DNA from: Solimonas aquatica
Lineage (GTDB): Bacteria; Pseudomonadota; Gammaproteobacteria; Nevskiales; Nevskiaceae
Assembly (NCBI RefSeq): GCF_900111015.1
Contig: NZ_FOFS01000018.1
Coordinates: 1-64,000 of the forward strand
Length of the DNA: 64,000 nt
Direction of reading: 5' to 3'
Shown one piece after another: positions 1-64,000 of this stretch (position 1 is the first letter of the stretch; each line of letters begins with the position of its first letter). The notes beneath the pieces were generated by a model that worked only from the letters and a program-made list of their open reading frames with translations, had not been told where the DNA came from and ran no database searches. The translations under genes and the position numbers were made by a program.

Positions 1-40
1 GCGGCGACGGATGCGAGGCGTAGGGCGTGCTTTCTCTTGG

Positions 41-72
41 GTACTTCTCTTTGCACGAGCAAAGAGAAGTAC
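41..72. repeat. Short palindromic intergenic repeat
   Basis: Two perfect 12-base arms (41-52 and 61-72) face each other across an 8-base loop. The motif, with its TTCTCTT-type arms and a GGGCGCCGAAGGGCGC tail, resembles hairpin repeats scattered between genes in many Proteobacteria. It lies upstream of the first gene and could form a transcript hairpin. No T-tract follows, so it is not a typical terminator. Confidence 0.6.
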
Positions 73-142
73 CTCGGGCGCCGAAGGGCGCACGAAACCA
101 AGGCCGGATCAGGCAACAGCCCAAGCAGCAACAGCAAAACCC

Positions 143-180
143 TGGCGGGTTACGTCGCTCGCGCGCCTAAGCCGCCCTAC
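143..180. repeat. Relic of the GGCGGGTTA...TAAGCCGCC dispersed repeat
   Basis: This stretch starts with GGCGGGTTACG and ends with TAAGCCGCCCTACG. It resembles the better-conserved copies at 12534-12570 and 14045-14081. It lies just before the first gene and is diverged in the middle. It is probably a decayed member of a genome-wide palindromic repeat family. Confidence 0.45.
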
Positions 181-197
181 GATGGAGAATCACAGAC

Positions 198-1286
198 ATG
201 AACGCCTTCAAGCGCTATGCGCTCGCGCTGCTGGCGATTTATGCGCTGGTCGGTGCGGCGATCTATTGGTTTGGCTTCACCACGCCGCAGTACCTGGGCG
301 ATCTCACCCGCCTGGGCGGCTATCGCGAGGACGAGTTCGGCTGGGAGGCGCCGCAGCAGCGCTACCGCCCGCCGCTGTTCACGCCTGATCACTACGACGC
401 CGACACCCAGGTGCTGATCCTCGGCGACTCCATGACCGTGCACCGGCCTACCGAGCAGACCGATCCCGGCGTCTACTGGCCCAATGTGCTCGCCGCGCAG
501 ACCGGCTGGAAAATCGCCGCCCTGCATCGCCGCGAACACACGGTCGAAGAAGTGCTGTCGCGCGCGGACTACCAGGCGCATCCGCCCAAGCTGTTCGTGC
601 TGGAAATCGCCGAGCGTACCGTCACCGCCCTGGAACGCATCACCGAAACCGCCGCGCGCCGCTACGGCTGCGGCGCGCCACCGGCGCCGCGTCAGCCGGT
701 GCTCGAGATCCGCCCGCTGCAGGCGACGCCAGAAGACTTCGCGCGACCGCAGCCGCCACGCGCCTGGCTCGACCTGTCGCTGGGCGGCCATCGCCTCAAG
801 CACCTGCTGCTGCGCCAGTTTGCGCCCGGCAGCATCGATGCCCTGCACTACCGGCTCACGCGCGAGGACCTGTTCAGCAACCGTCGCGCCGGCGAGCTGC
901 TGGTGTTCCGTGACGATCTGGAAAAGCTCGGGCTGCCCGCGCGTTTCCTGGCGCAGCAGGCCTGCGCCCTGCAGGCCCTGCAGCAGGAAGTGGAAGCCGA
1001 CGGCCGCACGCGCTTCGTGCTGCTGATGGTGCCGGACAAGCTCAGCGCCTATCGCCCCTATGTGCGCGATTTTCCGGCCGGGGATTACCCGCCGGTGATC
1101 GCCGCGCTGGCGGCCAATCCGAACCTGCTGATGCCGAGGCTGGACCTGGATTTCGAGACTGCGCTACGCGCCGGCACGCGCGATCTGTATCTGCCCGACG
1201 ATACCCATCTGGGCTCGGCCGGGCACCGCCTAGTGGCGGAGCGCCTGCTCGCCCAGCTGCGCGCCAGCGGTCTGGCGGCGCCGTAG
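198..1286 (+). CDS. AlgX/AlgJ-like SGNH acetyltransferase-family protein
   Basis: A 362-residue protein with one N-terminal membrane segment (about residues 6-27) and then a probably periplasmic SGNH-hydrolase-like domain. The block I nucleophile motif is GDSM (Ser78). A C-terminal DDTH block (Asp335, His337) supplies the other catalytic residues. AlgX/AlgJ-type proteins transfer acetyl groups onto exopolysaccharides, fed by an MBOAT membrane partner. Such a partner is encoded at 4299-5789, which supports the assignment. The ATG at 198 follows GGAGAATCACAG. The 3' end overlaps the convergent polymerase/ligase gene by 57 bases. The exact substrate is unknown; a polysaccharide esterase is the main alternative. 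Confidence 0.7.
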   Translation: MNAFKRYALALLAIYALVGAAIYWFGFTTPQYLGDLTRLGGYREDEFGWEAPQQRYRPPLFTPDHYDADTQVLILGDSMTVHRPTEQTDPGVYWPNVLAAQTGWKIAALHRREHTVEEVLSRADYQAHPPKLFVLEIAERTVTALERITETAARRYGCGAPPAPRQPVLEIRPLQATPEDFARPQPPRAWLDLSLGGHRLKHLLLRQFAPGSIDALHYRLTREDLFSNRRAGELLVFRDDLEKLGLPARFLAQQACALQALQQEVEADGRTRFVLLMVPDKLSAYRPYVRDFPAGDYPPVIAALAANPNLLMPRLDLDFETALRAGTRDLYLPDDTHLGSAGHRLVAERLLAQLRASGLAAP

Positions 1287-2591
1287 CGGCTGCGGCAGCT
1301 GCGGGCTGCGGCTGAGCACCGCCAGCAGGGCCAGCAGGCAGTAGTACACGCTGCTGGCATTGAACATGAGCGAGAACGGCCAGGCCGCCCACACGGATGC
1401 AATGGCCAGGCTCAGCGCGTCTTCGCGGCGCAGGGTTTCGCTGAGCAGGAAGCGCCAGGTGCGCCAGAACATGAACATCCAGAGCAGCAGGCCCACCAGA
1501 CCGATCTGCGCGCCGATGGCGATGAAGGCATTGTCGATCAGCACCGTCGATTCGCCGAACATCTGACCGCTGTCCTTCTGCGTGACGGCGGCGCCGAACA
1601 GGGCATTGGCCCAGTCGTGGAACCAGACCTCCGCATACTGCGCCCAGGACTCGTGACGGGCATCCAGCGAAGCGGAATTGAGCACGCCGCCATCGCCGCC
1701 GATGCCCAGGAAATGCAGCACGTTCTTGATGCCGCTGGCGACCATGTAGGCGACGAACAGCCAGAACATCGGCAGCAGGGCCAGCAGGCGTTCGCGATGA
1801 CGTGGCGGCACCCACAGCATCAGCGCGGCGTTGACGATGGCCGCGCCGCCCACCAGATAGGCAGTGCGGGTGCGGCAGATGTAGACGCAGAACGCGCTGA
1901 TGCCCAGATAGGCGAGCGCCAGCAGCCAGTGCTGGCGCCGCTGCACGCTGCGATACAGCGCGATCAGGCCGACAAAAATCATGAAGTGGCCGAAGGACCA
2001 GCCGGAATTGAACAGCGAGAAGGCGCGGACCTGATCCTCCAGCTTCCAGGCATAGACCTGCCAGGTGTTGCCATTGGCCACCGTGGGCAGCACCGGATCG
2101 TTCTTGAGGTACTGGTCCAGGCCGATGCCGGCCAGCGGCAGGGCCACGAGCATCAGCAGGACTTCCATGCGCTGCGGCTTGAAGCTGCCCTCCAGGGCGG
2201 TGGCCAGGGGCAGCAGCAGGCTGAGAAAGTAGATGCGGTAATAGGTGGGAATCAGATCGTCCAGCACACCGCCGAAGCGCGCTTCCAGAAACACCGCGCT
2301 GACCAGCAGGCAGGCGCCGAACATCGCCCAGGCCGTCAGCAGCGCGGTGGGCAGCTGCGGCTGCCAGCCGCGCTGCAGCACCATCCAGCCCAGGGCGCAG
2401 AGCATCAGCGCATCCAGGCTCCAGCGCGGGATGATCACGTTGTCGGCGAACACCGCCATCTGCGCCTGCTGAAATGCCGAGTCCACGAAGGACAGCAGCC
2501 ACCAGGCCAGCAGCATCAGGGTGAGCAGGGTGGGCACGGGCGACAGGCGCCGGTCTGTGCGGCGGATCGGGCTCGCGGCGAGTGTGTCCAA
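1230..2591 (-). CDS. O-antigen ligase / Wzy polymerase-like membrane protein
   Basis: About 453 residues, made largely of ten or more hydrophobic helices with a longer soluble loop in the C-terminal half. This is the usual shape of Wzy polymerases and WaaL-type O-antigen ligases. Its location beside a flippase and sugar-modifying acyltransferases argues for a role in polymerising or ligating an exported glycan at the inner membrane. The listed start codon is TTG at 2591. A GTG at 2537 or an ATG at 2516, just before the first membrane helix, are credible alternatives. It overlaps the convergent SGNH gene by 57 bases. Polymerase and ligase cannot be told apart from sequence alone. Confidence 0.7.
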   Translation of the reverse strand: MDTLAASPIRRTDRRLSPVPTLLTLMLLAWWLLSFVDSAFQQAQMAVFADNVIIPRWSLDALMLCALGWMVLQRGWQPQLPTALLTAWAMFGACLLVSAVFLEARFGGVLDDLIPTYYRIYFLSLLLPLATALEGSFKPQRMEVLLMLVALPLAGIGLDQYLKNDPVLPTVANGNTWQVYAWKLEDQVRAFSLFNSGWSFGHFMIFVGLIALYRSVQRRQHWLLALAYLGISAFCVYICRTRTAYLVGGAAIVNAALMLWVPPRHRERLLALLPMFWLFVAYMVASGIKNVLHFLGIGGDGGVLNSASLDARHESWAQYAEVWFHDWANALFGAAVTQKDSGQMFGESTVLIDNAFIAIGAQIGLVGLLLWMFMFWRTWRFLLSETLRREDALSLAIASVWAAWPFSLMFNASSVYYCLLALLAVLSRSPQLPQPLRRRQTAGAQLGEQALRH

Positions 2592-2752
2592 GGCGGTCAG
2601 GTTTAACGAAAGAAGGGAAGCAGCATCATCTTACAGCCCCGCTACCGCTTCTTGGCTATGCTGTGACGATCATGACTGCGAACAGGGGATTTTAGCGTGC
2701 AGCCATCGGGCGCCCGCCGGCGCAGGCCCGCCTGTCGCGGGATGTTGTTGCA

Positions 2753-4282
2753 GTGACCGCCGGGCAGGACGCCGCCAGCCTCACACGGGGAGGACTGCTG
2801 GCGCGCAACGTGGTCTGGAATCTCGCCGGCGTGGTGCTGCCGGCGCTGGTGGCGCTGCTGGCGGTGCCGCTGCTGACGCAGGCCCTGGGCGCGGCGCGCT
2901 TCGGCCTGCTGTCGCTGGCCTGGGTGTTCGTCGGCTACTTCACGATCTTCGACTTCGGCCTGGGCCGCGCGCTCACCCAGCTGGTCTCGGCGCGCATCGC
3001 CGAGCAGCGGCAGGACAGCCTGCCGGGGCTGCTTGGGACCGCCGCGATCTTCGCCCTGGCGGTGTCGCTGGCCTCGGGCCTGGCGGTGTGGCTGCTGGCG
3101 GCGCCGCTGGTGCAGCAGGTGATGAAGATGCCGCCCGAGCTGCAGCCCGAGGCCGCCAGCGTGATGCGGGTGCTGGCGGTGAGCATTCCCTTCGTGATTC
3201 TCGGCACGGTCGCGCGCGGCGTGCTGGAGGCGCTGCAGCGCTTCGATCTGATCAATGTGGTGCGCGTGCTCAGCGGCGTGTACCTGTTCCTCGGTCCCTT
3301 GCTGCTGCTGCCCTTCACCCACGACATGGGCTGGATCATCGCCGCGCTGGCGGCCGGCAAGGTGCTGGCCACCCTGGCCTTCCTGCAGTCCTGCTGGCAG
3401 CAGCTGCCGCAGGTGCGCAGCCGCCTGCACTGGCAGCGCCGCGAGCTGCGCGCGCTGTTCGTGTTCGGCGGCTGGATCACCCTGGGCAACATCCTGGGAC
3501 CGCTGCTGAGCTATACCGACCATTTCGTGATCGGCGCCACCGTGGCGCTGTCGCTGCTGGGCTACTACTCCGTGCCCTATCAGATGACCACGCGCCTGTG
3601 GCCGGTGATTGCGGCGGTGGTGGGCGTGCTGTTTCCCGCGCTGAGCATCCATCTGCTCACCGATCGCGCGCGCGCCGCCCGGCTGTTCCTGCTGGCCATG
3701 AAGTCGGTGGTGTTCATGATCGCGCCGGTGTGCCTGCTGCTGGCGGCCTTTGCCACCGAGTTCATGCAGCTCTGGCTGGGCGGTGACTACGGCCGCATCG
3801 GCGGGCCGCTGCTGCGCCTGTTCGCCCTGGGCGTGTTCATCAACAGCTTCAACTTCGTGACCCTGGCCCTGGTGCAGGCCGGCGGGCGGCCGGACTGGGT
3901 GCCGAAGCTGTCGATGCTGGAACTGCCGCTCTATCTGCCGGCCCTGTTCTGGGCGATTCATGTCGCCGGTCTTCAGGGCGCGGCCCTGGTCTGGCTGGCG
4001 CGCATCCTCATCGAGTTCGTGTTCCTGCTCTGGGCCAGCGGCCGGCTCCTGCCGGAGAGTGCGGCGGCGCTGCGCCGCAGCGTGCCGGGCCTTGCGCTGC
4101 TGATCGCCAGCTTCCTGCCGTTCTTCGCGCCGCTGCCGCTGGCGCCGCGTCTGCTGCTGGCCGGCGTCTGGCTCTTGGCCTGGTTCTTGATTTGCTGGAC
4201 CCGGCTGCTGGGCGCAGCCGAACGCGAAGCCCTGCAGAATCTGCGCGCGCGCCTGCGCCGCGCGCCCGCTACCGGCAGTTAA
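2753..4282 (+). CDS. Wzx-like polysaccharide flippase (MOP superfamily)
   Basis: 509 residues with roughly 12-14 membrane helices. The N-terminal region (GGLLARNVVWNLAGVVLPAL, residues 12-31) is typical of Wzx/RfbX oligosaccharide-lipid flippases. Such proteins move undecaprenyl-linked repeat units across the inner membrane before polymerisation. Translation starts at GTG 2753. It is the first gene of a co-directional trio with the MBOAT gene (16-base gap) and the DltD-like gene, so export and decoration are probably co-expressed. The presence of a flippase plus a Wzy/ligase-like gene indicates a Wzx/Wzy-type pathway rather than an ABC or synthase pathway. Confidence 0.82.
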   Translation: MTAGQDAASLTRGGLLARNVVWNLAGVVLPALVALLAVPLLTQALGAARFGLLSLAWVFVGYFTIFDFGLGRALTQLVSARIAEQRQDSLPGLLGTAAIFALAVSLASGLAVWLLAAPLVQQVMKMPPELQPEAASVMRVLAVSIPFVILGTVARGVLEALQRFDLINVVRVLSGVYLFLGPLLLLPFTHDMGWIIAALAAGKVLATLAFLQSCWQQLPQVRSRLHWQRRELRALFVFGGWITLGNILGPLLSYTDHFVIGATVALSLLGYYSVPYQMTTRLWPVIAAVVGVLFPALSIHLLTDRARAARLFLLAMKSVVFMIAPVCLLLAAFATEFMQLWLGGDYGRIGGPLLRLFALGVFINSFNFVTLALVQAGGRPDWVPKLSMLELPLYLPALFWAIHVAGLQGAALVWLARILIEFVFLLWASGRLLPESAAALRRSVPGLALLIASFLPFFAPLPLAPRLLLAGVWLLAWFLICWTRLLGAAEREALQNLRARLRRAPATGS

Positions 4283-4298
4283 AGACACAGATACCGCG

Positions 4299-5789
4299 AT
4301 GCTGTTCAACTCCTTCGAATTTCTCTGCATCTTCCTGCCGATCGCGCTGAGCGTGTTCTTCATCCTCGGGCGCTGGCGCGGCCCGTCGATCGCGCTGGGC
4401 TGGGTGGTGGCGTCCTCGCTGTTCTTCTACGCCTACTGGAACCCCTGGCAGCTCTGGGTGCTGGCGGGCTCGCTGTTCGGCAATTTCTATCTGGGCAAGC
4501 GCGTCTCCACGGGCGAGCATCGCCGCGTCTGGCTGAGCATCGGTGTGACGCTCAACATCGCCGTGCTGCTGTTCTTCAAGTATTCCAATCCCACGGTCGA
4601 CAAGCTCGACCACTGGCTGGACCTGGGCTGGAACTGGCATCACGTGATCATGCCCCTGGGCCTGTCCTTCTATACGTTCCAGCAGATGGCGTATCTGATC
4701 GACTCGCACCGCGCCGGCGAGAGCGAACCCAGCTTCCTGCGCTTCACGCTGTTCGTGACCTTCTTCCCGCACGTGATCATCGGCCCCATCGTGCATCACC
4801 GCGAGATGCTGCCGCAGTTCGCCGATCCCAAGGTGTTCACGCCGCAGCTGGCCAACTTCAATCTCGGCCTGCCGCTGTTCTTTCTCGGCCTGTTCAAGAA
4901 GGTGGCCATCGCCGATCCCATCGGCCATCTGGTCGATCCGGCGTTCGCAGCGGCGGCGGCCGGCACGCATCTGAGCCTGTTCGAGGCCTGGGCCGCGGCG
5001 CTGGGCTACACCTTCCAGCTGTACTTCGATTTCTCCGGCTACGCCGACATGGCCATTGGCCTGGCGCGCATGTTCGGCGTGCAGCTGCCGCAGAACTTCG
5101 ACTCGCCGTACAAGTCGCGCAGCATGGCCGAGCTGTGGCGGCGCTGGCACATGACGCTGATGCGCTTCATGCGCGAGTACTTCTACATCCCGCTCGGCGG
5201 CAACCGCAAAGGCCCGACGCGGCAGAAGCTCAACATGTTCCTGACCATGGTCATGTGCGGGCTCTGGCACGGCGACGGCGCCGGCTGGACCTTCTTCGTG
5301 TTCGGCGTCGCGCATGGCATCGCCATGATCATCAACCTGTCCTGGATGCGCTGGCGTGAGGCGAACAACATCCAGCTCGGCGCCTGGTGGGAGGTGTACG
5401 CCTCCTGGGCGCTGACCATGCTCACCTGGTGCCTGGGGCTGGTGCTGTTCCGCGCCGCCAATGTCAGCACCGCCGTGGACATCTGGAAGGGCATGGCCGG
5501 TGTCTACGGCGCCGCCTTGCCGGATCAGCTGCTGGCCTTCGTGCCGGTGCTGAAGGAATGGATCACGCCGGTGCGCGTGCTGCCGCATCTGGCCGGCGGC
5601 ACGGTGCTGGGCCTGATGGAGCTGAGCGCGATGCTGGCGCTGAGCGTGCTGCTGACCCTGGGCTTCAAGAACATGGCGGAGATTTCGCAGCGCCGGCGCG
5701 TGCTGCTGCTGGTGCTGTGCTTCGCCTTCGCCATCCAGGGCGCGCTGTTCGCCGGCGTGCCGGCGCAGTTCCTCTACTTCCAGTTCTGA
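4299..5789 (+). CDS. MBOAT O-acyltransferase, AlgI type
   Basis: A 496-residue polytopic protein of the membrane-bound O-acyltransferase family. The two signature histidines are visible: His284 in WRRWHMT and His324 in GLWHGDG, matching the conserved pair in AlgI and DltB. These enzymes pass acyl groups, usually acetyl, from the cytoplasm across the membrane to a periplasmic SGNH partner that acylates the glycan. Two such partners are in this cluster (198-1286 and 5803-6822). The next gene starts 13 bases downstream, consistent with an operon. The length is normal for the AlgI group. Confidence 0.88.
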   Translation: MLFNSFEFLCIFLPIALSVFFILGRWRGPSIALGWVVASSLFFYAYWNPWQLWVLAGSLFGNFYLGKRVSTGEHRRVWLSIGVTLNIAVLLFFKYSNPTVDKLDHWLDLGWNWHHVIMPLGLSFYTFQQMAYLIDSHRAGESEPSFLRFTLFVTFFPHVIIGPIVHHREMLPQFADPKVFTPQLANFNLGLPLFFLGLFKKVAIADPIGHLVDPAFAAAAAGTHLSLFEAWAAALGYTFQLYFDFSGYADMAIGLARMFGVQLPQNFDSPYKSRSMAELWRRWHMTLMRFMREYFYIPLGGNRKGPTRQKLNMFLTMVMCGLWHGDGAGWTFFVFGVAHGIAMIINLSWMRWREANNIQLGAWWEVYASWALTMLTWCLGLVLFRAANVSTAVDIWKGMAGVYGAALPDQLLAFVPVLKEWITPVRVLPHLAGGTVLGLMELSAMLALSVLLTLGFKNMAEISQRRRVLLLVLCFAFAIQGALFAGVPAQFLYFQF

Positions 5790-5802
5790 GGCGCAGGCGA
5801 CC

Positions 5803-6822
5803 ATGAACCAGAAGCCCGATCTGCCGCTGTCCTCGCCGCGCACCCTGCTGGCCATCATCGCCGCCATGCTCGGCTCGCTGCTGCTCTACGCGCTGCTGTT
5901 TGCCTGTGTGCTGCACAAGCCGCTGTCGGTGGGCACCATCCGCGACTACTTCCAGATCAAGCTGCAGCGCGCGGCGGCCATCGATGGTCCCAAGCTGGTG
6001 TTCTTCGGCGGCAGCAATGTGCGCTTCGGCCTGCGCTGCGAACTGGCCGAGCAGCTCAGCGGCGTGCCCTGCGTGAACGCAGGCTTCATCGCCGACGTCG
6101 GCATCGATCTGATGGTGGCCAAGTTCGAGCCGCTGCTGCATGCCGGCGATGTGGTCTACGTGCCGCCGGCCTATGAGCAATATCTGTGGAGCCGCGAGTT
6201 CGTCGCCACCCAGCGCGACGCCGCCTATCTGTTCAGCTATGACCGCGCCACGCTGCCGAAGATGTCCTGGTATCGCCAGCTGCACGCGCTGTTCTATTTC
6301 AATCTGCCCTATGTGGTGTCTTCCAGCGCCGAGATGGCGCTGGCGGCGGTCGGGCTCAAGCGCAAGGCCGGCGCCAGCCGCGAGTTCGGCGCGCAGAATC
6401 TCAACGCCTGGGGCGACGAGACCGGACACAGTGCCGCGCAGGCGCAGGGCTATGCGGCGCTGCTGGCGCTCAAGCCCCGCATTCCCGATGCCGCGCACTT
6501 CGATCCGCAGCGGCATTACTTCACCCAGCAGCTGGAGCTGTTTCTCGACTGGGCGCGCGCGCACGGCGTGACGGTGGTCGGCGGCCTGCCGCAGATGAGC
6601 GAGGAGATACAGATTCCGCCCGGGGTGATCGACAAGGTGCGGGCGATCTACCTGGACCACGGCCAGCACTTCGTGGATCTGCCCTCGCATTCGCAGTATC
6701 CGCACGACTGCTTCTTCGACAGCCTGTATCACCTGAACGAAGAATGTCAGTTGCAGCACACGCGCCTGCTGATGCCGCTGCTGCAGCCTTATCTGCCGGC
6801 GCTCAAGCCGGCTGCGGGCTGA
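5803..6822 (+). CDS. DltD/SGNH-like partner of the MBOAT acyltransferase
   Basis: 339 residues with an N-terminal membrane anchor (about 13-37) and a periplasmic domain of SGNH type. The nucleophile block is FFGGSN (Ser71). A C-terminal DSLYH block holds Asp306 and His310. The arrangement right behind an MBOAT gene is that of DltB-DltD and AlgI-AlgJ pairs, in which this protein makes the final transfer to the polymer. The motifs are non-canonical (GGSN rather than GDS), so family membership is inferred from layout and spacing. The gene converges with the sulfotransferase gene and overlaps it by 20 bases. Confidence 0.65.
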   Translation: MNQKPDLPLSSPRTLLAIIAAMLGSLLLYALLFACVLHKPLSVGTIRDYFQIKLQRAAAIDGPKLVFFGGSNVRFGLRCELAEQLSGVPCVNAGFIADVGIDLMVAKFEPLLHAGDVVYVPPAYEQYLWSREFVATQRDAAYLFSYDRATLPKMSWYRQLHALFYFNLPYVVSSSAEMALAAVGLKRKAGASREFGAQNLNAWGDETGHSAAQAQGYAALLALKPRIPDAAHFDPQRHYFTQQLELFLDWARAHGVTVVGGLPQMSEEIQIPPGVIDKVRAIYLDHGQHFVDLPSHSQYPHDCFFDSLYHLNEECQLQHTRLLMPLLQPYLPALKPAAG

Positions 6823-7738
6823 GGTCCGGGAGCGCGTGCGGGTGTTCGGGAAGCTCCAGGCGCAGGCTGGGCAGGGCCTGGCCGAGCAGCGCCTCCAGCG
6901 CCTGCAGCTCGGGCGCATACAGCGCGCGCAGCCAGTGCAGGGCCTGCGGTTCGATGGCGGGCTTGGCACTGCGGCGCAGCAGCAGCCGTTCGCGGATGAA
7001 GCGGCGCGCGCCGGGCGGCAGCAGCGCCTGTGCGGCGCGACGCAGACCCTGCTGCGCCATCAGGCGGCGGCCCAGGGCATGGCGCGGCTGGGCATAGGCA
7101 TTGACCGCTTCCGCCTGCACGGCGGCAAAGCCCTGCGGGTCGATGTCCAGAAACGCCGCCACGCGACGCAAGGTGGTGGCCGGCTGCGCGCAGAGTTCGG
7201 CGAATTCCAGAATCAGCAGCTGCTCGCGGGCGAACAGATCCAGATAGCGGCGCAGCTGGCGCGCGTAGAAGCCCAGCTCCACATAGCAGTGGCCGGCGCC
7301 GCCCCAGGTCTTGCCGGGCAGGGCGTAATCGCGCTGCAGGGCCGGCCAGAAGGCTTCGCGCTGCAGGCCTTCGCGGCAGTCCATCAGGTAGTGCGAGTAC
7401 GCACGCGCCACCGGATCGCGCAGCAGCACGATGAGCCGCGCCTGCGGCACGCGTGCGTGGATGCGGCGCGCCGCCTGCTCGTCGAACAGATAGGAGGGGC
7501 TGGACTCGCCCCAGATGCGGCGCTGCGCGTGCGCGGCGAACAGCGCCAGATACTGCGCCGGGTCCTCGTAGCGGCGGATCATGTGCCGCAGGCGCGGATC
7601 GGGCGTGAAGCTGGCGAAGTGGTGCGGCTCCTTGAAGGCCGACATGCCCAGCTCCGGATGCTGCGCCAGATAGTGATGCAGCGCGCTGGTGCCCGCCTTG
7701 GCGGCGCCGACGACGAACAATTGTGGATAGCGCGCCAT
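6803..7738 (-). CDS. Sulfotransferase domain protein
   Basis: 311 residues starting MARYPQLFVVGAAKAGTSAL. Residues 14-20 (KAGTSAL) form the 5'-phosphosulfate loop that binds PAPS. A second motif around RLIVLLRDPVARAYSHY matches the 3'-phosphate site of heparan-sulfate and other carbohydrate sulfotransferases. It has no signal peptide, so it would act in the cytoplasm on lipid-linked sugar units or another acceptor. Its place among glycan export and acylation genes suggests that the polymer is sulfated. A lipid or small-molecule acceptor is not excluded. Confidence 0.8.
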   Translation of the reverse strand: MARYPQLFVVGAAKAGTSALHHYLAQHPELGMSAFKEPHHFASFTPDPRLRHMIRRYEDPAQYLALFAAHAQRRIWGESSPSYLFDEQAARRIHARVPQARLIVLLRDPVARAYSHYLMDCREGLQREAFWPALQRDYALPGKTWGGAGHCYVELGFYARQLRRYLDLFAREQLLILEFAELCAQPATTLRRVAAFLDIDPQGFAAVQAEAVNAYAQPRHALGRRLMAQQGLRRAAQALLPPGARRFIRERLLLRRSAKPAIEPQALHWLRALYAPELQALEALLGQALPSLRLELPEHPHALPDLSPQPA

Positions 7739-7830
7739 GACGCCTCCACCCTAGGCGCCGGTCTTTACGCCGGCGTGAAAGCAGTGCGAAAGTTTCGTGT
7801 ACCCCCACAACGATCAAAGAGCGCAAGTCC

Positions 7831-8919
7831 GTGAGTCAGGCCAAGCCGGAGTTCAACCCTTATCTTCACGGTCTGCGCGGTGTGGCGGCGTTCAGTGTGC
7901 TGCTCTGCCACTGCTTCACGCTGCCGCGTGATTACGGGCTGTGGCCGCAGGCGCTGTCTCTGGGGTTCGGCGAGTTCCTGCATCTGGGCCGCTACGGCGT
8001 GGAAGTGTTCTTCCTGATCAGCGGCTATCTGATCACCGAGAGCCTGCGCCGCAAGAACAGCGTGCGCCTGTTCCTGCTCGAACGCAGCCTGCGCCTGCAG
8101 CCGGCCTACCTGGGCATTCTGCTGCCGCTGTTCCTGCTCAAGCCGCTGATCAGTCCGAACTTCCTGGATGGCGCCTCGCTGGCGAGCATGCCGCTGCACT
8201 TTCTCTCCAATCTGTTCTTCCTGCCCGGCGTGCTGCCGCTGCCCATTGCCCTGGGTGTGGGCTGGACGCTGAGCTTCGAGGCGCTGTTCTATCTCACCGC
8301 CAGCGGCGCCTTCTTGCTGGCGCCGCGCTTCGGCCAGGCCCTGGCCGCCAGCTTCTGCGTGATGGTGGCGATGGTGGCGGCGGTGCTCTATCCGGGCGTG
8401 GTGTTCTTCTTCGTCGGTGCCGGCGTGTATCTGTATCGCGCGCCGCTGCGCGCGCTGCTGCAGAACTGGCGCTGGCCGCTGCTGGCGCTGGTGGCCTGGA
8501 TCGGCATCTGGAATCTCATCCTCTGGGCCTATGCCGACGATCATCAGGTTTCGGCGCCGGGCATGCTGGGCATGGCGGCCTGCCTGATTCTCTCGCTGCT
8601 GTTCTTCGCGCCCACCGTCGAAGGTCGCGGCCTGCTGGCGGCGGTGCTGCGCAACCGCGTGCTGTAGTATCTGGGCAGCATCAGCTTCAGCCTCTACCTC
8701 TGGCACAGCCCGATCATCGCCACCCTGGCGATGGTGCTCAAGCACAAGCTGCCGCCCGGCAGTCTGGCACTGTGGCTGACGCTGGTGGCGCTCACCATTC
8801 CCATGGCGCTGATCGCGGCGCATCTGAGCTGGCGCATCTGCGAGCAGTGGCTCAGCAACTGGCTGCGCCGCCGTCTGCTGCCGAAGCTGGCCAGACCGGT
8901 GGCGGTGACTACGCCTTGA
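7831..8919 (+). pseudogene. Acyltransferase 3 family protein, interrupted by in-frame TAG
   Basis: Reading from GTG 7831 gives a classic OafA/acyltransferase-3 start: FNPYLHGLRGVAAFSVLLCH, then GRYGVEVFFLISGYLITESL. Frame 1 stops at TAG 8665-8667 after 278 residues. The same frame continues without a shift to TGA 8917-8919 and carries the normal C-terminal part, including YLGSISFSLYLWHSP. A full-length protein would be about 362 residues with ten or so helices. A single base change explains the break. It may be a true amber mutation, a sequencing error or, less likely, readthrough. Family members O-acetylate exported glycans, which fits the cluster. Confidence 0.8.
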
Positions 8920-9604
8920 GCGCGCGCTCCGGGTAGTCGCTGAACACACCGTCCACGCCCAGCGCGCGCAGCGCGCGCAGCTGCTTGCGGTCGTTGACGG
9001 TGTAGACCCAGAGCTGCAGGCCGCGCGCATGCGCGTCGGCAATCAGCTGTGCGTCGACGAACTCGGCGGACACCGAGAGCACGCTGGCGCCGAGTTCGGC
9101 GGCCTCGCCGGCCCAGGACAGCGGCACACCGCAGACCAGCATGCCGATCGGCACCTCGGGCATCAGCTGGTGAAACTCCCAGAGTTCGGGATGGTGGAAC
9201 GAGGACACCTGGAAACGCTCCGCCGGCCAGCCCTCGTTGATGTATTCGCGCAGCACCTCGGCCACGGCGGCCGCGCAGCCGCCCCAGCTCTTCAGCTCGA
9301 TGTTCACGCCGGCGCGGTTCTCGATCAGGTCCAGCGCCTCGCGCAGCGTGGGCAGCGGCTCGCCACTCTTGTCGCGCAGCGCGCGGATCCGGGCAGCGCT
9401 CATCGTGCTGAGCAGGCCCTTGCTGCGGGTGGTGCGGTCCACGGTGAGATCATGCAGCAGCCACAGCTCACCGGCGGCCAGCTGCACATCGAATTCCAGA
9501 TACTGCGCGCCCAGGCGGATGCCGGTGTCCAGGGCCAGCAGGCTGTTCTCCGGGGCATGTCCGCGCGCGCCGCGATGACCGATGACGGTCAGCGGCCGCA
9601 GCAT
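8909..9604 (-). CDS. Glycerophosphodiester phosphodiesterase
   Basis: 231 residues with the GDPD signature: HRGARGHAPENS near the N-terminus, then EFDVQL and LLHD, which carry the metal-binding and catalytic His/Glu/Asp residues. The enzyme hydrolyses deacylated phospholipids to glycerol 3-phosphate and an alcohol. No signal peptide is visible from the chosen start, so a cytoplasmic UgpQ-like role is likely. The ATG at 9604 sits just before the conserved domain. An in-frame ATG at 9730 would add 42 low-complexity residues and is less credible. The 3' end overlaps the broken acyltransferase gene by 11 bases. Confidence 0.88.
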   Translation of the reverse strand: MLRPLTVIGHRGARGHAPENSLLALDTGIRLGAQYLEFDVQLAAGELWLLHDLTVDRTTRSKGLLSTMSAARIRALRDKSGEPLPTLREALDLIENRAGVNIELKSWGGCAAAVAEVLREYINEGWPAERFQVSSFHHPELWEFHQLMPEVPIGMLVCGVPLSWAGEAAELGASVLSVSAEFVDAQLIADAHARGLQLWVYTVNDRKQLRALRALGVDGVFSDYPERALKA

Positions 9605-9803
9605 GGCGCCGCCATTCTTCTTTCGGGGCGTCCGTGCCGGCCGGGGCCTGGTCTGTTCATCCGCGCCGACGCTGCGGGCTGTCGGGCGGGCTGCGGCCGG
9701 CTCCGGGGTGGGGCGGCTGTTGTGGTTCATCTGCGAGCCTCCGTCGAAATGACGCGCCGGGATGGCCCCACTTTAGCCCTCGGCGGGGCTTTGTGCTCGC
9801 CCT

Positions 9804-11237
9804 TCAGCTGTGGTTTTCCACCGTCATGATCTTGAGCAGATTGGTGCCGCCCGAGCCGGCGCCGTCGCCCTTGGTGATCAGCACGCGCCGCCCTTCGGCG
9901 AGCACGCCGCGATAGCGCAACACCTCGATGGCCTCGCGCACCACGTTCGGCGCGTCGCCGCCCTTGGCAAAGGCCACCGGATACACGCCGCGACACAGGG
10001 CCATGCGCCGGCGCGTGCGCTCGCGCGGCGTGAGCGCGTAGATCGGGATCACCGACTCGGTGCGCGCCATCATCAGCGCGGTGCTGCCGGATTCGGTGAG
10101 CGCGATGATGGCCTGCGCGTGCATGTTCTTCGCGGTCCAGGCGGCGGCCATGGCGATGGCCTCGTCGGTGCGCGCGAAGTGCGCGTCCTGACGCAGGCTG
10201 TCGCGCGGCTGGCTGGGCGGCAGGGTCAGCTCGGCGCCGGCGCAGACCCGCGCCATCGCCTCCACGGTCTTCACCGGATATTTGCCGGCGGCGGTTTCGG
10301 CAGACAGCATCACCGCATCGGTGCCGTCCATGACCGCATTGGCCACGTCCAGCACCTCGGCGCGCGTGGGCACCGGATTGCTGATCATGGATTCCATCAT
10401 CTGCGTGGCGGTGATCACCATTTTGTTCTGCTCGCGCGACTCGGCGATGATGCGCTTCTGCCAGCCTGGCAGCTCGGCGTCGCCGATCTCCACGCCCAGA
10501 TCGCCACGCGCCACCATCACCACATCGCTGGCGGCGATCAGCTCGCGCAGATTGCCCAGGGCCTCGGCGCGTTCGATCTTGGCCACCAGCATGGCGTTGC
10601 CATCGGCGTCGCGCAGCAGCTGGCGGGCAAGGTCCATGTCGGCGGCATCACGCGGGAAGGACACGGCGATGAAGTCCACGTCCAGCGCCACGGCGGCCTT
10701 CAAATCCTCCTTGTCCTTGTCGGTGAGCGCGGCGGCGGTGAGGCCACCGCCCTGCTTGTTGATGCCCTTGCGATTGGACAGCGTGCCGCCCAGTAGCACC
10801 GTGCAGCTCACGCGCGTGCCTTCCACGGCATCGACGCGCATCGAGATCACGCCGTCGTTGAGCAGCAGCACATCGCCGGCGCGCACGTCCTGCGGCAGCT
10901 CCTTGTAGGCGCAGCCCACGGCCTGCTCGTCGCCGGCATCGGCGGCCAGCGCGGTGTCCAGGGTGAAGCGCTGGCCCTCGGCCAGCTCCACCGCGCCCTT
11001 GGCGAAGGACTCGATGCGGATTTTCGGGCCCTGCAGATCGGCCAGCAGGGCGATGTCCAGGCCCAGCTCGGCGGCGGCGCTGCGCACCGCGGCGGCGCGA
11101 CGCTGCTGGTCGGCGAGCTTGCCGTGCGAGAAGTTGAGACGGACCACGTCCACGCCGGCGCGCAAGAGCTTGCGCAATATTGCGGGATCGTCAGTGGCGG
11201 GGCCTAAGGTTGCGACGATCTTGGTCCGGCGGTTCAT
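9804..11237 (-). CDS. pyk: Pyruvate kinase
   Basis: 477 residues starting MNRRTKIVATLGPAT, the usual start of bacterial pyruvate kinases. The active-site helix (MVARGDLGVEIG), the MISNPVPTRAEVLDVANAV region and a complete C-terminal allosteric domain are present. It converts phosphoenolpyruvate and ADP to pyruvate and ATP in the cytoplasm. I choose ATG 11237; an upstream in-frame ATG at 11252 would add five residues. The gene is divergent from purT with a gap of about 100 bases. Confidence 0.96.
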   Translation of the reverse strand: MNRRTKIVATLGPATDDPAILRKLLRAGVDVVRLNFSHGKLADQQRRAAAVRSAAAELGLDIALLADLQGPKIRIESFAKGAVELAEGQRFTLDTALAADAGDEQAVGCAYKELPQDVRAGDVLLLNDGVISMRVDAVEGTRVSCTVLLGGTLSNRKGINKQGGGLTAAALTDKDKEDLKAAVALDVDFIAVSFPRDAADMDLARQLLRDADGNAMLVAKIERAEALGNLRELIAASDVVMVARGDLGVEIGDAELPGWQKRIIAESREQNKMVITATQMMESMISNPVPTRAEVLDVANAVMDGTDAVMLSAETAAGKYPVKTVEAMARVCAGAELTLPPSQPRDSLRQDAHFARTDEAIAMAAAWTAKNMHAQAIIALTESGSTALMMARTESVIPIYALTPRERTRRRMALCRGVYPVAFAKGGDAPNVVREAIEVLRYRGVLAEGRRVLITKGDGAGSGGTNLLKIMTVENHS

Positions 11238-11338
11238 GTGCGCGCGTGGCATCCGTCTACAATTAGGGCCGCTAGTCTCTGGCCCGCGCCGGCTTCAGGC
11301 AAGCAAAATTTTCTTAGCGCCCACTTCAGGAGATGCCC

Positions 11339-12529
11339 ATGGCCCAGTTTGGAACCCCTTTGCGCGATGGAGCCACGCGTGTGCTGATGCTGGGTGCGGG
11401 TGAGCTGGGCAAGGAGGTGGTGATCGAGCTGCAGCGCCTGGGCGTGGAGACCATTGCCGTGGATCGCTACGCGGATGCGCCGGCCATGCAGGTGGCGCAC
11501 CGCAGCCATGTCATCAACATGCTCGACGGCGCCGAGGTGCGGCGCGTGATCGAGCTGGAGAAGCCGCAGCTGATCGTGCCGGAGATCGAAGCCATCCACA
11601 CGCCCACGCTGCAGGAACTCGAGCGCGAGGGCTACACGGTGATTCCCACCGCGCGCGCCGCGCGCCTGACCATGGACCGCGAAGGCATCCGCCGTCTCGC
11701 CGCCGAAGAACTCAAGCTGCCGACCTCGCCCTACCGCTTCGCCGGCACCGTCGAAGAGTACCGTGAGGCGGTGCAGGCCATGGGCCTGCCCTGCGTGGTC
11801 AAGCCCATCATGTCCTCCTCCGGCAAGGGCCAGTCGCTGGTGAAGACGGCGGACGACATCCAGAAGGCCTGGGACTACGCGCAGGCCGGCGGCCGCGCCG
11901 GGCAGGGCCGCGTGATCGTCGAAGGCTTCGTGCCCTTCGACTACGAAATCACCCTGCTCACCATCAAGCACATCGGCGGCATCAGCTTCTGTGCGCCCAT
12001 CGGCCATCTGCAGATCGACGGCGACTATCGCGAATCCTGGCAGCCGCAGGCGATGAGCGAGAAGGTGCTCAAGCAGGCGCAGGAGATCGCCGCCAGGGTG
12101 GTGGATTCGCTGTGCCAGCCCAATGGCCGCGGCCTGTTCGGCGTGGAGCTGTTCATCAAGGGCGATGAAGCGATCTTCTCGGAAGTCTCGCCGCGCCCGC
12201 ACGACACCGGCCTGGTGACGCTGATCTCGCAGGATCTCTCCGAGTTCGCCCTGCACGCGCGCGCCATTCTCGGCCTGCCGATTCCCAACATCCGCGCACG
12301 CGGGCCTTCGGCCTCCTGCGCGATCCTGTTCGCCGGTGACCGCAAGGCGCCGCGCTTTGCCGGCGCCGAAGCCGCGCTGGCCGAACCCGATACCCAGCTG
12401 CGCCTGTTCGGCAAGCCGGAAATCATCGGCAAGCGCCGCATGGGCGTGGCCCTGGCCCTGGGCGAGAACGTCGATCAGGCGCGCGAGAAAGCGCGCGTGG
12501 CGGCGGGCAAGGTGAAGCTGGTGGAGTGA
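11339..12529 (+). CDS. purT: Formate-dependent GAR transformylase PurT
   Basis: 396 residues of the ATP-grasp superfamily: an N-terminal Rossmann-like part ([13 protein letters not shown]), then the ATP-grasp core with [12 protein letters not shown] and [12 protein letters not shown]. PurT makes formyl-GAR from GAR, formate and ATP in purine synthesis. Two ATGs compete. The one at 11333 abuts the AGGAG at 11328-11332, whereas the one at 11339 has the normal six-base spacing, so 11339 is preferred. Right after the stop codon comes a dispersed repeat that begins the accessory patch. Confidence 0.95.
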
Positions 12530-12533
12530 AAAG

Positions 12534-12570
12534 TAGGGCGGGTTAGCGGCGCAGCCGCGTAAGCCGCCGC
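12534..12570. repeat. Dispersed palindromic repeat, copy A
   Basis: The copy starts TAGGGCGGGTTAGCGG and ends TAAGCCGCCGC, with inner complementary arms that can form a hairpin. A close direct copy lies at 14045-14081, and a decayed one at 143-180. It begins four bases after purT. The two good copies bracket the attC-bearing patch. Confidence 0.7.
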
Positions 12571-12576
12571 CGGGTG

Positions 12577-12933
12577 TTAAGCGTCTTCGGCCTGCCTGCG
12601 GTGACCGCGTGTCGTTCCACGCCGTCGCATCCGCAGCAGCAGATAAAACGCAAAGCCCGTCGCCACGCCGGGCGCCAGCCCGAGCACCAGCGCAATCCAG
12701 CCATGCCGAATTCCTTCCGCCTTGGCCTCGTAAGCCACCCAGGCCGCGAGCACCAGCCAGCAACAGATGGCATCAAGGGCATAGCCCGAGGAATAGGGAT
12801 TCACGAAGCCAGCAGCGAAAGCGCCGAGGATGTCGGGATGCTGCAGCAACGGCGGTATTACGATCCAGACGAAAGCTGCGGCAAAGGCGAGGCCGATGGT
12901 GGCGACGACCAAGGCGAAGGATTTTGGGGTCAC
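12577..12933 (-). CDS. DUF2834-like small membrane protein
   Basis: 118 residues with three predicted membrane segments (about 5-28, 55-68, 75-100) and the FAAGFVNPYSSGYALDAICC stretch characteristic of DUF2834. The function is unknown. Translation appears to start at GTG 12933. It reads in the same direction as the two cassette genes upstream of it and begins shortly after the second attC site. It may therefore be a third cassette gene or the native gene at the end of the array. Its stop codon lies in GCTTAAC, which fits an attC core box, but no matching second box follows. Confidence 0.7.
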   Translation of the reverse strand: MTPKSFALVVATIGLAFAAAFVWIVIPPLLQHPDILGAFAAGFVNPYSSGYALDAICCWLVLAAWVAYEAKAEGIRHGWIALVLGLAPGVATGFAFYLLLRMRRRGTTRGHRRQAEDA

Positions 12934-12975
12934 GGTGTGCTGACTTTAAGTCTTATTTGCTCCGACCCCTTCTCC

Positions 12976-13053
12976 TCTCAACGCCCGCGCTCAGGCGCGG
13001 CACCCGTTGAGCGAAGCGAGGTGGTGCCGCCGCACTGCAGCGAGTTGTTGGGC
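12976..13053 (-). other. Integron attC recombination site (second of two)
   Basis: On the minus strand the R'' box GCCCAAC (13053-13047) directly follows the stop codon of the 94-residue gene. The opposite box reads GTTGAGA (12982-12976) and keeps the essential GTT. Between them, eight-base arms pair perfectly (12997-13004 with 13023-13030). An outer CGCTCAG/CTGCAGCG pair has one extra unpaired base, a hallmark of attC. The size, 78 bases, is normal. The last box fits GTTRRRY except at its final base. Confidence 0.75.
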
Positions 13054-13338
13054 CTAATAGCAAACCTCTTTCCACTCATACCTGTGGGTGTATTCGTTAT
13101 AGACCTGGCGCTGAACACAATTGGATGTACCGACTGGCGGCACCCGCGGCTGCTGTATGGGCTCAACCGATGGTGGTGTTATGGGGCAAATCCGTGACGA
13201 ACAAATTGGCTCAATGTCCAGCGTGCTGCTGCACACGGCTTGAACCTCGCCGCTCATACAGACGCACTGGCAACTGGCGTAAGCAGTAGAGCTGGTAAAC
13301 CCTAAGATTGCGACAAATGCAGCAAGCGGTTTCTTCAT
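13054..13338 (-). CDS. Small secreted cysteine-rich protein (integron cassette gene)
   Basis: 94 residues. The first 21 form a signal peptide (MKKPLAAFVAILGFTSSTAYA). The mature part has eight cysteines, three of them in SCQCVC, suggesting a disulfide-stabilised exported protein. I do not recognise the family. The start codon is 20 bases after the first attC site, and the stop codon abuts the second attC. This is the standard layout of an integron gene cassette. The base composition is lower in GC than the flanking housekeeping genes. The function is unknown. Confidence 0.7.
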   Translation of the reverse strand: MKKPLAAFVAILGFTSSTAYASCQCVCMSGEVQAVCSSTLDIEPICSSRICPITPPSVEPIQQPRVPPVGTSNCVQRQVYNEYTHRYEWKEVCY

Positions 13339-13357
13339 GATAATGGCCCTCCCTTAG

Positions 13358-13425
13358 GTTCAACGACTAAGTTCAGCCGATGCCAAGCACGAATGCTAAG
13401 CATCGGCTGCGACGCCGAGTTAGGC
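13358..13425 (-). other. Integron attC recombination site (first of two)
   Basis: On the minus strand the R'' box GCCTAAC (13425-13419) contains the TAA stop of the 187-residue gene. The R' box GTTGAAC (13364-13358) matches GTTRRRY exactly. Ten-base perfect arms (13374-13383 and 13400-13409) pair between the boxes. Length 68 bases. Boxes, stop-codon overlap and spacing to the next gene all agree with an attC site. Confidence 0.85.
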
Positions 13426-13983
13426 ATCACCGTCGGCCTTCTTGAGAGCGTTGACATCGTCTCGTGTGGCCTCCAGGCTTGCAGTTATTTCGCGCAACGT
13501 CGTGAACAGATGCGCGAACTCATCTGCGTTCATGGAGCGATGACGCGCCACAGCCATATCCACTAACTGGGCGTACTGCCGTACGGTGGCGCCGAGCACC
13601 ATGGCAAGGCTAACGAGGGAATGCGGTAGTTCGTGCAGCGGGATGTTACTTGTTGCATTTTGGAGCGCCTGCAGTTCACTAAAGTCGAAGTACGTTTCGC
13701 GCGTTGCGATCTTGAACACCGCCTCCCGATCGTGCATCTGCTCAGTGAAGTGCCTCGCTGCCTTTGCGCAGTTTGTGCAGAGAGCCAAAAACGTCTTCGC
13801 CAGTTCAACACGCCTTGCGCGCCGCTCCTCCTTTTGAAGGGCGAGGGCGCTCATGTGCTGCATTGAGGATTGCCAGGCGGCGATGCAAGCTGCGGCAATA
13901 ACGGCCAGGATTGTGCCGATGGCCTGAACCCACGACGCCCATTCCGAGCTTGAGAGTTCAGTGCTGACGCATAGCATGCTCAT
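13420..13983 (-). CDS. Hypothetical single-pass membrane protein (integron cassette gene)
   Basis: 187 residues. A hydrophobic segment at about 15-37 is followed by a charged helical region beginning around KEERRARRVELAK. Most of the protein would face the cytoplasm. I do not recognise a family. The arrangement (short N-terminal helix, then a largely alpha-helical body) resembles many uncharacterised cassette proteins. The stop codon lies inside an attC box. A core-like GTTAGTC (13997-13991 on the minus strand) lies just upstream of the ATG and may mark the cassette's start. GC content is visibly lower than in neighbouring genes. Confidence 0.65.
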   Translation of the reverse strand: MSMLCVSTELSSSEWASWVQAIGTILAVIAAACIAAWQSSMQHMSALALQKEERRARRVELAKTFLALCTNCAKAARHFTEQMHDREAVFKIATRETYFDFSELQALQNATSNIPLHELPHSLVSLAMVLGATVRQYAQLVDMAVARHRSMNADEFAHLFTTLREITASLEATRDDVNALKKADGDA

Positions 13984-14044
13984 GTGTGATGACTAACTAA
14001 AAATAGATGACAAAAGGCTGCCCAATAATCTGGCTGGCAGTCCA

Positions 14045-14129
14045 TAGGGCGGGTTAGCGGCATCGCCGCGTAACCCGCCGCGATGCACCCTCAAGGAGGG
14101 TTACGGCCTGCGGCCTAACCCTCTCTACG
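14045..14129. repeat. Dispersed palindromic repeat, copy B, plus a second hairpin
   Basis: 14045-14081 repeats copy A (12534-12570) in direct orientation with only a few differences. It is followed at about 14096-14123 by a second palindrome of the AGGGTTACGGCC/GGCCTAACCCT type. Together they fill the gap between the cassette patch and the pirin gene. Confidence 0.65.
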
Positions 14130-14150
14130 TTTTGCGTGAGACGTCGCGAC

Positions 14151-15017
14151 TCAGTTCTCCGGCAACGGAATGAACTCCGTCTCCCCCGGCACCCTCGCAA
14201 AACGCTGCGCTTTCCAATCGTCCTTGGCTTGTTCAATCCGTTCGGGCCGGCTGGAGACGAGGTTCCACCAGATCTTGCGGGGCGCATCCAGTGGCGCGCC
14301 GCCCAGCAGCATCAGATGTGTGTCGCGCAGCGCCTGCACGCTTACCACGCCGGGCGCGAATACCGGCAGCGCGCCTTCGCTGAAACGCTGGTCTTCGATC
14401 TGCACTTCGCCGTCCACCACATACAGCGCGCGCTCGGCGTGTTCCTCGGGCAGCGCCAGTGTGGCGCCGGCGGTGAGCTGTACTTCCACATAGAGCGTGG
14501 GCGTGGCCACCGCCACGGGGGAACGCAGGCCGTAGGCCTCGCCGGCAATCACGCAGAGCTTCGTGCCGTCCTGTTCACGACGCGGCAGGCTGGCGGCGGG
14601 GTGATGTGCAAACGCAGGCGCGCATTCTTCCAACTCGCGCGGCAGCGCCACCCAGGACTGGATGCCGTGCAGCGCGGCGCCGCTGGCGCGGTCGTCTTGC
14701 GGGCTGCGCTCGGAATGGACGATGCCGGCGCCGGCAGTCATCCAGTTCACATCGCCCGGTGAAATGGTCTGCACCGTGCCCAGCGAGTCGCGATGTTCAA
14801 AACGGCCCTGGAACAGATAGGTGACGGTGGCAAGCCCGATGTGCGGATGCGGGCGCACGTCCAGGCCCTGGCCCGGCGGCAGGCGCAGCGGTCCCATGTG
14901 GTCGAAGAAGATGAAGGGACCGACATTGAGTCGGTGGCCGATGGGCAGTACGCGGCGCACGGTGAAGCCGCCCAGATCACGCGGGCGGCCCTGCAGGACA
15001 TCGAGAATGCGGCTCAT
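14151..15017 (-). CDS. Pirin family protein
   Basis: 288 residues, double-stranded beta-helix (cupin) fold. The metal ligands of pirins are all present: His57 and His59 in RPHPHIG, and His101 and Glu103 in GIVHSER. Family members act as quercetin dioxygenases or as metal-dependent regulators; the role here is unknown. The gene lies 43 bases after the permease gene on the same strand and may share its transcript. The length is normal for the YhhW/pirin group. Confidence 0.92.
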   Translation of the reverse strand: MSRILDVLQGRPRDLGGFTVRRVLPIGHRLNVGPFIFFDHMGPLRLPPGQGLDVRPHPHIGLATVTYLFQGRFEHRDSLGTVQTISPGDVNWMTAGAGIVHSERSPQDDRASGAALHGIQSWVALPRELEECAPAFAHHPAASLPRREQDGTKLCVIAGEAYGLRSPVAVATPTLYVEVQLTAGATLALPEEHAERALYVVDGEVQIEDQRFSEGALPVFAPGVVSVQALRDTHLMLLGGAPLDAPRKIWWNLVSSRPERIEQAKDDWKAQRFARVPGETEFIPLPEN

Positions 15018-15060
15018 GAGGGCACCATTTGGAAGGCTGCCCCGAGCTTAATCCGTGGCT

Positions 15061-17064
15061 TTAGCGAATGCTCGGCCGCGGCGGTGGCGGCGGCAGTTCC
15101 GGCACGTGCAGCGGCACCACGATCATGCTGCGCCCTTCGGCGGCCAGCTTCTGCTGCACGGCCAGCGGCATCTGGTTGTGCAGCCAGCGCGTGGCCAGGG
15201 TCTCGTGGCCGAACACCAGCTTGCTGGCGAACACCGTGCACTTGGGGAAGTCCACGAACACCTGCGGCAGCAGGGCCATCAGCTCGCCCAGGGGGTCGCC
15301 GCCGTAACCCTGATAGGTCTTGGTGGCCAGGCCGCGGCTGGCGCAGAAGCTGGTGAAGTAGTTGAGCGAGTTTTCGATGCGCGCGCGCAGGCTCTTGAGC
15401 GTGCGCTCGCTGTTGAAGGCTTCCTTGTCCACCTCGCCCACGGACACGAAGGCGAAATTGCCGAAGCGGCCGGGGAAGTTGTCCAGCACCCAGCGCAGGG
15501 CCTGCATGCCGGCGCCGCGGCTGTTGCCGACCAGCAGCACGGCGGTTTCCAGTTCAGGACGCGCGGGCAGGGCCTTGAGTTCCTCGTCCCAGTCGGGCTT
15601 GACCGCGTAGACCTGATCGACGCGCTGCATCTGCCGGTGCACGCCTTCGTAGTGACGGTGAATCAACAGGCAGATGCCGGCCACGCCGCTGGTGATCAGC
15701 ACCGTCACCCAGCCGCCGAGCATGAATTTCTCGAACAGGATCACCATCAGGATCGACACGCAGACCACGAAGCCGACCAGGGCGACGAAGAATTTCAGCT
15801 TCCAGTCCAGGCGGAAGCGGCGCTGTTCCCACCAGTGGCCGGTGAGGCCGAACAGCGACAGTGAAAAAGTGAGGAAGACGTTGATCGAGTACAGCACCAC
15901 CAGCACACCGACCTGACCGCGCGTGAGCAGCAGCACCGCCAGCGCGGCGAGGCCCATCACCAGCACGCCGTTCTGGGTGACCATGCGGCTGGACAGCTGG
16001 CGGAACTGGCGCGGCACCCAGCGATCCGCCGCCATCGCCGCCAGCACCGACGGTCCGCCGAGAAAGCCGGTGTTGGCCGCCACCAGCAGCAGGCCCGCTT
16101 CCAGCAGCAGCACCACCCACAGCGCGGTGCCGGCGCTCTCGGCCGACCAGGGCAGGCTTTCCAGAATTGCGCGGAAGGTCACCGCATTGAGCGTCTGCCC
16201 CGGCGTGTGCTGCGCGTTCCAGAGCAGGTAGAGCAGGATGATGCCGCCGGCGGTGAAGGCCAGGGACAGGGCCATGTAGGCCATGGTCCAGTGCCCGGTG
16301 CGCACGCGCGGTTCGGCCAGCATATTGATGTTGTTGGAGACCGCCTCGATGCCGGTGTAAGTACCGGCGCCCACCGAGTAGGCACGCAGGAACAGCGCCA
16401 CGGTGAACATCCAGCCGGACTCCTGCGAAAGCCGGGCCGTCTCCGCCCAGGTGTCGTCGGCCAGGGTCAGCAGGCCCTCGGAGTGGAACTGGATGCCGTA
16501 GACGATGAGAAAGACATGGGTGAGGAAGAAGCCGAGGAAGATCGGTGCCAGCACCATGATCGATTCCTTCATGCCGCGCAGATTCAGCACGATCAGCAGG
16601 ATGATCACCCCGATTTCGGTGATGAGCTTGTAGCTGAGCGCCTCGCTGGACAGCAGGCTGAACAGCGCGTCCATGCCGCTGGCCACCGAGATGGCGATGG
16701 TCAGCACATAGTCCACGATCAGCGCCGACCCCGAGATCAGGCCGGCGCGCGGGCCGATCAGCTGGGTGGCGGCCTTGTAACCGCCGCCGCCGGAGGGGAA
16801 CAGCTCGATCACCTGGTTGTAGGCGAGCGAAATGATGAACACCGTCAGCGCCGTGGCCACCGCCAGGAACAGGGCGATGTGGCGGTATTCCCCCAGGGCC
16901 AGGAACGCCTCCTCGGGGCCGTAGCAGGAGGAGGACAGGCCGTCCGCACCCAGGCCGATCCAGGCCAGGAAGGCCACCAGCACGATGTGCTGGCGGGTCT
17001 TGGGATCGAAAGGGTCCAGCTTCTTGCCGAGAATCAGGCGCCAAAAACTCTGTGCGGCGCTCAT
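15061..17064 (-). CDS. APC-superfamily permease with C-terminal soluble domain
   Basis: 667 residues from ATG 17064, starting MSAAQSFWRLILGKKLDPFD. Residues about 30-480 contain twelve or so membrane helices with an amino-acid/polyamine/organocation permease pattern, including GLSSSCYGPEEAF and NQVIELFPSGGGGYKAA. The last 180 residues are soluble and end in a proline-rich tail. This large form with a cytoplasmic tail resembles KUP/YdaO-like or uncharacterised APC permeases. The substrate is not evident. An in-frame ATG at 17181 adds 39 unlikely residues. Pirin follows downstream. Confidence 0.85.
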   Translation of the reverse strand: MSAAQSFWRLILGKKLDPFDPKTRQHIVLVAFLAWIGLGADGLSSSCYGPEEAFLALGEYRHIALFLAVATALTVFIISLAYNQVIELFPSGGGGYKAATQLIGPRAGLISGSALIVDYVLTIAISVASGMDALFSLLSSEALSYKLITEIGVIILLIVLNLRGMKESIMVLAPIFLGFFLTHVFLIVYGIQFHSEGLLTLADDTWAETARLSQESGWMFTVALFLRAYSVGAGTYTGIEAVSNNINMLAEPRVRTGHWTMAYMALSLAFTAGGIILLYLLWNAQHTPGQTLNAVTFRAILESLPWSAESAGTALWVVLLLEAGLLLVAANTGFLGGPSVLAAMAADRWVPRQFRQLSSRMVTQNGVLVMGLAALAVLLLTRGQVGVLVVLYSINVFLTFSLSLFGLTGHWWEQRRFRLDWKLKFFVALVGFVVCVSILMVILFEKFMLGGWVTVLITSGVAGICLLIHRHYEGVHRQMQRVDQVYAVKPDWDEELKALPARPELETAVLLVGNSRGAGMQALRWVLDNFPGRFGNFAFVSVGEVDKEAFNSERTLKSLRARIENSLNYFTSFCASRGLATKTYQGYGGDPLGELMALLPQVFVDFPKCTVFASKLVFGHETLATRWLHNQMPLAVQQKLAAEGRSMIVVPLHVPELPPPPPRPSIR

Positions 17065-17250
17065 GCGCGGTATATGAATAGAACGTGAAGGCTCCGATTC
17101 TAGGCCCTTCACCCACCGCCGCGCACTAGTCCGGCGGGTGGCCGGGCGGGGGCTGGCGGTTTTTTGCCCTATCGCGGTCATCGGCGGGCGCGTACAATCA
17201 CGCGCTTTTGCACGTCCAGTGCAAGATGTCGGTACCTCCTGTACAAGATC

Positions 17251-17270
17251 CGGCCGTCCATGGCCGGGAC
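17251..17270. repeat. GGCCGTCCATGGC repeat upstream of typA
   Basis: The motif GGCCGTCCATGGCCGGGAC occurs here, about 35 bases before the typA start, and again almost unchanged at 19141-19158, immediately after the typA stop. Both are partly self-complementary. The gene is thus bracketed by two copies. Confidence 0.6.
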
Positions 17271-17303
17271 TTTCAATTTTGGTTTTCTTGATCGGTATTT
17301 CTT

Positions 17304-19109
<1,806 letters not shown>

Positions 19110-19139
<30 letters not shown>

Positions 19140-19285
19140 AGGCCGTCCATGGCGGGACCGTCTGCGGTGAGCCTCGCCTGCCCGGCCATCCTTGGCCGGG
19201 CGTTCGCCGGGACGAACTGCCATTCAAGGCAGTTCGTCTGGCTCCGGCTCACCATGAGCGCAAGCGCGCGGACAAGGGTGACTGA
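19110..19285 (+). repeat. Duplicated typA 3' end around a structured insert
   Basis: Bases 19110-19139, the last codons of typA, are repeated at 19256-19285 with two differences. Between them lie 116 bases that fold on paper as a three-way junction. The outer stem pairs 19166-19173 with 19246-19253. Hairpin one pairs 19180-19188 with 19193-19201. Hairpin two pairs 19211-19221 with 19228-19238. It looks like insertion of a REP-like element with target duplication, or a slipped duplication. The copy carries a stop codon but no start. Confidence 0.7.
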
Positions 19286-19311
19286 GCTGCGTTTGGGTTG
19301 AGGGCTTGTTT

Positions 19312-19428
19312 CCCCCTCTCCCCCGGCCCCTCTCCCGCACGGGGAGAGGGGAGCCGGCTTGCTCCGCAATGAAAGGTGCGATGCTGACGCAAGGCCAGAG
19401 CCCTTCTCCCCTTGCGGGAGAGGGGGCG
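19312..19428. repeat. CCCCTCTCCC-type palindromic repeat pair, copy 1
   Basis: 19312-19351 contains CCCCTCTCCCGCAC facing GGGGAGAGGGG. A second half-copy in the same family lies at 19401-19428. Almost the same arrangement recurs at 50202-50327. This is a dispersed intergenic repeat family common in GC-rich Proteobacteria. It fills the gap between typA and the LysE gene. No gene is seen in 19286-19507. Confidence 0.7.
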
Positions 19429-19507
19429 TCTCAATCACTCGCTGCACGCGGCACCTGAGCGCGACGCAGCGGCAAGGCGGCAAGCAGCGACGACGATACG
19501 AAAATCC

Positions 19508-20122
19508 ATGCCCCCGCTGCTCTCCGCTTACCTGCAAGGCTTCGCACTCTCCGGTGGCCTGATCGTCGCCATCGGCGCACAGAACGCCTTCGTGCTGCGC
19601 CAGGGCCTGCGCCGCGAGCATGTGCTGCTGATCGCCACGCTGTGTTTCGTCTCCGATGCCCTGCTCATCGCCCTGGGCTGCGCCGGCTTCGGCAGTCTGG
19701 TGCAGTCGCTGCCACGCCTGGTCACGGCGGTGCGTTACATCGGCGCTGCGTTTCTGATCGTCTACGGCCTGCGCAGCGCGCGCGCCGCGCTGCGGCCCGG
19801 CGCGCTGGAGGCGCAGAGCGGCGGTGGTCTCAGTCGCAGGCAGGCCCTGCTCACGGTGCTGGCGCTCACCTGGCTCAATCCGCATGTGTATCTGGACACC
19901 GTGCTGCTGGTCGGCGGCCTCGCGGGACGCTATCCCGCCGAGCCGCGCGCGGCCTTTGCGCTGGGCGCGGCCAGCGTCTCGGCGCTGTGGTTCTATGGCC
20001 TGGGCTTTGGCGCGGCCTATCTGGCGCCGCTGTTCCGCAAGCCGGCCACCTGGCGGGCGCTTGATATGCTGATCGCCCTCACCATGTTTGCGATTGCGCT
20101 GTCGCTGCTGCGCGGCGCCTGA
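19508..20122 (+). CDS. LysE/ArgO-family amino acid exporter
   Basis: 204 residues from ATG 19508 with about six membrane helices. The family hallmark LIVAIGAQNAFVLRQGL lies near the N-terminus, and LTWLNPHVYLDTVLL in the middle. LysE and ArgO pump out basic amino acids such as arginine or lysine. The match to the ArgO/LysE branch is good, but substrate specificity is inferred. The next gene starts 17 bases later on the same strand. Confidence 0.9.
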   Translation: MPPLLSAYLQGFALSGGLIVAIGAQNAFVLRQGLRREHVLLIATLCFVSDALLIALGCAGFGSLVQSLPRLVTAVRYIGAAFLIVYGLRSARAALRPGALEAQSGGGLSRRQALLTVLALTWLNPHVYLDTVLLVGGLAGRYPAEPRAAFALGAASVSALWFYGLGFGAAYLAPLFRKPATWRALDMLIALTMFAIALSLLRGA

Positions 20123-20139
20123 ATTTTCCGGAAACCCTC

Positions 20140-21207
20140 ATGAGCCTGTTCACGCCTCTGAAGCTGCGCGACCTCACCCTGCGCAACCGCATCGCCGTTT
20201 CGCCCATGTGCCAGTACTCGGCGCAGGACGGCGAGCCGAACCAGTGGCATCTGGTGCATCTGGGCAGCCGCGCCGTGGGCGGCGCCGGGCTGGTGATGGC
20301 CGAGGCCAGCGCGGTGCAGCCGTCCGGGCGCATCTCGCCCGCCGACACCGGTTTGTGGAACGAGGCGCAGGCGCAGGCCTGGGCGCCGATTGCGCAGTTC
20401 ATCCGCGAGAACGGTGCGGTGCCGGCCATCCAGCTCGCGCATGCCGGGCGCAAGGCCAGCATCGCCGCGCCCTGGAACGGCGGTCGCAATGTGCCGGACG
20501 AGCAGGGTGGCTGGCCGGTGTGCGCGCCCTCGGCGCTGGCCTTCGACGAGCACAGCCGCGTGCCGCAGGCGCTGAGCCTGAGCCAGATCGATGCGCTGGT
20601 GGCCGACTTCGCCGCCGCCGCCAAACGTGCGCTGGATGCGGGTTTCGAGCTGATCGAGCTGCACGCTGCGCATGGTTATCTGCTGCATGAGTTTCTCTCG
20701 CCGCTGTCCAACCAGCGCGAGGATGCGTACGGCGGCAGCTTTGAAAACCGCATCCGCCTCGTGCTGCGCATCGTCGCGGCGCTGCGCGCGGTCTGGCCGG
20801 AGCGTCTGCCGCTGCTGCTGCGCATCTCCGCCACCGACTGGGCGCCGGAGGGGCTGCAGGGCTGGGATCTGGAACAGAGCTGCGCGCTGGCCGAGGCGCT
20901 GCGCGGCAGCGGCGTGGACCTGATCGACGTCTCCAGCGGCGGCACGCTGGCGCGCACGCCGATTCCGGTGGGGCCGGGCTTCCAGACGCCGTTTGCCGCC
21001 GAGATCCGCCGGCGCAGCGGCATCGCCACCAGCGCGGTGGGCATGATCACCGCGCCCGAGCAGGCCGATCACATCATCCGCAGCGGGCAGGCCGATCTGG
21101 TGATGCTGGCGCGCGAGATGCTGCGTGACCCCTACTGGCCGCGTCGCGCCGCCGCGGCGCTGGGCGTGAAGATCGAGGTGCCGCCGCAGTATCAGCGCAG
21201 CTGGTGA
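20140..21207 (+). CDS. Old Yellow Enzyme, YqjM-like NADPH:flavin oxidoreductase
   Basis: 355 residues forming an FMN-binding TIM barrel. Cys24 and Tyr26 in SPMCQYSA are the features that define the YqjM (class II) Old Yellow Enzymes. The substrate-binding region HAAHGYLLHEFLSPLSNQR is intact, as is the C-terminal FMN-phosphate region (LVMLAREMLRDPYWP). The enzyme reduces activated C=C bonds in enones and related electrophiles and may detoxify them. The physiological substrate is unknown. Confidence 0.93.
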   Translation: MSLFTPLKLRDLTLRNRIAVSPMCQYSAQDGEPNQWHLVHLGSRAVGGAGLVMAEASAVQPSGRISPADTGLWNEAQAQAWAPIAQFIRENGAVPAIQLAHAGRKASIAAPWNGGRNVPDEQGGWPVCAPSALAFDEHSRVPQALSLSQIDALVADFAAAAKRALDAGFELIELHAAHGYLLHEFLSPLSNQREDAYGGSFENRIRLVLRIVAALRAVWPERLPLLLRISATDWAPEGLQGWDLEQSCALAEALRGSGVDLIDVSSGGTLARTPIPVGPGFQTPFAAEIRRRSGIATSAVGMITAPEQADHIIRSGQADLVMLAREMLRDPYWPRRAAAALGVKIEVPPQYQRSW

Positions 21208-21214
21208 GCGCGCT

Positions 21215-22339
21215 TCAAGCGCCGAGCACCCAGGCGTTCTTGAACTCGGCCTTGCGCTGCAGCCGCCGCAGCGCCTCGTCGGCGGCGGCGCGGCTCGGAT
21301 ATTCCCCGGCCAGCACGCGGTAATAGACCTGATTCACGCCCGGGGCCTGCAGCAGGCGCAGCTTGAAGCCGCGCGCGCGCCAGCGCGTCAGGGCCTGTTG
21401 TGCCAGCGCCTTGTCGTTGAAGCTGCCCAGCACCAGGGACCAGCGCGTCGGCGTCGCCGCCTGCGGTGGGGCCGGCGCCGGCGTGAGCGCCGCAGGTGCG
21501 GCGGGCGCCGGGCTGGCAATGGTTTCTTCGCTGGCTGGAGCCGGGGCTGGCTGCGGCGTGACGGGCGCCGCCGCAGGAGCCACCGGCGCCGGGGCCGGTG
21601 CGGCAGGTATGGGCGGCGGCACGACAGGGGGCGTCGTCGCCACTGCGGGCGGTGTGCTCCTGGCGGTGGTGCCGGGCTGGGTCAGCGCCTGACGCGCCGC
21701 GTACTGTGCTTCGCGGTCGTCGCTGAAACTGGTGCGCAGCGTATCCAGCGCCAGACCCTGGCGACGGCCGGGGCCCAGGTGCTCGCCGCCTTGCTCGTAC
21801 CAGCGCAGGCATTCGCCGGGACGGTCCAGGCGGTCATGGCCGCTGGGCGTGTCCACTTCCACGGCGCCGGCCAGCGCGCAGACCTCGTCGCCGTCCGGGC
21901 CCGACTGCAGCCAGGCATTGCCGCCGTAGATGCGCATCGACAGCAGCGGCAGCTGCAGGCGCACATCCGCCGGCGCGGCCTGTTCCAGCTTGCGCGCGTC
22001 CACCAGCAGCGCGCCGCTCTTGAGCTGCAGGCGCAGCAGCGCCGAGCGCGCCGGCGCTTCGCCGGGCTGCAGATCCTGCACCAGCAGCTCGCTGTCGCCG
22101 CCCAGCACCAGATGCCCGCCGCCGTTGACCACCAGCGCGAGCCGGCCTTCGAGATCGTTGCGCAGCAGGGTCTTCACCGGGATGGGGCTGTGCTCGGACA
22201 GCGGCAGCGCGATCTGCTGCGCGCTCACCGCCAGCACATTGCCTTCACTGCGTTGCACGCTGAGGATCGCGGCAGGTTCGGCGGCCGCAGCTGTCACGCC
22301 TGCCATCGCCAGGGAAAGGCCCGCCACCATCCGCCGCAT
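21215..22339 (-). CDS. Periplasmic FecR-like / SPOR domain protein
   Basis: 374 residues from ATG 22339. A signal peptide (MRRMVAGLSLAMAGVTAAAA) is followed by a FecR-like beta-rich domain (about 25-180), a long Ala/Pro-rich linker (about 210-285) and a C-terminal SPOR domain (WSLVLGSFNDKALAQQAL to the end). SPOR domains bind peptidoglycan stripped of stem peptides at the division septum. The protein probably works in the periplasm on the cell wall. An ATG seven codons upstream (22360) is possible. It is convergent with the flavoprotein gene. Confidence 0.78.
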   Translation of the reverse strand: MRRMVAGLSLAMAGVTAAAAEPAAILSVQRSEGNVLAVSAQQIALPLSEHSPIPVKTLLRNDLEGRLALVVNGGGHLVLGGDSELLVQDLQPGEAPARSALLRLQLKSGALLVDARKLEQAAPADVRLQLPLLSMRIYGGNAWLQSGPDGDEVCALAGAVEVDTPSGHDRLDRPGECLRWYEQGGEHLGPGRRQGLALDTLRTSFSDDREAQYAARQALTQPGTTARSTPPAVATTPPVVPPPIPAAPAPAPVAPAAAPVTPQPAPAPASEETIASPAPAAPAALTPAPAPPQAATPTRWSLVLGSFNDKALAQQALTRWRARGFKLRLLQAPGVNQVYYRVLAGEYPSRAAADEALRRLQRKAEFKNAWVLGA

Positions 22340-22406
22340 GCGCCAAGCTCCGTTTTGCACGAAAGCGGGAGGTTAGCACTGCGCCGCGCTCGCGCGCTCT
22401 GCTAGC

Positions 22407-22486
22407 ATGGCGCCCGCGAATTTCCCCTGCGTTTTTCTCATGCCCGAAGACCCCCAGCTGGCCGGCGCGAGCCGTGCCGCCACGCG

Positions 22487-22490
<4 letters not shown>
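22407..22490 (+). CDS. Possible 27-residue leader ORF coupled to the RimK-like gene
   Basis: An ATG at 22407 (and an in-frame ATG at 22440) opens a short frame ending at TGA 22488-22490, overlapping the ATG of the next gene as ATGA. The overlap suggests translational coupling. The product has no recognised motif. It could equally be a chance frame. Confidence 0.25.
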
Positions 22491-23952
<1,462 letters not shown>

Positions 23953-23956
<4 letters not shown>

Positions 23957-24429
23957 GTCGCGCGCGTGAGGCGCAGCCCCTGAGACGCACCTTGCGGCTG
24001 CGGGCGGCGCGGCCTGCCGATGCCCTGGGCATTCTCGATCTGGAGCGGCATTTTCCTTCGGATCGCATGTCCCTGCGCAGCGTGCGCCATCTGCTGCGCA
24101 GCCCCGCTGCGCGGGTCTGGGTGGTGCAGGCGCAGGTGATCATCGCGGCGCTGATTCTGCTCACGCGGCGCAACTCGAAGGTGGCGCGCATCTATTCGGT
24201 GGTGGTGAGTCCGGCGGCGCGCGGGCAGGGCCTGGCGCAGCGTCTGGTGCGCGCCGCCGAGCGCGAGGCGCGCGCCAGCGGCTGCGAACGCATCGCACTG
24301 GAAGTGCGTGAAGACAATGCCGCCGCGCGCGGGCTGTATGCGAATCTGGGCTACACGCAGAGCGCGCTGCTGCGCGGTTATTACGACGACGGCGCCGACG
24401 GCCTGCGCCTGAGCAAGGCCTTGCGTTGA
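23953..24429 (+). CDS. GNAT-family N-acetyltransferase
   Basis: 158 residues. The acetyl-CoA-binding motif lies in VVVSPAARGQGLAQRLV, followed by LEVREDNAAARGLYANLGY, the standard GNAT C-terminal half. RimI-like proteins share this layout. The GTG start overlaps the ligase stop codon. In many genomes the partner of this RimK subfamily is a GNAT fused to a C39-type peptidase; here only the acetyltransferase half is present. The substrate is unknown, probably the product of the ligase. Confidence 0.88.
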
Positions 24430-24432
24430 GCC

Positions 24433-24852
24433 CTAGCGTGCCGGCGGCGGCGCCGGCTGCTGCTCGACGCGCTCCAGCGCCGGGTCCAGGCAGGCCCAGG
24501 ACGGTGCGCTGCGCGCCCAGATGTTCATCGTCGGCTTGACCGAGGAAGGATCATCCAGCGTGCCCACGCGCACCACGGTAAAACCCGGCCGGCCCGAAGA
24601 ATTCGAGAACAGCTGCGAGCCGCAGGCCGGACAGAAGCGCCGGCGCATCTGGTTGCCGCTTTCGGCCGTGGCCAGATGTTCGCTGAGCGTGCCGCGGATG
24701 TGCAGCCCGGCATCCGCCACCGCCATGTTCACCGTGCCGTTGGCGGCCAGGCGCTGACAGTCGCGGCACCAGCACACGCGCACCGCCAGCGGCTCCTGAT
24801 CGATCTGGTATTGCACCGCCCCGCACAGACAACGGCCGCTACGCTGGCGCAT
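24433..24852 (-). CDS. GFA-family zinc protein
   Basis: 139 residues of the glutathione-dependent formaldehyde-activating/CENP-V fold. The zinc-binding cysteines are arranged as in the family: CLCG, CWCRDC and FCPACG. Family members bind S-hydroxymethylglutathione or act on other small thioadducts, but many are uncharacterised. A proline-rich tail ends the protein. It converges with the GNAT gene, with three bases between the stop codons. Confidence 0.88.
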   Translation of the reverse strand: MRQRSGRCLCGAVQYQIDQEPLAVRVCWCRDCQRLAANGTVNMAVADAGLHIRGTLSEHLATAESGNQMRRRFCPACGSQLFSNSSGRPGFTVVRVGTLDDPSSVKPTMNIWARSAPSWACLDPALERVEQQPAPPPAR

Positions 24853-24902
24853 GTTTGCTTCCCGGCTGATGAGGATGCGCCATGGTAGGCGAGTCCGGCG
24901 GC

Positions 24903-24932
24903 AATAAAAAACGCCGCCCGGAGGCGGCGTTT
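24903..24932 (-). terminator. Rho-independent terminator of the FKBP gene
   Basis: Ten-base perfect arms (24909-24918 and 24923-24932, AAACGCCGCC type) with a four-base loop. On the minus strand the hairpin runs into a T-tract (TTTTTATT). It lies 20 bases after the stop of the FKBP-type gene. Confidence 0.9.
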
Positions 24933-24952
24933 GTCTGCACAGCGAAGCGCGC

Positions 24953-25681
24953 TTACTTGGCTTTTTCCACCGAGATCAGCTCGACTTCGAAAATCAGCGT
25001 CTGGTTGGGGCCGATCTTCACGCCGGCGCCGCGCTCGCCGTAGGCCAGGGCGGAGGGAATGTAGAGCTTGTACTTGGAGCCCGGCGTCATCAGCTGCACG
25101 CCCTCGGTCCAGCCCGGAATGACATTGCCCAGCGGGAAGGTCACCGGCTGGCCGCGATCATAGGAGCTGTCGAAGGTTTCGCCGTTGATCAGCGTGCCCT
25201 TGTAGTTGACGGTGACGTTGTCGGAAGCCTTGGGGTGATCGCCCTTGCCTTCGGTGAGCACTTCGTACTGCAGGCCCGAGGCAGTGGTCTTCACGCCCTC
25301 GCGCTTGCCGTTCTCGGCCAGGAACTTCTCGCCCTCTTCCTTGTTCTTCACAGCCTGCTCCTCGCGCTGCTTGAGCTGACGCTCCTGCATCTTGCGTGCG
25401 ACCGTGGTCTTGATCTGCTCGCGGGCCTGATCGTCCAGCTTGGGCGTGGCGCCGGCGGCGGCGTCATCCAGGCCGGCCTTCAGGGCGGCGAGATCCACGT
25501 CTTCCTTCACCGGCTGCAGGGACTTGCCCAGGTCGATGCCGATGGCATAGCCGAACTTCTGCGCGTCGGTCTCCAGACCGGTCGCCGCGCCGGCGGCGGC
25601 CTTGTCTTCCTTCGTGGCGCAGGCGCTGATCAGGGCGGCGGCCGCGAGCGTGACAAGCAGAGCGCGAAACGATTTGTTCAT
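24953..25681 (-). CDS. FKBP-type peptidyl-prolyl isomerase, Mip/FkpA-like lipoprotein
   Basis: 242 residues from ATG 25681. The lipobox LISAC places the lipidated cysteine at residue 21. An N-terminal dimerisation helix region (about 30-130, highly charged) precedes the FKBP domain, with VTVNYKGTLINGETFDSSYD and IPSALAYGERG. It folds periplasmic or outer-membrane proteins as a proline isomerase/chaperone. An ATG at 25711 would spoil the signal peptide and is rejected. A strong terminator follows. Confidence 0.94.
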   Translation of the reverse strand: MNKSFRALLVTLAAAALISACATKEDKAAAGAATGLETDAQKFGYAIGIDLGKSLQPVKEDVDLAALKAGLDDAAAGATPKLDDQAREQIKTTVARKMQERQLKQREEQAVKNKEEGEKFLAENGKREGVKTTASGLQYEVLTEGKGDHPKASDNVTVNYKGTLINGETFDSSYDRGQPVTFPLGNVIPGWTEGVQLMTPGSKYKLYIPSALAYGERGAGVKIGPNQTLIFEVELISVEKAK

Positions 25682-25783
25682 TGGGGTTTCCGGTGAAATC
25701 TGCAGATGCAATAAAGGGGGCGTGCGGCCCCCGGTCGGGGCGGATTATGCGGCATGCTCCCCGCCTGTCGCCAGCCAAATGGT

Positions 25784-28291
25784 CTACGCAGACTTAACCT
25801 CGGCTGTCTGCGTTTCGGCAGGCGCCTGGGCGGCGCGGCGTCGCGACAGCAGCTGGGCGAGCATCTGACGCGTCTCGTCGGACAAAAGTTCCAGCGAGCG
25901 TTCGGCGATTCTTTCGATGCGGGCGTCCACCGCCAGCGTGCGGTCATTGCTGACCGTGACCAGGCCGATGTCGATCAGGGTGTTGAGGTAACCCTTGAAC
26001 AGGGTCTTGTCGAAGAATTCCGGTGCATCGCGGCCGGTGAGGATGGCCATGCGCTCGGCCAGCAAGCGGCAATCCTCTTCGAATTTTTCGCGCTTCAGGC
26101 TGGCCTGGCTGCGACGTTCTTCGGCCAGCAACAAGGCCGTCATACAGTAGCGTTCGAGGGTTTCGCTCAGCACGCGGCCGAGCATGGCCAGCGTGGAGTA
26201 TTGCGGCTGGTCGGCGTCCGGCCGGCGCAGGCGCTCGTTCTCGCGGCTGAGCAGGCCCAGGCCCAGCATCACCTGAATCCAGGCCTTGGCCACGCTCTCG
26301 ATCTGGTCCGGCTCCCAGCGCAGGAAGAACTCGGTGCGCAGGAAGGGGTAGAGCGCGCGCACGCCCATGATCACGGCTTCATCGGCGAGCAGCGAGCGGG
26401 TGCGGAACAGATTGGCGATCAGCGAGGGAATCGCGAACAGGTGCTGGATGTTGTTGCGGTTGTAGGTGAGCGCCACCGCTTCGCGGCTGCTCACGCCATG
26501 CAGATCACCCCAGGGATGCGGCACGCGGGCGATGCCGCCGATGGGCGCGCTGAGCTCCACCACGTTCTGTGGCGAGGTCTCCGGGATGTAGAGATGTTCG
26601 CTGTAGGGCTCGCCCTTGAGCAGCCAGATCAGATGTCCGATCTGCTCCACCAGCTCGTCGTGCGCCACCACGCGCTGCGGCGCGGCGAGCAGGGCCACGG
26701 CCGACAGGCTCGCCGGATTGGCCACGGCGGCGGCATTGATGCGCCGGCTGTTCTCCCAGGCCAGCTGGCCGACGAAGGTCTTGAAGCCGTCGGGCATGGG
26801 GTTGTCGCGGCTGGCCACCGCCTCGCGCCACAACGGCAGATGCATGTCGGCGTAGTCGCGCAGCACGATCGGCTCGCCGAAATTCACATAGGCCTTGCCG
26901 TAGGAGCGGTTGAGAATCTTGCCGGCCTTGAGCAGGCCTTCGGCGGATTCCTTGGTCTTGGCGCCGCCGCGCAGCTCCTTGGTGTAGCTGGACACTTCCC
27001 AGACGCGGTCGTAACCGATGTAAGTGGGCACGATGGCCACCGGGCGCGCGCTCTGCCGCAAACCGGCTTCCACCACCATCGACAGCAGGCCGGTCTTGGG
27101 CGCCAGCAGGCGTCCGGTGCGGCTGCGGCCGCCTTCGGGGAAGAATTCGATGGCGTAGCCGCGCCGCATCAGCGAATCGACATAGGCGCGGAACACCGCG
27201 GTGTAGATCGCATCACCGGAGATGCTGCGGCGCAGGTAGAACGCGCCGCAGCGGCGCAGCAGGCCGCCCACCGGCCAGAAATTGAGATTGACGCCGGCGG
27301 CGATATGCGGCGAGACGATGCCGGCGTGATACAGCGAGTAGGAGACGATCAGATAGTCCGCGTGCGAGCGGTGCGAGGGCATGTAGATCAGCTCGAAGCG
27401 CTGCGCCAGTTCGCGCACGCGTTCCAGACCGCGCACATCGATGCCGGAGAACACGCGCTTGAACACCACCAGGGTCAGGAAGCGTTCCAGGAAATTGATG
27501 CTGGTGGTGGAGTAGTCGGCGGCGATCTCCTCGGCGCATTTGCGTGCGTAGGCGCGCGCCTTCTCCAGGGTCATGCCGTTCTTGCCGGCGGCGTGGTTCA
27601 CCGCGTGGCGCACCTGTTCGTCCTGCAGCAGACCTTCGATCACCACGCGCCGGGCGAGCAGCGTCGGCCCCAGGGCCGCGGTGCGCGCGCGCAGGAAGTG
27701 GAAGTGCAGCACGCGGCTGAGCTTGCGGATCGAGGTGCTGGCGTCGCTGCCGCGATCCACGTACTCGCGGAACGACAGCGGCAGGCCGAAGTTGGCCAGC
27801 ACATTGCGGCCGTTGAACAGCATGATGAAAAACTTGCGCACGCGGCCGGCCTGCACGCTGTCGGCGAACAGCAGCTTCCACAGGCTGGTTTCCTTGCCCG
27901 GATCGCGGCCCCAGAAGATCGACACCGGAATCAGCTGCGCATCGAAGCTCTGCGTGGCGATGCCGGTTTCGATCAGGCGCATCAGCTCGGTGGCATGCAT
28001 GCGCATTTCCAGCACCGCGTCCATGTACACCACGCCGGCGCGTTCCACGGTGGGGAAGTGCGAGCCGGTGCGGCTGGGCGGCGGCAGCACCAGCTCGCGG
28101 CAGATGCGCGCCAGCACGAACAGATCCACCCAGGAGCGCTGCGCGAGGATGTAGACCACCGGCTTGGTGGGATCGATCTTGAGGTTTTCACGCAAGGGAT
28201 AAGGTGCGCAGCGATAGCGCACCAGACCCGAAAATGGACGGAACAGCCACCACACCAGCGTATACAGCAGACTATTGAGCAGAGCGCGCAT
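25784..28291 (-). CDS. plsB: Glycerol-3-phosphate acyltransferase PlsB
   Basis: 835 residues from ATG 28291. The acyltransferase HX4D motif is His307-Asp312 (HRSHAD), almost the same numbering as E. coli PlsB. EFFPEGGRSRTGR and VPTYIGYDRVWE form the other conserved blocks. PlsB puts the first acyl chain on glycerol 3-phosphate at the inner membrane. An upstream in-frame ATG at 28360 adds 23 residues and is less likely. Confidence 0.96.
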   Translation of the reverse strand: MRALLNSLLYTLVWWLFRPFSGLVRYRCAPYPLRENLKIDPTKPVVYILAQRSWVDLFVLARICRELVLPPPSRTGSHFPTVERAGVVYMDAVLEMRMHATELMRLIETGIATQSFDAQLIPVSIFWGRDPGKETSLWKLLFADSVQAGRVRKFFIMLFNGRNVLANFGLPLSFREYVDRGSDASTSIRKLSRVLHFHFLRARTAALGPTLLARRVVIEGLLQDEQVRHAVNHAAGKNGMTLEKARAYARKCAEEIAADYSTTSINFLERFLTLVVFKRVFSGIDVRGLERVRELAQRFELIYMPSHRSHADYLIVSYSLYHAGIVSPHIAAGVNLNFWPVGGLLRRCGAFYLRRSISGDAIYTAVFRAYVDSLMRRGYAIEFFPEGGRSRTGRLLAPKTGLLSMVVEAGLRQSARPVAIVPTYIGYDRVWEVSSYTKELRGGAKTKESAEGLLKAGKILNRSYGKAYVNFGEPIVLRDYADMHLPLWREAVASRDNPMPDGFKTFVGQLAWENSRRINAAAVANPASLSAVALLAAPQRVVAHDELVEQIGHLIWLLKGEPYSEHLYIPETSPQNVVELSAPIGGIARVPHPWGDLHGVSSREAVALTYNRNNIQHLFAIPSLIANLFRTRSLLADEAVIMGVRALYPFLRTEFFLRWEPDQIESVAKAWIQVMLGLGLLSRENERLRRPDADQPQYSTLAMLGRVLSETLERYCMTALLLAEERRSQASLKREKFEEDCRLLAERMAILTGRDAPEFFDKTLFKGYLNTLIDIGLVTVSNDRTLAVDARIERIAERSLELLSDETRQMLAQLLSRRRAAQAPAETQTAEVKSA

Positions 28292-28620
28292 GCGTCTCCT
28301 TGCCGAACCCGTACTTTGCCGCAGCGCGCCGTGTACCGACGTCGCCTTGTCTCCGGCCACGCCGGGCTCTTGTTGTCGAGCCGGCAGAGTTTAACGCAGC
28401 GCTGGCGGGCTGGGCGGCAGAAGCCGCGCGCGCGAGGCAGGGCCTTTCGAGTCGCTTTTCCGCTCGGCAGAGGCGCAGGGCCGGGCCGCCGCTGCGGGCG
28501 TGGCGGCGGCCCCGCGCCTGGGTGGATTCACCGCCTCACGATCAGCGCCCGCGCCCGGCTATAGTGCCCGGCAGTCCCCCGCCCGATCGCCACCCGAGGC
28601 CTGAGCACCCGATTCTTCGC

Positions 28621-30126
28621 ATGAGCACACAAACCTGGTTGGGGCATCCGCGCGGTCTGGCCACCTTGTTCTTCACCGAGATGTTCGAGCGCTTCACCTA
28701 TTACGGGATGCGCGCGATTCTGGTGCTGTTCCTGATCGCCCCGCCCACCGGGCTCAATCCCGGCTTCGGCGTCGATCGCGAATCGGCCGGCGCCATCTAC
28801 GGGCTCTATACCGGCGCGGTGTATCTGTTCTGTCTGCCCGGCGGCTGGATCGCGGATCGCCTGCTCGGTGCGCGCCGCGCCGTGTTCTACGGCGGCATGC
28901 TGATCGCCCTGGGCAATTTTCTGCTGGCGGTGCCGGCCGGAGCGGATCTCTTCTACCTGGGCCTGGCGGTGATCACCGCCGGCGTCGGTCTGCTCAAGCC
29001 GAACATCTCGGCGGTGGTGGGCGCCTTGTACGAAGACCAGCCGGCGGCGCGCCGCGATGCCGGCTTCTCGATTTTCTACATGGGCATCAACATCGGCGCC
29101 TTCCTCTCGCCCTTCATCGTCGGCACCGCCGGCGAGGGCTGGTCCTGGCGCCTGGGCTTCGCGCTCTCGGGTCTGTTCATGCTGCTGGGCGTCATCCAGT
29201 TCCGCTATACCGAGCGCTATCTGGGCGAGGCCGGACGCATCAGCGTGGCGGACCCGGCGCAGCGCGCGCGCGATCTGCGCCTGCTGGCGCTGGGCGCCGG
29301 CCTGATCGCACTGCCGCTGCTGCTCTTGTTCAGCGGTGTGCTCGCGGTGCCGGTCACGCGGCTGGCGCAGCTGGCCGGCAGCGCGATGGTGGCGCTGGCG
29401 GTGGCCTACTTCGGCTATGTGCTGATCTTTGCGCCGTTGTCGCGTGTGGAGCGCGGCCGCGTGGCGGTGATTGCGGTGTTCTTCATCTGCGCGGCGCTGT
29501 TCTGGGCCGGCTACGAACAGGCCGCCACCACGCTCAATCTGTTCACCGAGGATTACACCGACCGCTCGCTGTTCGGCAGCTACTTCCCGGCCGGCATGCA
29601 TCCCACTTCCTGGTATCAGTCGGCGCAGCCGATCTACATCATCCTGTTCTCGCCCTTCTTCGCCTGGCTGTGGGTGGCGCTGGCCAAGCGCAATCTCAAT
29701 CCTTCCGCGCCGGCCAAGTTCGCGCTGGGACTGCTGCAGCTGGGCCTGGGCTTTGCGGTGATGGTGGCGGCGGCGGAGCTGGTGATCAACAGCGGCGGTC
29801 GCGTCGGCCCCAGCTGGATTCTCTTCACCTATCTGCTGCAGACCACCGGCGAGCTGTGCCTGTCGCCGGTGGGTCTGTCGAACGTCACGCGCCTGTCGCC
29901 GCCGCGCTATGTGGGGCAGATGATGGGCACCTGGTTTCTGGGTTCGGCGGTGGGCAATGTCGCGGCCGGACTGATTGGTGGCGAGGTGGGTGGGGGCAGC
30001 GTCGAACAGATGCCTGCGCAGTTTCTGCACATGACGCTGGTGGGTGTCGGCGCGGGCGTGCTGATGCTGCTGGCGGTGCCGCTGCTCAGGCGTCTGAGCG
30101 CGGAACAGGCACCGGCGCGCGCCTGA
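28621..30126 (+). CDS. POT/PTR-family proton-dependent peptide transporter
   Basis: 501 residues with about 14 membrane helices. The signature ExxER motif is Glu20-x-x-Glu23-Arg24 (TEMFERFTYYG). A second family block, FSIFYMGINIGAFLSP, sits near residue 155. These transporters bring in di- and tripeptides with protons. The ATG at 28621 begins the conserved N-terminus. The longer frame from 28300 has no family similarity. A lipoprotein gene follows 53 bases later. Confidence 0.93.
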   Translation: MSTQTWLGHPRGLATLFFTEMFERFTYYGMRAILVLFLIAPPTGLNPGFGVDRESAGAIYGLYTGAVYLFCLPGGWIADRLLGARRAVFYGGMLIALGNFLLAVPAGADLFYLGLAVITAGVGLLKPNISAVVGALYEDQPAARRDAGFSIFYMGINIGAFLSPFIVGTAGEGWSWRLGFALSGLFMLLGVIQFRYTERYLGEAGRISVADPAQRARDLRLLALGAGLIALPLLLLFSGVLAVPVTRLAQLAGSAMVALAVAYFGYVLIFAPLSRVERGRVAVIAVFFICAALFWAGYEQAATTLNLFTEDYTDRSLFGSYFPAGMHPTSWYQSAQPIYIILFSPFFAWLWVALAKRNLNPSAPAKFALGLLQLGLGFAVMVAAAELVINSGGRVGPSWILFTYLLQTTGELCLSPVGLSNVTRLSPPRYVGQMMGTWFLGSAVGNVAAGLIGGEVGGGSVEQMPAQFLHMTLVGVGAGVLMLLAVPLLRRLSAEQAPARA

Positions 30127-30179
30127 ACGGGGCGGGTGCGAGCCGCCGCAACAAGTCGCCGGGGGCGCTTGGGGGGGAC

Positions 30180-31601
30180 ATGAAGCGAATCATCCTGCGC
30201 ACGCTGGCGCTGCTCGGCGTTGCCGGCCTGCTGGCCTGCAGCAGCAGCGGCGAGCCTGCGGCCGATGCCGGCAGCCTGAAGCTGCAGGACGCGCCCTGGC
30301 CGCAGGCGCTCAGTCTGCCGCTGGGTCTGGGCTGCGGCTGGACGCTGATTTCCGATGCCGACACCGTCAATGTCGCGTTTCCCGACAGCGCCGCGACTTA
30401 CTGGGTGGCCTTGCTGCCGCTGACGGCGCAGACGCGCGTGCGCATCGACGGGCGTTTTCCCGCCGCACGCTATTCCTCGTACAACAGTTACGACGCACTG
30501 CTGCGCGCACTGGATGTGCTCACCGATGTTGCGATCACGCCGCTGCGTGCCGGCGAGAACCCGCTGCGCAATCCCGCCGCGCTGCCCGGCGCGCGCTACA
30601 CCGCCTATCTGCAATACGGTGCGCCGCCGGCGACGCGCGCCAGCAATGTGCTCTACGGCGGCGAGCTGGCGGCCGGCCCGCTGCAGCTGCCCAACAATCT
30701 GGTGCCGCTGCTGTACCGCGTGTATCTGCCGGATGCCGCCTACGGCGCCGACGGTGGCGTGGGCCTGCCGCAGCTGACCATCGAATCGGCCGACGGCGCG
30801 CGTGAGCTGGCGCGTCTGCCGGACTGCGCCACGCCGCCCTTGCCGACGCTGGGCGGCCTGCTGCCGGCGCCGGGACTCAACGCCCTGTTGCTGGGCATCG
30901 ATTACCCCGACAGCCTGCCGCTGCCGTTTCCCACGGCGGTGTATCCGCCGCGCATCGCGCGCTTCTACGGCCTGCCCGATTCGCTGCTGGCGATACTCGG
31001 CAACGTGATTCCCCTGCCGCTGCAGAATCTCGGCGCCGCACTGCCGCTGGGCGATGGCGGCTTTCTCAGCAATCTCGACAACGCCTATGTCACCAGCGGC
31101 TTTTCACGGCGCTATGGCCAGCTGATGCTGATGCGCCTGAAGGCGCCGGCCTGGCGCGGCATGAGCGGCGTGCCCCCGGGGCAGGAGCAGCTGCGCTACT
31201 GGTCGATCTGTCAGAACGAATTCCTCACGCAGCGCTATACCGCCTGCGTCGCCGACCAGCAGACGCACCCGGATGCACAGGGTTATGTCACCGTGGCGGT
31301 ATCGGATGCTGCGGATCGTCCTGCCAATGCCAGCGCCGCGCAGCACATCGACTGGCTGCCCTGGGGGCCGTTCGTCGATGGCCTGCTGATCTATCGCCAC
31401 ATGCTGCCGGCAGCGGATTTTGCGCAGGCGATTCAGAGCGTCGACAAGGGCGAAAGCGTGGCGACGGTGATGGCGGACTATCAGCCGCAGCTCAGTTACT
31501 GCCGGCCCGCGATCTTTGCCGCGACGGCCGGTGATGCGGCGGCGATTTTCGATGTCTGTGCCGCCGATCAGCTGGCACATCCGCCTGCGGATCTGCCCTG
31601 A
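30180..31601 (+). CDS. Uncharacterised lipoprotein
   Basis: 473 residues. The signal MKRIILRTLALLGVAGLLAC ends in a lipobox with the lipidated cysteine at residue 20. The mature protein has several aromatic-rich segments, e.g. FPAARYSSYNSYDALLR and YWSICQNEFLTQRYTACVA, and few charged stretches. The first of these loosely recalls DUF1214-type domains, but I do not recognise a family with confidence. It is probably on the outer membrane. It may be co-transcribed with the peptide transporter. Confidence 0.75.
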   Translation: MKRIILRTLALLGVAGLLACSSSGEPAADAGSLKLQDAPWPQALSLPLGLGCGWTLISDADTVNVAFPDSAATYWVALLPLTAQTRVRIDGRFPAARYSSYNSYDALLRALDVLTDVAITPLRAGENPLRNPAALPGARYTAYLQYGAPPATRASNVLYGGELAAGPLQLPNNLVPLLYRVYLPDAAYGADGGVGLPQLTIESADGARELARLPDCATPPLPTLGGLLPAPGLNALLLGIDYPDSLPLPFPTAVYPPRIARFYGLPDSLLAILGNVIPLPLQNLGAALPLGDGGFLSNLDNAYVTSGFSRRYGQLMLMRLKAPAWRGMSGVPPGQEQLRYWSICQNEFLTQRYTACVADQQTHPDAQGYVTVAVSDAADRPANASAAQHIDWLPWGPFVDGLLIYRHMLPAADFAQAIQSVDKGESVATVMADYQPQLSYCRPAIFAATAGDAAAIFDVCAADQLAHPPADLP

Positions 31602-31735
31602 TTGAGTGCAGAAGTGACTGTGATTGCAGATCGTTGTGGTGCAAAAAATAAACGACCGTTTTTGATCTTGAACGAGCGCCGCGCCGCGTGAATTTTTTGC
31701 GTCCGACGAACGGCGCGATGAGCGGGGATGAGCGG

Positions 31736-31771
31736 CCTCAAATTTTCCGGAAAAGCGCAAATTTTGAGGCT
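31736..31771. repeat. A/T-rich imperfect inverted repeat
   Basis: GCCTCAAATTTT (31736-31747) faces AAATTTTGAGGC (31760-31771) across a 12-base loop. It sits between the lipoprotein gene and the next ORF and could act as a weak terminator or an operator. A second small inverted repeat, CTGACAC/GTGTCAG at 31808-31833, lies directly before the ATG at 31838. Confidence 0.45.
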
Positions 31772-31837
31772 TGAGTTCAGGCAGGACTCAGTGGAGTAAG
31801 GGATCATCTGACACACAGTCCCGACGGTGTCAGACAA

Positions 31838-32332
31838 ATGAGCATCGAATCCCCCAATACCAAAAGACAGCTGTTCAAAGATCGCGCTTTCAGCCGGGTG
31901 GTCGCAGGTTCGCTTGAACTGCCGGTGATGCCGGACAGAAGTAACTCGGTCAGGCGCTTCATGAACGAGCGGCAGGTGGTCAGCACGTCCAGTTCGCCGA
32001 TGCCCGGGTTCACGTTTCATTTTCCCGGCGGCCAGCGTGTGCAGGTCAGCGATGAGCCGGAATACAACCGCCATGGCAATGGGGTGGATGATCTTTGGTA
32101 TATCGAGTTCGATTCCATGGGGATCGGTTCCTTGTATGACGAGCAGGGCCGCTTCCAGGCGCTGATCAGCGTCGCGCAATGCGCGGGTTACATCCGCGGC
32201 ACGCTGCTGGGCCTGGGCGCGGACCCGGAGCAGTGGGAGAACGTGGCGCAGGGCACCTACTGGGTGGGTTGCAACGGCGTGCTGTACAGCGCCAACGAGG
32301 ACGAGCCGCGCTATCGCCTGGCCGTCAACTGA
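31838..32332 (+). CDS. Hypothetical protein
   Basis: 164 residues, soluble, with no signal peptide or membrane segment. Its middle part (FTFHFPGGQRVQVSDEPEYN and YIEFDSMGIGSLYDEQGRFQ) looks beta-rich. I recognise no family. No clear ribosome binding site precedes ATG 31838, and a small inverted repeat occupies that position. Two strong hairpins follow the stop codon, so the transcript ends there. The coding frame is supported by length and codon pattern. Confidence 0.6.
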   Translation: MSIESPNTKRQLFKDRAFSRVVAGSLELPVMPDRSNSVRRFMNERQVVSTSSSPMPGFTFHFPGGQRVQVSDEPEYNRHGNGVDDLWYIEFDSMGIGSLYDEQGRFQALISVAQCAGYIRGTLLGLGADPEQWENVAQGTYWVGCNGVLYSANEDEPRYRLAVN

Positions 32333-32339
32333 AGTCTGA

Positions 32340-32424
32340 GCCGGCGGCGTCGCGCGCGCCGCCGGCCGTTTTGCTCGACAGAGCCCGGCACCCCGGATGG
32401 CGGTGCCGGGCTCTGCTGTTTTGG
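32340..32424 (+). terminator. Tandem hairpin terminators
   Basis: First hairpin: ten-base arms 32340-32349 and 32357-32366, then CGTTTTG. Second: 13-base arms 32380-32392 and 32402-32414, then GCTGTTTTGG. Both are GC-rich with short T-runs on the plus strand. They insulate the hypothetical gene from the amidohydrolase operon. Confidence 0.75.
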
Positions 32425-32507
32425 GGCGCCTGCATCTCACCCGTTTAAGGCATGTCCCGCTTCGGGGCGGGGCCTAGGCTTCTCTCCAAATCTTGGAGGA
32501 GCGGGAC

Positions 32508-33608
32508 ATGAGCGAGCTGGCCACCGAACGCCTGGTTTCCGTGGATTCGCATGTGCACTTCAGCGACGACTGGGTGAAGGCGCGGCTGCGTCGCGAGTTG
32601 CAGCCGGTCTGGGATGAAGCCAATCGCAAGGCCGAGGAATACGCCGCCCGCGTGCTGCGCGGCGGGCAGAAGAATCTGGAGCTGGAGGACTTCGTCGATC
32701 CGGAAGCCTCGCAGGACCCCGGGCACTTCGAACCGGCGGCCAAGCTCAAGGCCATGGATCGCGACGGCGTCTATGCCGAGGTGATTTTTCCCGAGCTGGC
32801 CGGCGCCAAGATCGTCAATCCTTCGCTCATGGGCAGCGACTGGAAGGAAGTCTTCCAGGGCTACAACAACGCCATGGCCGACTTCGCCGCGCACGATCCG
32901 GTGCGGCTGATGACGGCCTACCAGCTGCCGCTCTACGACATCGATTTCGCGGTGAAGGAAGTCACGCGCCTGGCGCGCGACAAGAAGGCGCGCTGCGTGC
33001 AGATCTCGCCGTTTCCGTCCGATCTGGGTCTGCCCGACATCTACGATGCGCGCTACGAGCCGCTGCTCAAGACCATCGAAGAAGCCGGTCTTGCCGTGCT
33101 CAATCATCTGGACCTGAAGGCCGAGCTCTGGGACGTATTCCGCCGCGATCCCACGCCGCAGAAGGGCATCTTCACCGGCCTGGCCTGGGCGCCGCTGGCG
33201 CAGAGCATCTGCATGTGGATTCTCACCGGCACGCTGGAGAAATATCCCCGGCTCAAGGTGTTGTTCGTGGAGCCGGGCCTGGGCTGGCTGCCCTGGTTCT
33301 TCCGCGAGCTGCTCGATCCGCGCATGCATCAGCACTACGAGTTTCCCGGCGTGAAGCGTCCGCCTTCGGAAACCTTCAAGGCGCAGTGCGGTGCCACCTT
33401 CATGTATGAGCCTTCGGGGCTGAAGGCCTGCTACGACTACTTCGGTCCGGACTGCCTGTACTGGTCCACCGACTTTCCGCATCCCGCCACCTGCTGGCCG
33501 CACTCGCGCAAGCAGGTGGTGAGTCAGTTCAGGGAAGCCGGCATTCCCGAGGCGGATCGCAAGAAAATCACTTCCGGCAATGCCCTGAAGACCTTCGGTC
33601 TGGGCTGA
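32508..33608 (+). CDS. Metal-dependent amidohydrolase family protein (ACMSD-like)
   Basis: 366 residues from ATG 32508, seven bases after a strong GGAGGA. The N-terminal VDSHVHF supplies the HxH metal pair. HLDLK and the STDFPHP block supply later metal or catalytic residues. This is the amidohydrolase_2 TIM barrel, which holds decarboxylases and hydratases such as ACMSD. Its coupling (22-base gap) to a CoA-transferase suggests a role in degrading an aromatic or cyclic compound. The actual reaction is unknown. Confidence 0.82.
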   Translation: MSELATERLVSVDSHVHFSDDWVKARLRRELQPVWDEANRKAEEYAARVLRGGQKNLELEDFVDPEASQDPGHFEPAAKLKAMDRDGVYAEVIFPELAGAKIVNPSLMGSDWKEVFQGYNNAMADFAAHDPVRLMTAYQLPLYDIDFAVKEVTRLARDKKARCVQISPFPSDLGLPDIYDARYEPLLKTIEEAGLAVLNHLDLKAELWDVFRRDPTPQKGIFTGLAWAPLAQSICMWILTGTLEKYPRLKVLFVEPGLGWLPWFFRELLDPRMHQHYEFPGVKRPPSETFKAQCGATFMYEPSGLKACYDYFGPDCLYWSTDFPHPATCWPHSRKQVVSQFREAGIPEADRKKITSGNALKTFGLG

Positions 33609-33630
33609 GCGCGAAACAGGATCAATCAAG

Positions 33631-36192
33631 ATGGCTGGCGTATACGAAAAGCTGAAAGTTCTGGACCTGTCCTGGGGCATCGCCGGACCGATGACGGCGA
33701 TGCTGCTCGCCGACAACGGCGCCGAGGTCACCAAGATCGAACCGCCCGGCGGCGATCCGTTCGGCAATCAGCTGGGCTACAAGGTCTGGCAGCGCGGCAA
33801 GAAGCGCGCGATCTTCGATCTGAAAAACACGCAGGAGCGCGCGCTGTTCCTGGCCCTGGCCGCCCAGGCCGACGTGCTGGTGGAGTCGTTCTCGCCGGGC
33901 ACTACCGCGAAGCTGGGCATCGACTACGCCACGCTGGCCAAGCGCAATCCGCGTCTGGTGTATTGCTCCATCACCGGCTACGGCCGCGACAACGCGCACA
34001 GTGATCGTCCCGCTTACGATGCGCTGGTGCAGGCCCGCACGGGCCTGATGTTCGAACAGCGCGGCTGGCCGGAAGGCGCGCTCAATCACATGAGCGGCCT
34101 GCCCGATCCCTTCCCGGATCTGGAGATTCCGCAGGACGCCGTGCAGGGCGCGCCGCGCGAAGGCCCGCTGTTCGTGGCCTCGCACTGGCCCAGCCTCGGC
34201 GCCTTCTTCAATGCCTCGATGGGTATTGCCGCCGCGCTGCGTGCGCGCGAACAGACCGGTCGCGGCCAGTGGGTGGAGACCTCGCTGCTGCAAGGCGCGC
34301 TGGCCGGTGCCGCCGGTGTCTGGCAGCGCGCGGAAAAGCCCGATGCGCCCGGCTTCGACACCTGGATTCTCAACAGCAAATCCTCCAAGGGGCACTTCCA
34401 GGCCAAGGACGGACACTGGCTGCACAACTGGGTGCCGAACCCGCGCTTCATCCTGCAGGCCGCGCAGGGCGACACGCTCAATGCCACGCCCGATCTCACC
34501 GTGCAGAACGATCCCGACCGCTTCGGCACCGGTCCGGAAGAAATCCTGGTGATGTCGCACTACCAGCCGATACTCGCCGAGGCCGTCGCCAAGTTCCCGG
34601 TGAAAGACTGGGTGGAAGCCGCCGCCACCGCCGAGATGACCATGCAGCCGGTGCGCAGCATCGAGGAATCACTCGCCGATCCTGCGTTTCTCGCCGATGG
34701 CTGCGTGACCGAGATGCAGGATGCCGAGCTGGGCCGCATCCGCGCCGTGGGCAATGCCTTCAACATGAGTGTCACGCAAGGCAAGCCGGGTGCGCCCGCG
34801 CGTGCTGCCGGCGCCGACACCGAGGAGATCAAGGCGCTCGCCGCGAAGATTCTGGCCGAGGCCAGGCCCGCAGCGACGGCGGCGAGCAACGGCCAGGGCA
34901 GCGGCAAGCCGCCGCTCGCCGGCATCACCGTGCTCGATCTGGGTCTGGCCATCGCCGGTCCCTTCGGCACGCAGCTGCTCTCGGATCTGGGTGCCACGGT
35001 GATCAAGGTCAACGGCCTGTTTGATCTGTTCTGGCATCGCGTGCACATCGCCTACATGGCCAATCGCGGCAAGAAGAGCATCACGCTCAATCTCAAAGAC
35101 CCGCGCGCCATGAAGATCCTGCTGGAGCTGGTCAAGCAGGCGGACGTGGTGCAGCACAACATGCGCTACGACGCCGCCGAGCGTCTGAAGATCGACTACG
35201 AATCTCTCAAGCAGCTCAATCCGAAGCTCATCTACTGCCACACGCGCGGCTTCGAGCGCGGTGCGCGCGCGGCGCTGCCCGGCAATGACCAGACCGGTGC
35301 CTGCCTGTCCGGCATCCAGTTCGAGGACGGCGGCATGGGCCGCGCGGGCGAAAACGGTGAAGTGGGCCGGCCCTTGTGGAGCTTCACCAGCTTCGGCGAC
35401 ACCGGCAACGGTTTTCTCTCCGCCACCGCCATTATCAGCGCCCTGTATCACCGCGACCGCACCGGCGAAGGCCAGTTCGTCGATACCTCGATCATCAACG
35501 CCGCGTTGCTCAATACCTCGTATGCGGTGGCCACGCCGGAGGGCAAGGGCTTTGCGCGGCCGCGCATCGCCGGTGATCAGATCGGCTATTCCGCGGGCCA
35601 TCGTCTCTACAAGACGCAGGATCTGTGGCTCTGCCTGCTCGCGCACAGCGCCGCGCACTGGGACGCGCTGCTGAGCGTGCTCGGCATGCCCGAGCTGCTG
35701 CGCGATGCGCGCTTTGCCAGCTTCGAGGCGCGTGCGCAGAACGATGCCGCGCTGGCGAAGCTGATCGCAGAAAAGCTGGCCGGCGACACGGCCGCCAACG
35801 GGTTCGCCAGGCTCGATGCCGCCGGCGTACCGGTGGAGATCGTCGATCCGGAATTCTCACGCAAGCTGCACGACAACCCGCAGTTCGCCGCGCGTCGCTG
35901 GACCGTCTCCTATCCGCATCCGGTGGTGGGCAAGCTGGATCAGATCGGTCTGCTGGTGGACCTCTCCGACACGCCCGGCGTCATTCAGAGCCGGCCGCTG
36001 CTGGTGGGCGAGCACACCCAGGAAATCCTCGCCGGCATGGGCTACAGCGAGGACGAGATGAAGACCATGGAAGAGCAGTTCGCCATCGGCTTCGTCGGCA
36101 TGCCGCGCATGCCGCCACGTCCCGCCTCACCGCAGGCCGGCGCGCCCAAGCCCGGCATGGCGAGCATGCTGGAGAGCCAGGCCAAGAAGTAG
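33631..36192 (+). CDS. Fused tandem CaiB/BaiF CoA-transferase
   Basis: 853 residues containing two class III CoA-transferase domains in one chain: about 5-400 (VLDLSWGIAGPMTAMLLADN) and about 425-800 (VLDLGLAIAGPFGTQLLSDL). Single-domain members are about 400 residues and work as interlocked dimers. In domain two the catalytic aspartate is visible (Asp590 in FGDTGNG). The matching position in domain one appears to be Ser188, so that half may be catalytically silent. It probably moves CoA between carboxylates in a degradation pathway with the upstream amidohydrolase. Confidence 0.87.
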   Translation: MAGVYEKLKVLDLSWGIAGPMTAMLLADNGAEVTKIEPPGGDPFGNQLGYKVWQRGKKRAIFDLKNTQERALFLALAAQADVLVESFSPGTTAKLGIDYATLAKRNPRLVYCSITGYGRDNAHSDRPAYDALVQARTGLMFEQRGWPEGALNHMSGLPDPFPDLEIPQDAVQGAPREGPLFVASHWPSLGAFFNASMGIAAALRAREQTGRGQWVETSLLQGALAGAAGVWQRAEKPDAPGFDTWILNSKSSKGHFQAKDGHWLHNWVPNPRFILQAAQGDTLNATPDLTVQNDPDRFGTGPEEILVMSHYQPILAEAVAKFPVKDWVEAAATAEMTMQPVRSIEESLADPAFLADGCVTEMQDAELGRIRAVGNAFNMSVTQGKPGAPARAAGADTEEIKALAAKILAEARPAATAASNGQGSGKPPLAGITVLDLGLAIAGPFGTQLLSDLGATVIKVNGLFDLFWHRVHIAYMANRGKKSITLNLKDPRAMKILLELVKQADVVQHNMRYDAAERLKIDYESLKQLNPKLIYCHTRGFERGARAALPGNDQTGACLSGIQFEDGGMGRAGENGEVGRPLWSFTSFGDTGNGFLSATAIISALYHRDRTGEGQFVDTSIINAALLNTSYAVATPEGKGFARPRIAGDQIGYSAGHRLYKTQDLWLCLLAHSAAHWDALLSVLGMPELLRDARFASFEARAQNDAALAKLIAEKLAGDTAANGFARLDAAGVPVEIVDPEFSRKLHDNPQFAARRWTVSYPHPVVGKLDQIGLLVDLSDTPGVIQSRPLLVGEHTQEILAGMGYSEDEMKTMEEQFAIGFVGMPRMPPRPASPQAGAPKPGMASMLESQAKK

Positions 36193-36286
36193 GCCTGCGC
36201 GGCAGGGCATGGCGACTATTCGCCATGCTCGCCGTCAGCCATCCAGGCACAACCAGCGGTGGTGCCCGCGCAAGCGGCGCCGCATC

Positions 36287-36904
36287 TCAAGGCAAGGCCC
36301 CGGCCTGCGCCATCCGCCGCCATAGCGATTTGATCTGCGCGATGCAGGCCTGGCTGCCCTGCGCCGGCGGTGACAGCACGGCGGCATGTACCTGCGCTTC
36401 CACCGCCTGAACGATCAACAGCGCGCGCAAGCCCGGCTGCTCGCCGGCGATGCCCAGCCGCTGCAGCTCCGGCGCCAGCGCCGCCGCCAGCATCTGCTCC
36501 AGCGCGCGCAGACGCTGCATCAAGGCCTCACTGCGTGGCGCGAACTCGAACAGCAGGCGATGCAGCTGCGGCTGATGCCGGTGAAGCTGCACGGTTGCAT
36601 CGATCAGGCTATCGAGCGTCTGGGCGGCGTCCAAGGGGGCTCGCCGCAGTTGTTCGAAGCAGCCTTGCAGCGCCGCACCCGCTTCGCTCAGGTGCTGCTC
36701 GGCCAGCGCCAGCAGCAGCGCCTCCTTGTTCGGGAAATATTGATACAGCGTGCCGATGGAGACACCGGCGCGCGCCGCCACCTTGTTGGTGCTGGTTCCT
36801 GCAAAGCCGTGTTGCTGAAAAAGCTGAGCAGCGGCTTCGAGTATGGCGAGCCAGCTCGCGTTAGAGCGTTGTTGGCGCGGCCTTTTGCGGATCTGGGTGG
36901 GCAT
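36287..36904 (-). CDS. TetR-family transcriptional regulator
   Basis: 205 residues from ATG 36904. The N-terminal helix-turn-helix (FAGTSTNKVAARAGVSIGTL) and the YQYFPNKEALLLAL helix are typical TetR. The C-terminal ligand domain is variable. It is divergent from an alpha/beta hydrolase gene (81-base gap) that it may regulate, and it lies downstream of the CoA-transferase gene. An in-frame ATG at 36946 could add 14 residues. Confidence 0.9.
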   Translation of the reverse strand: MPTQIRKRPRQQRSNASWLAILEAAAQLFQQHGFAGTSTNKVAARAGVSIGTLYQYFPNKEALLLALAEQHLSEAGAALQGCFEQLRRAPLDAAQTLDSLIDATVQLHRHQPQLHRLLFEFAPRSEALMQRLRALEQMLAAALAPELQRLGIAGEQPGLRALLIVQAVEAQVHAAVLSPPAQGSQACIAQIKSLWRRMAQAGALP

Positions 36905-36985
36905 GGGCGAATGCGAGTATTCCGGCTGCGCTTCGGGCCTGATCATAAAGCCACTGGCCGCCGCGCACTTCCAAGAAAAACCCAC

Positions 36986-37903
36986 ATGATCGATCACCAG
37001 CGCTATCTCGCCTTCCTGCCGCCCGCATGGCGCAAGACTGCGCCGGAACCGCAATCACGCTGGTGGCAATGGTCGGCCGGGCGCCTGCACATCGCCTGCG
37101 TGCCCCAGCCGCAGGCAGCGGCGCGCCTGCTGATCCTGCACGGTGCCGGCGGACATTCCGCCGCGCTCTGGCCATTCGCCGCGCTCGCCGCACAACTGGG
37201 TTATGAAGTGCTGCTGCCCGATCTGCCGGGCTATGGCCTGAGCGAGATGACCGACCCCGCGGCGTTGCGCTACGAGCACTGGCTGGACTGCCTGCGCGAA
37301 TTCATCGCGCAGGAACGCCAGCGCGATGCGCGGCCCCTGCTGCTGCTGGGGGCCAGCATCGGCGGCATGCTGGCGTATTCGCTGGTCGCGCAATGCCCTG
37401 GCATCGCGCGCCTGATCGTCACCTGCCTGCTCGACCCACGCCTGCCGCAGGTGCGCGAAGGCCTGGCGCGCTGGCCCTGGCTGGGCCGCATCAGTCCGGC
37501 GCTGCTGCGCATGCTGGCGCCGCTGTCGGATCGCCTGCGCCTGCCGATCCGCTGGCTGACGCCGATGTCACGCATCGCCAATGACGCGCGGCTGGCGCGC
37601 TTGTGCCGCCATGATCCACGCGGCGGCGGCAGCCGCATCGCCTTGGGATTTCTGCGCAGCTATCTGCAATCCGTGCCCGCCTGCGAGCCTGAAGATTTTC
37701 GCGAAGTGCCCGTGGTGCTCGCCCACCCGGCCGCCGACCGCTGGACCGCTCCGGGCCTGAGCCTGACCTTCTTCGAACGCATCGCCGCGCCCAAGCGCCT
37801 GCTGATGCTGGAGAAGGCGGGGCACTTTCCGGTGGAGGCGCCGGCGCTCACACAACTGCAGGCGCTGCTGCGCGAGACCCTGGCGGAGTTTGGCGGAGGA
37901 TGA
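36986..37903 (+). CDS. Alpha/beta hydrolase
   Basis: 305 residues from ATG 36986. LLILHGAGGHSAALWPF forms the oxyanion-hole region, LLLGASIGGMLAYS holds the nucleophile serine, and MLEKAGHFPVEAP holds the catalytic histidine. It has no signal peptide. The substrate is unknown (ester, lactone or C-C bond). It is probably controlled by the divergent TetR gene. The longer frame from 36386 runs antisense through the TetR gene and is rejected. Confidence 0.85.
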   Translation: MIDHQRYLAFLPPAWRKTAPEPQSRWWQWSAGRLHIACVPQPQAAARLLILHGAGGHSAALWPFAALAAQLGYEVLLPDLPGYGLSEMTDPAALRYEHWLDCLREFIAQERQRDARPLLLLGASIGGMLAYSLVAQCPGIARLIVTCLLDPRLPQVREGLARWPWLGRISPALLRMLAPLSDRLRLPIRWLTPMSRIANDARLARLCRHDPRGGGSRIALGFLRSYLQSVPACEPEDFREVPVVLAHPAADRWTAPGLSLTFFERIAAPKRLLMLEKAGHFPVEAPALTQLQALLRETLAEFGGG

Positions 37904-38112
37904 GGCGATGGCGGTTGTTGCCATTGCGAGCCGGAATCCGGGAGGGCGGGTGCCAAAACCGCCTGCAGTGCGTGCTCACCATCAGACCATTGCGCCCAGG
38001 CGATCAAGCGGCTGCTCGGTCCGCAGGCCCCTATTTGCTGTTTGTCACATCAGCTGATGGCCGCCCCTGGACGCGCCTGCCGCGCTTGCGTTCTCATCCT
38101 GGGCCGGCCCGC

Positions 38113-38143
38113 TTAAACTTCCGGGGCTAAGCCCTTCTATACT
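38113..38143 (+). promoter_or_regulatory. Possible promoter of the hsd-prr operon
   Basis: TATACT at 38138-38143 is a good -10 hexamer, 44 bases before the hsdR ATG. TTAAAC at 38113-38118 could serve as -35, with a slightly long 19-base spacer. It is the best match in the 283-base gap 37904-38186, which otherwise shows no gene. Confidence 0.4.
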
Positions 38144-38186
38144 GCCCATATTTCTGACTGAAGACGCGCGATCTCCCGCTTCTCTG

Positions 38187-41100
38187 ATGCCCTCCGAGAC
38201 CCCCTATCCGCAGCCCCCCGAATCCCAGCCGCTTGTTCTCAAGGAGCAGGACATCGAGACGGCTTTCATCGAGAAGCTGCGTGACCTCAAGTACACCGAG
38301 CGTCCGGACATCCGCGACCGCGCGGCGCTGGAGGCCAACTTCCGCCAGAAGTTTGAGGCGCTCAATCGCGTCCGCCTCACCGATGGCGAGTTCAAGCGCC
38401 TGCTGGACGAGCTGACCATCCCGGACGTGTTCACCGCCGCCCGTGTGCTGCGCGAGAAAAACGGCTTCACCCGCGAGGACGGCACCCCGCTGACCTACAC
38501 CCTGGTCAACCTCAAGGACTGGTGCAAGAACGACTTCGAGGTCATCCACCAGCTGCGCATCAACACCGATTACAGCCACCACCGCTACGACGTGCTGTTG
38601 CTGATCAACGGCGTGCCAGTGGTCCAGGTGGAGCTCAAGACCTTGAGCGTCAACCCGCGCCGGGCCATGGAGCAGATCGTCGAGTACAAGAACGATCCGG
38701 GCAATGGCTATACCCGCACGCTGCTCTGCTTCGTGCAGCTGTTCGTGGTCAGCAACCGCACCGACACGGTCTACTTCGCCAACAACAACGCCCGGCACTT
38801 TACCTTTAATGCCGATGAGCGCTTTCTGCCCGTGTATCGCTGGGCCGACCGCGACAACAAGCCCGTCAGCCATCTGGACGATTTCGCCGACCGCTTCCTG
38901 CAGAAGTGCGAGCTGGGCCGCATGATCAGCCGCTACATGGTGCTGATTCAGAGTGAGCAGAAGCTGCTGATGATGCGGCCGTACCAGATCTATGCGGTGC
39001 AGGCCATCGTGGACTGCATCGAGCAGAACTGCGGCAATGGCTACATCTGGCACACCACCGGCAGCGGCAAGACGCTCACCTCCTTCAAGGCCGCCACGCT
39101 GCTGAAGGAGAACGAGCAGATCGAAAAATGCCTGTTCGTGGTGGACCGCAAAGACCTGGACCGCCAGACGCGCGAGGAATTCAACAAGTTCCAGGAAGGC
39201 TGCGTGGAGGAAAACACCAACACCGCCACCCTGGTCCGCCGCCTGCTGTCCGACGACAAGGCCGACAAGGTCATCGTCACCACCATCCAGAAGCTGGGCC
39301 TGGCGCTGGACGAAAGCAGCGCCCGCAACACCCAGCGCCTGCGCGAGAACAAGAAAACCTACCGCGAGCTGCTCGCACCGCTGGCATCCAGGCGCATCGT
39401 GTTCATCTTCGACGAATGCCACCGCTCGCAGTTCGGCGAGAACCACGCAGCGATCAAGGCCTTCTTCCCGCGGGCGCAGCTGTTCGGCTTCACCGGCACG
39501 CCGATCTTCGAGCAGAACGCCTCACAGAAGCAGTTCGAGGGCGAGCAGGGTTCCTTCCGCACCACCGAAGACCTGTTCCAGCGCGAGCTGCACGCCTACA
39601 CCATCACCCACGCCATCGAAGACAAGAACGTCCTGCGGTTTCACGTGGACTTCTTTCGTGCCGAGGGCAAGGAACTGCCGGCCGCCGGGCAGACGTTCAC
39701 CAAGCGCGCCATCGTTGAAGCCATTCTCGACAAGCACGAGGCCGCCACCCAGGCGCGCCGCTTCAACGCCCTGTTCGCCACCGCGTCGATCAGCGACGCG
39801 ATCGAATACTACGAGTTGTTCCAGAGTCTTCAGCGCGAGCGGCAGGCGGCCGATCCGGCCTTTGTGCCACTGAAGATCGTCTGCGTGTTCTCGCCACCGG
39901 CAGAAGGCAATCCGGATGTGAAGCAGCTCCAGGAAGACCTGGCCCAGGAGTCGTCCGAGTACGCCATTCAGGCCGGCGAAGACGCGGAGAAGAAGAAAAG
40001 CGAGATTGAGCGCAAGAAGGAAGCGCTCAAGGCCATCATCGCCGACTACAACGCCCGCTACGGCAGCAACCACAGCATCGGCGAGTTTGATCTCTACTAC
40101 CAGGACGTGCAGAAGCGCATCAAGGATCAGCAGTTCCCCAATGCCGACCTGCCGCGCAAGGGCGAGGAGAAGATCGACATCACCCTGGTGGTGGATATGC
40201 TGCTCACCGGCTTCGACTCCAAGTACCTGAACACCTTGTACGTGGACAAGAACCTCAAGCACCACGGCCTGATCCAGGCCTTCTCGCGCACCAACCGCGT
40301 GCTCAACGCCACCAAGCCGCACGGCCAGATTCTGGACTTCCGCGCCCAGCAGAAGCAGGTGGACGAGGCCATCACCCTGTTCTCCGGTGGCAAGAGCGAC
40401 AAGGCCCGCGAGATCTGGCTGGTGGACCCGGCGCCCACCGTCGTAGACAAGCTCAAGGACGCGCTGGCCAAGCTCGGCGACTTCCTGCAATCGCAGGACC
40501 TGCCGCCGGCACCGGAGAGCGTGCCGGCGCTCAAAGGCGACGAAGCCCGCGCCATGTTCATCGAGCGCTTCCGCGAGGTGCAGCGCCTCAAGACCCAGCT
40601 CGACCAGTACACGGACCTGAAGCCCGAGCTAAAAGCGCAAGTGGAAGCCCTGCTGCCGCCGGATCAACTCAATGCCTATCGCGGCGTGTACCTGGGCACT
40701 GCCCAGCGCCTCAAGGAGCAGCAGAACAAGACCGGCGACAAGGCGCCCATCCCGCAGGTGGACCAGCTCGACTTCGAGTTCGTGCTGTTCGCCTCCGCCC
40801 TTATCGACTACGACTACATCATGAAGCTGCTGGCCAACTTCTCCTCGAAGACACCGGGCCGGCAGAGCATGAACCGCGAACAGCTCATCGGCCTGATTGC
40901 CGCCGATGCCAAGTTCATCGACGAGCGCGAGCTGATTACTGACTACGTTTGGACCTTGCGGGAGGGCAGCGGCGAGACGCTGCAACAGATCGAGGCCGGC
41001 TACGTCCGCTTCAAGGCGGAGCGCTTGAGCGCGGAGCTTTCAGCCATCGCCACTCAGCACGGCCTTGTGCCCGAGCGGCTGCAAGCCTTCACCGACGCCA

Positions 41101-41273
41101 TTCTGCAACGCATGGTGTTTGACGGTGAGCAGCTTACCGAGCTGCTGGCGCCGCTGGGTCTGGGATGGCGCGAACGGCGCGTGAAGGAACTGGCACTGAT
41201 GGACGCGCTGCTGCCCGTGCTCAAGAAGCGGGCGGCGGGGCGGGAGATTTCCGGATTGAGCGCATACGAATAA
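38187..41273 (+). CDS. hsdR: Type I restriction enzyme, R subunit (type IC-like)
   Basis: 1028 residues. The nuclease residues Asp135, Glu149 and Lys151 have the same spacing as the D-(x13)-ExK triad of EcoR124I. The motor has Walker A TTGSGKT (to Thr296), DECH (409-412) and FTGTP. Length and N-terminal pattern match the EcoR124I/EcoprrI group. HsdR translocates and cuts unmodified DNA in complex with HsdM and HsdS. It heads a five-gene operon, and its TAA overlaps the hsdS ATG (TAATG). Confidence 0.95.
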   Translation: MPSETPYPQPPESQPLVLKEQDIETAFIEKLRDLKYTERPDIRDRAALEANFRQKFEALNRVRLTDGEFKRLLDELTIPDVFTAARVLREKNGFTREDGTPLTYTLVNLKDWCKNDFEVIHQLRINTDYSHHRYDVLLLINGVPVVQVELKTLSVNPRRAMEQIVEYKNDPGNGYTRTLLCFVQLFVVSNRTDTVYFANNNARHFTFNADERFLPVYRWADRDNKPVSHLDDFADRFLQKCELGRMISRYMVLIQSEQKLLMMRPYQIYAVQAIVDCIEQNCGNGYIWHTTGSGKTLTSFKAATLLKENEQIEKCLFVVDRKDLDRQTREEFNKFQEGCVEENTNTATLVRRLLSDDKADKVIVTTIQKLGLALDESSARNTQRLRENKKTYRELLAPLASRRIVFIFDECHRSQFGENHAAIKAFFPRAQLFGFTGTPIFEQNASQKQFEGEQGSFRTTEDLFQRELHAYTITHAIEDKNVLRFHVDFFRAEGKELPAAGQTFTKRAIVEAILDKHEAATQARRFNALFATASISDAIEYYELFQSLQRERQAADPAFVPLKIVCVFSPPAEGNPDVKQLQEDLAQESSEYAIQAGEDAEKKKSEIERKKEALKAIIADYNARYGSNHSIGEFDLYYQDVQKRIKDQQFPNADLPRKGEEKIDITLVVDMLLTGFDSKYLNTLYVDKNLKHHGLIQAFSRTNRVLNATKPHGQILDFRAQQKQVDEAITLFSGGKSDKAREIWLVDPAPTVVDKLKDALAKLGDFLQSQDLPPAPESVPALKGDEARAMFIERFREVQRLKTQLDQYTDLKPELKAQVEALLPPDQLNAYRGVYLGTAQRLKEQQNKTGDKAPIPQVDQLDFEFVLFASALIDYDYIMKLLANFSSKTPGRQSMNREQLIGLIAADAKFIDERELITDYVWTLREGSGETLQQIEAGYVRFKAERLSAELSAIATQHGLVPERLQAFTDAILQRMVFDGEQLTELLAPLGLGWRERRVKELALMDALLPVLKKRAAGREISGLSAYE

Positions 41274-42520
41274 TGAAAGCCTCAGACGCGCTCACACCAA
41301 AGCTGCGATTCCCGGAGTTTGAGGGCGAATGGAAATCAGTCCCGGTTGGTGATTTCTTTGATCTCGCCGATAGAGCTGAAAAGGCGGCGTCTTTTGAGAA
41401 GGAAAAACTTCTTACCGTCAGACTCCATGCAAATGGCGTGACAAAAAATGAGAAGACAACACTCACTGGTGGTGCGAGCTACTTCCAACGCCGTGCCGGT
41501 CAATTCATCTTCTCGAAAATAGATTTGCTCAACGGCGCTTTTGGAGTCGTACCGGCTGAGCTGGATGGTTTCGCCTCATCGTCAGACGTTCCAGCGTTTT
41601 CGTTCAACACCAAACATGCGCCGGCGTTCTTTCTGAGTTGGCTCAAGTCGAGTTATCAGCGTCTTGAAATCGAGCGAACCGGAACGAGCAGTACGCTGAA
41701 GCGAGTTTCACCTGAGGCGTTCCTCAAGGTCGCAATCTCAGCGCCTACTAAAGCCGAACAACAAAAAATCGCCGAGTGCCTGAGCACGCTGGACGAGCTG
41801 ATCGATGCGGCAAGCCAAAAACTCGACGCGCTCAAGGCCCACAAAAAAGGGCTCATGCAGCAACTCTTCCCCCGCGAAGGCGAAACCCTCCCCCGCCTCC
41901 GCTTTCCCGAGTTTCAGGACGCGCCGGAGTGGGAGCAGAAGATACTGGGCGGCCTCTCGACGATTGTTCGCGGAGGCTCTCCTCGCCCCATCGATGGCTA
42001 TCTGACCAAGCTGCCAGATGGATTGAACTGGCTAAAAATCGGTGACGTCGATAAAGAATCGAAGTTCGTAACTCAAACTGAAGAGCGCGTTCGGCCAGAA
42101 GCTCTCAGCAAGACTAGAGAGGTCTTCCCAGGCGACCTAATTCTGTCCAACTCAATGAGTTTCGGTCGGCCATACATCCTGAAGATCAGAACCTGCATCC
42201 ACGACGGCTGGATTGCAGTGACTTGTCTCTCGAAGTTGATTGACCGTGATTTTCTTTACTACGCCATCGGCGCGCCAAGCAGCCAAAGTTTCTTCAATGA
42301 TCAGGCGGCTGGAGGCGGCGTTAAAAATCTCAACGCAGACATCATCAAGTCCCTAGCCATCGCTCACCCAACCGTCGCAGAACAACAGCGCATCGCCTCC
42401 TGCCTCTCCTCCCTCGACGACCTGATCGCCGCCCAAAGCGACCAGCTCGAAGCCCTCAAGACCCACAAGAAAGGGCTCATGCAGCAGCTTTTCCCTTCCC
42501 CTGTTGAGGCCGAGGGTTAA
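41273..42520 (+). CDS. hsdS: Type I restriction enzyme, S (specificity) subunit
   Basis: 415 residues. Two target-recognition domains each start LRFPEF. Each is followed by a conserved coiled-coil repeat (QQKIAECLSTLDELI and QQRIASCLSSLDDLI, both ending KGLMQQLFP). The subunit selects the bipartite DNA site for restriction and methylation. The first recognition domain is close to 50% GC, well below hsdR, which is typical of swapped specificity modules. The start overlaps the hsdR stop codon; prrC follows after five bases. The target sequence cannot be predicted. Confidence 0.94.
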   Translation: MKASDALTPKLRFPEFEGEWKSVPVGDFFDLADRAEKAASFEKEKLLTVRLHANGVTKNEKTTLTGGASYFQRRAGQFIFSKIDLLNGAFGVVPAELDGFASSSDVPAFSFNTKHAPAFFLSWLKSSYQRLEIERTGTSSTLKRVSPEAFLKVAISAPTKAEQQKIAECLSTLDELIDAASQKLDALKAHKKGLMQQLFPREGETLPRLRFPEFQDAPEWEQKILGGLSTIVRGGSPRPIDGYLTKLPDGLNWLKIGDVDKESKFVTQTEERVRPEALSKTREVFPGDLILSNSMSFGRPYILKIRTCIHDGWIAVTCLSKLIDRDFLYYAIGAPSSQSFFNDQAAGGGVKNLNADIIKSLAIAHPTVAEQQRIASCLSSLDDLIAAQSDQLEALKTHKKGLMQQLFPSPVEAEG

Positions 42521-42525
42521 GCGCC

Positions 42526-43710
42526 ATGCCGTTCGCCGACCTCACCGAACTGGCCACGCACCTCCGTCAGGAGTTACAGAACAAGAAGTGCATCCTGCTA
42601 TACGCCTACAACGGCACCGGCAAGACGCGCCTCTCCACGGCCTTCAAGGACTTAGGAAAGCGCCTCGAAACTGAGCGGTTAACAACTGAGACTGACGAGC
42701 CCATCGAGACGGAAGATGGGCAAAGTATCGAGGTCAACGTCTGGCGGGGCGATACGCTTTACTTCAATGCCTTCACAGAAGACCTGTTCTCCTGGGACAA
42801 TGATCTCGTGGATGATCGTGAGCGGGTACTGAAGCTCAACCGGGATTCCACCTTCTTTGCTGGCCTCGACGATCTGGAGATGGATAACCGCATCCGACCA
42901 CTGCTGAGTCGCTATGCGGATTTTGATTTCCGGATCGATACCGAAGTATGGGAGGTGAGCTTTTCGCGCGATATCACGACGGGCGAGGGCGCGGCGGCGA
43001 CCACAACGACGCTGTATGACATCAAGGTTTCTCGCGGCGAAGAGAATATTTTCATCTGGTGCTTCTTCCTCGCCATCGTGCAGCTCGCCATGGACGACGA
43101 CGGCAGCGGTCCGTACCGCTGGGTGAAGTACGTTTACATCGACGATCCGATTTCGTCGCTCGATGAGCACAATGCGATTACCGTCGCTAATCATCTCGCG
43201 CAGATGCTCAAGCGCCAGGGCAATCGACTCAAGACGGTTATCTCCACCCACCACCCACTGTTCTTCAACGTCTTGTGGAACGAGTTCAGGAACGCGAGCA
43301 AGTATTTCCTGAGCCGGACCGCGCCGGGCGGCTACGAGTTGCGCGAAACTGGAGATACACCTTATTTCCACCACGTGGCAGCGCTGGCGGAGCTTTATCG
43401 GGCGGACCAGTCGGGACGCCTGTTCACGCACCACTTCAACATGCTGCGCAGCGTGATGGAGAAGACCGCGAGCTTTCACGGGCACAAGGGCTTCTCCGCC
43501 TGCATCCGGCAGGACGATGACGATAGTGACGCAGTGCTTCACACCCGCCTCGTCAATATCATGAGCCACGGCAACTACTCGCTATATGAGCCGCAGGAGA
43601 TGCTGGAGGAGAACAAGCGTTACTTCCGCAAGATTCTCCACGGGTTCATCGCGCGCTATCCGTTCAACCCGGAGCTGTTTCCCAGCGCGCCTAACAGCGG
43701 AACGTCCTGA
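42526..43710 (+). CDS. prrC: PrrC-like anticodon nuclease
   Basis: 394 residues, near the 396 of E. coli PrrC. The N-terminal ABC-type NTPase has Walker A AYNGTGKT (27-34), FNAFTEDLFSWDND, signature VSRGEE (168-173) and Walker B/D-loop YVYIDDPISSLD (202-213). The C-terminal nuclease part has MLRSVMEKTASF and NIMSHGN. Arg308, Glu312 and His348 line up with the Arg320-Glu324-His356 triad of PrrC. PrrC cuts tRNA-Lys in the anticodon loop when a phage disables the associated restriction enzyme. Asp277 matches the PrrC anticodon-recognition aspartate less surely. Alignment is from memory. Its TGA overlaps the rhuM ATG. Confidence 0.87.
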   Translation: MPFADLTELATHLRQELQNKKCILLYAYNGTGKTRLSTAFKDLGKRLETERLTTETDEPIETEDGQSIEVNVWRGDTLYFNAFTEDLFSWDNDLVDDRERVLKLNRDSTFFAGLDDLEMDNRIRPLLSRYADFDFRIDTEVWEVSFSRDITTGEGAAATTTTLYDIKVSRGEENIFIWCFFLAIVQLAMDDDGSGPYRWVKYVYIDDPISSLDEHNAITVANHLAQMLKRQGNRLKTVISTHHPLFFNVLWNEFRNASKYFLSRTAPGGYELRETGDTPYFHHVAALAELYRADQSGRLFTHHFNMLRSVMEKTASFHGHKGFSACIRQDDDDSDAVLHTRLVNIMSHGNYSLYEPQEMLEENKRYFRKILHGFIARYPFNPELFPSAPNSGTS

Positions 43711-44717
43711 TGCTGATCCTCTACACCACCGAAGACGGCAAAAGCCAGATTAAGCTGCGGGCTGATCAGCAGACTGTCTGGCTGACGCAGCTCGAAATGG
43801 CGGAGCTGTTTGACGCCAGCAAGCAGAACATCTCCCTTCACCTGAAAAATATCTTTGAAGACGGGGAATTAGACCCTGCGGCAACTGTCAAGGAATCCTT
43901 GACAGTTCAGGTCGAAGGCGAGCGCGAGATCCGCCGGCCCGTCACGCTGTACAACCTGGACGCCATTCTGGCGGTCGGCTACCGCGTACGCTCGCCGCGT
44001 GGCGTGCAGTTCCGTCGCTGGGCGTCCACCATCCTCAAGGAGTACCTGCTCAAGGGCTTCGCGATGGACGACGAGCGGCTGAAGAACCCGGACGGCCGCC
44101 CGGACTACTTCGACGAGATGCTGGCGCGCATTCGCGACATCCGTGCCTCTGAGAAGCGCTTCTACCAGAAAGTGCGCGATCTGTTCGCGCTGTGCGTCGA
44201 CTACGACAAGACCGACCGCGCCACCCAGCAGTTCTTTGCCACGGTGCAGAATCTGCTGATCTATGCGGTGACCCGCCAGACGGCTGCCGAGCTGGTGATG
44301 GCGCGCGCCAATCCGGATGATGCCAACTTTGGTCTACTCAGCTGGAAGGGCAGCAAGGTGCGCAAGGCGGACATCCTCGTCGCCAAGAATTATCTGACGG
44401 AAGATGAAATCGACACCCTGAACCGGCTCGTGGTGATCTTTCTGGAAACCGCCGAGTTGCGCGCCAAGAACCGCAAGGAGACGCGCATGGCGTTCTGGAA
44501 GGAGAATGTCGATCAGATCATCACCTCCAACGGCTTTCCCTTGCTCGCGGGCAAGGGCAGCGTGAGCCACGAACAGATGCAAGTCGCCACCGAGGCGCGC
44601 TACGAGGGCTTCGATGCGCGGCGCAAGCAGCAGGAAGCCCTCGCAGACGACGCGGCGGACGAGGCCGAGTTGAAGCAGCTCGAAGCCACGATCAAGCGTC
44701 GCCCCAAGAAATCCTGA
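43710..44717 (+). CDS. RhuM family protein
   Basis: 335 residues. The N-terminal part looks like a DNA-binding module (VWLTQLEMAELFDASKQNIS resembles a helix-turn-helix), followed by the RhuM family core with GYRVRSPRGVQFRRWAS. The C-terminus is lysine/glutamate-rich and helical. RhuM (Virulence_RhuM) proteins recur beside type I restriction genes and in defence islands, but their action is not established. The ATG overlaps the prrC stop codon, and hsdM starts 11 bases after this gene, so it is an integral operon member. Confidence 0.9.
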   Translation: MLILYTTEDGKSQIKLRADQQTVWLTQLEMAELFDASKQNISLHLKNIFEDGELDPAATVKESLTVQVEGEREIRRPVTLYNLDAILAVGYRVRSPRGVQFRRWASTILKEYLLKGFAMDDERLKNPDGRPDYFDEMLARIRDIRASEKRFYQKVRDLFALCVDYDKTDRATQQFFATVQNLLIYAVTRQTAAELVMARANPDDANFGLLSWKGSKVRKADILVAKNYLTEDEIDTLNRLVVIFLETAELRAKNRKETRMAFWKENVDQIITSNGFPLLAGKGSVSHEQMQVATEARYEGFDARRKQQEALADDAADEAELKQLEATIKRRPKKS

Positions 44718-44728
44718 TTGCCCTCTTC

Positions 44729-46360
44729 ATGAACGACAAAGACCAAAAACAACTCGGCAAGACGCTCTGGAACATCGCCGACCAACTGCGCGGTGCGATG
44801 AACGCGGACGACTTCCGCGATTACATGCTGGCGTTTCTCTTTTTGCGCTATCTCTCCGACAACTACGAGGCGGCGGCGAAGAAGGAACTGGGGCCGGATT
44901 ACCCCAAACTGTCCGCAGACGATACCCGCGTGCCGCTGGCCGTTTGGTACGCCGCCAACTCATCAGACGCTGTCGAATTTGAAAAGCAGATGCGCCGCAA
45001 GGTGCATTACGTGATCAAGCCCGAGCATCTCTGGGCCAGCATCGTCGCGCAGGCCAGGCGGCAGAGCGATGACTTGCTGGAAACCCTGCGCGAAGGTTTC
45101 AAGTACATCGAGAACGAGTCGTTCCAGAGCACCTTCAACGGCCTGTTTTCCGAGATCAATCTGGGTTCGGAGAAGTTGGGCCGCAGCCATGCCGACAAGA
45201 ACAAGCGGTTGTGCGAGATCATCAAGGAGATTGCCCGTGGGCTGGCCGAGTTTTCCACGGAAGTGGATGTGCTGGGCGATGCCTACGAATACCTGATCGG
45301 CGAGTTTGCGGCCGGCTCCGGCAAGAAGGCCGGCGAGTTCTACACCCCGCAGCGCATCTCCGACATTCTCTCCGCCATCGTCACGCTGGATAGCCAGGCG
45401 CCGGAAACTGGCACAGTGAAGCACCTGGGCAGCGTGTTCGACTTTGCCTGCGGCTCCGGCTCGCTGCTGCTGAATGTGCGCAAGATGGTTCGGAAGAACC
45501 AGGGCACGATCGGCCGGATCGTCGGTCAGGAAAAGAACATCACCACCTACAACCTCGCGCGCATGAACATGCTGCTGCACGGGGTGAAGGACACCGAGTT
45601 CGAGATCTACCACGGCGACACTCTGCTCAATGACTGGGATTATCTTCGGGAAACCAACCCGGCGAAGATGCCCAAGTTCGATGCCGTGGTCGCCAATCCG
45701 CCCTTCAGCTATCGCTGGGAGCCGAAGGAGGCCATGGGCGAAGACGTGCGCTTCAAGAACCACGGCCTCGCGCCGAAGTCCGCTGCCGACTTCGCGTTTC
45801 TGCTCCATGGCTTTCATTACCTGAAAGACCAGGGTGTGATGGCCATTATCCTGCCGCATGGCGTGCTGTTTCGCGGCGGCGCCGAGGAGCGCATCCGCAC
45901 CAAGCTGCTCACGGATGGGCATATCGATACCGTCATCGGCCTGCCGGCCAACCTGTTTTATTCCACCGGCATTCCGGTCTGCATCCTGGTGCTGAAGAAG
46001 TGCAAGAAGCCGGACGATGTGCTGTTCATCAACGCCGCCGAGCACTTCGACAAGGGCAAGCGCCAGAACACCCTCAGTGACGCGCACATCGAGAAGATTG
46101 TCAGCACCTACCAGTACCGCCGCGAGGAGCCACGCTACGCCAAGCGTGTGTCCATGGCGCGCATTGCCGAGGAAGGCTACAACCTCAACATCTCCCGCTA
46201 CATCAGCACCGCCGTGGCGGAGAAGGAGATCGATCTTCATGCCACGCATCAGCATCTGGTGGAGATCGAAAAGAAGATTCGCGCCGCCACGCAGAAGCAC
46301 AATGCGTTTCTACGGGAATTGAACCTCCCTGCTCTACCAGGCGGCAAAGAGCAGGAATGA
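44729..46360 (+). CDS. hsdM: Type I restriction enzyme, M (methyltransferase) subunit
   Basis: 543 residues. An N-terminal helical domain (DFRDYMLAFLFLRYLSDNY) precedes the N6-adenine methyltransferase core: SAM-binding FDFACGSGSLLLN and catalytic NPPF (323-326). With HsdS it methylates the recognition site; with HsdR it restricts. It is the last gene of the operon, which is unusual because M normally precedes S. The 256 bases after it hold imperfect GC-rich inverted repeats but no gene I can support. Confidence 0.95.
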   Translation: MNDKDQKQLGKTLWNIADQLRGAMNADDFRDYMLAFLFLRYLSDNYEAAAKKELGPDYPKLSADDTRVPLAVWYAANSSDAVEFEKQMRRKVHYVIKPEHLWASIVAQARRQSDDLLETLREGFKYIENESFQSTFNGLFSEINLGSEKLGRSHADKNKRLCEIIKEIARGLAEFSTEVDVLGDAYEYLIGEFAAGSGKKAGEFYTPQRISDILSAIVTLDSQAPETGTVKHLGSVFDFACGSGSLLLNVRKMVRKNQGTIGRIVGQEKNITTYNLARMNMLLHGVKDTEFEIYHGDTLLNDWDYLRETNPAKMPKFDAVVANPPFSYRWEPKEAMGEDVRFKNHGLAPKSAADFAFLLHGFHYLKDQGVMAIILPHGVLFRGGAEERIRTKLLTDGHIDTVIGLPANLFYSTGIPVCILVLKKCKKPDDVLFINAAEHFDKGKRQNTLSDAHIEKIVSTYQYRREEPRYAKRVSMARIAEEGYNLNISRYISTAVAEKEIDLHATHQHLVEIEKKIRAATQKHNAFLRELNLPALPGGKEQE

Positions 46361-46616
46361 GCGTGATTCCACGGCCGCGAAATCTTTGATGTTTGATCCG
46401 CGCGGGAGCCGGCTGCGCCGTTCGAATCGGGCGGGCGAGTCCGCCGAGAAGGCCGGCGGATCTGGCTCCGGCTGACAAACATCCGGACCAGACGTCGTCC
46501 TCAAGGCAGACTTCGGTAATCCCCAAACCAAGGCTCGCAACGCCACAAGGTTTGAAAGTGGTACGGGGCTGAGCCCCAGCTAGGCGCCGCAGCCCGCCAA
46601 CCCCAGCCGCGCCCCC

Positions 46617-46850
46617 TCACTCCTGCAACTGCGTGCTCTGCGTGTCGATCTGCAGGTTCGGATGCTTGCGGCGCACGGCGGTGACGGCTTCTTCGGCGTT
46701 GTTGGCCAGCTGGCTGACGTCGAAGCCCACCAGCTCGGCGCTGAGCGGCTCGCCGGCGGCGTTCTTCGCCAGCTTGCGGCGCCAGAAGTCGAAGTAGTCT
46801 TTCTCGCGGCCGGAATGAATCACTTTGATCAGATAATGGGCTTTGGCCAT
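46617..46850 (-). CDS. Small conserved hypothetical protein
   Basis: 77 residues starting MAKAHYLIKVIHSGREKDYF. It is mixed alpha/beta, with no membrane segment. I do not recognise a named family. The start ATG 46850 follows a GGAGTATCCCG stretch on the minus strand. It sits just downstream of another small gene on the same strand (15-base gap) and probably shares its transcript. It marks the return to core DNA after the restriction operon. Confidence 0.6.
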   Translation of the reverse strand: MAKAHYLIKVIHSGREKDYFDFWRRKLAKNAAGEPLSAELVGFDVSQLANNAEEAVTAVRRKHPNLQIDTQSTQLQE

Positions 46851-46865
46851 CGGGATACTCCTGCT

Positions 46866-47024
46866 TCAGGTGGAGGGCGCAGCGTCGGATTCCGGCGTCT
46901 GGCCAGGGGCGGCTTCGGTATCGCTCGCCTTGGCTGCGGTCTTGCGCAGCTCCTTCTCTTCCTTTTTCTTTTTCTTCGCCAGTTCTTTCTGGCGCTTCTC
47001 GAAACGGTAATTGGGCGTGGCCAT
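46866..47024 (-). CDS. Small lysine-rich hypothetical protein
   Basis: 52 residues from ATG 47024 (or 54 from 47030). It starts MATPNYRFEKRQKELAKKKK, a strongly charged helix, and ends in an acidic tail. Short proteins of this kind occur widely in Proteobacteria without known function and may bind nucleic acid or ribosomes. The codon pattern and the tandem neighbour support it as real. Confidence 0.6.
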   Translation of the reverse strand: MATPNYRFEKRQKELAKKKKKEEKELRKTAAKASDTEAAPGQTPESDAAPST

Positions 47025-47281
47025 GGACATGCGCTCCGTCTGGGATGGCGTTTGCGGTGCCATCAACTGCGGTGGTGGCCGGTGTGGGCGGAAGCGGGTC
47101 GGGCGCGCAACAGCGCCAAGTCCGGCTGACTCCGCCCGCTGCTCGGGGGAAAAGCGATAAGCCGCTAAAGCCAGGCATCCGTGCCGTGGTGCGCGGCGGC
47201 TGCGTGCAAGCGCAGCTGCAAGGGGCGCGCGAGCTTACGCGCCTTGTCGCTCGAAGTCGAATGCCTGAGTGCAGAAGACGG

Positions 47282-49411
47282 CTACATCAGCCCCCATTTC
47301 AGCAGCTGCATCTTGATCATCAGCCAGATGAAGCTCAGCGCGCTCTTCACCTGTTCCCAGGCGCTGGGCTTGTCGTCGGCCTGCTGGCGGATGTAGTGCT
47401 GCAGGGCCTGAACGTCGGCGTCGCTCAGCTCGGCAAACGGCGGCATGCCGCGTGACTGCAGGGCGCCGTCGCGCACGATGGTGGTGAAGGCGGCGGTGTT
47501 GAGCGGAATCGCGGAAGCGCGCAGGTCCGGCGCGTAGCCGCCGGAGACAGCGGCCACGCCGTGGCAGATCGTGCACTTCTGATAGAGCGTGCGGCCCTGG
47601 CTTGCGAGCGCGCTGTCTACCTTGAAGCCGGCATCGTGCAGCGGCTGCGGAATCGAGGGTGCGGCGGACGGCGGCAGCCTGGCATCACCGTCGAGTGCGA
47701 AGGTGAGCAGGCGGCGCGGGTGTTCGCGGCCCACCCAGCCGTGCTGGGCGCTGAGCGAGCCCAGCACCATCAGGCCGCCGGACCAGCCGGCGAGCACGGA
47801 GACGTATTGCTTGCCGTTCACCGAATAGGTGATGGGCGGTGCCTGCGTGCCCACGCCCATGTCGAAGCGCCACAGGGTTTCGCCGCTTTGTGCGTCGTGT
47901 GCGATGAGCTGGCCGTCGCTCTGGCCCTGGAACACCAGGCCGCCATGCGTGGCCATCACGCCGCCGGGCGTGGCGCCGGGCAGCGGCTTCTCCCAGGCCT
48001 TTTTCTGATGCACCGGGTCCCAGGCCAGCAGCGAGCTGCTGCCGGCGTTCTTGGGAATGTCGTCGAAGAAGCCGTGCACGCCCATGGGACCGTCGCGGTC
48101 CATGTCGTAGTTCTCGGGCGTGTAGCCGCGATCATCGTAGTAACCGGGCAGCTCGCGCGCCGGGATGTAGACCAGGCCGCTGTCGGGGCTGTAGGCCATG
48201 GGCTGCCAGTTGTGCGTGCCGCCCGAGCCCGGCCAGATCAGCGACTCGCCGTTTTCATAGCGCGCGCCGCGCACTTCCACCGGCCGGCCGGTCTGCATGT
48301 CGATACGCTCGGCCCAGGTCACCTTGCCAATCTTCTCTGCGGAAATCAGCTTGCCGGTCTCGCGGTCGATCACGTAGAAGAAACCGTTCTTCGGAGCGTG
48401 CATCAGCACCTTGCGCGGCTTGCCTTCGATCTGCACCGTGGCCAGCACCATGTCCATGGTGGAGTTGAAGTCCCAGGTCTCGCCGGGCGTGGTCTGGTAG
48501 TGCCAGAGATATTTTCCGGTGTCGGCGTCCAGGGCCACCACGGAACACAGGAACAGATTGTCACCGCCGCCCGGGCTGCGCAGCTTGCGGTTCCAGGGGC
48601 CGCCATTGCCGGTGCCGATGTAGACGCGGTTGAACTCCGGATCGTAGGTGAGCGCGTTCCAGGCCGAGCCGCCGCCGCCGAACTTCCACCACTGCCCGGT
48701 CCAGGTCTTCGCCGCCAGTTCCTGCGAGGGATCTTCAAAGCCGTCGGCGGGATTGCCCGGCACCGCGAACCAGCGCCAGAGCTGCCGGCCGGTGTCGGCG
48801 TCATAGGCGGTGACATAGCCGCGCACATGGCCGAAGTCGGCGCCGCCGTGGCCGATCAGCACATGGCCGTTGAACACGCGCGGCGCGCCGGTGATGTAGC
48901 GGTTGTCGCCGGGCGTGGTGGTGAGCGTTTCCCAGACCAGCTGGCCGGTCTTGGCGTCGAGCGCGAACAGACGGCCGTCCTGCACGCCGGCGTAGACCTT
49001 GTTCTTCCAGAAGGCCAGGCCGCGGATGCCCCAGGCCATGCGCATCTTCTGGCCGTCCACCTTGGGGTCGTAGCTCCACAGCAGCTTGCCGCTGACCGCG
49101 TCCACGGCCTTGATCACGGAAAAGCCCACGGCCAGATACAGCACGCCGTCCACCGCCAGCGGCGTGGACGACACGTTCCAGACATCCGGCAGGTCCAGCG
49201 ACCAGGCCAGGCCCAGGCGTTTGACCGTGTCGCGATTGATCTGGTCCAGGGTGCTGAAGCGCTGCTCGCTGAAGCTGCGGCCGTAAGCGGCCCAGTTCGC
49301 GCTGTCCGCTTCGTTGGCCAGCGCCGCGTTGTCGATCTCGCTGGCGGCCTGTGCGCTGAGCGCAGCGCCGAGCAGTGCCACCGCAAAAAACCGCCGCAGA
49401 ATACTGGGCAT
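47282..49411 (-). CDS. PQQ-dependent alcohol dehydrogenase with C-terminal heme c domain
   Basis: 709 residues from ATG 49411. A signal peptide (MPSILRRFFAVALLGAALSA) leads into an eight-bladed PQQ propeller (about 30-580) with repeated W-motifs such as DADTGKYLWHYQTT. A cytochrome c domain follows, with CTICH (Cys613, Cys616, His617). It oxidises alcohols in the periplasm and passes electrons to the respiratory chain. The vicinal Cys-Cys of classic methanol/ethanol dehydrogenases is missing: that region reads RMAWGIRGLAFW. The last 25 residues are hydrophobic and may anchor it to the membrane. Confidence 0.9.
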   Translation of the reverse strand: MPSILRRFFAVALLGAALSAQAASEIDNAALANEADSANWAAYGRSFSEQRFSTLDQINRDTVKRLGLAWSLDLPDVWNVSSTPLAVDGVLYLAVGFSVIKAVDAVSGKLLWSYDPKVDGQKMRMAWGIRGLAFWKNKVYAGVQDGRLFALDAKTGQLVWETLTTTPGDNRYITGAPRVFNGHVLIGHGGADFGHVRGYVTAYDADTGRQLWRWFAVPGNPADGFEDPSQELAAKTWTGQWWKFGGGGSAWNALTYDPEFNRVYIGTGNGGPWNRKLRSPGGGDNLFLCSVVALDADTGKYLWHYQTTPGETWDFNSTMDMVLATVQIEGKPRKVLMHAPKNGFFYVIDRETGKLISAEKIGKVTWAERIDMQTGRPVEVRGARYENGESLIWPGSGGTHNWQPMAYSPDSGLVYIPARELPGYYDDRGYTPENYDMDRDGPMGVHGFFDDIPKNAGSSSLLAWDPVHQKKAWEKPLPGATPGGVMATHGGLVFQGQSDGQLIAHDAQSGETLWRFDMGVGTQAPPITYSVNGKQYVSVLAGWSGGLMVLGSLSAQHGWVGREHPRRLLTFALDGDARLPPSAAPSIPQPLHDAGFKVDSALASQGRTLYQKCTICHGVAAVSGGYAPDLRASAIPLNTAAFTTIVRDGALQSRGMPPFAELSDADVQALQHYIRQQADDKPSAWEQVKSALSFIWLMIKMQLLKWGLM

Positions 49412-49558
49412 CGCTTTCTCCCCCGGGAACTGGTCTTTTTTACCTCGGCCATTGTGCGGTGTTACTGCCGCCGGCCCTTCGCCCGAATGCAGTAGCCGCG
49501 CGCTTGAGCGGCGCGGGGGGCTGCCCTTAGCATGCGGCGGAGTCCGCCAAGGTGAGCC

Positions 49559-50188
49559 ATGAGCCAATTTCCCAGCGATATCTACACCGAACCTTCCGAC
49601 GTCGACGTCCACACCCTGCGCAATCTCGGCCCGCTGGCCGGCATGGCCGGCGTCTGGGAAGGCACGCGCGGCCTGGACGTGAAGCCCAAGGCCGAGGGCC
49701 CGAAGAAGCAGGCCTATGTGGAGCGCATCGAGCTGCAACCCATCGATCCGCAGACCAATGGCCCGCAGCTGCTCTACGGCCTGCGCTACCACACGCATAT
49801 CACCAAGCCCGGGCAGGTGAAGACCTATCACGATCAGGTGGGCTACTGGCTCTGGGAGCCGGCCACCGGCGGCATCATCCACACCATCGCCATTCCGCGC
49901 GGGCAGGTGGTGATGGCTTATGGCCAGGCGGCGGCCGATGCGAAGAGCTTCGAGGTGGTGGCCAAGCTCGAAGATGTGAGCTTCGGCATCCGTTCGGCGC
50001 CGTTCCTGGAGCACGCCTTCCGCACCACCGAGTTCCGCATCAAGGTCAGCATCAATGCCGACGGCACCTGGTCCTACGACGAGGACACCGTGCTGATGAT
50101 CCGTGGCCAGAGCGAGCCTTTTCATCACACGGATCGCAACACCCTGAGCAAGCTCGCGGAGCCGACGCCGAATCCTTTGGCGCGTTGA
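49559..50188 (+). CDS. Nitrobindin-like heme-binding beta-barrel protein
   Basis: 209 residues of the THAP4/nitrobindin family: LAGVWEGTRG-type N-terminal strand motif (here MAGVWEGTRG) and the C-terminal FHHTDRNTL, whose histidine region would bind heme. Nitrobindins bind ferric heme and nitric oxide or detoxify peroxynitrite. The N-terminus carries about 20 extra residues. It is divergent from the PQQ dehydrogenase gene. The role here is inferred only. Confidence 0.83.
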   Translation: MSQFPSDIYTEPSDVDVHTLRNLGPLAGMAGVWEGTRGLDVKPKAEGPKKQAYVERIELQPIDPQTNGPQLLYGLRYHTHITKPGQVKTYHDQVGYWLWEPATGGIIHTIAIPRGQVVMAYGQAAADAKSFEVVAKLEDVSFGIRSAPFLEHAFRTTEFRIKVSINADGTWSYDEDTVLMIRGQSEPFHHTDRNTLSKLAEPTPNPLAR

Positions 50189-50201
50189 GGGGGCAAAGCC
50201 A

Positions 50202-50327
50202 CCCCTCTCCCCCGGCCCCTCTCCCGCAAGGGGAGAGGGGAAACGTTCCGCTGGTATCAGTAAAGCTTTGATCCGGCCGCAAGTTGAAGCCCCTCTCCCC
50301 TCGCGGGAGAGGGGTTGGGGAGAGGGG
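50202..50327. repeat. CCCCTCTCCC-type palindromic repeat pair, copy 2
   Basis: 50202-50240 and 50290-50327 carry the same motif pair seen at 19312-19428: a CCCCTCTCCCCCGGCCCC stretch with facing GGGGAGAGGGG, then a second inverted copy. It lies between two convergent genes and may serve as a bidirectional terminator. Confidence 0.7.
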
Positions 50328-50334
50328 GCTCTCG

Positions 50335-51189
50335 CTATCGTCCCGCCCGCCTTGATGCCGCGCGAGCTGCCTTGCGCGCCAGCACGCCGTCGCCTACCAC
50401 TTCGCAGGCAAAGCCCGCCAGCGTCAAACGCTGACTCACTTCGCGCGGCACATCGCGGCCGCTGGTGAGCTTGTTGGGCGTGCCGGTGTAGTGAAACAGC
50501 AGGCCGCCGGCCACCAGCACGCGCGCCAGCTCGCCGTAGAAACGTTGCGAATACAGCTCGCCGGCAATGCCGAAGCGCGGCGGGTCGTGCAGGATGGCGT
50601 CGAAGCTGGCATCGGGCAGCGCGCTGATCTCCTGGCTCACATCGGCATGACGCAGCTGCAGGGGCGAGACCGCTTCATGATCCGGTGACCAGGGATTGTG
50701 CGTGCGCAGCCAGATCACATCGGGATTCTTCTCGAAGGACAGAATCGAGGCCGCTTGTTCCTGCAGGCACCAGGCCGCGAAGTAACCCAGGCCGCCGCAG
50801 GTGTCGAGGATGCGTTTGCCGCGCGGCGCGATCAGCGCCACCTTGTTGCGGGCATCCTCGTAAGGCGAGAGCTGCGCGCTGGGCAGCATCTTGATGCCGT
50901 CGATCTCGAAGGTGGGCGCGCCCCATTCGGTGGGCACCAGCTTGATCAGCGCCGTGCCGTAACGCGACAGCGGCGCAAACGCCTGTCCGTCCCAGTAGTA
51001 GATCGTGCGGTCCTTGCAGCGCTCGGGGTAGGGATAGCGCTGTTCCTGCCACTGCCAGTGTTCGCGAGCCAGCTGCAGCTGCGTCTGCGTGCGCTGCAGA
51101 TCCAGCGAGCAGGTGAGCTGCGTTTCGCCGGCATCGCGTGCCGCGCACAGGGCTTGGTGGACGGGCAGGGTGAGCAGGGGACTGGGCAT
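50335..51189 (-). CDS. Class I SAM-dependent methyltransferase
   Basis: 284 residues from ATG 51189. Motif I is ILDTCGGLGYFAAW. ILHDPPRFG resembles the (D/N)PP(R/Y) motif of RNA or DNA methylases. The enzyme would be cytoplasmic. The DPP motif hints at nucleic acid rather than small-molecule methylation, but the target is not clear. The longer frame to 51297 lacks support. Confidence 0.8.
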   Translation of the reverse strand: MPSPLLTLPVHQALCAARDAGETQLTCSLDLQRTQTQLQLAREHWQWQEQRYPYPERCKDRTIYYWDGQAFAPLSRYGTALIKLVPTEWGAPTFEIDGIKMLPSAQLSPYEDARNKVALIAPRGKRILDTCGGLGYFAAWCLQEQAASILSFEKNPDVIWLRTHNPWSPDHEAVSPLQLRHADVSQEISALPDASFDAILHDPPRFGIAGELYSQRFYGELARVLVAGGLLFHYTGTPNKLTSGRDVPREVSQRLTLAGFACEVVGDGVLARKAARAASRRAGR

Positions 51190-51385
51190 GAGCGGGCGGT
51201 GAAGGCGGCCTGTGAGCCTGAGGCGGTGGCCGACCGGACTGCGGATGGGCCTTGGACTGCGGGGCGCATGATGACCGTCCGCGCGCCGGAACTCCACCCG
51301 TCGCGGCGCTATGATCCGGCGAGATGCCTCGCTGCCTGGGGCACAGGGCCGTCGGCGGTCATTTCAGGCGCAAACAGGACGCACC

Positions 51386-53212
51386 ATGAACCATCTGAGC
51401 AATCTGCAGTTCCTGCTGTTCGACTGGCTGCAGGTCGAGAAGCTGGCGGACCGCGCGCGCTTTGCCGATCTGGACCGCGCCAGCATCACCGCGGTGCTGG
51501 AGAACTGCGAGCGCATCGCCGCGCGCGAGTTCGCGCCGCACAACCGCCAGGTGGATGTCGAGGAGCCGCAGTTCGACGGCGAGCGCGTGCAGCTGCCGGC
51601 GGTCACCGCCCAGGCGGTGCGGGCTTATATCGAATCCGGCATGCTGGCCGCGAGCCAGGATGCGGCGCTGGGCGGCCTGCAGCTGCCGCGCGTGGCGGAG
51701 CTGGCCGGCAACAGCTTCTTTGCGATGGCCAGCATCGCCATGTTTGCCTATCCGATGCTCACGGTCGGCAATGCCAATCTGCTGCTCGCGCATGGCACGG
51801 CCAAGCAGAAGGACGTGTTTGCACGCGCCGAGCTGGAAGGGCGCTGGTTCGGCACCATGTGCCTGAGCGAGCCGCAGGCCGGCTCCAGTCTCTCCGATGT
51901 CGCCACCCGCGCGCAGCCCGATGGCGAGGATGGCGAGCAGGATCCGCTGGGGCCGCGTTACCGCCTGCGCGGCAACAAGATGTGGATCTCCGCAGGCGAG
52001 CACGAGCTGAGCGAGAACATCGTGCATCTGGTGCTGGCCAAGGTGCCGGATGCCCAGGGGCGTCTGCCGGCCGGGGTCAAAGGCCTGTCGCTGTTCATCG
52101 TGCCCAAGTATCTGGTGACGGCGGAGGGTGTGCGCACGTCCGAGCGCAATGATGTGGCGCTGGCGGGCCTCAATCACAAGCTGGGTTATCGCGGCACCAC
52201 CAACACCCTGCTCAATTTCGGCGAAGGCCGATATCGGCCACGCGGCAGCGAGGGCGCCATCGGCTATCGCGTCGGCGCCGAGGGCGAGGGCCTCAAATGC
52301 ATGTTCCACATGATGAACGAGGCGCGTGTGGGCGTGGGCATGGGCGCGGCGATGCTGGGCATGGCCGGCTATCAGGCCTCGCTCGACTATGCGCAGCAGC
52401 GTCGGCAGGGCCGGCCGCTGCAGTCCGGTGGCAAGGATGTCGGCGCGCAGCAGGTGCCGATCATCCAGCACGCCGACATCAAGCGCATGCTGCTGGCGCA
52501 GAAGGCTTACTGCGAAGGCGCGCTGGCGCTGCTGCTGTACTGCGCGCAGCTGATCGACCGTCAGCACAGCGGCAATGCCGAAGAAGCGCAGCGTGTCGGA
52601 CTGCTGCTGGAAATGCTTACGCCGGTGGCCAAGAGCTGGCCCAGCCAGTGGTGTCTGGAAGCCAACAGCCTCGCCATCCAGGTGCACGGCGGGTATGGCT
52701 ATACGCGCGATTTTCCGGTGGAGCAGCACTGGCGCGACAACCGCCTCAACATGATTCACGAGGGCACGCACGGCATCCAGGGGCTGGACCTGCTCGGCCG
52801 CAAGGTGACCATGGCCAAGGGCCAGGGCCTGCGGCTGTTGAGCGTCGAGATGGAAGCGACGATCCGCAAGGCGGGCGGACGCGGGCAACTGCGCGAAGAA
52901 GCGGCGGACCTGAGCGCGGCCCTGCAGCAGCTGCTGAGCGTCACGCAGTCAGCCTGGGCCGGTGGCAGGCCCGAAGAAACGCTGGCCAATGCCACGCTTT
53001 ATCTGCAGGGCTTCGGCCATCTGGTGCTGGCCTGGATCTGGCTGGACGTCGCGCTCAGCGCGCTGGCGCAGGCCGATGAGACGATGCGCGAAGGCAAGCT
53101 CGCCGCCTGCCGCTACTTCTTCCGCTACGAGCTGCCCAAGATCGAAGCCTGGCTGCAGCCGGTGGCCCGGCGCGACGACACCTGTCTGCAGGTGCACGAG
53201 GCGCATCTGTAG
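51386..53212 (+). CDS. Acyl-CoA dehydrogenase (large form)
   Basis: 608 residues from ATG 51386. The FAD/substrate motifs CLSEPQAGSS and YGYTRDFPVEQHWRDNR are present, and the catalytic-base region (MIHEGTHGIQGLDLLGRK) matches the long-chain 600-residue class with an extra C-terminal helical domain. It removes two hydrogens from acyl-CoA in beta-oxidation. It stands alone here, but alkane oxidation genes follow, so it may process the derived fatty acids. Confidence 0.92.
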   Translation: MNHLSNLQFLLFDWLQVEKLADRARFADLDRASITAVLENCERIAAREFAPHNRQVDVEEPQFDGERVQLPAVTAQAVRAYIESGMLAASQDAALGGLQLPRVAELAGNSFFAMASIAMFAYPMLTVGNANLLLAHGTAKQKDVFARAELEGRWFGTMCLSEPQAGSSLSDVATRAQPDGEDGEQDPLGPRYRLRGNKMWISAGEHELSENIVHLVLAKVPDAQGRLPAGVKGLSLFIVPKYLVTAEGVRTSERNDVALAGLNHKLGYRGTTNTLLNFGEGRYRPRGSEGAIGYRVGAEGEGLKCMFHMMNEARVGVGMGAAMLGMAGYQASLDYAQQRRQGRPLQSGGKDVGAQQVPIIQHADIKRMLLAQKAYCEGALALLLYCAQLIDRQHSGNAEEAQRVGLLLEMLTPVAKSWPSQWCLEANSLAIQVHGGYGYTRDFPVEQHWRDNRLNMIHEGTHGIQGLDLLGRKVTMAKGQGLRLLSVEMEATIRKAGGRGQLREEAADLSAALQQLLSVTQSAWAGGRPEETLANATLYLQGFGHLVLAWIWLDVALSALAQADETMREGKLAACRYFFRYELPKIEAWLQPVARRDDTCLQVHEAHL

Positions 53213-53253
53213 GGACGCGCGGCTGGCTTGCGGCGTAAGGAACTTTTAAGAAT

Positions 53254-53411
53254 CACGCCAAGGCGCCAAGAACGCAGAGGCGCAAAAAGTGCAAAGCCTT
53301 GATGCGCGATTCGGCGTCTGAACTTCAATCGCGGTCATGCCCGCTTGCGCGGGCATGAAAAGCAATGTGCCTTGCTTTCTTGCGCCTTGGCGCCTCTGCG
53401 TGATTCTCTTC
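53254..53411. repeat. Intergenic inverted repeat with GCCAAGGCGCCAAG arms
   Basis: AGAATCACGCC... (from 53254) faces ...GCGTGATTCT (to 53411), each arm carrying a form of GCCAAGGCGCCA. A separate perfect hairpin, TCATGCCCGC/GCGGGCATGA, lies at 53336-53359. The block fills the gap between convergent genes and probably ends both transcripts. Confidence 0.6.
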
Positions 53412-53431
53412 TTGTGCGGGCGCCAGAACGT

Positions 53432-54916
<1,485 letters not shown>

Positions 54917-55028
54917 GGTTCTGCTCTCCCGAATTTTGAAGGGCCATCTTCGCCCGGCGGCGTACGCTGCGGGCATGGCCGCTGCGCCGGGCGGATTGTC
55001 CGTGTGGCGAGACTACCTCATGCAAAAG

Positions 55029-55055
55029 CCCCCGGCGCGTGTGGCGCGCCGAGGG
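55029..55055 (-). terminator. Terminator after alkB
   Basis: A ten-base stem with one mismatch (55029-55038 with 55046-55055) is followed on the minus strand by CTTTTGC. It begins about 20 bases beyond the alkB stop and separates it from the monooxygenase gene. Confidence 0.65.
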
Positions 55056-55075
55056 CGGTGTTGCAGATGTTGGGC

Positions 55076-56476
55076 TCAGGCGTCTGGCGCCAGGGGCTTG
55101 AAGTCCGGCTTCTCGCGTACTGCGCAGCTCGGGCAGGGCCAGGTAGCCGGCAGCAGTGCCCAGCGCGTGCCGGGTGCGAAGCCTTCATGCGGGCAGCCCT
55201 GCGCTTCGTCGTAGATGTACTCGCAGTTGGGGCACTGGAAGCGCGTGGCCTGCACCGGCGTCGCGACCACCGCTTCTTCCACTGCACTCGATGCCTTGGT
55301 CTTGGCCGTGGCGGCGCGATGCCAGCGGGCCATCAGCCTGGCGCGCTTGGGTTCGTAGATGTTGGCCTTGGACAGATCGCCCTTGAAGTGCGCGGCGACC
55401 TTGGGGTCCATCAGGCGGTACCAGAGCGGCGGGAAGTAGGCCAGCAGCAGCATCGAGGCATAGCCGGAGGGCAGCTGCGGGGTGTTCTCGAAGTGGCGCA
55501 GGGCCTGATAGCGGCGCGTGGGGTTGGCGTGATGATCGGAATGGCGCTGCAGCTGATACAGGAACAGATTGGTGACGATGTGATTGCTGTTCCAGGAGTG
55601 ATGCGGCTGGCAGCGCTCGTAGCGGCCGGTGCGGGCGTCGAACTGACGCAGCAGGCCGTAGTGCTCCAGATAGTTCACGGTCTCCAGCAGCGAGGCACCG
55701 TAAGCGGCCTGCAGCAGCAGGAAGGGCAGCGCGGCCCAGCCCAGCCACAGCGTCAGCGCCGCGAAGAACACCACGGTCATCGCCCAGGCCTGCAGGTTTT
55801 CATTGCCCGAGCTGAACACGCTCTTGCCGTTGCGCTGCAGGCGTTCCTTCTCGATGTTCCAGGCCGAGCGCAGGCTGCCGAACACGGTGCGCGGCAGGAA
55901 CACCCAGAAGCTCTCGCCCATCTTCGAGCTGGCCGGATCATGCGGCGTGGCCACGTTCTTGTGATGGCCCTTGTTGTGCTCGATGAAGAAGTGGCCATAG
56001 GCCACCGGCGCCAGCGTCAGCTTGGCCATCCAGCGCTCCGCGCTTTCCTTCTTGTGGCCCAGCTCATGCGCGGTGTTGATCGCCACGCCGTTGACCGCGC
56101 CGGTGGTGAACAGCACGCCCACATATTCCCAGATGGCGAGATCGCCGCGCACCGCGAGCCAGGCGCCCAGCGCGGTGACCACGTACTGCATGGGCACGAA
56201 GGCGAACACGATGTTGCGGTAATAGCGATCCTCTTCCAGCGCGCGCACCACCGCTTCCGGCGGATTGTTCTGGTCCACGCCCACCAGCCAGTCCAGCAGC
56301 GGAATCACGCCGTAGAGCAGGATGAAGGCCGACCAGGTGAACACGCCCCAGCCGGTGGCCAGGAACAGGGCGAAGCCGGCCAGCGCCAGCACCGGAATCA
56401 TGGGGCTCAGCAGCCACAGGTAGCGCTTGCCGTCGGTCCACTGCACATCGGCCGCATTGAGACTTTGTGTCGTCAT
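55076..56476 (-). CDS. alkB: Alkane 1-monooxygenase fused to rubredoxin
   Basis: 466 residues from ATG 56476. Six membrane helices and the eight-histidine di-iron motifs are present: HELGH (137-141), EHNKGHH (166-172), LQRHSDHH (309-316) and the NYLEHYG box (268-274). A linker of about 30 residues leads to a C-terminal rubredoxin with Cys415, Cys418, Cys448 and Cys451. It hydroxylates the terminal carbon of n-alkanes; the fused rubredoxin supplies electrons directly. A rubredoxin reductase is not in the window. Confidence 0.96.
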   Translation of the reverse strand: MTTQSLNAADVQWTDGKRYLWLLSPMIPVLALAGFALFLATGWGVFTWSAFILLYGVIPLLDWLVGVDQNNPPEAVVRALEEDRYYRNIVFAFVPMQYVVTALGAWLAVRGDLAIWEYVGVLFTTGAVNGVAINTAHELGHKKESAERWMAKLTLAPVAYGHFFIEHNKGHHKNVATPHDPASSKMGESFWVFLPRTVFGSLRSAWNIEKERLQRNGKSVFSSGNENLQAWAMTVVFFAALTLWLGWAALPFLLLQAAYGASLLETVNYLEHYGLLRQFDARTGRYERCQPHHSWNSNHIVTNLFLYQLQRHSDHHANPTRRYQALRHFENTPQLPSGYASMLLLAYFPPLWYRLMDPKVAAHFKGDLSKANIYEPKRARLMARWHRAATAKTKASSAVEEAVVATPVQATRFQCPNCEYIYDEAQGCPHEGFAPGTRWALLPATWPCPSCAVREKPDFKPLAPDA

Positions 56477-56511
56477 TTGGAAACTTCCTCCGAATCCCGC
56501 TGGTTCATATG

Positions 56512-56603
56512 GCAATGACGCCGGTCATTGCGTGCAGCCATTTTTCTTGGGGAAGGCCTGCGCGACCCTGTCATTTCTTGACTTGGGCCTGTCATTTTTC
56601 GAC
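56512..56603. promoter_or_regulatory. alkB-araC control region with repeated GTCATT sites
   Basis: A perfect inverted repeat GCAATGAC-N4-GTCATTGC lies at 56512-56531. Two direct repeats of 16 bases (CCTGTCATTTCTTGAC at 56567-56582; 14/16 identical copy at 56588-56603) start 21 bases apart, two helical turns, as AraC-type regulators prefer. All share GTCATT. They lie between the divergent alkB and araC starts. Confidence 0.65.
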
Positions 56604-56612
56604 ATTAGCGGG

Positions 56613-57638
56613 GTGAGCAAGACCGCCGCCCCTGTGGAAGTGCCTGCGCGCTACTACCTGCGCGCCGCCGAGGTGTTGCTGCGCATGGGGGTGAACGTGC
56701 CGCAGCTGCTGGCGGCCGCGCGCATCCGCATCGAGCGCCTGGATCGTCCCGACGCCAGCCTGCCCTTCGAGCAGGTGGAGATCCTGGTCAACGAAGCCTT
56801 CCGCCTCACCGGCCGCAGCGACTTCGGCATCGAGGTCGGGCGCACGCTCAAGCTCGGTTCGCACAGCATGGTGGGCTACGGCATGCTCAGCAGCCCGCAT
56901 GCCGACTACGCCCTGCGGCTGGCGGCACGCTACTTCAAGCTGATCATGCCGGCGTTTCGCATGCGCTACCGCGCCAGTGCCGAGCGCGCCGAGGTGAGCT
57001 TTTCGCCGACGCAGCCCATGAGCCACCTCTGCCTGCAGTTTCATCTGGAGGCCCTGGTGTTCGCCACGCATTGCGAGCTGCGCGAGCTGCTCGGCGGCCG
57101 CGCGCCGCCCTGCGAGATCTATCTCTCTTATGCCGAGCCAGCCCACGCGGCGCGCTACAGCGAGCTGGACGGCGCGCGCTGTCACTTCGGCTGGGACGTG
57201 ATGCCCGGCATCCGCATGGTGTTCAGTGGTGACTTCACCGCCTACCCGCTGGCCATGGCCGACCCGTCCGCCCTGCGTCTGGCCGAGGAGCGCTGCAAGG
57301 AGCTGGTGCGTAAGGCCGTGGCCGGCGGCAAGATTTCCGACTGGGTGGCGATGATGCTGCGCGAAGCCGGCGGCAGCATGCCCACGCAGGCCGAGCTGGC
57401 GCAGACCCTGAACCTGTCGCCGCGCACCCTGGACCGTTATCTGCAGCGCGAGGGCGAGAGCTTCCGCGCGCTGGCCAAGCGCGTGCGGCATGAAAAGGCC
57501 TGCGCGCTGATCGAGGCCGGCGAACTGAGCCTGACGCAGATTGCCTATGAGCTGGGCTACAGCGACGCCGCCAACTTCACGCGCGCCTTCCGGCGCGAGG
57601 CGGGGCGCAGCCCCAGCGCGCATCGCGAAAGCTCCTGA
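56613..57638 (+). CDS. AraC-family regulator, likely of alkane genes
   Basis: 341 residues if translation starts at GTG 56613. The first 190 or so form an AraC_N (arabinose-binding-like, PF12625) ligand domain. The last 90 form a double helix-turn-helix, with LAQTLNLSPRTLDRYLQREG and LTQIAYELGYSDAANFTRAF. It diverges from alkB, 136 bases apart. Related AraC regulators control alkB in several alkane degraders. The longer frame beginning at 56427 crosses the repeat region and is not favoured. Confidence 0.85.
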   Translation: MSKTAAPVEVPARYYLRAAEVLLRMGVNVPQLLAAARIRIERLDRPDASLPFEQVEILVNEAFRLTGRSDFGIEVGRTLKLGSHSMVGYGMLSSPHADYALRLAARYFKLIMPAFRMRYRASAERAEVSFSPTQPMSHLCLQFHLEALVFATHCELRELLGGRAPPCEIYLSYAEPAHAARYSELDGARCHFGWDVMPGIRMVFSGDFTAYPLAMADPSALRLAEERCKELVRKAVAGGKISDWVAMMLREAGGSMPTQAELAQTLNLSPRTLDRYLQREGESFRALAKRVRHEKACALIEAGELSLTQIAYELGYSDAANFTRAFRREAGRSPSAHRESS

Positions 57639-57739
57639 CGCGACCATTGGCGGCCAGGCTGGGCGCAGCCGCGCATCTTTCCGTGCCTCGACATGAGCCA
57701 AGACCAGCCATCGTCCGCCCCTGAGCCGTCGTAGCCGTC

Positions 57740-57960
57740 GTAGCCCGGATGCAGCGCAGCGCAATCCGGGAGCGCGCTGCCGGAAACCGCAACCAGGATC
57801 GACGGCATTGCGGTCCCCGGCGTCCGGCGACCCTGCGCGCGGACATGGCGATGAAATGGCGATGTGGCGAGTCATCCGTCCATGCGGTCCGCCGATTTCT
57901 GCGGAAGTGCACTATTCGCAGAGCGTGCCCCCGGATTGCGCTTCGCTGCATCCGGGCTAC
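57740..57960. mobile_element. 221-base element with 31-base terminal inverted repeats
   Basis: Arms 57740-57770 (starting GTAGCCCGGATGCAGCG) and 57930-57960 match in 30 of 31 positions when one is reversed. The interior of 159 bases has no credible ORF. The arms belong to a repeat common in Gammaproteobacteria. Size and layout fit a MITE or a REP doublet. Target-site duplications are not obvious. The gap 57639-58121 holds nothing else I can identify. Confidence 0.65.
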
Positions 57961-58121
57961 GGGCTACGCGAGTGGTGGCATGAGCATTCCCGGCAGCGCG
58001 GGGACATGCATCGATCTGCCGCAGATGTCCCTTTTTTCGGATGACGCCTCTGCCGTTGTGTGCAAGAGCCGCTTGTTTGAAGATGCCATTCAAGCATCTT
58101 CAGCAAACAGCCAATTTCTTC

Positions 58122-58853
58122 ATGAGCAAAACCCCCAGCTACTTCACCCCCGCCAGCTTCAAGTTCCTGCGCGATCTCAAGCGCCATAACGAGCGTGACT
58201 GGTTCCAGGCCAACAAGGCGCGCTACGAAGCTGAGTTGAAGCAGCCCTGCCTGCGGCTGATCACGGATCTGGCAGAGCCGCTACGCAAGATCAGCGACTG
58301 CTATGTGGCCAACCCCAAGCCGGTGGGCGGCTCGCTGTTCCGCATTCACCGCGACACGCGCTTCTCCGGCGACAAGACGCCGTACAAGACGCACGCGGGC
58401 ATGAGCTTCTATCACCGCGCCACCCGCGAGCAGGCGCGCGGCGGCGCGGGCACGGCGGCATTCGGGCGGCTGGATGCGCCGGTGTTTTATCTGCACATCG
58501 AGCCGGGCGAATGCTTTGTCGGCGGCGGGCTCTGGCATCCGATGCCGGAGAGCGTGAAGCGCGTGCGTGATTACATGGTCAGCAATCCGGCGAGCTGGAA
58601 GAAGATCACCGGCGATGCCCGTTTTCGCAAAACCTTCGTCATGACCGGCGACAGCCTGTCGCGACCGCCGGCGGGCTTTGCCAAGAATCACGAACTGATC
58701 GAGGACCTCAAGCGCAAGGACTTCGTCTGTTCGGCGGCCCTGCCGGATGAGGCGCTCTGCCAGCCGGATGTGCTCAAGACCCTGATGCGCCACTTCACCC
58801 TGGCGGCGCCGCTGCTGGACTGGCTGTGCGGCGCGCTGGATCTCGAATTCTGA
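58122..58853 (+). CDS. DUF2461 family protein
   Basis: 243 residues from ATG 58122, starting MSKTPSYFTPASFKFLRDLK. The NPKPVGGSLFRIHRDTRFSG block and KTPYKTHAG are diagnostic of DUF2461 (TIGR02453). The function is unknown. It is a compact cytoplasmic protein. Upstream ATGs (58041, 58083) would add up to 27 residues with no homology. Confidence 0.9.
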   Translation: MSKTPSYFTPASFKFLRDLKRHNERDWFQANKARYEAELKQPCLRLITDLAEPLRKISDCYVANPKPVGGSLFRIHRDTRFSGDKTPYKTHAGMSFYHRATREQARGGAGTAAFGRLDAPVFYLHIEPGECFVGGGLWHPMPESVKRVRDYMVSNPASWKKITGDARFRKTFVMTGDSLSRPPAGFAKNHELIEDLKRKDFVCSAALPDEALCQPDVLKTLMRHFTLAAPLLDWLCGALDLEF

Positions 58854-58946
58854 AGATCACGCCGGGGCCGGGGCTAACCCATATGTAGCAGGCGTGGGCC
58901 AGCGGTCTGGCTATGATCCGGCAAGACTCTTACCGTGCCCCAGATC

Positions 58947-59366
58947 ATGAGCGAACCGGAAACCAAACCCACGCGCATTCCCCCCATCGTCACGCTCGAC
59001 GCCAAGTTCTTCTGGGACGGCGCCGACCGCGAGGAATTCCTGGGCGAGCGCTGCGGCGACTGCGGGCATTACACCTTTCCGCCGCGGCCGATGTGCCCGC
59101 AGTGCTTCAGTCTCAAGCGTGAGCATGTGCCCTTGAGCGGGCGCGGCACGGTGGTGGGCTGGACCATTCCGCGGCATCCCATGCCCTTCGGTTTCAAGGA
59201 GTCGCCGGTGGTGGCGGTGATCGAGCTGGAGGAAGGCATCCGCATGGTCTCCAACGTGGTGGAGGTGGCCTACGAGCAGATGAAGCCGGGCCTGCCGGTG
59301 CAGGTGGCCTTTGCGCCGACCATGAACAATCACAAGGTGCCGGTGTTCAAGCCGCGCAGCGCGTAA
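58947..59366 (+). CDS. DUF35 OB-fold/zinc-ribbon acyl-CoA-binding protein
   Basis: 139 residues from ATG 58947 (a GTG at 58935 is possible). The N-terminal rubredoxin-like zinc ribbon has Cys36, Cys39, Cys50 and Cys53 (CGDC...CPQC), followed by an OB-fold (GRGTVVGWTIPRHPMP). DUF35 proteins partner thiolase-like proteins; ChsH2 with Ltp2 in steroid side-chain breakdown is a studied case. The thiolase-like gene follows after 16 bases, which strongly supports the pairing. Confidence 0.9.
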   Translation: MSEPETKPTRIPPIVTLDAKFFWDGADREEFLGERCGDCGHYTFPPRPMCPQCFSLKREHVPLSGRGTVVGWTIPRHPMPFGFKESPVVAVIELEEGIRMVSNVVEVAYEQMKPGLPVQVAFAPTMNNHKVPVFKPRSA

Positions 59367-59382
59367 GACAAAGAGAACCACC

Positions 59383-60558
59383 ATGGCGCGTCAGTTCACC
59401 GAAGCGGCGATTGCCGGCATCGGCCACACCGAATTCTCCAAGGCTTCCGGGCGCAGCGAGCTGCAGCTGGCCGCCGAATGCGCCAAGGCCGCCTGCGATG
59501 ATGCCGGCGTCAGCCCGCATGACATCGACGGCATGATCACCTTCACCATCGACAACAGCGACGAGGTCAATCTCGCGCGCTGCCTGGGCGTGAAGGATCT
59601 GGCCTATACCACGCGCATTCCCGGCGGCGGCGCGGCGGCGGCGGCCACGCTGTACCAGGCGATGGCCATGGTCAACGCCGGCCTGTGCAACAACGTGCTG
59701 ATCTGGCGCGCGATGAACGAGCGCAGCCAGTACCGCTTCGGCCAGAACCCGCAGCAGCAACAGATGCAGTACCAGTCCGGCAATGGCACCGGCTCGCTGC
59801 TCTGGTGCGTGCCCTACGGCGCGATGACGCCGGCCAGCTGGGGTGCGCTGCAGGCGGCGGCGTACATGCACCAGTACGGCGTGACGAACCGCGACCTCGG
59901 CTACATCAGCGTGCAGCAGCGCGCCTATGCGGCGAACAATCCGCACGCCTGGTTCTACGGCAAGCCGATCACGCTGGAAGACCATCAGAACTCCAAGTGG
60001 ATCCAGGAGCCCTGGCTGCGCCTGCTGGACTGCTGTCAGGAATCCGATGGCGGCGTGGCGATTCTGGTCACCAGCCTGGCGCGTGCCCGCGATCTCAAGC
60101 AGAAGCCCGTGCGCCTGGTCGGTGCCGCGCAGAGCATTCCTTACAACGTGGAAGTGATCTCCAACTACTACCACGCCGATCTCACCGTGATGCCGGAAGC
60201 GCGCGGCGTGGCCAAACGCTTGTGGGCGCAGACGGGTCTTTCGCCCGCCGACATGCAGGCGGCGATGATCTACGACGCCTTCTCGCCGCATGTGCTGCTG
60301 CAGCTGGAAGCCTTCGGCTTCTGCAAGCCGGGCGAGGCCAAGGACTTCGTGAAGTCCGGCGGCATGAGCCTGGACGGCGCGCTGCCCACCAATACCAATG
60401 GCGGTCTTTCCGGCGAGGCCTACATCCACGGCATGAACAGCATGATCGAGGGCGTGCGGCAGATACGCGGCACCTCGCACAACCAGGTCAAGCGCCGCAA
60501 GGTGGAGCACGTGCTGCTGTCCTCGGGCATGGCCGGCGCGGTGCTCGCGGCAGACTGA
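59383..60558 (+). CDS. Thiolase-like protein (SCP2/Ltp2 type)
   Basis: 391 residues with a thiolase fold: the N-terminal half has AIAGIGHTEFSKASGRSE, and the C-terminal half has HGMNSMIEGVRQIRG. The position where true thiolases have the nucleophilic cysteine reads RIPGGGAAAAATL and lacks one. This matches the Ltp2 group, which acts as a retro-aldolase on CoA thioesters rather than as a thiolase. It pairs with the upstream DUF35 gene. The TGA overlaps the next ATG (TGATG). A substrate such as a sterol or terpenoid side chain is inferred. Confidence 0.86.
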   Translation: MARQFTEAAIAGIGHTEFSKASGRSELQLAAECAKAACDDAGVSPHDIDGMITFTIDNSDEVNLARCLGVKDLAYTTRIPGGGAAAAATLYQAMAMVNAGLCNNVLIWRAMNERSQYRFGQNPQQQQMQYQSGNGTGSLLWCVPYGAMTPASWGALQAAAYMHQYGVTNRDLGYISVQQRAYAANNPHAWFYGKPITLEDHQNSKWIQEPWLRLLDCCQESDGGVAILVTSLARARDLKQKPVRLVGAAQSIPYNVEVISNYYHADLTVMPEARGVAKRLWAQTGLSPADMQAAMIYDAFSPHVLLQLEAFGFCKPGEAKDFVKSGGMSLDGALPTNTNGGLSGEAYIHGMNSMIEGVRQIRGTSHNQVKRRKVEHVLLSSGMAGAVLAAD

Positions 60559-61499
60559 TGCCGCTGCAGCTGAGCTTCGATACCGGTCTTGCCGCGCCCG
60601 GCGAGGCGCCGCTGCGTCTGGCCGTGGATGTCTTTCTGCCGCCCGCTGGCGCAGCGCCCCGGGCGCTGCTCTGGTGTCTGCCCGGCGGACACATGAACCG
60701 CCACTACTACGACCTGCTGCCCGAGGATGGCGACGCCAGCTTCAGCTTCGCGCGCACGCTCAGCGCGCAGGGCTATGTGGTGGCCAGCGTCGATTACCTG
60801 GGCGTGGGCGACAGCAGCCGGCCCGAGGACGGCTGGCGCTGCACGCCGGCGTTTCTCACCCAGGCCAGTCAGCGCGCTTATGAAGCCCTGCAGGCGCGGC
60901 TGCAGGCCGGCGAGCTGCCGGGCCTGCCGGCGCTGAAGCTGCCCAGCATCGGCGTCGGCCATTCCATGGGCGCGATGATGACCCTGCTGCAGCAGGCTGA
61001 GCATGCGCCGCATGCCGGCGTGGTGCTGCTGGGCTTTTCCACGCGCGGGCTGCCCGAATACGTGCCGGCGCAGTGGCGCAACCAGTCGCTGGAAGCGCTG
61101 CGCGCGCAGCTGCCGGCGCTGACGCGCCAGCTGTTCGCCGAGCCCTATTCGCAGCCGCAGAGCACGCGTGAGTCGCGCGGCATCTTTGGCGGACGCAGCG
61201 CCGATCCGCGTGCGGTGGCGGCGCTCAAGCGGGCCGGCGCGCCGCTGCTGGCGCAGCCGGCCACGCTGTCGATGCTGCCGGGCAATGTCAGTGCCGAGGC
61301 CGCGCAGCTGCGCGTGCCCTTGTTTCTGGGCCTGGGCGAGCAGGATATGGCCGGTGAGCCGCGCGCCATTGCCGCGGCCTTCACGGCCTGCCCGGAAATT
61401 GCCCTGCATATCGCCGCCGGCGCGGGTCATGCGCATTTCCTGTTTGCCTCGCGCCTGCGCCTGATGGCGCAGATCGCGCACTGGGGCCGGGGGCTTTAG
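60558..61499 (+). CDS. Alpha/beta hydrolase
   Basis: 313 residues from ATG 60558. LLWCLPGGHMNRHYY gives the oxyanion-hole region, GVGHSMGAMMTL the nucleophile serine, and AAGAGHAHFLF the catalytic histidine. It has no signal peptide. It starts on the stop codon of the thiolase-like gene, so it belongs to the same catabolic unit, perhaps as a CoA-thioester, ester or lactone hydrolase. The specific substrate is not evident. Confidence 0.85.
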   Translation: MPLQLSFDTGLAAPGEAPLRLAVDVFLPPAGAAPRALLWCLPGGHMNRHYYDLLPEDGDASFSFARTLSAQGYVVASVDYLGVGDSSRPEDGWRCTPAFLTQASQRAYEALQARLQAGELPGLPALKLPSIGVGHSMGAMMTLLQQAEHAPHAGVVLLGFSTRGLPEYVPAQWRNQSLEALRAQLPALTRQLFAEPYSQPQSTRESRGIFGGRSADPRAVAALKRAGAPLLAQPATLSMLPGNVSAEAAQLRVPLFLGLGEQDMAGEPRAIAAAFTACPEIALHIAAGAGHAHFLFASRLRLMAQIAHWGRGL

Positions 61500-61623
61500 C
61501 CGCGCCGGGGTGCGGGCTTGCCGCCCAGGTCATGCGCCCGCGCCATACGGGGGATTGCCGGGGCGGCGGTGGTGTCGGACCATGCACGCTTTGCAACACA
61601 TCAAGCTTTTTGGGAGAGACGGT

Positions 61624-61932
61624 ATGGCGGCGGTTCTGAAGGCGGGCTCGCGGTTCAAGAGCGCGGTCTGCGACACGCAGGTGATGCTGGTGAAGGCGCC
61701 GGCCGGTGAGCATGTGCTCAGCTGCGGCGGCGTGGAAATGATTGCGCCCACCGCCACGGGCGGCGGCACCCCGGCTCCGGAATTTGCCGGCGGCACGATG
61801 ATCGGCAAGCGCTATGTGAACGCCGATGAATCCCTGGAAGTGCTCTGCACCAAGGGCGGCGCCGGCAGCCTGGCGCTCAACGGCGAGGCGCTGCAGGTGA
61901 AGCAGGCCAAGCAGCTGCCGTCTTCGGACTGA
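61624..61932 (+). CDS. Small conserved hypothetical protein
   Basis: 102 residues from ATG 61624, preceded by GGGAGAGAC. The protein is mostly beta, with KTAVCD-like and VLSCGGVEMIAP segments, and lacks a signal peptide. Three cysteines are spread along it. I do not recognise a named family. It lies within the catabolic group on the same strand and may be a binding or accessory protein. Upstream in-frame ATGs at 61510 and 61582 seem less likely. Confidence 0.6.
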   Translation: MAAVLKAGSRFKSAVCDTQVMLVKAPAGEHVLSCGGVEMIAPTATGGGTPAPEFAGGTMIGKRYVNADESLEVLCTKGGAGSLALNGEALQVKQAKQLPSSD

Positions 61933-61980
61933 CTGCCCGTGCCTGACGCGGGCATGACCGCCAAGGCAGGGCAGGCACGC

Positions 61981-62436
61981 ATGAAATTCATCATCGAACA
62001 ACGCATCGATATCGCCGCCCCGGCCGAGCTGGTCTGGCAGGTGCTCAGCGATCTGCCGCGCTACGGCGAGTGGAATCCCTTCTGCATCGAATGCCGCTCC
62101 AGCCTCAGGCCCGGCGCGCCCATCGACATGAAGGTGAAGCTCATGCGCCGCCCGCAGACGCAGCGCGAATGGATGCTGCGCTACGAGGCGGGGCGCGGCT
62201 TCGCCTACCAGATGAAGCCCGTGCCCCTGGGCGCGCTGTCCTCGCTGCGCTTTCATGAGCTGCAGGTGCTGGACGCGCAGCGCACGCGCTATCGCTCCTA
62301 TTTCCATCTGCAGGGCTGGCTCAAGCCCCTGGTGCTGGCGCTGTTCCGCCGCCAGCTGCAAGAGGGCTTCGCCGGCATGACGCAGGCCTTGAGCCAGCGC
62401 GCTGAAGCGCTGTGGCAACAGCAGCAAGCCCGCTAG
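61981..62436 (+). CDS. SRPBCC (START-like) family protein
   Basis: 151 residues from ATG 61981. It begins MKFIIEQRIDIAAPAELVWQ, the usual opening of polyketide-cyclase/START-like domains: a helix-grip fold with a deep hydrophobic pocket. The middle (YGEWNPFCIECRSSL) also fits. Members bind or transform lipophilic molecules. It overlaps the next gene by 25 bases and so is translationally coupled to it. Confidence 0.82.
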   Translation: MKFIIEQRIDIAAPAELVWQVLSDLPRYGEWNPFCIECRSSLRPGAPIDMKVKLMRRPQTQREWMLRYEAGRGFAYQMKPVPLGALSSLRFHELQVLDAQRTRYRSYFHLQGWLKPLVLALFRRQLQEGFAGMTQALSQRAEALWQQQQAR

Positions 62437-63794
62437 CGGAGGCGGATTTCGCCACGCGCTATGCGCAGCATTTGCTGGCGCAGCTGCAGGCCGGGCCCTT
62501 GCACAGCGCCGCCGCGCCGCCGGGCCTGCAACGCCATCCCGCCATCGCCTGGGCGCAGTCCGGCCTGATGCCGCTCTGTGGCGAGCCCGAGGGTGCGCCG
62601 CAGCTCTGTCCCCTGCCTTTGCCGTCCTGCGCCGATGCCGCGCTGGCGGCGCTCGCACAGCTCAGCGGCGCGGCGGCCCTGCGCGGTTTCTCCGGCGCAC
62701 AGCTCCTGAGTGAACGTGCCGCGCTCATGCAGCTCACACGCGGCGGCGCCATCAGCGCCGGCGGCGCCTGCCACCTGCTGGACACTCGCGAGGGCGGCAT
62801 CGCCCTGAGCCTGCCGCGTGAAGAAGACTGGGAGCTGCTGCCGGCCTGGCTGCAGGATGGCCAGGCGGTGGATGTGGGCGACTGGTCGGCGCTGCAGGCG
62901 AGGCTGGTTCTGCAGGCGCGCGATGAGCTGCTGGAACGCGCGCAGCTGCTGGGCCTGGCCTGTGCCGCCGATGTGGATGCAGCGTCGCAAGCCGTGCCCT
63001 GGCTGCGTGTCCTGCACGGCGCGCCGCTGCATGGCGTGAACGCGCCGCGCCGCCCGCCGCGCGTGCTGGAGCTGGCCTCGCTGTGGGCGGGGCCCTTGTG
63101 CGGACATCTCTTGCAGCTCGCCGGCGCCGAGGTGGTGAAGCTGGAAAGCTGGCAGCGCCCGGATGGCGCGCGGCGCGGCAATCGCGATTTCTATGATCTG
63201 CTCAATGCCGGCAAGCGCAGCGTGGCGCTGGACTTCGCCAGCCGCGAAGGCCGTGCCCAGCTGCGGGCGCTGATCGCGCACGCCGACATCGTCATCGAAG
63301 GCTCGCGGCCGCGCGCGCTGCGGCAGCTGGGCATCGTCGCCGAAGAACTGCTGGCCGAGCAGCCGCGCCTGAGCTGGATCGCGATCAGCGCCTACGGGCG
63401 CAGCGCCGAGCAGGAACTGCGCATCGGTTACGGCGATGACGTGGGGGTGGGCGCAGGCTTGTCGGCAATCCAGGCGCAGGCCTGCGGGCAGCGCATGTTC
63501 ATCGGTGATGCGATTGCCGATCCGCTCGCCGGCCTGCACGCGGCGCTCGCGGCCTGGGCCAGTCATGCCAGCGGCGGCGGACGCTTGATCGAGGTCTCGC
63601 TGTGTGGCGTGCTGCGGCATATCGTCGAGTCTGCGCGGCTGCCGGAGGCTGCCGCCTGGCGCGAGCGTTACGTGCGCTGGATGGCGGCCGCCGGCACGCC
63701 GGCCACGCCGGTGCCGCGCCGCGCCCCTGCGCTTGCCGCGGCGCTGGGCGCGGACACGCAGAGCCTGCTGCGCGACTGGGCGGTCCCGTGCTGA
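62412..63794 (+). CDS. CaiB/BaiF CoA-transferase
   Basis: 460 residues from GTG 62412. The first 205 are divergent and may be a degenerate first half. Residues about 213-440 are clear class III CoA-transferase: VLELASLWAGPLCGHLLQL, VVKLESWQRPDG, and GDAIADPLAGLHAAL with the probable catalytic aspartate. It would activate a carboxylate as its CoA thioester within this catabolic group. The stop codon overlaps the GTG start of the next gene. Confidence 0.83.
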   Translation: MATAASPLAEADFATRYAQHLLAQLQAGPLHSAAAPPGLQRHPAIAWAQSGLMPLCGEPEGAPQLCPLPLPSCADAALAALAQLSGAAALRGFSGAQLLSERAALMQLTRGGAISAGGACHLLDTREGGIALSLPREEDWELLPAWLQDGQAVDVGDWSALQARLVLQARDELLERAQLLGLACAADVDAASQAVPWLRVLHGAPLHGVNAPRRPPRVLELASLWAGPLCGHLLQLAGAEVVKLESWQRPDGARRGNRDFYDLLNAGKRSVALDFASREGRAQLRALIAHADIVIEGSRPRALRQLGIVAEELLAEQPRLSWIAISAYGRSAEQELRIGYGDDVGVGAGLSAIQAQACGQRMFIGDAIADPLAGLHAALAAWASHASGGGRLIEVSLCGVLRHIVESARLPEAAAWRERYVRWMAAAGTPATPVPRRAPALAAALGADTQSLLRDWAVPC

Positions 63795-64000
63795 TCCGCA
63801 ATGCGAGCCTGGTGGATGCGCGGCGCGTGGATCTGCGCATCGAAGGCGCGCGGCTCGTGGCGCTGGCCGCGCAGCTGCCGCCGCAGCCCGCTGAGGAGGT
63901 GCTCGATGCGCAAGGCGGCCTGATGGTGGCGGGCCTGCGCGATCATCATCTGCATCTGCAATCGGCCGCTGCCGCGCGTGCCGCGATCGTCTGTGGGCCA
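63788..64000 (+). CDS. Amidohydrolase family protein (partial, cut by window end)
   Basis: 71 residues are visible from GTG 63788. The start LIRNASLVDARRVDLRIEG and the metal-binding LRDHHLHL match the N-terminus of amidohydrolase-superfamily enzymes (cytosine deaminase/amidohydrolase_3 type). It overlaps the end of the CoA-transferase gene by seven bases. The rest lies beyond the window, so no specific reaction can be given. Confidence 0.75.
   Translation, partial: MLIRNASLVDARRVDLRIEGARLVALAAQLPPQPAEEVLDAQGGLMVAGLRDHHLHLQSAAAARAAIVCGP

Follow-up and report, generated by a model that had tools for sequence, protein, structure and literature searches.

The window, a stretch of 64,000 nucleotides from Solimonas aquatica (contig NZ_FOFS01000018.1), carries five closely packed genes in the order hsdR–hsdS–prrC–rhuM–hsdM, all on the forward strand: the hsdS start overlaps the hsdR stop (TAATG), a 5-base gap separates hsdS from prrC, the rhuM start overlaps the prrC stop (TGATG) and an 11-base gap separates rhuM from hsdM. 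The first gene, hsdR (38187..41273, +), encodes a restriction/translocation subunit of 1028 amino acids with EcoR124_C, HSDR_N and SWI2_SNF2 domains, a VELK nuclease motif, TGSGKT at 291 and DECH at 409, and its best PDB matches were to EcoR124 HsdR. The specificity subunit gene hsdS (41273..42520, +; placed by junction and translation) has two target-recognition halves, seen as two stretches of Methylase_S in a Pfam scan that used the longer open reading frame starting at 41165. Downstream of prrC (42526..43710, +) lie rhuM (43710..44717, +; 335 amino acids; PF13310, 1.8e-109; PADLOC PDC-S05) and hsdM (44729..46360, +), which encodes an N6-adenine methyltransferase of 543 amino acids (N6_Mtase, 2e-102; TIGR00497; DFACGSG and NPPF motifs). 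By domains and motifs, the type I restriction–modification (R-M) set is complete, with hsdR, hsdS and hsdM intact, which bears out an earlier sequence-only reading that had placed prrC inside a type I restriction operon; the rhuM gene between prrC and hsdM went unmentioned there.

The same reading had ascribed type IC character to the flanking genes, which we qualify. Our E. coli reference was L012, a plasmid locus (record CP057689.1) encoding a 396-amino-acid 'anticodon nuclease' in the order hsdM–hsdS–prrC–hsdR (a gene annotated as a 3'-phosphatase lies downstream on this plasmid; L012:10471-10977, −). Its HsdM scored 1155 bits against EcoR124II HsdM, so that the R-M partner of the reference is, by this comparison, type IC proper. 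The window's HsdM reached 296 bits against EcoR124II HsdM, its second-best solved relative (384 bits against 3lkd), and HsdM and HsdR are about 36% and 32% identical, respectively, to the EcoR124-type set of the reference. On these similarities, we class the window's enzyme as a sister of type IC, IC-like and not EcoR124-type proper. The whole operon looks acquired: the G+C content of its five genes is 54–62%, two flanking genes that we measured have 66.5% and 68.1%, and a dip in the 2-kb profile coincides with the operon; searches of the host genome (98.4% complete) returned a single N6_Mtase match and a single AAA_13 match, both within this operon. An empty-site test via the flanking PQQ dehydrogenase gene recovered seven sister regions whose similarity to the window (blastn E ≤ 1e-15) is confined to that gene, and it therefore located no boundary at which the operon as a whole was inserted. 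The 64-kb window contains no tRNA gene, the two tested flanks held no inverted repeats and merely two short direct-repeat pairs, and promoter and terminator scans were near chance (2 versus 1.6 expected and 11 versus 8.6 expected, respectively).

The reading frame at 42526..43710 runs for 394 codons without a stop and represents a real, apparently intact prrC gene; on the opposite strand the mirrored frame is interrupted by stops, and an antisense open reading frame of 296 codons that overlies prrC in another frame (42679..43569) had no support that we could see. Its product matched the PADLOC PrrC model PDLC02360 with 458 bits (E = 4.6e-138; the runner-up, PDC-S06, reached 62 bits), the same model was matched by 65 of the 65 members of one alignment (A2), and relatives were found on 113 plasmid records (E ≤ 1e-5), so the PrrC match is not due to chance; a search of NCBIfam gave 0 matches. 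The motifs of an ABC-ATPase, and a stretch conserved in PrrC, all lie in the N-terminal two thirds of the protein: Walker A (AYNGTGKT, residues 27–34; 42604..42627, +), whose K33 is kept in 94 of the 96 rows of the PrrC alignment; the conserved PrrC stretch FNAFTEDLF (residues 80–88; 42763..42789, +; from translation and alignment); the ABC signature VSRGE (residues 168–172; 43027..43041, +), with S169 and G171 in 96/96 rows; and Walker B with the D-loop (IDDPISSLD, residues 205–213; 43138..43164, +), with D206, D207 and D213 in 96/96. H242 is likewise invariant.

The C-terminal third bears the predicted active site. Arg308 (43447..43449, +), Glu312 (43459..43461, +) and His348 of the window protein align with R320, E324 and H356 of the E. 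coli reference, the published PrrC catalytic triad (PMC2610378), and all three are present in 96/96 rows; these rows were selected by likeness to PrrC, and the invariance therefore speaks for conservation and is not an independent discovery. His348 closes a predicted HEPN motif of the form Rx6H that begins at Arg341 (43546..43569, +; Arg in 95/96 rows), within the definition Rx4-6H (PMC3710099). From Glu to His the spacing is 36 in the window protein and in 9 of the 12 relatives compared, versus 32 in the reference (our script did not resolve it for L010 and L013). The window frame is confirmed, from model match, alignment and operon setting, as encoding a PrrC-family protein, and the PrrC call of the sequence-only reading survived along with its details: every motif that it had named is present, AYNGTGKT (from residue 27), FNAFTEDLF and IDDPISSLD among them, the three residues that it had named as the triad occur in that order in the full alignment with E. 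coli PrrC, and among family models PrrC scores best, not a plain ABC ATPase, which it had named as a refuting outcome.

We then placed the window protein among its relatives, and these fall into two large lineages that differ in gene order and in their Hsd proteins. In a maximum-likelihood tree of the 96 rows, four PrrCs from hsdM-first loci split off together with L002 by a fully supported branch of length 3.97, and the other 91, including the window's, lie opposite. L002 comes from a cut locus in which hsdR follows prrC, and the tree puts it in the hsdM-first clade, so we assign it there; the window PrrC belongs, by tree and gene order, to the hsdR–hsdS–prrC–hsdM lineage. Its sister in the tree is an Elusimicrobiales PrrC (77% identical) in an hsdR–hsdS–prrC–hsdM operon without rhuM. 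Locus typing, by best BLAST against the window's set versus the reference set, assigned 103 of 122 PrrC genes to the window type and 19 to the prototype type, and wherever a neighbouring HsdM or HsdR was found it was of the same type as its PrrC, apart from one additional HsdR of type A at L070; the gaps (among the 103, 16 with no HsdR found and 1 with no HsdM; among the 19, 5 with no HsdM) fall mostly on cut loci. The genome-contig loci that we used are the best 79 of 554 relatives, ranked by likeness to the window, and do not show how common the other lineage is. Viral contigs yielded 28 loci with PrrC relatives, 27 of them with a PrrC of appreciable length (13 of the window type and 14 of the prototype type), and phage records searched at E ≤ 1e-5 yielded none. 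At this broad scale, PrrC has kept to one R-M lineage in each case, a fixed pairing of the kind that a physical complex of PrrC with the R-M enzyme would predict. One Rhodocyclaceae contig (L037) carries two hsdS–prrC–hsdM units of the window's lineage in tandem.

This lineage is also found in E. coli itself. A plasmid-borne E. coli relative (L008) is 67% identical to the window PrrC in BLAST, and its DNA as a query matched 83 of 5,426 E. coli genomes. The earlier placing of this defence far from the E. coli case therefore stands for identity to the EcoprrI-type PrrC (about 35%) and does not stand otherwise, given these matches and a tested system of the same layout, PrrC170 (PMC11555353). Among the host's kin, a strong PrrC occurred in 3 of 61 genomes, the host included, with weak matches (E of 6.4e-8 to 8.5e-4) in three more.

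At a finer scale, PrrC is a common but optional, and apparently exchanged, component of this R-M chassis, because related operons carry the same HsdM without PrrC or with another gene in its place. Within the host's order, this HsdM was found in 7 of 85 genomes (E ≤ 1e-150), and the gene after hsdS varied among them, with HsdR and HsdM 68–88% identical to the window's in the operons with differing occupants. Two genomes of the same genus have a DUF3800 protein (G006; L169:3914-4660, +) or an IS200-like Y1 transposase (G001; L166:6040-6789, −) at the prrC position, followed in both by rhuM (83%) and hsdM (84–88%); inspected by eye, these two operons and the window have nearly identical DNA at the end of hsdS and at the start of rhuM, with different genes in between. 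Elsewhere in the order, the place is taken by a zeta-toxin-like protein with neither a PrrC nor a rhuM match (G044; L173:7070-7585, +), by a PrrC 65% identical to the window's without rhuM (G052), by a PrrC 48% identical with a RhuM at 83% (G080), or by a PrrC only 31% identical, within an operon whose HsdR, RhuM and HsdM are 81, 83 and 82% identical to the window's (G064). Across a phylum-wide sample, this HsdM occurred in 12 of 398 genomes; nine of these, counting the window, have a PrrC beside it, and the remaining three (G145, G249 and G264) gave no PrrC match.

The most divergent of these proteins belongs to a third, far-diverged PrrC type, found at L171:4666-5754 (−), L178:5865-7004 (+) and L041:5190-6263 (+), 29–31% identical to the window's in BLAST. 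All three have both Walker motifs and the triad intact; the position of Asp277 is N, N and R, the HEPN Arg is missing in two, and the two that were scanned still matched PrrC in PADLOC (E of 9.7e-100 and 2.2e-101). At L041, one operon encodes both the third-type PrrC and a typical one from the window's lineage.

The place between hsdS and rhuM/hsdM could be a dedicated, exchangeable effector slot, in which the restriction complex would serve as a common 'lock' holding different suicide effectors, with PrrC merely the best known of them; we advance this tentatively, as a proposal that may well prove wrong. One occupant is a transposase, which calls for caution, and the place may be a mere insertion hot spot. 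Additional genes were seen at all three junctions: inserts of more than 350 bases interrupted 12 of 72 R/S gaps, 11 of 82 S/PrrC gaps and 12 of 86 PrrC/M gaps (counting only loci with a PrrC more than 40% identical and with the needed neighbours found). Pfam matched 18 of the 20 insert proteins chosen, including SMC/AAA (annotated TrlF), SLFN_AlbA_2, Bro-N, KilA-N, Fic, DEAD helicase, DprA, DNA methylase, HEPN_LA2681, Ymh with a GHKL ATPase, YhcG and a second PrrC-like protein. Three plasmid operons of the hsdR–hsdS–prrC–hsdM order (L008, L106 and L107) carry a gene for an annotated TrlF-family ATPase and one for an AlbA-type RNA-binding-domain protein between hsdR and hsdS, and L024–L026 have open reading frames of equal size to this pair at the same place.

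Considering locus, protein and relatives together, the product of the window gene is very probably an anticodon nuclease of the PrrC type, acting as guardian of the restriction system in whose operon it lies: an ABC-ATPase head is joined to a C-terminal Arg-Glu-His/HEPN domain, in a tight operon with a complete IC-like R-M enzyme. The low identity to the prototype (about 35%) and the occurrence of the R-M partner without PrrC in related genomes count against this. If the guardian reading is right, PrrC would be held silent by binding to the HsdR/S/M complex; a phage inhibitor that disables the complex would let the ATPase head activate the RNase domain (in E. coli with the help of dTTP), and the activated enzyme would cleave a tRNA of the host, most probably tRNA-Lys, on the 5' side of the wobble base, whereupon translation would stop and the phage burst would be lost. 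Restriction would thus form a first layer of defence and PrrC a second, and RhuM may add a third function. This prototype mechanism, described for E. coli PrrC (PMC2610378, PMC12707154, PMC3874165), is our best reading for the window protein, since PrrC170, itself 35% identical to EcoPrrC, stops phages and targets tRNA-Lys.

An alternative to this reading concerns the substrate. Asp277 of the window protein (43354..43356, +) aligns with Asp287 of E. coli PrrC, a residue that we take to have a role in tRNA-Lys recognition, and D stands in this column in 5 of the 5 EcoprrI-type rows. The tRNA target of the window's lineage may vary, because the column holds D in just 54 of its 91 rows (S in 10, E in 8, K in 8, A in 6 and five others once each). 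The loop at Asp277 is two residues shorter than in the reference and L017, a difference that does not extend to L002, L013 and L018, which belong to the clade of those two; the distantly homologous RloC has a substrate preference unlike that of PrrC (PMC2610378). Against an enzyme of the PrrC fold whose target is not tRNA-Lys, or that has several targets, stand the retention of Asp277 in the window protein and the targeting of tRNA-Lys by PrrC170, which has the same layout (PMC11555353), and we consider such an enzyme unlikely here.

A different silencing partner is suggested by the arrangement of rhuM, which starts on the prrC stop codon, as might be expected if the two formed a toxin–antitoxin pair in which RhuM, and not the restriction enzyme, held PrrC silent. 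Among 91 other loci (L008–L098), rhuM adjoins prrC in 10 (between prrC and hsdM in 6, between hsdS and prrC in 4), and the other 81 have no rhuM match; conversely, rhuM sits in the same operon type without prrC in G001 and G006. In the host's kin, RhuM occurs in 23 of 61 genomes, in 13 of them over nearly the whole model, versus 3 of 61 for strong PrrC, and, of the 12 full-length rhuM copies inspected, 9 are not close to Hsd genes like these. On the distribution of the two genes, we discarded as our main reading the idea that RhuM is an antitoxin dedicated to PrrC, and we regard it as very improbable. The predicted structure of RhuM (AF2, mean pLDDT 85) had no solved match in Foldseek at E ≤ 0.001. 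In one viral-contig locus of the hsdM–hsdS–prrC–hsdR lineage, rhuM follows directly after hsdR (L127:10324-11337, +).

Structure prediction, which the sequence-only reading had proposed as a check, gave a PrrC model of good overall confidence (AF2, mean pLDDT 89, pTM 0.74). A helix at residues 302–317 bears R308 and E312, and a second, at 337–347, stops just before H348, a layout in the model that is consistent with a HEPN bundle. Foldseek returned 11 chains at E ≤ 0.001, all weak (TM-scores of 0.15–0.32): four clamp-loader chains, the top match among them, four Rad50 heads, two retron ATPases and one P-glycoprotein, with no HEPN, nuclease-domain or PrrC structure among these matches; a sequence search for a solved PrrC structure found none. 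Because no HEPN structure matched, we base the assignment to HEPN on the motif and its published definition (PMC3710099). These matches, together with Pfam, which sees AAA_13 alone (residues 167–371), would fit an expressed ABC-ATPase sensor that does not cleave RNA; this is hard to reconcile with a triad kept in every row, a HEPN Arg kept in all rows but one and PrrC as the best PADLOC model, and we give it very little credence. Equally doubtful is a decayed or unexpressed relic that arrived with the island, which the lower G+C and the lack of a promoter above chance might suggest and which five genes free of internal stops, tight junctions and intact catalytic motifs oppose.

Returning to the guardian reading, we compared the window with systems described previously. 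It resembles EcoprrI and E. coli PrrC in combining an ABC-ATPase with an Arg-Glu-His RNase domain in a type I operon, with the motif order of the reference, and differs from them in identity (about 35%), in gene order (hsdR–hsdS–prrC–hsdM, against hsdM–hsdS–prrC–hsdR in the reference) and in its HsdM, which is not of the EcoR124 type proper (296 bits to EcoR124II HsdM, against 1155). A 2008 paper stated that orthologues of E. coli PrrC are linked without exception to a type Ic system (PMC2610378). RloC has an ABC-ATPase and the same catalytic triad, and is 658–897 amino acids long, with a zinc-hook coiled coil and R-M linkage in 8 of 73 cases (PMC2610378); we ruled it out for the window protein, which has 394 amino acids, no zinc-hook insert and no long coiled-coil helices in its model.

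Closest by description is PrrC170 of Klebsiella quasipneumoniae, which couples an ABC-ATPase effector to a type I R-M system and whose genes are listed as HsdR, HsdS, PrrC, HsdM. It blocks the phages T1 and T7, brings growth to a halt and, as judged by tRNA sequencing, targets tRNA-Lys (PMC11555353). From this gene list and the stated 35% identity to EcoPrrC, we infer that PrrC170 belongs to the window's lineage, a placement set by its description; it has four genes, without RhuM. Two K. quasipneumoniae plasmid matches were considered as PrrC170 itself and did not correspond, both having two extra genes between hsdR and hsdS. The accessible literature on the hsdR–hsdS–prrC–hsdM branch does not show masking of PrrC by its restriction complex, and the matched PrrC and Hsd types support a physical partnership there.

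PrrC embedded in R-M loci is also reported from Pseudomonas island hotspots (PMC12629846), and a 2013 survey of HEPN proteins placed some PrrC-like proteins in loci with R-M and RhuM-like genes, a neighbourhood like the window's, and proposed multi-level defence (PMC3710099). PrrC beside R-M and RhuM was therefore already known. A replacement of prrC by other genes in related operons is absent from the accessible part of that survey, and we found no statement of it in the literature searched, most subscription papers lying outside our coverage; the exchangeable place of prrC is accordingly the modestly new part of our finding. Such exchange within one order raises the question of whether the same restriction complex also silences DUF3800 or zeta-toxin-like proteins. 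Relative to the systems already described, the window adds a further host of the hsdR–hsdS–prrC–hsdM arrangement of this putative guardian.
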